Source of the DNA: a virus
Length of the DNA stretch: 21,762 bases
Strand: one strand, 5' to 3'
IMG/VR virus record: IMGVR_UViG_3300025853_000775
Coordinates: 1 to 21,762 of that record
The notes beneath the pieces are model-generated. The model did no database searches and had not been told where the DNA came from. It saw only the letters and a program-made list of their open reading frames with translations. A program made the position numbers and the translations under genes. This document shows positions 1 through 21,762 of the stretch, piece after piece (position 1 is the first letter of the stretch; each line of letters begins with the position of its first letter).

Positions 1-1
1 T

Positions 2-88
2 CTCGGACAGATGGATGAACTGTGTGGATGTCCGTGTGGATGTTCAGATGCAAAAATATTAGACGATAATCTACCTAAATACATTTAA
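2..88 (+). CDS. C-terminal end of an upstream late gene (partial)
   Basis: An open frame runs in from the left edge and stops with TAA at 86-88, one base before the next start codon. The 28 visible residues include a cysteine-rich stretch, CGCPCGC, followed by an acidic/hydrophobic tail ending in LPKYI. The tight spacing and shared strand suggest it is the last part of a structural or tail gene in the same operon. No function can be assigned from this fragment. The paired cysteines could bind metal or form disulfides, but that is speculation. Confidence 0.6.
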   Translation, partial: LGQMDELCGCPCGCSDAKILDDNLPKYI

Positions 89-89
89 A

Positions 90-389
90 ATGTCAAAATT
101 ATCACCAGGCGAAGTAGAAAGCCTATCACAACTAAGGAAAATATCAGGAACAGGTGGCTTCAAACATCTTGCAGTTTCAACAGATCACACAGGGTTATCT
201 GCTTATGCTGTAGTGTGTCAGGAAGACTGTGTGTTTACCACTTTCTCTGTGAACGGAGAGAATAAATTAGATGAGTACAATCTCACAGGAGCCACTATAA
301 AGGCTGGCATATATCTTCCTGTTCAAGAAGGTTCTTCAATAACAGCTATTACAACCTCTACAGGTAGTTGTATAGCATATATGAATTAA
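90..389 (+). CDS. small hypothetical late protein (tail region)
   Basis: This is a 99-residue protein that starts one base after the preceding stop and ends one base before the LamG gene, so it sits inside a tight late operon. It has no signal peptide or membrane segment. The sequence is rich in Ser, Thr and Gly with alternating hydrophobic residues, which suggests a beta-rich fold like many small tail or spike accessory proteins. Cysteines occur near the middle (VVCQEDCVF) and near the end. I do not recognise a family. Its position just before a receptor-binding type protein suggests a role in the tail tip or its assembly; this is inference from context. Confidence 0.75.
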   Translation: MSKLSPGEVESLSQLRKISGTGGFKHLAVSTDHTGLSAYAVVCQEDCVFTTFSVNGENKLDEYNLTGATIKAGIYLPVQEGSSITAITTSTGSCIAYMN

Positions 390-390
390 G

Positions 391-1143
391 ATGTCAATAG
401 GTGTAGGAATAAATGGTGTTCTTGGAGGTGGTGGAGGAGTTCCATCACTAGCCGACCCATCAAGCTTCGCAGACGCAATAGCATTATACAGATCTGACGC
501 AGGAATAACTCTTGTTTCGGATAAGGTGGATGCTTGGGCAGACCAAAGCGGTAATGGTTACGACTTATCAGCAGTTTTTGCGGCTAACAGAGTTGGACAA
601 GTACCTAATAAGGGAAAGTATGATTTCAAGGATTTATCCTTAAAGGTCAACACTAATTTCAAGACAACTTCATTTGCGAGTGGAAGTTATACTGAGTTTA
701 CACTTGACTTCGTATTTACACCAACGGCTAATCAGTACTGGTTCAGTTTGGGGGATGGTAACGACCCTAATTACACTTTCAACATATTTACTGGAACGAA
801 CAACATCACTGCCTCAACGGAGGCAGGAGGCACCGTATCTAGTCAATACTACGGCTACGATAAAGCAGACCAAACCTGTATGGGTACATTTGTGTTTGAC
901 GGGTCAGAAACAGGAACGGACAGATTGAAGTTTTACTTAGATGGTGTAGAGGTTACTGTAGGAGGAGCAATAGGAGCGGCTTGGCCCGCAACCCTTGTTG
1001 AACCTGACTCCTTGGAGTTCATATTAAGTGCTTGGAGCGGAACGTCTACTGGAATAGTTGGTTACGTAGGAATATGGGATAGAGTCTTAACGGGAGATGA
1101 GATAGCTGCTAATCAGGCTTGGAAGGAAGAGATCTGGTCATAA
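391..1143 (+). CDS. LamG/concanavalin A-like tail protein, probable receptor binding
   Basis: A 250-residue protein. After a glycine-rich N-terminus (GVLGGGGGVPS, about residues 10-20) comes the pattern typical of phage LamG/Laminin_G_3 jelly-roll proteins: ALYRSDAGITL with DAWADQSGNGYDL at about 30-60, beta-strand-like stretches with aromatic residues, FYLDGVEV at about 180-190, and a closing GIWDRVLTGDEIAAN segment. Such domains bind carbohydrates and are common in tail fibres and spikes that touch the host surface. The glycine-rich start may attach it to another tail part. It follows a small structural gene and precedes the lysis cassette, which fits a late tail gene. The fold is confident; the receptor role is inference. 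No enzymatic residues are evident. Confidence 0.8.
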   Translation: MSIGVGINGVLGGGGGVPSLADPSSFADAIALYRSDAGITLVSDKVDAWADQSGNGYDLSAVFAANRVGQVPNKGKYDFKDLSLKVNTNFKTTSFASGSYTEFTLDFVFTPTANQYWFSLGDGNDPNYTFNIFTGTNNITASTEAGGTVSSQYYGYDKADQTCMGTFVFDGSETGTDRLKFYLDGVEVTVGGAIGAAWPATLVEPDSLEFILSAWSGTSTGIVGYVGIWDRVLTGDEIAANQAWKEEIWS

Positions 1144-1153
1144 ACAGGAAAAA

Positions 1154-1672
1154 ATGAAGATATTATTAGGTAATCAAACAGATTTTGACAATGCTCTTGC
1201 TGAAATTGACAAGAAAAAGCCCGAAGGAGAAGTATCCTACTTTGGAAAACCTCCTTATGTAGAACCAAAAGACAAGCCATACACGATGTCTGACAGCTCT
1301 AGTCTTACCATAGATGCTGATGACTTTGTCAAAAAGACTTTGGACAATGCAGGAATAGCGTATTCAGATCTCACAGACTTCTCAAATTGGGAACAAAGAT
1401 TTGATGCGGTTGCTCAATGTAAGACACTTGTCAATGAATCTCCCATTACGATTCCTGACGGGCAAGGAGGAACACTTCCGTTGAGAGCGATGATTCAAGA
1501 GTGGTACACTAACGCAATGACAGAGGTCAACGACTTCATCAAGACAGGGTCGGGAGATTTCCTAAGACTGATTGAGGAAGGAGAAGAGTTCTGGTGGGAT
1601 CTTGTAAGTAGTGAGGAAGCAGGTAGTGTTAGAACTCAAGCAATCAATCTTATTAAACCTTTAGTAGTGTGA
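1154..1672 (+). CDS. hypothetical late protein
   Basis: A 172-residue soluble, acidic protein with an AGGA purine stretch just ahead of the ATG. It lies between the LamG-like gene and a membrane protein gene, and its TGA stop overlaps the next gene's GTG start by four bases. The N-terminal 55 residues are charged and proline-containing (KPPYVEPKDKPY). The C-terminal part looks alpha-helical with several tryptophans (FSNWEQRF, IQEWYTNAM, EEFWWDLVSS). No family is recognised. The context suggests a tail accessory or chaperone protein, but nothing in the sequence proves it. Confidence 0.7.
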   Translation: MKILLGNQTDFDNALAEIDKKKPEGEVSYFGKPPYVEPKDKPYTMSDSSSLTIDADDFVKKTLDNAGIAYSDLTDFSNWEQRFDAVAQCKTLVNESPITIPDGQGGTLPLRAMIQEWYTNAMTEVNDFIKTGSGDFLRLIEEGEEFWWDLVSSEEAGSVRTQAINLIKPLVV

Positions 1673-2025
1673 GAAACATACTATTCTTCATAGCAGCTAA
1701 GATATTCTTCCCGATATTCATATTAATGGGGATTGTTTACTCGTTGAAAGATATCCTGACTATTCCTTTTTGGAACACACTCAGTGAGAAAATCTACAAG
1801 TCGGCCACGTTGTTCAGTCAGCTTGGTAATGTTTGGATGAAGGAGTTGTTGAATGATGTTTGTGTGGTGTCAGGCGGACATCAATACGGAAACGAAGATG
1901 ATTCCATATCAGACATAACAGGAAGAAATCTAAGAGATGGTACTCTCACTAAGACAGGAATTGGACTTGCAAATTTTCTTAATTTGTTAGGAAAAAATCA
2001 CGCATTAGAAAGTATTGACGAATGA
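1669..2025 (+). CDS. membrane-anchored hypothetical protein
   Basis: A 118-residue product that begins with GTG, the only start that fits the GTGA overlap with the preceding stop. Residues about 4-26 form one long hydrophobic segment (ILFFIAAKIFFPIFILMG), predicted to be a membrane anchor or uncleaved signal. The remaining 90 residues are soluble and mildly acidic. The gene comes directly before the holin-like gene, so a part in lysis or in membrane contact during late infection is plausible. I do not recognise the family. The small size, single N-terminal membrane segment and location are the only clues. Confidence 0.65.
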   Translation: MRNILFFIAAKIFFPIFILMGIVYSLKDILTIPFWNTLSEKIYKSATLFSQLGNVWMKELLNDVCVVSGGHQYGNEDDSISDITGRNLRDGTLTKTGIGLANFLNLLGKNHALESIDE

Positions 2026-2047
2026 AAACCTTATAAATTAATGAACA

Positions 2048-2341
2048 ATGAAAGACTTCTTAGAAGAAATAGGCATTAACATTGCCTTTGTGTTGGCAGG
2101 ACTTGCAGGTTCCCTTGTCACAGTAAGTAACGATGCCACAAAGAATCTGAAGTCTTCTATTGCTGGTATCATCGCAGGTACATTCTCTGCTAATTATCTC
2201 ACTCAGGTAGTTGTTGAGGTGACAGGTTTAAATGGGAAGACAGAGTACGGTCTTGCATTTATCCTTGGTTATATCGGACTCAAGGGCGTAGAAAAATTAT
2301 CAAAGAAAATATTCAACGAAGATGATAGCAGTAGCAATTAA
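2048..2341 (+). CDS. putative holin
   Basis: A 97-residue protein with two or three short glycine/alanine-rich hydrophobic segments: INIAFVLAGLAGSLVTVS (about 10-27), SSIAGIIAGTFSANYLTQVV (about 36-55) and YGLAFILGYIGLKGV (about 67-81). A charged C-terminus ends in DDSSSN. Size, small-residue membrane segments and a charged tail match phage holins, which make holes in the inner membrane so that endolysin can reach the peptidoglycan. The pattern resembles the holin-like proteins seen in Bacteroidota phages. The endolysin gene lies 950 bases downstream, separated mainly by an inserted homing endonuclease. The gene overlaps the next membrane protein gene by 20 bases in another frame. Confidence 0.65.
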   Translation: MKDFLEEIGINIAFVLAGLAGSLVTVSNDATKNLKSSIAGIIAGTFSANYLTQVVVEVTGLNGKTEYGLAFILGYIGLKGVEKLSKKIFNEDDSSSN

Positions 2342-2615
2342 CGAGGTATCAAATCTTGTGATGTGCGTGAGCGTCATTATGATGTACGTGTATCTATACG
2401 GTGATAAGACAAAGGTTGTACACAAGTGGTCATTCGTAGGTCACTGGACACTCAAGTTAGGATTGATAGGCATCATATGTGGAAGTGCGTTGAACGTACT
2501 CACATTATCAGATCCACCACTAACTGAGGTTGTACTTAATGTAGGATTAGCCTTGACGTTTGTGTGGGCATATCTATTCCATAGAAAGATGTTTAGAGAA
2601 AGGATTGGAAAGTAA
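2322..2615 (+). CDS. small polytopic membrane protein in lysis cassette
   Basis: A 97-residue protein with about three membrane segments: VSNLVMCVSVIMMYVYLYG (about 9-27), LKLGLIGIICGSALNVLTL (about 44-62) and VVLNVGLALTFVWAYLFHR (about 70-88). The ends are basic (FRERIGK). It overlaps the holin-like gene by 20 bases in a different frame, so the two are probably translationally coupled. Candidates are an antiholin, a second holin or a pinholin-like partner. The sequence does not decide between these, and no family is recognised. It precedes the homing endonuclease insertion. Confidence 0.6.
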   Translation: MIAVAINEVSNLVMCVSVIMMYVYLYGDKTKVVHKWSFVGHWTLKLGLIGIICGSALNVLTLSDPPLTEVVLNVGLALTFVWAYLFHRKMFRERIGK

Positions 2616-3206
2616 AAAGATATGGTGTGAAATCCTATTGAATTTATTACCTTTATATCATGGAAAAATGGTTAGATATAAATGGATACGAGGACTATTA
2701 TCAAATAAGCAATTACGGCAGGATAAAGTCTAAAAAGAGAATGAAACGAATAAGGTCTGGTGGATTACAACCAATAGAAGAAAGAGTTCATAAGCCATAT
2801 TTTAACAATAAAGGATATCCATTGGCTAAGTTAAATGTTAATGGGATTGAAAAAAGACTTTTAATTCACAGATTAGTTGCTGAACATTTTATATGTGAAA
2901 TTCCAAAAGGATTAGTAGTTAATCATATTGATTTCAACCGATCAAACAACCACGTTTCAAATCTTGAAATTGTAACGTATGCAGAAAACAACAGACACGG
3001 GAGAACGAATAAGAAATCAACTTCAAAATACATAGGTGTATATTTTGACAAGCAGACTGGTACATACAGATCCCAAGTAACTCACAATAGGAAGGTGTAT
3101 AATGTAGGGAGATTTAAAACAGAATTTGAAGCATATCAAGCGAATAATAAAAAAAGACTTGAACTTGGGATTGAAACAAAGTACGAAAAAAGTGTTTTGT
3201 GAAATT
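2602..3206 (+). repeat. diverged direct repeats flanking the homing endonuclease gene
   Basis: The segment 2602-2634, at the end of the membrane protein gene, resembles 3168-3206, at the end of the endonuclease gene. Both begin GGATTG, continue through A-rich sequence and finish with TGTGAAAT. Similarity weakly continues to CCTATTGAAT at 2634-2643 and CCTGCTGAAT at 3210-3219. In one shared frame the copies read GLESKKIWCEI and [13 protein letters not shown]. They bracket the HNH gene, so they may mark the insertion borders of the mobile gene. Small gaps are needed to align them, so confidence is moderate to low. Confidence 0.35.
2660..3202 (+). CDS. NUMOD4/HNH/AP2 homing endonuclease
   Basis: A 180-residue free-standing homing endonuclease. 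Domains in order: NUMOD4 DNA-binding motif (residues 3-24, [20 protein letters not shown]); HNH_3 nuclease (about 68-112) with H70-R71, the central N88-H89-I-D and N101 in [15 protein letters not shown]; then an AP2-like DNA-binding domain (about 122-170, [17 protein letters not shown]). Such enzymes cut a recipient allele so that their own gene is copied in by recombination. The gene is clearly more A+T rich than its neighbours: the line starting at 2881 is about 27% G+C, against about 52% at 3481. This supports recent acquisition. It lies inside the lysis cassette and is bordered by diverged repeats. Confidence 0.9.
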
Positions 3207-3302
3207 GTTCCTGCTGAATGCGATAAGAAATGTTTGAGGACAGGAACGTGTTCAAGAAAAGGAAGAGAACCAAAAAAGAAAGATAGAAATGGATTGGAGT
3301 AA
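3192..3302 (+). CDS. small four-cysteine peptide, possibly the remnant of an interrupted gene
   Basis: A 36-codon frame with a GTG start at 3192, inside the last codons of the homing endonuclease, and a TAA at 3300-3302 inside the endolysin gene. It carries four cysteines spaced C-x6-C-x3-C-x5-C, including [11 protein letters not shown], then a very basic tail ([12 protein letters not shown]). The cysteine pattern suggests a small zinc-binding or disulfide protein. The frame stays open upstream into the endonuclease gene, and a related sequence (KKIWCEI) lies before that gene. It may therefore be the 3' part of a small gene into which the endonuclease moved. The start is uncertain, and a non-coding reading is possible. 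Confidence 0.3.
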
Positions 3303-3672
3303 ATACCCTAACTTCAGTAAAGAAGAGTTCGACTGCAAGCACTCAGGCAAGAACGAGATGAAGCCAGACTTTATGGCTATGTTGCAGGACCTTAGAACCA
3401 AGTACGGAAAGCCTATGCGTATCACATCTGGCTACAGACACGAATCGCATCCGATAGAGGCTAAGAAGTCTCGCCCAGGCGCACACGCTACAGGGCAAGC
3501 GGCTGATATAGGTGTAGACAGAGGAGATGCTTATGAAGTTTTGAAGCTCGCATTTGAGATTGGATTTACAGGTGTTGGAATACAGCAGAAAGGAGGCGGT
3601 AGATTCATACACCTTGATAACATTGAGCCTGACACTAAAGCCTTCCTAAGACCAACCGTTTGGAGTTACTGA
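3289..3672 (+). CDS. endolysin, M15 family zinc peptidase
   Basis: A 127-residue single-domain M15 peptidase (Peptidase_M15_3 type) that would cut peptide cross-links in peptidoglycan at lysis. Zinc ligands are visible in the H-x2-G-x-A-x-D motif at H66-D73 (HATGQAAD) and the later H108 (RFIHLD). The N-terminus ([18 protein letters not shown]) is typical of the short phage and toxin-associated versions. There is no signal peptide, so export to the wall depends on the holin. Its stop TGA overlaps the next ATG by one base. Upstream lies the endonuclease insertion and then the holin-like gene, completing a lysis cassette. Length matches the family. Confidence 0.88.
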   Translation: MDWSKYPNFSKEEFDCKHSGKNEMKPDFMAMLQDLRTKYGKPMRITSGYRHESHPIEAKKSRPGAHATGQAADIGVDRGDAYEVLKLAFEIGFTGVGIQQKGGGRFIHLDNIEPDTKAFLRPTVWSY

Positions 3673-3875
3673 TGAAAGATTATGAATTTAAAATCCTATC
3701 TATTGCAATATTTACGCTATGCCTACTTGTGATAGCGATGGGAATGAAAGTAGAATCACTACAAGATGAACTGGATACTGAACAACGACATAGTAAAGCA
3801 CCTGTTGAAGACGTACCTGCCGTATCTGATAGCCTTCCTGATGGGGGTTATTGTTGCATGGAAAGGTTGCGGTGA
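3672..3875 (+). CDS. membrane-anchored lysis protein, spanin-like (inner-membrane subunit candidate)
   Basis: A 67-residue protein using the ATG that overlaps the endolysin stop (TGATG); an upstream TTG would add four residues and is less likely. One N-terminal membrane segment (ILSIAIFTLCLLVIAMGM, about 8-25) is followed by a short helical, charged stretch (KVESLQDELDTEQRH) and a tail with adjacent cysteines (YCCMERLR). The last 110 bases overlap the next gene in another frame. Position after the endolysin, N-terminal anchor, possible coiled coil and overlapping partner gene recall Rz/Rz1 spanins, which fuse inner and outer membranes at lysis. No sequence family is recognised, so the role is inference from architecture. 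Confidence 0.5.
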   Translation: MKDYEFKILSIAIFTLCLLVIAMGMKVESLQDELDTEQRHSKAPVEDVPAVSDSLPDGGYCCMERLR

Positions 3876-4386
3876 TACAAGCGGCAAGCCTGTCACCACT
3901 ATCATAGAAAAGCCAGTTCCTACCGTAGAGTACGTTGATAGATGGCGCACAGACACCGTTAGATTTGTTTCTAAGGAGTTTGTTACTGTCAGGGACACAA
4001 TCACATCAGAGATAATAGTTAATCGATTAGATACGTTGTTTTTAGTAGACACTGTTAGCATTGTTGAGGCTTGGCTGACTGAGATAGCAAAGTACGACAC
4101 AACGATAGAGCAGGAGGCGGCTACATTGGCTTTGTCTTGGCAGAACTACCAGAACAGGTCTGAGAACCTAAAGATTACCTACACACCCAAGAAAGTTCCG
4201 TTGAAGTGGGCTTTAGGAGTACACGCAAATGCAGGTCTTCTGAGCGACTTCAAGGCGAGTTACGTTCCTCTTATGGGGATTGGTGTACAGGCAACTGTGA
4301 ATAGGAATTACTATAAGGTAGACTACGGATTCAATGGTGATCATTATGTTGGAATAGGATTCGGCAGGAACATCATCTCAAGATAG
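3766..4386 (+). CDS. membrane-anchored periplasmic protein with possible outer-membrane tail, spanin-like partner
   Basis: A 206-residue protein starting inside the previous gene. A membrane segment lies at about 17-33 (YLPYLIAFLMGVIVAWKG) with a cysteine just after it; the context (AWKGC) is not a good lipobox. The middle region is rich in Thr/Val/Asp repeats (FVTVRDTITSEI, LFLVDTVSIVE), as in periplasmic DUF6808-like proteins of Bacteroidota phages, a resemblance from memory. The last 60 residues alternate polar and hydrophobic residues with many Gly and aromatics (YYKVDYGFNGDHYVGIGFG), like outer-membrane beta strands. Its place after the endolysin and its overlap with another anchored protein suggest a spanin-type role spanning the periplasm. 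Unproven. Confidence 0.65.
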   Translation: MNWILNNDIVKHLLKTYLPYLIAFLMGVIVAWKGCGDTSGKPVTTIIEKPVPTVEYVDRWRTDTVRFVSKEFVTVRDTITSEIIVNRLDTLFLVDTVSIVEAWLTEIAKYDTTIEQEAATLALSWQNYQNRSENLKITYTPKKVPLKWALGVHANAGLLSDFKASYVPLMGIGVQATVNRNYYKVDYGFNGDHYVGIGFGRNIISR

Positions 4387-4390
4387 TTCG

Positions 4391-4398
4391 TATCTTTG
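4391..4398 (+). promoter_or_regulatory. Bacteroidota-type -7 promoter element
   Basis: TATCTTTG matches the Bacteroidota sigma-A -7 consensus TAnnTTTG exactly and lies five bases before the ATG at 4404. No convincing TTG -33 element is found at the usual distance. The very short distance to the start codon would give an almost leaderless transcript, so this may be chance. Confidence 0.3.
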
Positions 4399-4403
4399 AA
4401 TGT

Positions 4404-4685
4404 ATGAGAGCTTCCACATACATCTGCACAAACATAGAGGAAATTGAAAGGGTAAAGGAAGAAAACGAGAAGTTGAACCTGCCCAATCCTCAACCACTTC
4501 CAAAGCCAACATACGAAGAATCAGTAGGTTGGTTTCACATTGACGATGTTACCAGAGCGTATGTTAGGTCTATGAATGGAAATGCAGTGGCATCTCTAAT
4601 GTTCTCGGACGGTACTTATATGGACATCAAGATGACATCTGAAGTTGAGGAGATGTTAGATATTCTTTTTAGAAATACCTTTTAG
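4404..4685 (+). CDS. hypothetical protein, end of the late operon
   Basis: A 93-residue acidic soluble protein. The first 30 residues look helical and charged (NIEEIERVKEENEKLNLP), then comes a proline-rich linker (NPQPLPKPTYEE). The remainder contains GWFHIDDVTRAYVRSMNGNAVASLMFSDGTYMDIKM, with Gly/Asp turns suggesting a small beta domain. It starts 17 bases after the spanin-like gene and may have its own promoter (TATCTTTG just upstream). Its 3' end overlaps the convergent helix-turn-helix gene on the other strand by 30 bases. No family is recognised. Confidence 0.65.
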   Translation: MRASTYICTNIEEIERVKEENEKLNLPNPQPLPKPTYEESVGWFHIDDVTRAYVRSMNGNAVASLMFSDGTYMDIKMTSEVEEMLDILFRNTF

Positions 4686-5033
4686 TCTATCTGACTCACG
4701 CAGGTCTTTGCTTATCATTACGCCTGGGTCTAACTCAAAATACTTTGAGAAGAATGTTATCTCCACAAGAGTAGGATAAATTGCGTGTTGATTTCCCCAC
4801 TTGTACAGCCTTCTGTCTGTAAATTTTAAACCCATTTCTTTTAGCCATCGGAGCATTTCCTTTATGGTTACTCCCCTCTTTTCACACATATATATTATGT
4901 TATCCTTGAAAAGCCCTGCAAGTTCTTCAGACTGATCGTAAGCCTCCCTTGTCCAAAGCTGATTACGAGACTGCATCTTCTCATAGATATCGTCTGTAAT
5001 TTCATATCTCCTTTTAGGTTTCTTGTAAGCCAT
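4656..5033 (-). CDS. helix-turn-helix DNA-binding protein, putative phage regulator
   Basis: A 125-residue protein with a basic N-terminus (MAYKKPKRRYE) and an XRE/Cro-CI-like helix-turn-helix at about residues 45-105 (IIYMCEKRGVTIKEML, then DRRLYKWGNQHAIYPTLVEI). It lacks a peptidase or other C-terminal domain, so it would be Cro-like or a transcriptional activator rather than a cleavable CI repressor. It is the last minus-strand gene, located downstream of a terminator that follows SSB. It may therefore have its own control or depend on read-through. TATCTTTA, close to the -7 consensus, lies just before its start. Its tail overlaps the convergent late gene by 30 bases, a place where antisense transcription could matter. 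Confidence 0.7.
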   Translation of the reverse strand: MAYKKPKRRYEITDDIYEKMQSRNQLWTREAYDQSEELAGLFKDNIIYMCEKRGVTIKEMLRWLKEMGLKFTDRRLYKWGNQHAIYPTLVEITFFSKYFELDPGVMISKDLRESDRLKGISKKNI

Positions 5034-5040
5034 AATTAAA

Positions 5041-5074
5041 GATAATAAAAAGCCCCATCATTACGACAGGGCTT
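5041..5074 (-). terminator. Rho-independent terminator after SSB
   Basis: On the minus strand, a stem made by AAGCCC at 5069-5074 and GGGCTT at 5050-5055, with a 13-base loop, is followed by a T-rich run (TTTTTATTATC) down to 5041. It lies 25 bases past the SSB stop and just before the helix-turn-helix gene, and probably ends the main recombination/replication transcript. Confidence 0.8.
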
Positions 5075-5098
5075 CTTAACTAATTGATAATCAGATAC

Positions 5099-5491
5099 TT
5101 AGAATGGCAAGTCATCCTCATCTTCACCAACTGCTACTGCTGCTGGCTGAGTTGCTTTCTTCTCTCCACCCCCAAGCATGGTAAGGTCACGAACCTTTAC
5201 CTCTGTTGTGTATCGGGTGTTACCTTCTTTGTCTTCCCACTTCCTTGTGGTAATACTCCCTTCAACGTACAGTTTGTCACCTTTCTTTACGTACTTGGCA
5301 ACAACATCTGCAAGTTTACCAAATACAACAAGATTGTGCCATTCTGTTTTCTCTTGTTTTTGACCACTTTTGTCAGTGTATCTTTCTGACGTAGCCATTA
5401 CAAGATTGACAATGTTACCTGCCTTTGTTTCTCTAACCTCTGGGTCTTTTCCGATGTTCCCAAGAAGAATTACTTTGTTCACTGAACTCAT
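5099..5491 (-). CDS. ssb: single-stranded DNA-binding protein
   Basis: A 130-residue SSB with one OB-fold domain (about residues 1-105). Characteristic stretches are NKVILLGNIGKDPEVR at the start, TEWHNLVVFGKLADVVAKYV in the middle, and KGDKLYVEGSITTRKWEDKEG. A short Ala/Pro linker leads to the acidic tail DEDDLPF that recruits partner proteins. It coats single-stranded DNA during replication and recombination. It is shorter than host SSBs, mainly in the linker. It starts four bases after the ERF annealing protein gene and is followed by a terminator. Together with ERF and the YqaJ exonuclease it makes a recombination module. Confidence 0.95.
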   Translation of the reverse strand: MSSVNKVILLGNIGKDPEVRETKAGNIVNLVMATSERYTDKSGQKQEKTEWHNLVVFGKLADVVAKYVKKGDKLYVEGSITTRKWEDKEGNTRYTTEVKVRDLTMLGGGEKKATQPAAVAVGEDEDDLPF

Positions 5492-5495
5492 TTTA

Positions 5496-6080
5496 TTATT
5501 GATTAATTGATTTACGGATTATGTTTTCTGTAGCCTTGTCGATGTCGTACATCTCAAGTGCCTTGTCTATTGAGCCTTTAGGTGTTTGAATCCACTCTAA
5601 AAGCTTATTGTACTCTGCTGTTCCTGCTACTACTTTCTTCTTGTCTCCAGCCTTCTTCTCAACAGTTGTTGTCTTTCTTTTAGTTGTCTTGGCGTGAGTG
5701 TTGGTTACGTCAGGATCCTTGTTATCGTCAATCAGAAGAAGACCGTTCAACGCATACTTACGAGCATACGATGATGACGCTCCAAAGCATTGACCGAGAC
5801 TCATCCCCTTTTGGTTAGGGTCTATACCTGCCTGTGCCTTAGATGAAACCACGATATCTGGCTTCTTAGGGTCGTAAACACTTGCAGTAGCCTCGGTGTA
5901 TGGTATCCCACACAGTTCTCCAAGAGAGTCTGTTATGTTAAGCACAAGTCCGTGCTTGTCAAGTAGTGGCTTTACCGCCTCAAGAATGTCCTCGCAGTTA
6001 CGATAATTGTAGCCCCCAAACTTGTTCTTTTGGTTCTTTGGAGCTTTCAGTTCCTTCTGTAATTTTACTAACTTTTCCAT
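5496..6080 (-). CDS. erf: ERF family single-strand annealing protein
   Basis: A 194-residue ERF-type recombinase that anneals complementary single strands, the functional equivalent of Red-beta. The ERF core spans about residues 3-125: NKFGGYNYRNCEDILEAVKP (20-38), GLVLNITD, then FGASSSYARKYALNGLLLIDD (about 99-119), the family's most recognisable motif. A Lys/Thr-rich linker (TTKRKTTTVEKKAGDKKK) leads to a small C-terminal helical segment of about 45 residues, which may be the SSB-contacting part. The gene sits between SSB and the YqaJ exonuclease with short gaps, so all three are surely cotranscribed. The length is typical. Confidence 0.92.
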   Translation of the reverse strand: MEKLVKLQKELKAPKNQKNKFGGYNYRNCEDILEAVKPLLDKHGLVLNITDSLGELCGIPYTEATASVYDPKKPDIVVSSKAQAGIDPNQKGMSLGQCFGASSSYARKYALNGLLLIDDNKDPDVTNTHAKTTKRKTTTVEKKAGDKKKVVAGTAEYNKLLEWIQTPKGSIDKALEMYDIDKATENIIRKSINQ

Positions 6081-6098
6081 GCTGCTAAAGTATAATTA

Positions 6099-7214
6099 TT
6101 AGATGATATATCCTATTTCTCTGTCGATTTTTTCCAACTCAACACCTATCACAAACTCGTCTGGCTTAGTGATTCTTACGTCCAACATCTTGGTCTTATT
6201 GTTCGCTCTTTGATAGTACCTCATGTACCCATGCGCAGGAAACTCTATCTTCTCTACAGACTCCTTTCTGAACTCGTTCTTTATCTTGTTCTCAAGTTCA
6301 CGCTTCTCCTTTTCGAGTTGCTTGATCATTTCCTTAACTGTCTGAAGATGTTTTACCTGACCAAGCAGATCTTCATTTCCCATCATTATCTCCTGCTCTA
6401 CTACGTGAGTATCAGACAGGAATGTTGAGTAGTGTTCGTTATCGTCAGGTTCAGGTTCAAGTTGCTGTATGACCCCCATGTAGTTATGGTACTTCTCAAA
6501 GTCATCATCTTCTTTAGCCATTTCAGCCTGAATAAGAGCTTTCCTTCCCTGAAGAACACGACTCCAAAACTCGTATGTTCTTTCGGATATCATGTCTACA
6601 ATATCCTCGTTACGCTCTATTGGAAACACCTTGAATCCTCTTCCATCAATAAGTATAGCTATCTCAGCGTAGTCGCACTCCATTATCATCATCTGCTGAT
6701 GAACCTGTATGATGTACATATCAGGAACGCCATCGTACTTCTTGTAAACGAATCCGTTCATAGTCTTTATTTCCAACGGACATAGTGTTGTCGTTATCTC
6801 GTCAGATAAAGTTCCATCATCGTTAAGTTTGCGTGAACCTTTCTCAATAACCCTATCCAGATTGCAGTACAGATGTGGGTACTTTGGGTTTTGTACGAAA
6901 CCAACAAGTTCATTTGCTTTTCTTATGATTTCTCCACGTTCAAAGTTATCAATGTATCCATCTTCAGTTCCATCGTAATACTTCCAAAGATTAGCTACAT
7001 AAGCCTCTTGATGTATTCCATGAAATGCAGGTGCAGACATTGTTCTGTCTGGCTCCATTGTTCCTACCTTTTCGTGGAACAACTGCATCTTTGTCGGTTT
7101 GTACGGACTCAACCCACACACGATGGCGGCAGATGACGCTCCTAACCCATTCTGTCTGTACTCAAACCACTCAGTGGTTCTGTCTTTGATTTTTGTTACC
7201 CAGCTTTTCTTCAT
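6099..7214 (-). CDS. YqaJ-type viral recombinase exonuclease
   Basis: A 371-residue protein of the YqaJ/lambda-exonuclease PD-(D/E)xK superfamily, which degrades one strand of duplex ends to feed the annealing protein. Visible motifs are the N-terminal helix RTTEWFEYRQNGLGASSAAI (13-32), the helical motif GIHQEAYVANLW (66-77), active-site D120 (LYCNLDRV), E148-x-K150 (CPLEIKTM) and Q170 (YIIQVHQQM). The C-terminal third contains a long charged helical region (KEMIKQLEKEKRELENKIKN), as in other phage members that include a coiled coil. It is encoded upstream of ERF and SSB in the same transcript. All catalytic residues are present, so it should be active. Confidence 0.93.
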   Translation of the reverse strand: MKKSWVTKIKDRTTEWFEYRQNGLGASSAAIVCGLSPYKPTKMQLFHEKVGTMEPDRTMSAPAFHGIHQEAYVANLWKYYDGTEDGYIDNFERGEIIRKANELVGFVQNPKYPHLYCNLDRVIEKGSRKLNDDGTLSDEITTTLCPLEIKTMNGFVYKKYDGVPDMYIIQVHQQMMIMECDYAEIAILIDGRGFKVFPIERNEDIVDMISERTYEFWSRVLQGRKALIQAEMAKEDDDFEKYHNYMGVIQQLEPEPDDNEHYSTFLSDTHVVEQEIMMGNEDLLGQVKHLQTVKEMIKQLEKEKRELENKIKNEFRKESVEKIEFPAHGYMRYYQRANNKTKMLDVRITKPDEFVIGVELEKIDREIGYII

Positions 7215-7271
7215 CTTTCTTTTGTTTTTGTTTTGCTAATTTAATTTATCAGATCGTAATCTATTTGAGTT

Positions 7272-9143
7272 CTAAAATGGAACTTCTTCCAAATCATCAT
7301 CATCGCTCCACATACTTTCCTGTTTCATTGCTCTTGAAAACCCATTTTCAGGCACAACGTACTCATGCTTGTCACGCTCCAATGGATTAATTCCGTCATC
7401 ATAGAACCTACCCTTCATCACATCGTAGGTCAATATGCATTCCCCAGTCGTTCCATTGAGTTCCTTCTTCTTGATTTTCTGAGAGATGAACTGAGATGTT
7501 GAGTCCTGTGGCTGTGAGTTGTAATATGGTCGGTGGAACATGATGATGTTATCTGCCTTGTTGTTCCACATTGCGCCACCTGCAAAGTCATATACCCTAG
7601 GACACTTGTAGTCTCCTGTTCTTTCATCCTTCTGTATGGAACTGTTAGGGTGTGCTACGATAACCATGTAGATGTTGTTCTCTAATGCGAACTTCTTCTG
7701 CACTCGGAAGAAGTCTTCTAAGAACTGATCATCACGTAGATTATTCCGTCTATCTCGGTATATCGCATTGAACGGATCTATCATACATCCATCTATGTTG
7801 TGCTTTATCATCGCCTCAACGAACTTTCTATTGATGTACTCCTGACTCGGCATCTCTTTTTCAGGGTATATGAAGTAGAACTTATCATTCAGCTTCTCTG
7901 CCGCCTTTCTATACTCATCCTCAGACATCTGATCGTGATGATGCTTGTATGGTGACTTTCCTACCATAGCATGAATCAACTGATTGTAAAAGAACTTTGG
8001 TGGATACTGCTCTGGGGAGAATACTGCCCACTTATATCCATCCATCAATGATTTCATAAGCATTAGCTGTAGCATCATCGTAGACTTTCCAAAGTTTCCT
8101 ATTCCTCCAACAATTGTTATCTCACCCCTACACCATCTGAATCTTTCATCAATTCCTGGGAAGTGGGTTGTCTCTCCTTTCTGATTACCAGAGTGGAAGT
8201 CTTTTAACATATCAGGAAAGATGTCGTTCAAGTATATCACATCTTCAAGCGGACCGTCCAACGACTCAAGTTGCTGTTCAATGCTTTCCCTTGTTACTGT
8301 ATGTATGAGTCTGTCATCGTCAGTGAACTCAGCAGTACCAAAGTCTGATGCATAGTTCCTGTAGACAGAGTTGATGATTATATCCAATTCCTTTACGGTG
8401 AATGAACCACCACAGAAATCGCCTATCATTGGGTTTCTTATCTCGTCTTTTGTAAGTCCGAATCTAAGACATCCGCAAGCAAGCTTGAATACGAAGTTGT
8501 TACGGTTACCTTCAAAGAATCCCTCGCCCTTGTTTATCATCCACTTCTTGAGTTTCTCGTAGATGCTGTTCTCGGTTGTTACTTTGACAGGAACGGCATC
8601 ATACACCTTCTCAAGCATCCTGTCATACACCTCCCACTTACGTGCGATGTACATATCTGGATCATACGACTCGAAACATACACGACTAAGATTTCTTCCT
8701 GTAGGATCAAGGTCTTTGAAGTCCTCAAGCATAGCATCGAAGTGCTGAAGATGTCTTTCGGGTTGCGAAACTTCTACCAAAGCCTTCACTCCATTTCCAC
8801 TCGGAGAAACCCAACAGGCGATCACGTACTTGTTCCTCTTCAGTTCGGACATCTTCTCAACTATCTTGCAGTGATCAAAGTCCAAACATATCAGTCCCGT
8901 GTATGAGATTATGTTATTGTCGTTACGTGACTTGAACACACCAGAGAACAACGGAGATGGTAGGCTCTTCTTAACACTATCACGCTCCTTGCCACTACCA
9001 AGCCTACGTATCTGTTCAACCTTATCCTTACTCTTACCTTTCTTGATACGACCAAGAGCCTGACCTACAGTTATCACGTGGCTTGAATCCACATCATACA
9101 GGCTCTCGTAAATGCTAATCTCTCTATCGAACAGTTTCTTCAT
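7272..9143 (-). CDS. primase-helicase: VirE_N/BT4734-like domain fused to DnaB-type helicase
   Basis: The start at 9143 is chosen because its ATG forms an ATGA overlap with the upstream stop; a start at 9164 would add seven residues. The product is 623 residues. The N-terminal BT4734/VirE_N domain (about 1-190) has the acidic pair in ICLDFDH (about 85-91), SPSGNGVKALV (113-123) and DPTGRNLSRVCFESYDP (146-162), as in primase-polymerase-like folds. A linking helical domain follows. The C-terminal RecA-type helicase has Walker A GGIGNFGKST (346-355), Walker B CMIDPFN (453-459) and a sensor-like VIVAHP (494-499). It would prime and unwind at the phage fork. The C-terminus DDDDLEEVPF resembles an SSB tail. 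Operon mates are the initiator upstream and the exonuclease downstream. Confidence 0.9.
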   Translation of the reverse strand: MKKLFDREISIYESLYDVDSSHVITVGQALGRIKKGKSKDKVEQIRRLGSGKERDSVKKSLPSPLFSGVFKSRNDNNIISYTGLICLDFDHCKIVEKMSELKRNKYVIACWVSPSGNGVKALVEVSQPERHLQHFDAMLEDFKDLDPTGRNLSRVCFESYDPDMYIARKWEVYDRMLEKVYDAVPVKVTTENSIYEKLKKWMINKGEGFFEGNRNNFVFKLACGCLRFGLTKDEIRNPMIGDFCGGSFTVKELDIIINSVYRNYASDFGTAEFTDDDRLIHTVTRESIEQQLESLDGPLEDVIYLNDIFPDMLKDFHSGNQKGETTHFPGIDERFRWCRGEITIVGGIGNFGKSTMMLQLMLMKSLMDGYKWAVFSPEQYPPKFFYNQLIHAMVGKSPYKHHHDQMSEDEYRKAAEKLNDKFYFIYPEKEMPSQEYINRKFVEAMIKHNIDGCMIDPFNAIYRDRRNNLRDDQFLEDFFRVQKKFALENNIYMVIVAHPNSSIQKDERTGDYKCPRVYDFAGGAMWNNKADNIIMFHRPYYNSQPQDSTSQFISQKIKKKELNGTTGECILTYDVMKGRFYDDGINPLERDKHEYVVPENGFSRAMKQESMWSDDDDLEEVPF

Positions 9144-9982
9144 GTGGTCTTTCTGTATTTCCATCCTTCACCTACATTTTGGTAAGATGGGTTTCTGTTC
9201 ATCTCCTTCCTTACGAAATCATCTCCTGCACCAATCTTCACTTGCTCGGACAAACTTACATTATTTTGATCACGTACAATATCATAAGCCTCAGAAAGTC
9301 CCACATACTTCCATCCTGGTTCTAACGGTGGGGCTTTGACAACTGACTTCTTCTTATTCTTGAACCAAGTGTTATTCAGAAGAGCCTTCCAATTATCAAT
9401 CTTAGAACCATCCTTTACAACCCATCCTCTTACAGTGTAGTGGGCGTGGAATTTCTCTGCAATGGATTGAGGATACCCACATCCTACAACATACTCAATC
9501 ACCTCGTTTATGCTTGGAGCATTTATGTTATTTCTTTCTTTTTTTCCTTCTTTACTTTCTTCCTTTCTTCTTATGTCACCCCCTTGCGTATCCCATTGCG
9601 TATCCACTTGTGTGGTACTTACTGTTGTCTCTTGCGTTTCATTTGTGTTTCCTGAGTGGTCGTAACTATCGTATTTACAGACAGTTACGAGTGTCGTGGA
9701 GTGTTTCCCATTTCCTATTGTTTCCTTCGTTATCAAACCCTCTTTCTCAAGCATATCCAAGAACCTTACAACTGACTTCGTTCCTGTCTTAAAAATTCTT
9801 GCCCAAGTCCTTATGCTGTTAGGTGATTGACCACGTTTTATATCATAGGTATTATACCCCAGAGCCATCCTCCTGTCCGAGTAATTCACATCAAGAAGTA
9901 TGGTCAACCACCACTTCAGTTTCTTCTCGTCAGTCCACAACCAATGCTCGGTTATGTTTCTGTCAATTTTAATCCACCCCAT
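9140..9982 (-). CDS. replication initiator / replisome organizer-like protein
   Basis: A 280-residue protein. Residues 1-110 form a winged-helix-like domain: MGWIKIDRNITEHWLWTDE is the typical opening of phage replisome-organizer/DnaD-type proteins, followed by IRTWARIFKTGTKSVVRFLDMLEKEGLI. A Thr/Gln-rich and charged low-complexity linker lies at about 110-150. The C-terminal part (NEVIEYVVGCGYPQSIAEKFHAHY, then KIDNWKALLNNTWF) resembles a DnaD/DnaT-type C-terminal domain that binds DNA or helicase. It is immediately upstream of the primase-helicase with an ATGA overlap, which fits an initiator or helicase loader. Origin binding is not shown by the sequence. Confidence 0.75.
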   Translation of the reverse strand: MGWIKIDRNITEHWLWTDEKKLKWWLTILLDVNYSDRRMALGYNTYDIKRGQSPNSIRTWARIFKTGTKSVVRFLDMLEKEGLITKETIGNGKHSTTLVTVCKYDSYDHSGNTNETQETTVSTTQVDTQWDTQGGDIRRKEESKEGKKERNNINAPSINEVIEYVVGCGYPQSIAEKFHAHYTVRGWVVKDGSKIDNWKALLNNTWFKNKKKSVVKAPPLEPGWKYVGLSEAYDIVRDQNNVSLSEQVKIGAGDDFVRKEMNRNPSYQNVGEGWKYRKTT

Positions 9983-9988
9983 AACTAA

Positions 9989-10264
9989 TTATTCTAATAG
10001 GTCGTTTATCTGATTCTGTATGTCAATCTCCTTCATAAGCCTGGAGGAGTTGATTACCGATTCAAGAGCCTCCAACAGGTCTACTGAGGCATCCTTCATA
10101 TCATCGTCAGACTTCGATCCACCTGCCGATATAATAGCTGATGATACTCCTAAGAATATCACGTTTAGTGGAGTATCGTGAAGATGTTCCTGTCCGTGCA
10201 TACCTAAATCAATCATTCCTTTTACTACTTCTGATAGTAACTTGTCTGCTTCTTTTTCTGTCAT
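9989..10264 (-). CDS. small acidic hypothetical protein
   Basis: A 91-residue acidic, mostly alpha-helical protein without membrane segments or signal. It starts two bases downstream of the microprotein stop at 10266 and ends six bases before the initiator gene. Helical stretches are KEADKLLSEVVKGMIDLG, VIFLGVSSAIIS and a C-terminal DLLEALESVINSSRLMKEI. No family is recognised. It is probably translated with the replication genes; a modulatory or host-interaction role is possible but unsupported. Confidence 0.65.
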   Translation of the reverse strand: MTEKEADKLLSEVVKGMIDLGMHGQEHLHDTPLNVIFLGVSSAIISAGGSKSDDDMKDASVDLLEALESVINSSRLMKEIDIQNQINDLLE

Positions 10265-10265
10265 C

Positions 10266-10397
10266 TTAATTTATATTAGCCATTGTGTATATTAACATTA
10301 TTGTCATTACGTTCATCATAAACCACATAGGGTATGCGTACTTCTTGAATCGTAATGTGTTGCGCTTATCCCATCGTCTTATTTGATAGTGTTTCAT
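10266..10397 (-). CDS. 43-residue single-span membrane microprotein
   Basis: An ORF below usual length cut-offs. It starts with ATG at 10397, preceded by the A-rich leader AACAAATAAG that is typical here, and stops with TAA at 10266-10268, just before the next start. The N-terminal half is very basic (MKHYQIRRWDKRNTLRFKKY). The second half is one hydrophobic, methionine-rich membrane segment (YPMWFMMNVMTIMLIYTM, about 23-40). The basic side should stay in the cytoplasm. It fills an otherwise empty 148-base gap. No family is recognised. Confidence 0.6.
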   Translation of the reverse strand: MKHYQIRRWDKRNTLRFKKYAYPMWFMMNVMTIMLIYTMANIN

Positions 10398-10412
10398 CTT
10401 ATTTGTTTTGGT

Positions 10413-11300
10413 TTAGTGCTTTTTCGAGTTCAATATCTCATCAATCTTTTGATGATGTTCGCAAGTAAACTGCCATTCTTCGCCCTCTTCTACTGGATAC
10501 TTCTCCTGTAAGAAAGATTTGTATTTGTTCCACTCTTCAGCCGCTTCACGTAGTTTAGTGTCTTGAGCTTCTCCCCAACCTTTTAGGTAGGCTTGTCTTG
10601 AAACTTCGTGTAACTGATTAACAGTTGCTATGTGTATGTCAGGATACAACTCCCTTGCCCTTGCTTCTGCTTGTTCTCTTGTTTTCATTTCCTTAATAGG
10701 ATGTATCGTGATAGTATTGTGTGAGTCTACTTTGAGACGAATATCTCTAAGGTCATCTTGACCTTTCCACCCTAATGAACCGTCACCTGACACTGCATTT
10801 ATTTCAGCAATTGAAGTATCGATACCGTGATATAATTCATACTCAACATCAACCTTCTCTTGCGGTTGGGGCTTCACTTCCTCTTGCTTCTCCGAAGGTA
10901 ATTCCGAATGCTCAATACCTTTGGCATCAAGGTTTTCATAGCTTTTCCCGTTTGTTAATTCCGTACGTTCCTTCTCCCACTCAACACCAGCTAAAAAGGC
11001 TTCTCTAAGTGGCTTCAATCTGTCAACGTCAAACTCTGGATGAATTGGGTAGAGTTCTAACGCCCTTGCTTCTGCTTGTTCTCTTGTTTTCATCACCCTA
11101 CCATCCTCCAACTCACTCGGAAATAGTTCGTTTAGGAGTTCTTGGTCAAGATAATCAGAATACTTCACTGACTGAAAGAGTGCCTCAATCCTCTTTTTAT
11201 GATTCTCGTCTACTATCAATTGAAGTTCAACTAACAGCTCAAGGGCTATCTCCAAATGTTCTTCTGTCCTACTTATCTTATTTGTTTGGTTGTAGTTCAT
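10413..11300 (-). CDS. hypothetical protein with an internal duplication (MKTREQAEAR modules)
   Basis: A 295-residue charged helical protein. Two copies of a module start at M70 (MKTREQAEARALELYP, followed by LREAFLAGVEWEKE) and M205 (MKTREQAEARARELYPD, followed by SRQAYLKGWGEAQ). The first 32 bases of the modules are identical, including their ATG codons. The stretch between them has a Pro/Gln/Glu linker (LPSEKQEEVKPQPQEKVD). The N-terminal 65 residues look like a separate helical unit. Short proteins opening with this motif are common in Bacteroidota and marine phages, as I recall, so this gene looks like fused or tandemly duplicated small genes. Function unknown. Confidence 0.7.
   Translation of the reverse strand: MNYNQTNKISRTEEHLEIALELLVELQLIVDENHKKRIEALFQSVKYSDYLDQELLNELFPSELEDGRVMKTREQAEARALELYPIHPEFDVDRLKPLREAFLAGVEWEKERTELTNGKSYENLDAKGIEHSELPSEKQEEVKPQPQEKVDVEYELYHGIDTSIAEINAVSGDGSLGWKGQDDLRDIRLKVDSHNTITIHPIKEMKTREQAEARARELYPDIHIATVNQLHEVSRQAYLKGWGEAQDTKLREAAEEWNKYKSFLQEKYPVEEGEEWQFTCEHHQKIDEILNSKKH
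10657..11093 (-). repeat. exact 32-bp direct repeat pair within one gene
   Basis: Positions 10657-10688 and 11062-11093 are identical over 32 bases. On the minus strand each begins ATGAAAACAAGAGAACAAGC and encodes MKTREQAEAR. The copies are 405 bases apart, in the same frame of the same gene. Identity at the nucleotide level, including third positions, points to a recent duplication or gene conversion. Confidence 0.9.
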
Positions 11301-11314
11301 ATCGTTATTGTTAA

Positions 11315-11818
11315 TTATTGATTTAATTTCAGGAACATTGTCATAAACATGTCATCTTTCACATCCATTAGCTGTAACGCTCTGTTTCTTGATGACCTTA
11401 TTGTACCCCTGTCTCTACCTCCCATTACCCTTCCTATCACGTTGAACATCTTATCGCTTGAACCATACTTCTCTGTAAGATTGTATGATACGACACACCT
11501 CGCTGTCGATGTTAACTCGTTACCCCTAGTGAATCCTACAAGGTTAAAAGAAGATACATTCATTTTTTTGCACATGTCAATGATGTCATTCTCAATGCTT
11601 TCGTGATATTTCTCAAACAGCTCATCAGCAGTATCATAGTATGACTCACCGATACTTGAAGCATAATAGGCATCAGCATACTCCTCAGCAACAAGCCTTG
11701 CTGTCTTCATTATCTCGGTCTTCTCTCTTGACGGAATATCTAATTTATAAAGCACTGGCAATAGCTTTTCATTGAACAGTCTTTTCTTGAAACTTATCAG
11801 TTTTTGAGTCTTCTTCAT
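11315..11818 (-). CDS. hypothetical protein
   Basis: A 167-residue soluble protein with a strongly basic N-terminus (MKKTQKLISFKKRL), a helical acidic middle (ARLVAEEYADAYYASSIGESYYDTADELFEKYHESIENDIIDMC) that is broken here only for reference, and a basic C-terminal stretch (GRVMGGRDRGTIRSSRNRAL) that could bind nucleic acid. It is joined to the gene upstream by an ATGA overlap (11815-11818). No family is recognised. The basic patches are the only functional hint. Confidence 0.65.
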   Translation of the reverse strand: MKKTQKLISFKKRLFNEKLLPVLYKLDIPSREKTEIMKTARLVAEEYADAYYASSIGESYYDTADELFEKYHESIENDIIDMCKKMNVSSFNLVGFTRGNELTSTARCVVSYNLTEKYGSSDKMFNVIGRVMGGRDRGTIRSSRNRALQLMDVKDDMFMTMFLKLNQ

Positions 11819-12036
11819 CTGTCTATCTCTATCAGTATTCCGTTATTGTAGAACATCAGGTCTCCGTGTTCAAACTTTCTTGAGTCTCGCAAGTTAAGTA
11901 TTGTCAACGCAAACTCAAATGCATGGTCATAACTTTCTGCCTTCAGTACCACTTTGTTTCCGAGACATTTGAATGTCTCAGCGTCAGGGTGTTCTTGAGA
12001 AACCCTTACTATTACCTTAACCTTTCCTTTTTTCAT
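11815..12036 (-). CDS. small hypothetical protein
   Basis: A 73-residue protein opening with MKKGKVKVIVRVSQEHPDAE, then alternating strand/helix stretches (KVVLKAESYDHAFEFALTIL), ending in GILIEIDR. Length and pattern suggest a small alpha/beta domain. It overlaps the next gene by ATGA and follows the triple microprotein cluster after one intervening base. No family is recognised. Confidence 0.65.
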   Translation of the reverse strand: MKKGKVKVIVRVSQEHPDAETFKCLGNKVVLKAESYDHAFEFALTILNLRDSRKFEHGDLMFYNNGILIEIDR

Positions 12037-12037
12037 T

Positions 12038-12136
12038 TCAGTATATAAATATGTAGTAAATAGCTGGTATAATCTGTAGCCCTATGTATAATACGTAGAA
12101 CCAAAACTCAAAACTATCTCTTCTTTCCTTGTTCAT
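12038..12136 (-). CDS. 32-residue membrane microprotein, third of an ATGA-linked trio
   Basis: The ATG at 12136 overlaps the stop of the preceding microgene as ATGA. A longer in-frame start at 12232 is rejected because it would overlap that gene extensively. The peptide has a charged head (MNKERRDSFE) and one hydrophobic segment rich in aromatics and isoleucine (FWFYVLYIGLQIIPAIYYIF) reaching the C-terminus. It should be a single-span inner-membrane peptide. Confidence 0.6.
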   Translation of the reverse strand: MNKERRDSFEFWFYVLYIGLQIIPAIYYIFIY

Positions 12137-12246
12137 TTCTTTATGATGTAGAATGTTAAAAACAATACGAATAAAAAGTATGGTGTCATTACAACATATC
12201 TGAATGATGTGTTCCTCCAATACCAATACCACACTCTTGGGTTCAT
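12133..12246 (-). CDS. 37-residue membrane microprotein, second of an ATGA-linked trio
   Basis: Both ends are ATGA overlaps: its ATG at 12246 with the upstream microgene, its TGA with the downstream one. The same frame can be opened farther upstream to 12363, giving 76 residues, but that would bury the first microgene and most of the recombinase end. The peptide begins MNPRVWYWYWRNTSFRY and ends in a hydrophobic span (VVMTPYFLFVLFLTFYII) with a basic KK end. The tryptophan/tyrosine run before the span would lie at the membrane interface. Confidence 0.6.
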   Translation of the reverse strand: MNPRVWYWYWRNTSFRYVVMTPYFLFVLFLTFYIIKK

Positions 12247-12338
12247 AAAAGTGCTAGCAAACATCCGTAAATTATTGAAACTACTGTTCCTTTTATCATA
12301 TCCTTGATATCGTCTTTCCATGTTGTTTCGTGTTTCAT
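12243..12338 (-). CDS. 31-residue membrane microprotein, first of an ATGA-linked trio
   Basis: The ATG at 12338 overlaps the recombinase stop as ATGA, and the TGA overlaps the next microgene start the same way. The first half is charged (MKHETTWKDDIKDMIK). The second half is a hydrophobic span (GTVVSIIYGCLLALL). The frame differs from both neighbours. The two precise overlaps, more than the sequence itself, are the evidence that this is a gene. Confidence 0.55.
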   Translation of the reverse strand: MKHETTWKDDIKDMIKGTVVSIIYGCLLALL

Positions 12339-13024
12339 GTTTCTTGAAGTAATCTTTGTACACTTGTTTTGTAATAGAACTTTCCTCTTGATGTTTTGTA
12401 TCCTGCTTCGTTAAGTCTCATAGCAATGGTACAGTAACCAAGACCCTGCCTACGCAACTCCTGGGCAAATGGTCTTGCAACATTCTTGTTTCTGTTGTTA
12501 CGAGACTTTTCCTTTATGGCTTTTATGGCAGGAGCGGTATTAGGATTTGCACACCCACCTAACTTGGTAATCTTGTTACCAGCTTTGGATATGTAGTAAC
12601 CATCACGATCAATGATTCTCTTGATGGACTGAGCAGCCGCCTTGTTACGTTCTGATATGATATCAGCCTCATGCTCTGCTACTGCCGCAAAGAGATGTAT
12701 GGTCAACTTGTTAGCGTGTGGCATATCGCAACATACAAAGTCAACACCTGACTGATACAGGCTTGACACGAAATGTACGTTACGAGACAGTCGGTCTATC
12801 TTGGCTATTACAAGAGTAGCACCCTCATCCTGGCATCTTTGTATTGCCTTTTGAAGTATGGGGCGTTTACCCTTGCTTGTACCAGATTCAACCTCAGTGA
12901 ACTCCTCAAGGATGACATCGTTCCTGACATGACCAAAAACCATTCTCTTCTGAGCATCAAGACCAAGACCAGAGTCACCCTGCTTGCGTGTTGATACCCT
13001 GTAGTATGCTATGTATTTCTTCAT
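12335..13024 (-). CDS. serine recombinase (resolvase/invertase family)
   Basis: A 229-residue small serine recombinase. The catalytic domain (about 1-140) contains YYRVSTRKQ with the nucleophile S11, GLGLDAQK, and the conserved IAKIDRLSRN (73-82) with arginines R78 and R81, then AVAEHEADIISERNKAA. The C-terminal part (about 185-229: LRRQGLGYCTIAMRLNEAGY) is the helix-turn-helix DNA-binding region. Such enzymes resolve, invert or integrate DNA. Size suits a resolvase/invertase better than a large phage integrase, though small serine recombinases do act in some phages and mobile elements. No clear attachment or inversion sites were found nearby. It is followed by the ATGA-linked microgenes. Confidence 0.9.
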   Translation of the reverse strand: MKKYIAYYRVSTRKQGDSGLGLDAQKRMVFGHVRNDVILEEFTEVESGTSKGKRPILQKAIQRCQDEGATLVIAKIDRLSRNVHFVSSLYQSGVDFVCCDMPHANKLTIHLFAAVAEHEADIISERNKAAAQSIKRIIDRDGYYISKAGNKITKLGGCANPNTAPAIKAIKEKSRNNRNKNVARPFAQELRRQGLGYCTIAMRLNEAGYKTSRGKFYYKTSVQRLLQET

Positions 13025-13037
13025 TTTTGTTGATAGA

Positions 13038-13205
13038 TTAATAAAGATTCCTAATAATCCAGGCTTTAATAAATGTATCTAATTTGAATAACAAACCTTT
13101 TATAGATAGCAATAAATATGATATTAAAAAGGATATCACCAAATACAATGTGATACATAAAAAAATCTTATTGTCAGGGTCCATTTGTTCAAATAAATCT
13201 CTCAT
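13038..13205 (-). CDS. 55-residue membrane protein born from a duplicated gene start
   Basis: Start at 13205 (a longer start at 13229 lies within the repeat and is less likely). The first residues MRDLFEQ come from a 32-bp sequence that is also found at the start of the gene at 15987 (MIDLFEH). After that the two proteins are unrelated: this one has long hydrophobic segments (FLCITLYLVISFLISYLLLS) and a second weaker one near the end. It looks like a small inner-membrane protein that acquired the start region of another phage gene by recombination. Confidence 0.55.
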   Translation of the reverse strand: MRDLFEQMDPDNKIFLCITLYLVISFLISYLLLSIKGLLFKLDTFIKAWIIRNLY

Positions 13206-13217
13206 GCGTAAACCAAT
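13186..13217 (-). repeat. 32-bp repeat, copy 1 (partner at 15968-15999)
   Basis: Identical to 15968-15999 except one base (31 of 32). In the minus direction it reads TTGGTTTACGCATGA and then AGATTTATTTGAACA. At the other copy this is the end of the DUF932 gene (LVYA stop) overlapping the next gene start. Here the upstream gene is different, so this copy looks like the transplanted one. Confidence 0.9.
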
Positions 13218-13222
13218 TTTAA

Positions 13223-13582
13223 TTAGCAAGATATTTGAACTTCAAGTGAATGCTGATAACACAACCAAAACTCTCCGATAGAATCACCTATTCTTTCATA
13301 GTCATGAACAAAGAACATTGTCCTTCCGTCATTGTCCTCTGTCATTGGTTTTTCACTTATGAAATCGGAAATTTCCTTATTACTCATTACATCATCTCCA
13401 TTTTCAATACAATAGAAGCAGTAGTCGATACACTCTATACTGCCGAACGGACCAAACTCTCTTGAGCTAAAAGTTACTTCGTAATCATATATATCGTTCT
13501 TATCTAAAATTGACTCAAAATCATCGCTTTCTTTTTTGGGTATAGCAACGTAAGCCGTTGTAAAATCAAAATTATCTTTCAT
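13223..13582 (-). CDS. acidic hypothetical protein coupled to the methyltransferase
   Basis: The start at 13582 is chosen because its ATG overlaps the methyltransferase stop as ATGA; a start at 13627 would extend deep into that gene. The product is 119 residues, strongly acidic (KKESDDFESILDKNDIYDYE), with an aromatic/cysteine patch (CIDYCFYCIENGDD) and a C-terminal EFWLCYQHSLEVQISC. Acidic small phage proteins are often inhibitors or DNA mimics. The tight coupling to a DNA methyltransferase makes an anti-restriction or modification-related role an attractive guess, but nothing in the sequence proves it. Confidence 0.65.
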   Translation of the reverse strand: MKDNFDFTTAYVAIPKKESDDFESILDKNDIYDYEVTFSSREFGPFGSIECIDYCFYCIENGDDVMSNKEISDFISEKPMTEDNDGRTMFFVHDYERIGDSIGEFWLCYQHSLEVQISC

Positions 13583-14964
13583 AGTTCCATGTTTTTCATT
13601 ATGTGAGTAATTACATCTACAGTCCAACCGTTGCCAAGCATCTTGTAACGCTGAGAATCACTTACCAACTGCTTACCGTTCTCGTTAAGTACAAGTGTGT
13701 ATAGGTCAGGAACGGTTTGAAGCCTCTCGCACTCAAGTGGTGTGAGCTTGCGCCATACGAGTTTCTTATCCTCGTAAGCATTAGGGTAACGCCCAGGCTC
13801 ATTCTCACTAAGTACATTATCCTTCTCTACAGTTGTCAATGTTCCTGTCTTATCAGAATTATGCTTGACTTGTAGACACTGAGTAATTGGAACATCCTTA
13901 TTGTAGTCATCTCTTACACCACGTTCATTGAGTCTTCTACCTACAATTGTCGCAGGGCGTAATTCCTTATCCTCTTCCACAACCCCCATCTCGTGACTTG
14001 CCGCAGTAAGACAGTTGGACTTATCTTTCATTGCTCTACCTCTACGTGTCTTTGACTGTGGGAATGTAAGATCAAGACCCTCACCATCACCTGCTTCAGC
14101 ATATCCTTTCTTGGTTGCCTCTGGGTGGCGGAGTTTGTCTCCTACTTGCTTAATGGCATCAGTCTTTTTCTTCACGCTTGTAAGATACTCAGAACTACTG
14201 CCGCCTCTTCCAATTGCCTCTGTCAAACAGTTTGCCTTGTCGGGATTTACGTTATTGATTTTTTCAATTTTCTTCTGTTGATTCTCGTTTAGTTTAACCT
14301 TGTCATCTACTTGTATAAGAGTCATTCCGTTGTTACCAGCCCCTTTGTACATTGTAGCGGAAGTACATAATGATTTATCATTGACATCTTTTAAATGTCT
14401 TCGGTTTCTATCTGTATGTTTTACAGGAGCCTCACCTGCCATACCATCCTCAATGATATCCTTCAGCACAATGCCCTTATCTTCAGGTTGTCCTACATTA
14501 GGAATATTCGTCCAATACAAACGCTTACGTGTCTGAGCAGATACCAATGCTGAGTTTATCTCAATAGGATCAACACCCATATACTCTGTGATGATGTCTT
14601 TAGACTCCTGTTTCATCTTGACATTCTCAAGCAGGAAATACTTGGGTTTCAACTCATTAACAAGTCTGACATACTCAAAGAACAGTCTACTGCGTGGATC
14701 ATCAAAGTTCAACATCTTACCTGCAAAGCTAAATCCTTGGCAAGGACTACCACCTATTACCAGGTCTATCTTGTGATTACCGAAAGTCTCCTTGGTAACG
14801 AACTGAACATCTCCTAACTGTATGGTGTCAGGAAAGTTATGTTGAGTTACCTGCATTGCATACTTGTCAATCTCGCAAGCAAAATACTTGTCATACTTGA
14901 TTCCAAGTTTGTTGAGTGCGATTTGACCGCAGCTCATTCCATCGAATAGTGATAATACGTTCAT
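13579..14964 (-). CDS. dcm: C5-cytosine DNA methyltransferase
   Basis: A 461-residue m5C methyltransferase with all main motifs. Motif I is LSLFDGMSCG at 4-13. Motif IV is GGSPCQGFSF at 71-80, with catalytic C75. Motif VI is LLENV at 111-115 and motif VIII is QTRKRLYW at 144-151. Motif IX is KLTPLECERLQ and motif X is MLGNGWTVDVI near the end. A long variable region at about 165-410 holds the target-recognition domain and several DKSNCLTA-like segments. It transfers methyl groups from S-adenosylmethionine to cytosine in DNA, probably protecting phage DNA from host restriction. No restriction enzyme gene is next to it, so it is an orphan phage methylase. The next gene is coupled through ATGA. 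Target sequence unknown. Confidence 0.94.
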   Translation of the reverse strand: MNVLSLFDGMSCGQIALNKLGIKYDKYFACEIDKYAMQVTQHNFPDTIQLGDVQFVTKETFGNHKIDLVIGGSPCQGFSFAGKMLNFDDPRSRLFFEYVRLVNELKPKYFLLENVKMKQESKDIITEYMGVDPIEINSALVSAQTRKRLYWTNIPNVGQPEDKGIVLKDIIEDGMAGEAPVKHTDRNRRHLKDVNDKSLCTSATMYKGAGNNGMTLIQVDDKVKLNENQQKKIEKINNVNPDKANCLTEAIGRGGSSSEYLTSVKKKTDAIKQVGDKLRHPEATKKGYAEAGDGEGLDLTFPQSKTRRGRAMKDKSNCLTAASHEMGVVEEDKELRPATIVGRRLNERGVRDDYNKDVPITQCLQVKHNSDKTGTLTTVEKDNVLSENEPGRYPNAYEDKKLVWRKLTPLECERLQTVPDLYTLVLNENGKQLVSDSQRYKMLGNGWTVDVITHIMKNMEL

Positions 14965-14974
14965 AGTGTTTTAT

Positions 14975-15277
14975 TTAAAATGGTAGTGAATATTCTTTGT
15001 TTACATTGTAGTCAACTCCGTTCAGTTTGAACTGAGTCAGCGTATTGAAGTTCAAGGTACGATATTCTTTCTTACTTACATCGTACACAGGAAGATAACC
15101 ACGCTCCAGGGCATTGTACTTTGCACCCTTACCGTTGATTGCTTTCTTTACAACCTTCTTGCAGGTCATCTTTCTTAGGGATCCATCTTTCTTAATGAAC
15201 CTGACACTAAAGAACCTACCATTATTGAACGATAGAATCTTACCCATTGCTTCTGTTGGTGTTACTGTTGTTTTCAT
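14975..15277 (-). CDS. SH3-like beta-barrel small protein
   Basis: A 100-residue basic protein. The pattern MGKILSFNNGRFFSVRFIKKDGSLRKM (two overlapping segments from residue 11), then KYNALERGYLPVYDVSKKEYRTLN and a closing KLNGVDYNV, matches the small SH3 beta-barrel fold proteins annotated in crAss-like and other Bacteroidota phages; this comparison is from memory. A role in binding nucleic acid or protein is plausible. It sits directly upstream of the methyltransferase gene, with a ten-base gap. Function is unknown even in the family. Confidence 0.7.
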   Translation of the reverse strand: MKTTVTPTEAMGKILSFNNGRFFSVRFIKKDGSLRKMTCKKVVKKAINGKGAKYNALERGYLPVYDVSKKEYRTLNFNTLTQFKLNGVDYNVNKEYSLPF

Positions 15278-15289
15278 TGTGTTTGTGTT

Positions 15290-15391
15290 TTATTTGTTTT
15301 GCTCATCACTATCATCCTTTTTTAGGTTATCAATAAAGTCAAGCACCTTGAGTGCGACCATATACAATGCAAGTGTTACCATCTTTTTCAT
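15290..15391 (-). CDS. 33-residue microprotein with hydrophobic head
   Basis: Its ATG at 15391 overlaps the stop of the upstream gene as ATGA, and its TAA at 15290-15292 lies 12 bases before the SH3-like gene start. The first 20 residues are hydrophobic (MKKMVTLALYMVALKVLDFI) and the end is charged (DNLKKDDSDEQNK). It may be a membrane peptide or a short amphipathic helix. Too short for family recognition. Confidence 0.55.
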   Translation of the reverse strand: MKKMVTLALYMVALKVLDFIDNLKKDDSDEQNK

Positions 15392-15579
15392 ATTGCTTTT
15401 AGTTTAACGTAATTGTATAGTTCATTGGCGGCACGTTTAGTTCGTTTCCATAGATACTCATCAATCATCATCATGTCCGTAACAACTGCCGTGTACTCCT
15501 TACCGTAGTAGGAGATGGTTACTTTGTAGTGTCCGTGGTTGTAAAACCTAACACTTGTAATTCTTTCTGCTTTACTCAT
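15388..15579 (-). CDS. small basic hypothetical protein
   Basis: A 63-residue basic protein. The first half looks like beta strands (RITSVRFYNHGHYKVTISYYG), the second like a helix (IDEYLWKRTKRAANELYNYV). It is linked by ATGA overlaps on both sides: to the 59-residue gene upstream and to the 33-residue microgene downstream. No family is recognised. Basic charge and small alpha/beta layout would suit nucleic acid binding. Confidence 0.65.
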   Translation of the reverse strand: MSKAERITSVRFYNHGHYKVTISYYGKEYTAVVTDMMMIDEYLWKRTKRAANELYNYVKLKAI

Positions 15580-15755
15580 CTTTGTTTATTGATTTTGTGA
15601 AGACCAAGCCTTCGGTTAAGTTCTTTCGTTTCCTTTGTGTCAATATGTTCCGCACAACACACCCATACATCACGTTGTCCGTACAACTCCTCTGCATAGA
15701 ATTGTTTAATGTGTTTGCTGATGTCTCGTAGTGCTATGCTTCTTACATTACTCAT
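15576..15755 (-). CDS. 59-residue hypothetical protein
   Basis: A gene just short of common length cut-offs. ATG at 15755, TGA at 15576-15578 overlapping the next start as ATGA; it fills a gap of 186 bases. The product is basic and helical (MSNVRSIALRDISKHIKQFY), with a pair of cysteines in VWVCCAEHIDTKETKEL, and ends in RRLGLHKINKQR. The CC pair and histidines could bind metal. No family is recognised. Confidence 0.6.
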   Translation of the reverse strand: MSNVRSIALRDISKHIKQFYAEELYGQRDVWVCCAEHIDTKETKELNRRLGLHKINKQR

Positions 15756-15765
15756 GTCCGTAAAA

Positions 15766-15987
15766 TTATATTGTTCCTGACTCTAAATTGTCACCTATAC
15801 GACATAACCCAAAAGGTTCTGCACATAGACCATACTCAAACGTATAGCCTATGGCATTGACCTCACTGAGAAACTGTTCGCATTGATCGTAGGTAAGACC
15901 GTTTCCAGAGTCAATCTCTACCCACTTGGATACCACCCCTTTAAGTTGGGGTGGCATCTCTTCGTAGTGTTCAAATAAATCTATCAT
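15766..15987 (-). CDS. small acidic hypothetical protein
   Basis: A 73-residue acidic protein starting MIDLFEHYEEMPPQLKGVV, with a middle helix (TYDQCEQFLSEVNAIG) and Gly/Cys-containing end (YGLCAEPFGLCRIGDNL). Its ATG overlaps the DUF932 gene's stop as ATGA. Its first seven codons are duplicated at 13185-13205. Proteins opening this way, with the phrase on solvent or substrate side unknown, occur beside DUF932 genes in phages, as far as I recall; function unknown. Confidence 0.65.
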   Translation of the reverse strand: MIDLFEHYEEMPPQLKGVVSKWVEIDSGNGLTYDQCEQFLSEVNAIGYTFEYGLCAEPFGLCRIGDNLESGTI

Positions 15988-15999
15988 GCGTAAACCAAT
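15968..15999 (-). repeat. 32-bp repeat, copy 2 (partner at 13186-13217)
   Basis: Spans the ATGA junction between the DUF932 gene and the following small gene. Copy 1 differs by one base. Because both reading frames are functional across this copy, it is probably the source and 13186-13217 the derived copy. Confidence 0.9.
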
Positions 16000-16862
16000 G
16001 TTCGTTTATCATTCTCGTACTTATCGATGATGTTAAAGGCAGTAAGGTTTTTCTTGTAGCCTCCACCAAACATTAAGTGGTGGTCATCTGACTTCTCCAT
16101 GTGGTTGGTGTAATACGTTACCGCATTGAACAGACCCCAAAGTGTACCACCTTTCTGTGATGTCTCACGCTCTAATGCTTGTTCAAAGTCCGCTATCTGA
16201 TTCTTCTTACGAGTACTTACCTCAGATTCCTTGGTGTTCATGTCAACCTTGAAGACATTTTGCATGACACGTTCAAGTATCGTTCTGTCAATGTTCACAT
16301 CGGTAAACCTTTTGAACCTATCCATCAGATCAGCATCTTCATCCATTGCTTTCTTGAACTCTGCTACCGCTATCGCCAGGCGGTCGCTTGCTGTCATTGT
16401 ATGTCTGAACCTACTAAGGTCTTTCATTGCCTTGTGGAAAGTGTTACTACAACTGATGACCGTGTTGGTACTACCAAAGCCAATGGACGATGTACCATCA
16501 TGCGAGTTGAGACAAGTGATGTGTCTCTTCAGCGTGTCAGGACCAACGTGTTCGTCCCTTAACGAGAGCTGGTAGAATATCTTCTTACCTCCTCGCAGAT
16601 CACCACCTTTAATGTTACCACCAAACATATCTTGTATGCCTACTATCGTATCGGCTAACTCAAAGTTCTGCATTGGCTCGTATCGATTACCAACAGAACC
16701 AAGCCACCCATCGTTATCAGACCTAAACAGTCCGAATGTCTCGGTAGGTAGTTCTACAATACCATCATCCGTTACTTTGGTAGCGGTCAATGGTTCTTTA
16801 CGTACAGTCCAATTAGTTTCTGTTGACTGTAGGGTTTCAAATACTCTTTCTTCTTTTGTCAT
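15984..16862 (-). CDS. DUF932 (phage/plasmid-like TIGR03299) protein
   Basis: Start at 16862 is preferred: it follows the A-rich leader AACAAAAACAAA, while a start at 16910 would overlap the previous gene by 38 bases. The product is 292 residues. Family marks are GWLGSVGNRYEPMQNFELAD near residues 52-71, the basic/beta core KKIFYQLSLRDEHVG, a Ser/Thr-rich GFGSTNTVISCSNTFHKA, and TLWGLFNAVTYYTNH toward the end. DUF932 proteins are widespread in phages and plasmids; their biochemical role is not settled. The gene lies between small-protein genes and ends in an ATGA overlap. Confidence 0.85.
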   Translation of the reverse strand: MTKEERVFETLQSTETNWTVRKEPLTATKVTDDGIVELPTETFGLFRSDNDGWLGSVGNRYEPMQNFELADTIVGIQDMFGGNIKGGDLRGGKKIFYQLSLRDEHVGPDTLKRHITCLNSHDGTSSIGFGSTNTVISCSNTFHKAMKDLSRFRHTMTASDRLAIAVAEFKKAMDEDADLMDRFKRFTDVNIDRTILERVMQNVFKVDMNTKESEVSTRKKNQIADFEQALERETSQKGGTLWGLFNAVTYYTNHMEKSDDHHLMFGGGYKKNLTAFNIIDKYENDKRTLVYA

Positions 16863-16872
16863 TTTGTTTTTG

Positions 16873-17133
16873 TTAGCGTGATTTAATTGATATGACTTTT
16901 TTAACACCACTGTTTATCATTCTGATTACCCGTTCCCAATCTCCCTCATCTGCCACCCACTCTATGTCATCCCTGAAGTGTTTGCATTGGAAGTTAGAAA
17001 AAGCTTGTCCGTGGCAATTAATCTTGTAGTCTCCATTGATATCTTTCTTTAATGTCCACCGATAATTGTTACCCATGTAATCCGATAAGTTAATCTTTAC
17101 TTCTCTTGGTGTTGTTCCTTGTTTTGGTGTCAT
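16873..17133 (-). CDS. small hypothetical protein, possible member of a local W-helix family
   Basis: Start at 17133, three bases after the preceding stop; a start at 17181 would overlap the previous gene. The product is 86 residues: a polar N-terminus, then beta-like segments (KINLSDYMGNNYRWTLKKD), the Cys/His stretch INCHGQAFSNFQCKHF, and a C-terminal helix-strand ending EGDWERVIRMINSGVKKVIS. The C-terminal layout weakly resembles three nearby small proteins. No known family is recognised. Confidence 0.6.
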   Translation of the reverse strand: MTPKQGTTPREVKINLSDYMGNNYRWTLKKDINGDYKINCHGQAFSNFQCKHFRDDIEWVADEGDWERVIRMINSGVKKVISIKSR

Positions 17134-17134
17134 G

Positions 17135-17338
17135 TTACTTGTTTTTGTTTTTAAATCCATCAATTCCAGAGTTTCCATCATCGAACCTTACGCCAATGAT
17201 TTTGTAACCCCATTTTGTTTCAACCATGTTCCACCAATTATTGTAGTGTCTTTCATCGACAAAGTTCACTCTGAACACTTGGTACTTGCCTTTTGAAATT
17301 CCAGTGACTTTCTGTACGTCTACGCTTGCTTTTCTCAT
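17135..17338 (-). CDS. small hypothetical protein (W-helix family)
   Basis: A 67-residue basic protein. The segment YNNWWNMVETKWGYKIIGV resembles the C-terminal W-helix/I-x-x-I-G pattern in the neighbouring genes at 17365-17562 and 18568-18873. It ends in a Gly/Lys-rich tail (GIDGFKNKNK). It is spaced tightly with the next gene (one base). No known family is recognised. Confidence 0.6.
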   Translation of the reverse strand: MRKASVDVQKVTGISKGKYQVFRVNFVDERHYNNWWNMVETKWGYKIIGVRFDDGNSGIDGFKNKNK

Positions 17339-17364
17339 GCTTCAAATACTATTTTAACTTCAAC

Positions 17365-17562
17365 TTAATTCTGTTTGCTTAGTCTGTATCCGATTGTTTT
17401 AATGCCTGTTCTTGATTTAAGAACTCTATTCAATAACTTCCAAGTTTTTGTTCTAGCTGGCTTTACGCCTACCCAATCAGAGTAGATGTTTTCATTGCCG
17501 TCTGAATCTATCGTGTAGAATTCCCAGATTAGTTTTCTGTCCTTTACTGTCTGTACTTTCAT
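17365..17562 (-). CDS. small hypothetical protein (W-helix family)
   Basis: A 65-residue basic protein: an N-terminal beta hairpin-like part (KLIWEFYTIDSDGNENIYSD), then TKTWKLLNRVLKSRTGIKTI and a closing GYRLSKQN. The second half is similar to the gene at 18568-18873 (TKAWKLVSEALDRSFIRSAG). The pair looks like paralogues within one operon. Function unknown. Confidence 0.6.
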   Translation of the reverse strand: MKVQTVKDRKLIWEFYTIDSDGNENIYSDWVGVKPARTKTWKLLNRVLKSRTGIKTIGYRLSKQN

Positions 17563-17575
17563 TGTTCCTGCCTTA

Positions 17576-17824
17576 TTATGTGAATACTATTTTAACTTCT
17601 ACTCCATCAATGTCTGCTGTATCCTCCACAAAACCGTTGCATCCGATTATATGGAATGACCAGAACTCTGTGTAGTCAGACAGTTTGTCTGATGAGTATC
17701 TACCCTGTAAGGTGATAACGCTACTGTCATATGATACATTGTAGAAATCATCAAGATTTACAATACCCTTGCTTACCATGTGTTGGATGTGATTGAACAT
17801 ACCGCTCATTGTGTTTACTTTCAT
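17576..17824 (-). CDS. small hypothetical protein
   Basis: An 82-residue protein with a helical start (MKVNTMSGMFNHIQHMVSKG), a beta-like middle (VSYDSSVITLQGRYSSDKL), and EFWSFHIIGCNGFVED leading to an acidic end. It follows the GP88-like gene after 45 A+T-rich bases. No family is recognised. The WSFHIIG phrase is faintly like the closing part of the adjacent W-helix proteins, but not convincingly. Confidence 0.6.
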   Translation of the reverse strand: MKVNTMSGMFNHIQHMVSKGIVNLDDFYNVSYDSSVITLQGRYSSDKLSDYTEFWSFHIIGCNGFVEDTADIDGVEVKIVFT

Positions 17825-17869
17825 TGCTTATTGTTTATTGATTAGTGATTATTAAATTATTGTTTTTGA

Positions 17870-18571
17870 TTATTTAACTTTTACTACAAATCCGCTTGTA
17901 TCATTCTTTGCCTTACCCTTTGCTCTAAGACCCAATACAGTACCGCTTGGAACATCAAGCATGAGGTCATCACGTTCGTCACCATCTACCACATTGAACC
18001 CATGCCATTTACTTGGTAGGTCATCACCTTTCTTGGTATCGAACACCGTTGCAACAATAGCCCCACGTTTCAATGCTTCAATACATTCTTTCTCATTCTC
18101 ACCTGAGTAAGACAATGCTACCACATATCTGTGTCCGCTTGGCAAGTATCGTTCTCCTGCTTTCTTGTGGTTCTTCGTGTAGTCGTAGAACACTACGTTC
18201 TTATGAATACCCTGGTGTCTTATTAAATTCTCAACGAGTGGCTGATCACTTGTGCCATTCAATCGTACGGCAAACTCTTTACCCTTACGGTAATGGAATT
18301 TGGAACTACCATTGATTTCTTTGGCTAAGTATTCTAAGAACACCTTTTTGTTCCTGACATACATCAATGTACGTTCATACCTTGACTCTTGTACATTCTT
18401 GAATATACCCATGCCTGATGTGTATAAACAGGCAGCTCTACAACCTTTGGTTGCAAATGGACACATCTCTTTACCCTCTACGGTTGTTGGGGTCATGTAC
18501 AATAGCTTTGTAGGTCTATCGTTTTTCTTTGTCTTGGCATTACTGTTGCCGTTGCTGAGTAACTTTTTCAT
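17870..18571 (-). CDS. GP88-like protein with C-x6-C-x3-C motif
   Basis: A 233-residue protein of the phage GP88 (Gene product 88, also seen as DUF7227) type. Family marks are the N-terminal LLYMTPTTVEG, the cysteine motif MCPFATKGCRAACLYTSG with C37, C44 and C48, RLNGTSDQP at 103-111, VVFYDYTKNHKK at about 126-137, VVDGDERDDLMLD, and the C-terminal GLRAKGKAKNDTSGFVV. Three closely spaced cysteines suggest an iron-sulfur or zinc site; the spacing is unlike the canonical radical-SAM C-x3-C-x2-C. The biochemical role is unknown. The gene is ATGA-coupled to the gene upstream. Family recognition is from memory of conserved motifs. Confidence 0.8.
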   Translation of the reverse strand: MKKLLSNGNSNAKTKKNDRPTKLLYMTPTTVEGKEMCPFATKGCRAACLYTSGMGIFKNVQESRYERTLMYVRNKKVFLEYLAKEINGSSKFHYRKGKEFAVRLNGTSDQPLVENLIRHQGIHKNVVFYDYTKNHKKAGERYLPSGHRYVVALSYSGENEKECIEALKRGAIVATVFDTKKGDDLPSKWHGFNVVDGDERDDLMLDVPSGTVLGLRAKGKAKNDTSGFVVKVK

Positions 18572-18873
18572 CTGTTCAGTTTTTTGTTTAGTTGATATTT
18601 GTAAATGATTGCGCTTTCTTTATCGTTAGGCATGAAGAAAATATCTTCTACCATATCGCTGAGTAGTGCTTTGCCCAGTTTGAATCTTAACCCTCTGTCA
18701 ATAGGCTTCCACTCGGTCGTGTCATAACCTGCGGACCTGATAAAGCTCCTGTCCAATGCTTCACTAACGAGCTTCCATGCTTTAGTACTGTTCGGACGTT
18801 CATACCTTCCGAAATGAAAGGTATGTTCTCGCCCGTCCTTAGTTATGAAATTGAATGTTCTTTGTAATTTCAT
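18568..18873 (-). CDS. small hypothetical protein (W-helix family, larger member)
   Basis: Start at 18873 is chosen over 18930, which lies in the previous microgene stop; an A-rich leader precedes it. The product is 101 residues: beta-like N-terminus (MKLQRTFNFITKDGREHTFH), then TKAWKLVSEALDRSFIRSAG, similar to the gene at 17365-17562, and an extra C-terminal half (GLRFKLGKALLSDMVEDIFF and a basic tail). The stop overlaps the GP88-like gene start as ATGA. No known family. Confidence 0.6.
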   Translation of the reverse strand: MKLQRTFNFITKDGREHTFHFGRYERPNSTKAWKLVSEALDRSFIRSAGYDTTEWKPIDRGLRFKLGKALLSDMVEDIFFMPNDKESAIIYKYQLNKKLNR

Positions 18874-18929
18874 GATGTGTGTTTTTAATTGTTTGCAATG
18901 TAGTTGCGTTCCTGACATATCATTGTCCA

Positions 18930-19025
18930 CTAAAAGACAAAGTTGTTAAGTAACTGAATAAGCAGAAACATTATACCAATCGCCACTCCTGCATTTATGG
19001 CTTGAACGCTTTCTGACTTTCTCAT
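18930..19025 (-). CDS. 31-residue membrane microprotein
   Basis: ATG at 19025 overlaps the upstream stop as ATGA; TAG at 18930-18932. The peptide has a short charged head (MRKSESVQ) and one hydrophobic span (INAGVAIGIMFLLIQLL) with NNFVF at the end. It occupies a gap between two accepted genes and follows the same design as the trio at 12038-12338. Confidence 0.55.
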   Translation of the reverse strand: MRKSESVQAINAGVAIGIMFLLIQLLNNFVF

Positions 19026-19321
19026 TGGTTAACGTCTATTAGTTTACCATCCCATTTTTTACCATTCAGGAACCATTCATAGTTCACTTGCTGAATACTT
19101 ACATTCGGTAGTGCATTCAGTCTTTCCTTTGTGGTCGGTGTATCCCATCCACAATTTGTAATTGAAAGTGTACGTCCTGGATTATTGTACCTGTATGCGA
19201 TACTGTTACCAAACAGTTTCAATACCGTTACATTTGGCAATACTTCCACTTCCATATTGCTCTTCTTAAATGGTTCAGCATTCATAAATGCCTTGATCGA
19301 TTGTTTTGTAATTGCTCTCAT
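19022..19321 (-). CDS. conserved-looking small phage protein
   Basis: A 99-residue basic protein. Stretches such as SIKAFMNAEPFKKSNMEVEV, VLKLFGNSIAYRYNNPGRTL, SITNCGWDTPTTKERLNALP and a closing EWFLNGKKWDGKLIDV look familiar from small proteins repeatedly found in Bacteroidota phages and plasmids, but I cannot name the family with confidence. There is no membrane segment. It is ATGA-coupled to the downstream microprotein. Function unknown. Confidence 0.7.
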   Translation of the reverse strand: MRAITKQSIKAFMNAEPFKKSNMEVEVLPNVTVLKLFGNSIAYRYNNPGRTLSITNCGWDTPTTKERLNALPNVSIQQVNYEWFLNGKKWDGKLIDVNQ

Positions 19322-19333
19322 TTTGTTTTGTGT

Positions 19334-19693
19334 TTAAAGTTTATACAAGTACTTGTTGATTTCAATTATTGCATTTCCGTATGCGATCACGTCTTTGTCT
19401 TCTTTGCCGAAATCTTTTGCCATGTAGAGTAAATCATGTGCAAGATCGTACGTAAAACTGCTCAGAAACTCTTTGTCAAACAATGCCATATGATCTTTAT
19501 CATGAGGAGTATTCTCAAAGACCAACTTGCAAGTTTCGTTAGATAGGATAGGATCACCTTCCAAATCAATATAGAGTCCATTCGCATCTAATTGCTTTGT
19601 TTTACTTAGATCTACCACGTAGTCACCTTCCATGTCTGAAGTCCAAGCTAATTTTTTAGACCTAAAGGTTTTGTTTACCAATTGTGTTTTCAT
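19334..19693 (-). CDS. hypothetical protein, first gene after a terminator
   Basis: A 119-residue acidic protein with a basic N-terminus (MKTQLVNKTFRSKKLAW), an Asp/Glu-rich middle and a helical C-terminus (FTYDLAHDLLYMAKDFGKED). It is the first gene downstream of the terminator at 19709-19741, so it must be reached by read-through, antitermination or an unseen promoter. No good TAnnTTTG match lies in the 70 bases upstream. No family is recognised. Confidence 0.65.
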   Translation of the reverse strand: MKTQLVNKTFRSKKLAWTSDMEGDYVVDLSKTKQLDANGLYIDLEGDPILSNETCKLVFENTPHDKDHMALFDKEFLSSFTYDLAHDLLYMAKDFGKEDKDVIAYGNAIIEINKYLYKL

Positions 19694-19708
19694 TTTTCTT
19701 TATGGTAT

Positions 19709-19741
19709 TAAAAAAGGTCGTACCAATTACGATACGACCTT
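19709..19741 (-). terminator. Rho-independent terminator in the early array
   Basis: On the minus strand the stem GGTCGTA (19733-19739) pairs with TACGACC (19716-19722) across a 10-base loop, extended by two A/T pairs to nine pairs, and is followed by six T residues (19715-19710). It follows the gene ending at 19767 and would cut the first two early genes and the structured RNA off from the rest of the array. Confidence 0.85.
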
Positions 19742-19766
19742 CAAAGGTTTCTATTTAGGTTTCTAA

Positions 19767-20135
19767 TTATGCACGATCATATGAATCATGCTTTTCTACG
19801 AATTGGAAGTTATCTAAAAGGTCTTCAGCAATTAGTTTCTTCGAAGATTGTTCCACGAACTTGCTGAAGTTTCGATACTGAAGAGAAACATTCGTTCCAC
19901 TTATTTCAATACTCATCGGCAAACTCTTCTTTATTCCATTCAAAGAGCTACGGTTTCCTCGTTCTTCGCTTCGCTTTTTCAAGGCGATTATATCTTTACA
20001 AAATTCTGTTGAGTCTTCAGCAATCTTTTTCATTGCTACGTTTTTACCTCCTTCAATTTTGAATGCTTTTACTGCCTTGAAAGAATCGTTTCCTGATTTG
20101 TTTACTTGCTTAAGTGTTAATACAAAAGTTTTCAT
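19767..20135 (-). CDS. basic hypothetical early protein downstream of a structured leader
   Basis: A 122-residue basic protein: MKTFVLTLKQVNKSGNDSFK at the start, a central KKRSEERGNRSS loop and an acidic C-terminal stretch (AEDLLDNFQFVEKHDSYDRA). No membrane segment or known family. Its ATG lies 16 bases after the closing helix of the candidate RNA at 20152-20301, so its translation may be controlled by that structure. A terminator follows 26 bases after its stop, so it and the basic gene at 20314-20589 form the first early unit. Confidence 0.65.
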   Translation of the reverse strand: MKTFVLTLKQVNKSGNDSFKAVKAFKIEGGKNVAMKKIAEDSTEFCKDIIALKKRSEERGNRSSLNGIKKSLPMSIEISGTNVSLQYRNFSKFVEQSSKKLIAEDLLDNFQFVEKHDSYDRA

Positions 20136-20151
20136 TTGTTTATAGTTTTAT

Positions 20152-20301
20152 TTGCGCCAATCGTTTGGTCATGGCTTAAGCTTCGCTTTGGATCTAAACC
20201 TACATTCGTACAATGTAGACCAATAAACTACCACTTTATATCTTTGCCCATTTGTTAGCTTTCGCAATTCGGCAGGTTCACCACTTGGCGCAATATTGCG
20301 C
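20152..20301 (-). ncRNA. candidate structured RNA or 5' leader element
   Basis: The 178 bases between two genes carry unusually many complementary segments on the minus strand. A 9-bp closing helix pairs TTGCGCCAA (20285-20293) with TTGGCGCAA (20152-20160). Inside: TGCC/GGCA (20271-20274 with 20245-20248) around GCGAAAGC, a GNRA-type tetraloop; ATAAA/TTTAT (20235-20239 with 20223-20227); TTGGTC/GACCAA (20218-20223 with 20165-20170), which encloses TACATT/AATGTA (20212-20217 with 20201-20206) and GGTTTAG/TTAAGCC (20194-20200 with 20173-20179, one G-T pair). A 14-bp palindrome at 20288-20301 could form a competing hairpin. No long ORF occupies the segment. It could be a riboswitch-like leader of the next gene or a free RNA. 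It matches no family I can name. Confidence 0.5.
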
Positions 20302-20313
20302 TATGTTTGCAAG

Positions 20314-20589
20314 TTATATCTTACCTTGCCTTTTTAGTCGTTCGTTTCTCTTTTCCATTCGTTCGGCTTGCCTTGCTTCCTTTCGCTTCGCTTTGAATGC
20401 CGTTCTAAGTAGTGCCGTTTCCAGGTGTTCCAACTTTGCCGCATTGCGTTGGATCTTATTACTCTTTGCAGATCTTGCGCTTTGCGATTGGTAAACCGCT
20501 TTGGATCGCTTGCGACCTTTAACGGTGTAACCCTGAAAAGTTACCTCAGTTTCAAGCCTTACAGCGTTATTGTTAATTGTTCGTTTCAT
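20314..20589 (-). CDS. small very basic early protein
   Basis: A 91-residue Lys/Arg-rich protein, the first gene of the minus-strand array. The N-terminus has beta-like TEVTFQGYTVKGRKRSKAV; the rest is helical and highly basic (SARSAKSNKIQRNAAKLEHL, AFKAKRKEARQAERMEKRNE), ending RLKRQGKI. It probably binds nucleic acid or ribosomes. Being first after the control region and next to the candidate structured RNA, it could be an RNA-binding partner or an early host-takeover protein; both are inference. No family is recognised. Confidence 0.65.
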   Translation of the reverse strand: MKRTINNNAVRLETEVTFQGYTVKGRKRSKAVYQSQSARSAKSNKIQRNAAKLEHLETALLRTAFKAKRKEARQAERMEKRNERLKRQGKI

Positions 20590-20617
20590 TCGTTGTTTGT
20601 TTCGATGGTGTAAAGGT

Positions 20618-20625
20618 GAAAGATA
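20618..20625 (-). promoter_or_regulatory. candidate -7 element of the early promoter
   Basis: TATCTTTC on the minus strand differs from the Bacteroidota TAnnTTTG consensus only at the last base. It lies 28 bases before the ATG at 20589 and 13 bases downstream of the last TTAACA repeat, a spacing compatible with an activator bound in the -35 region. No canonical -33 TTG is present at the normal distance, as expected for an activator-dependent promoter. Confidence 0.4.
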
Positions 20626-20637
20626 AAAGTTTAACCA

Positions 20638-20678
20638 ATGTTAAGCTAATGTTAAGAAAGTGTTAAGGAAATGTTAAC
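20638..20678 (-). promoter_or_regulatory. four 11-bp-phased TTAACA direct repeats (Pho-box-like operator)
   Basis: On the minus strand four octamers of the form STTAACAY occupy 20671-20678, 20660-20667, 20649-20656 and 20638-20645, each separated by exactly three bases, giving a strict 11-bp period. A weaker fifth copy, out of phase by a base, follows. Period and core match sites bound by PhoB/PhoP-type response regulators, for example TTAACA repeats of Bacillus PhoP. The array sits directly upstream of the candidate early promoter, pointing in its direction. Confidence 0.6.
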
Positions 20679-20771
20679 AGTTATAACTTACTGAAAATCA
20701 ATTAGTTAGGGTTATTTGAACTTGGAGCTGGTCAACAACGTACAAACTCCTATCTAAAAGCATAGGTATTC

Positions 20772-20812
20772 ACGCATGACGCATACGTGTACGCATACGC
20801 ATGACGCATGCG
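20772..20812. repeat. ACGCAT iteron-like cluster
   Basis: Five copies of ACGCAT occur at 20772, 20779, 20791, 20797 and 20804, all in the same direction. A 13-bp unit, ACGCATGACGCAT, is exactly repeated at 20772-20784 and 20797-20809 (25-bp spacing). The cluster is followed by the A-run at 20840-20848. Such arrays serve as initiator-binding sites at replication origins or as regulator operators. Confidence 0.6.
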
Positions 20813-21050
20813 AATAGATAATATTCCTGACGTATCCAAGAAAAAAAACACTAACTGTCATACAAAAGACAATAACATAGAACACACTCAGCGAATACAC
20901 TTTGTTGTAAGTTCAAAATCGCATAACTTTTTTTTATGATATGCACTACCAACGAGAACAGAAAGTGCTTTAGACACATTGTTATTGATACCTGTTGAAG
21001 TTTTGGAATAAACAAGGAAACCACTAGAAAAAGTTACCAACAAAATCTAC

Positions 21051-21335
21051 AACATTGTATATACGACATCTGGAATGTAACAAAGCCCAAACGAAATTTA
21101 TAACATCGTCCAAACGAAAGTGTTAACAGTACCTTGTAATGCATAGTATTAACATCGTGTATACGATTGAAGCATAGTTTTATAACAACAAACACACGAT
21201 TATGGATCTTGCTCCAGGCTGCACTGTGTTACAATTCAGATCTTCCAAAGTAGGTAACAAGGTGAACGCATTTTAAGGTAGGTAACGGAATGATGCCGAA
21301 CGTAACCACTACGTACCAACAAGGTGTACACGTGA
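21051..21335. repeat. family of degenerate 18-bp direct repeats
   Basis: Seven similar segments run in the same direction, starting at 21051, 21079, 21102, 21151, 21184, 21256 and 21318. Their rough form is AACA-N8-ACGA. The best pairs are 21051 and 21151 (14 of the first 16 bases) and 21079 and 21102 (15 of 18). The copies at 21102 and 21151 contain the dyad TCGT-N4-ACGA. A partial copy lies at 20734. Spacings are uneven (23 to 72 bases). They look like binding sites for one protein. Confidence 0.5.
21202..21276 (+). CDS. 24-residue micro-ORF
   Basis: ATG at 21202, TAA at 21274-21276. The peptide begins MDLAPGCTVLQFRSSK and ends in VGNKVNAF; it is basic and reads like a small folded domain fragment rather than random sequence. 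It is followed 13 bases later by a second micro-ORF in the same direction. Part of a degenerate repeat (21256) lies inside it, which argues that the DNA may be regulatory instead. Confidence 0.3.
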   Translation: MDLAPGCTVLQFRSSKVGNKVNAF

Positions 21336-21370
21336 ATATCAACTCAAGTGGCTATTTAGAATCGTTCTAA
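21290..21370 (+). CDS. 26-residue micro-ORF ending in a hairpin
   Basis: ATG at 21290 (a second ATG follows at once), TAA at 21368-21370. The peptide reads MMPNVTTTYQQGVHVNINSS then GYLESF. The stop codon lies within a perfect 9-bp hairpin, and G/C-rich hairpins follow, an arrangement like a leader peptide before attenuator structures. Coding is uncertain; a repeat copy (21318) lies inside. Confidence 0.35.
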   Translation: MMPNVTTTYQQGVHVNINSSGYLESF

Positions 21371-21373
21371 ATA
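21353..21373 (+). promoter_or_regulatory. perfect 9-bp hairpin with triloop
   Basis: TATTTAGAA at 21353-21361 and TTCTAAATA at 21365-21373 are exact reverse complements around TCG. There is no T-run on either side, so it is not a simple terminator. It may be an operator, a processing site or an RNA-stabilising stem at the end of the micro-ORF. Confidence 0.5.
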
Positions 21374-21382
21374 AGAAAATAG

Positions 21383-21414
21383 ACCCCACCCCAAACAGAA
21401 CGGGGGGTAGGTTT
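21383..21414 (+). terminator. weak terminator-like G/C hairpin
   Basis: ACCCC at 21383-21387 can pair with GGGGT at 21404-21408, extended by CC/GG after a bulged A, and is followed by AGGTTTTG. The T-run is only four long. On the other strand a T-rich stretch also follows, so it may act in either direction or be part of alternative pairings with the later C-runs. Confidence 0.35.
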
Positions 21415-21485
21415 TGTGAGAGCAGCCAATCGCTCGTGGTATATATACTCCACCCCCATGTACACAACTCATACCCCACCTCATT

Positions 21486-21505
21486 TCCCCTGGGGGGACT
21501 TTTTT
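21486..21505 (+). terminator. Rho-independent terminator before the rightward gene
   Basis: TCCCC at 21486-21490 and GGGGA at 21494-21498 form a compact G/C stem with a three-base loop, followed by C and six T residues (21500-21505). It would end plus-strand transcripts from the control region before the gene at 21551. It may therefore define a short leader RNA or act as an attenuator. Confidence 0.6.
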
Positions 21506-21550
21506 CTTCAGGAACGTTGTCATTAGAAAAATAATTACTTACTTGCGGTT

Positions 21551-21762
21551 ATGAAACCACTTATAGAATCTTGGGCTAAGAGGCTCGGTGTAGATGATTG
21601 GGATATACGTACAGAGCGTATTGATTCTAATCAGATAGAGTATAATGGGGAGGATTACTTTATAGGGATAGAGAGGGACTTTGATGGCAGGAACGCTGTC
21701 ATTTACCACGATGTGCCATTGGACGAGGAGTCTATAGTGCATGAGTTGTTGCACATAGCCTT
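21551..21762 (+). CDS. putative zinc metallopeptidase-like phage protein (partial, cut by window end)
   Basis: Only the first 70 residues are visible. The protein begins MKPLIESWAKRLGVDDWDIR, has an acidic middle with YFIGIERDFDGRNAVIYHD, and reaches IVHELLHIA, an HExxH zinc-binding motif (H64, E65, H68). Short proteins with this order (WxxxLGLDDWxI, later HELLH) occur in Bacteroidota phages and resemble SprT/ImmA-type metallopeptidase-like folds. It starts about 45 bases after a terminator and is the first rightward gene, so it may open the late region. Substrate unknown; the third zinc ligand would lie outside the window. Confidence 0.7.
   Translation, partial: MKPLIESWAKRLGVDDWDIRTERIDSNQIEYNGEDYFIGIERDFDGRNAVIYHDVPLDEESIVHELLHIA

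Follow-up and report, generated by a model that had tools for sequence, protein, structure and literature searches.

The put antiterminator RNA of phage HK022 consists of cis-acting hairpins in the early phage transcript and needs no phage protein. The N protein of lambdoid phages is a small basic protein that acts from a stem-loop in the mRNA, after which the polymerase resists terminators (PMC4499122); the P22 N peptide NAKTRRHERRRKLAIERDT binds boxB through an arginine-rich motif (PMC11480772). Pistol, hatchet and twister-sister were discovered through the occurrence of several self-cleaving classes at the same genomic place (PMC10085705), and the catalytic loop of twister-sister is GC(A/U)AG with GCUCA(U/A), including G5 (PMC5660989, PMC11620745).

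The window, by which we mean the whole stretch of DNA analysed, is a 21.8-kb IMG/VR virus record. Comparison of one of its intergenic gaps with other phages suggests that an arginine-tailed gene, a hairpin termed P2 and a swappable RNA part together form a new virus gene-control device. This modular element is described neither by a family of Rfam, Pfam or PHROG nor in the papers that we found, and in the literature searched nothing arranged like N/nut is reported for such phages. The host is likely to be a member of the Bacteroidota, because the primase of the window has a BT4734-like domain, the same as in five other phages of the comparison set.

THE LOCUS

Minus-strand genes A (20314-20589) and B (19767-20135) are separated by a gap of 178 nt (20136-20313), part of which is overlapped by a single reading frame, an antisense one starting with TTG. 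The features of the locus are, in the order of transcription:

20314..20589, minus strand: gene A, first gene of the minus-strand operon, encoding a 91-aa basic protein (pI 11.4, net charge about +18)
20314..20382, minus strand: codons of the basic C-terminal tail of A (KEARQAERMEKRNERLKRQGKI), the RRAKR-type tail of relatives being replaced
20288..20301, minus strand: P1, a GC-rich hairpin or palindrome GCGCAAUAUUGCGC, pairs listed by hand
20240..20284, minus strand: place of P2, degenerate or replaced in the window (GUGGUGAACCUGCC...GGGCAAAG)
20222..20230, minus strand: 5′ strand of P3, UAGUUUAUU, complementary to 20143-20152 with one bulge
20165..20223, minus strand: window-type junction domain, a UUGGUC / GACCAA stem closing hairpins b and c
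20200..20218, minus strand: hairpin b, CUACAUU-GUACG-AAUGUAG
20174..20199, minus strand: hairpin c, GUUUAG-AUC..loop..GAA-G-CU-U-AAGC
20143..20152, minus strand: 3′ strand of P3, AAUAAAACUA, 7 nt 5′ of the gene B start codon
19767..20135, minus strand: gene B, 122-aa protein, function not assigned
19710..19741, minus strand: intrinsic terminator AAGGUCGUA..UACGACCUU-UUUUU, directly 3′ of gene B, -17.3 kcal/mol

A long run of same-strand genes lies downstream of this terminator in the window. A terminator right after gene B, about 500 nt downstream, is found in the window, L168 and L164, that is, in 3 of about 11 phage groups. In the relative L002 the post-B terminator is at the same place, with an inner stem of different but complementary bases. 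Gene B homology is not detectable between phage groups, and the AlphaFold2 model of its product (pLDDT 80) had no PDB or viral fold match at E<=0.001.

Two kinds of repeat were noted elsewhere in the window. The 950-bp noncoding region ahead of gene A has five repeats of ~21 bp (TCGT-N-TTG..ATGTT type; 21046-21199, minus strand), which are possibly promoters or origin repeats. A short repeat, GTCAGGAAC, often with TGACAAT before it and ATT after it, is found between genes of the window, of L168 (several copies) and of L007; the window copies (minus strand, 18916 and 15781) look intergenic.

Two IMG/VR contigs, L002 and L004, have orthologues of A (76-78%) and B (60% and 41%) in the same order. 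Along gene A most of the nucleotide sequence is 66-76% identical to L002. Identity is 23-50% between 20355 and 20240 (23-26% at 20355-20296), with one better stretch of 70% at 20269-20295. From 20239 to 20091, which takes in the 3′ half of the gap and the start of the B coding sequence, it reaches 83-96%, before declining once more within B. The low block comprises the codons of the basic tail of A, its stop and the 5′ half of the gap; the domain at 20165-20223 is 86-96% identical. On this profile, therefore, conservation within the locus is highest in the 3′ half of the gap, and another, separate block was replaced. Two further phages, L015 and L139, were found through P2 and carry the same 3′ domain; their A and B genes are not recognisably related to those of the window.

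THE FOLD IN THE GAP

A sequence-only reading of the window had proposed a structured RNA or riboswitch-like leader in this gap, held by a 9-bp closing helix that shares bases with a palindrome, with two mutually exclusive folds as a consequence, and had named compensatory changes among homologues as one way to check it. The helices are all present on the minus strand where that reading placed them, and the gap is indeed 178 nt. They include the palindrome GCGCAATATTGCGC (20288-20301), the 9-bp helix of TTGCGCCAA (20285-20293) with TTGGCGCAA (20152-20160), which encloses 124 nt and ends 16 nt 5′ of the ATG at 20135, the tetraloop GCGAAAGC and several internal helices. An argument from the energy of the whole fold fails: the 178-nt gap has an MFE of -38.8 against -36.4 +/- 3.7 for shuffles (z -0.64; 52 of 200 shuffles equally stable), and the 150-nt stretch originally delimited has -36.5 against -34.2 (z -0.60; 48 of 200 equally stable). 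The closing helix is not conserved, being present in L002 only with mismatches and lacking its 3′ strand in L004, L015 and L139, nor is the pair of alternative folds conserved in the relatives; helix and palindrome switch were both rejected as window-specific. Nothing specifically indicates a riboswitch, and a search with 4227 Rfam families gave no riboswitch or other RNA match for the window. The proposed location was broadly right and the main helix wrong.

A structured RNA without an Rfam match between genes A and B is nevertheless supported. As judged from the comparison, the real conserved RNA fold of the gap is smaller than, and different from, the one first proposed. Its core has the order GGUC, hairpin b, hairpin c (20174-20221, minus strand), with a family consensus of GGUC, hairpin b (CUA...UAG) and hairpin c (GUUUAG-AUC...GAU-G-CU-Y-AARC). 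In the window and L002 the GGUC/GACC stem closes a three-way junction; in L004, L015 and L139 an extra hairpin makes it a four-way junction. The 59-nt sub-domain 20165-20223 has a z of -2.1, with 31 of 1000 shuffles as stable.

Compensatory changes do exist in hairpins b and c. Across five phages (window, L002, L004, L015 and L139, loops masked; the window and L002 are close relatives), 98.7% of pair cells are kept and in 5 of 15 pairs both partners have changed; covariation scores 0.48, compared with 0.23 for shuffled alignments, 0 of 500 shuffles reach the observed value, and slid controls fail. All cells of hairpin b are paired (100%), with both-side changes in 3 of its 6 pairs, and in hairpin c 97.8% of cells are paired, with both-side changes in 2 of 9 pairs and an invariant GUUUAG strand. 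By this comparison the window-type domain (hairpins b and c) is selected for base pairing. It has no Rfam match, even at E<=10.

The GGUC-b-c core is probably enclosed by another closing helix, P3 (20222-20230 with 20143-20152). In the four relatives the P3 strands differ in sequence and keep their complementarity; 5, 107, 19 and 242 of 1000 shuffles did as well. By this measure L002 and L015 give strong support, L004 and L139 weak support. The distance from the end of P3 to the gene B ATG is 7 nt in the window and 7-13 nt in relatives. The place of P1 is taken in relatives by GCGC/GCGC or GCCC/GGGC hairpins. In the window and L002 only, the self-complementary CTTAAGC is present both in early codons of gene B (20107-20113) and in hairpin c (20174-20181), and these copies could pair.

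THE P2 HAIRPIN AND THE ARGININE-TAILED GENE

Comparison places P2 directly 3′ of the arginine-tailed gene in relatives: about ten phage groups have the hairpin, GUGGNGACCACAC-N4-AACGGA, 11-49 nt 3′ of a small basic gene with an RRAKR tail. L002 and L004 have GACCACANTATAAACGGACGA in common, and scans with GACCACANTATAAACGGACGA and relaxed forms of it gave about twenty more contigs with GUGGNGACCACAC-N4-AACGGA; many matches were chance sites in coding DNA and were discarded. A search of whole records with mismatches found second P2 copies in five genomes, with more on closer reading. Several genomes have two copies within one operon, some copies stand ahead of genes other than gene B, and the copies vary at the bases flanking the core.

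The consensus is nnnGUG-G-NGAC-C-A-CACnnn. Among 23 distinct copies, double changes are found in 4 pairs (the outer pair is A-U, G-C, U-A or U-G, and a G-C pair becomes C-G in L002), and the covariation score of 0.196, against 0.098 when shuffled, is reached by 0 of 500 shuffles. Because the patterns used to gather the copies prescribe part of the core, invariance in that part is partly by construction, as is that of the AACGGA after P2; this does not apply to the covariation of the flanks or to the link with the arginine-tailed gene. A covariance model built from the copies (R1) matched 15 of 15 family records searched at E<=2.4e-9, again partly by construction. With filters off, the same model gave no match for P2 in the window, the best hit having an E of 0.66 and lying elsewhere in it.

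The fetched sequence, 1.49 Mb, contains 18 ORFs ending RR[AS]KR.., and 17 of them have P2 11-49 nt after the stop; the eighteenth is a spurious 25-residue frame. As P2 was the reason for fetching these loci, what carries information is the upstream neighbour of P2, which is always an arginine-tailed gene. The proteins have 64-91 aa and a pI of 10.4-11.7, several groups are alike in the tail only, and the basic tail is at the C-terminus in all 17 motif proteins. That the basic upstream protein is a partner of the RNA, as the sequence-only reading had offered, is plausible given a family gene that is always adjacent and arginine-tailed. In the window, P2 and the canonical RRAKR tail are both lost; the tail of A is still basic, but changed. 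The closest relatives of the window, L002 and L004, have both. The joint loss is suggestive only, as a single instance, of tail and hairpin changing together.

Other searches gave no further members. The DNA pattern GGTCTA..TAGGTTTAGATC, run against all viral contigs, returned only the known relatives and unstructured chance matches. All new sites of the relaxed pattern TCGTCCGTTTA..GGTCNCC in viral and genome contigs were judged to be chance, mostly in coding DNA. One-mismatch sites in Bacteroidota genomes (2 of 395) were judged likewise, a backwards-pattern control also giving 2, and DNA and protein searches of phage GenBank records found no relatives. A phage RNA polymerase promoter (CACTATA core) was considered and rejected, as its TATA part varies between copies.

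THE EXCHANGEABLE DOMAIN BEHIND P2

After AACGGA and before the next gene is a slot whose content differs among phages. It holds a twister-sister ribozyme above the Rfam cut-off in L097 and L144; the matches at L178 (G009:17550-17840) and L180 (G015:2280-2560), of 37.9 and 38.4 bits (cut-off 34), lie directly between the arginine-tailed gene with P2 and the next phage gene. In L086 the slot is a tRNA, identified by ARAGORN as tRNA-Tyr; the tRNA match, at L185 (G007:45000-45340), has 54.6 bits and lies downstream of a P2 copy and a GGGGAUACCUAUGCCCC hairpin. About seven phages have short tRNA-like folds with an acceptor of GGACUAC/GUAGUCC or GGACUGC/GCAGUCC and a T-arm (pairing by eye). L150 has a long helix and L016 another fold, and the window-type fold occupies the slot in five phages.

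Second P2 copies, before a larger gene, are followed by a longer tRNA-like fold and then by a probable H-type pseudoknot (by eye). In L077 (5110-5330), L079, L132 and L147 these second-copy folds have a GGACUGC/GCAGUCC acceptor, a UUCGAGU T-loop and no D-arm, and an H-type pseudoknot that covaries stands between them and the start codon that follows; some of these folds are classed as tRNA-Gln by ARAGORN. First copies in L077 (4574-4720), L079, L089, L132 and L147 are accompanied by the hairpin GGGGAUACCUAUGCCCC, with loop AUACCUAU / AUAACUAU, within mini tRNA-like folds. L004 has at 4360-4590 a long structured RNA with closing helix TAGCTAAATGTAAAAGCGG/CCGCTTTTACTATAGCTA and a T-arm-like GGTTCGATTCCC, for which there was no Rfam match (L190).

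DISCUSSION

Our preferred reading, held tentatively and at a little short of probable, is that the gap represents, in divergent form, a modular phage RNA element that acts in cis and through which an arginine-tailed protein controls the early operon, in the manner of N/nut. We infer a mechanism in which the element would be transcribed between genes A and B at the head of an early operon and the tail of A would grip a P2-type hairpin in its own nascent transcript, as the N of lambda or P22 does boxB. Binding would let transcription pass the post-B terminator, set the expression of B, or both, and the exchangeable domain on the 3′ side, next to where B translation starts, would process, insulate or gate the B message. 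In the window, where tail and P2 are both replaced, the cognate hairpin would be a different one. The covariation of hairpins b and c and of P2, the adjacency of 17 of 18 ORFs, the repeated P2 copies, the terminators and the joint loss speak for this N/nut-like reading. Against it, the basic tail is C-terminal and that of N is N-terminal, terminators are found in 3 of about 11 groups, P2 is missing from the window, and tail and hairpin were lost jointly in a single case; N/nut also leaves the tRNAs and the ribozyme in the same slot unexplained.

Another explanation is a slot for transcript processing. Since several self-cleaving classes have been found at one genomic place, and exchange in a fixed slot led to earlier ribozyme classes (PMC10085705), the window-type fold might itself cut RNA: the exchangeable domain would cut, or direct the cutting of, the A-B mRNA, and the window fold would be a self-cleaving RNA or a nuclease site. 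Twister-sister (37.9 and 38.4 bits) stands above cut-off, and a tRNA scores 54.6 bits, in the same slot, whose constant companions are the tail gene and P2, and hairpin c has GCUCAA (GCUUAA in the window) beside UAG, a sequence close to the twister-sister-like loop GC(A/U)AG/GCUCA(A/U) (PMC11620745). However, even at E<=10 Rfam gave no ribozyme match for the fold, hairpin c has U in place of the catalytic G5 and C6, an SL4 loop is lacking, and tRNA and ribozyme may be mere insulators or passengers; we regard this explanation as unlikely. A more far-reaching proposal, quite improbable in our judgement, would make the window-type fold in the tRNA/twister-sister slot a small self-cleaving RNA, or else an RNA-processing module, of a new kind; the whole element, together with the arginine-tailed protein, would then be an RNA-protein system by which phages control early transcripts and which has not been described before. 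The junction and P3 could instead be a translational leader of gene B only, opening and closing B initiation through a ligand, protein A or temperature. This would fit a P3 that ends 7 nt before the ATG in the window (7-13 nt in relatives) and strong conservation extending into the first codons of B. It is doubtful nonetheless, as the shuffle support for P3 is only moderate (5, 107, 19 and 242 of 1000), gene B differs among phage groups with no detectable homology, and other genes follow some P2 copies.

The P2 core GGTGACCACACTATA resembles SP6/T7-type promoters, and P2 is nearly palindromic and recurs within one operon, as might be expected of a DNA-level element such as an operator, an origin or a phage-polymerase promoter. 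The TATA part, however, is not constant: it reads GTTA, ATAA, GTAA, CTAC or CTAA elsewhere among the copies, and the opposite flank changes with it. U-G wobble pairs are present in P2 and in hairpins b and c, and no phage RNA polymerase family (PF00940) was matched, in a search without a positive control; a DNA-level role is very improbable. Chance folding of ordinary spacer agrees with the whole-gap z of -0.6 and the unconserved closing helix of the sequence-only reading, and for that helix it stands. For hairpins b and c it is contradicted by the covariation and the exceptional conservation of 20165-20223, and as an account of the gap it is scarcely credible.

The locus offers a concrete candidate set of protein, RNA site and terminator with several natural variants. 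A slot in which tRNA, twister-sister, tRNA-like folds and an unassigned fold replace one another behind one constant hairpin is a natural experiment on what part tRNA mimics and self-cleaving RNAs play in phage messages; it is also a site at which new ribozyme classes might be sought. The joint change of tail and hairpin in the window is a lead on how protein-RNA pairs switch specificity.

COMPARISON WITH KNOWN SYSTEMS

The lambdoid N/nut systems (lambda, P22, phi21) are alike in having a small basic early protein with an arginine-rich motif and, beside its gene, a hairpin whose stem varies and whose loop does not, near the head of an early operon and ahead of a terminator, which in the family is seen in the window, L168 and L164; the RRAKR tail of the family resembles the P22 N RNA-binding peptide NAKTRRHERRRKLAIERDT. 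They differ in that the motif of N is N-terminal and the family tail C-terminal, that boxB is a short (5-bp) stem with a GNRA-like pentaloop whereas P2 is GUG-G-NGAC-C-A-CAC and lies outside that description, that the P2 site mostly follows the gene, and that the same element continues with a tRNA, ribozyme or fold. AACGGA invariantly follows P2, in part through the choice of patterns, and no boxA was recognised. HK022 put shares the cis-acting hairpins in an early phage transcript; put works without a phage protein, whereas the family element is always beside an arginine-tailed gene.

Twister-sister (RF02681) occupies the same slot in L097 and L144, and hairpin c has UAG with GCUCAA as in its catalytic loop (L004, L015 and L139). 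Agreement with the twister-sister-like loop is 9 of 11 letters in these three members and 8 of 11 in the window (UUUAG with GCUUAA). The window-type fold differs in lacking G5, C6, the SL4 hairpin and an Rfam match in all five phages that have it, and hairpin c was not filed as twister-sister because the catalytic G5 is a U. A tRNA-Tyr in L086 and acceptor-plus-T-arm folds in other phages take the same slot, whereas the window fold is without a T-arm or a 7-bp acceptor, and neither ARAGORN nor Rfam found a tRNA in the window element. The element stands outside the definitions of N/nut and of processing elements but would work like these known kinds.
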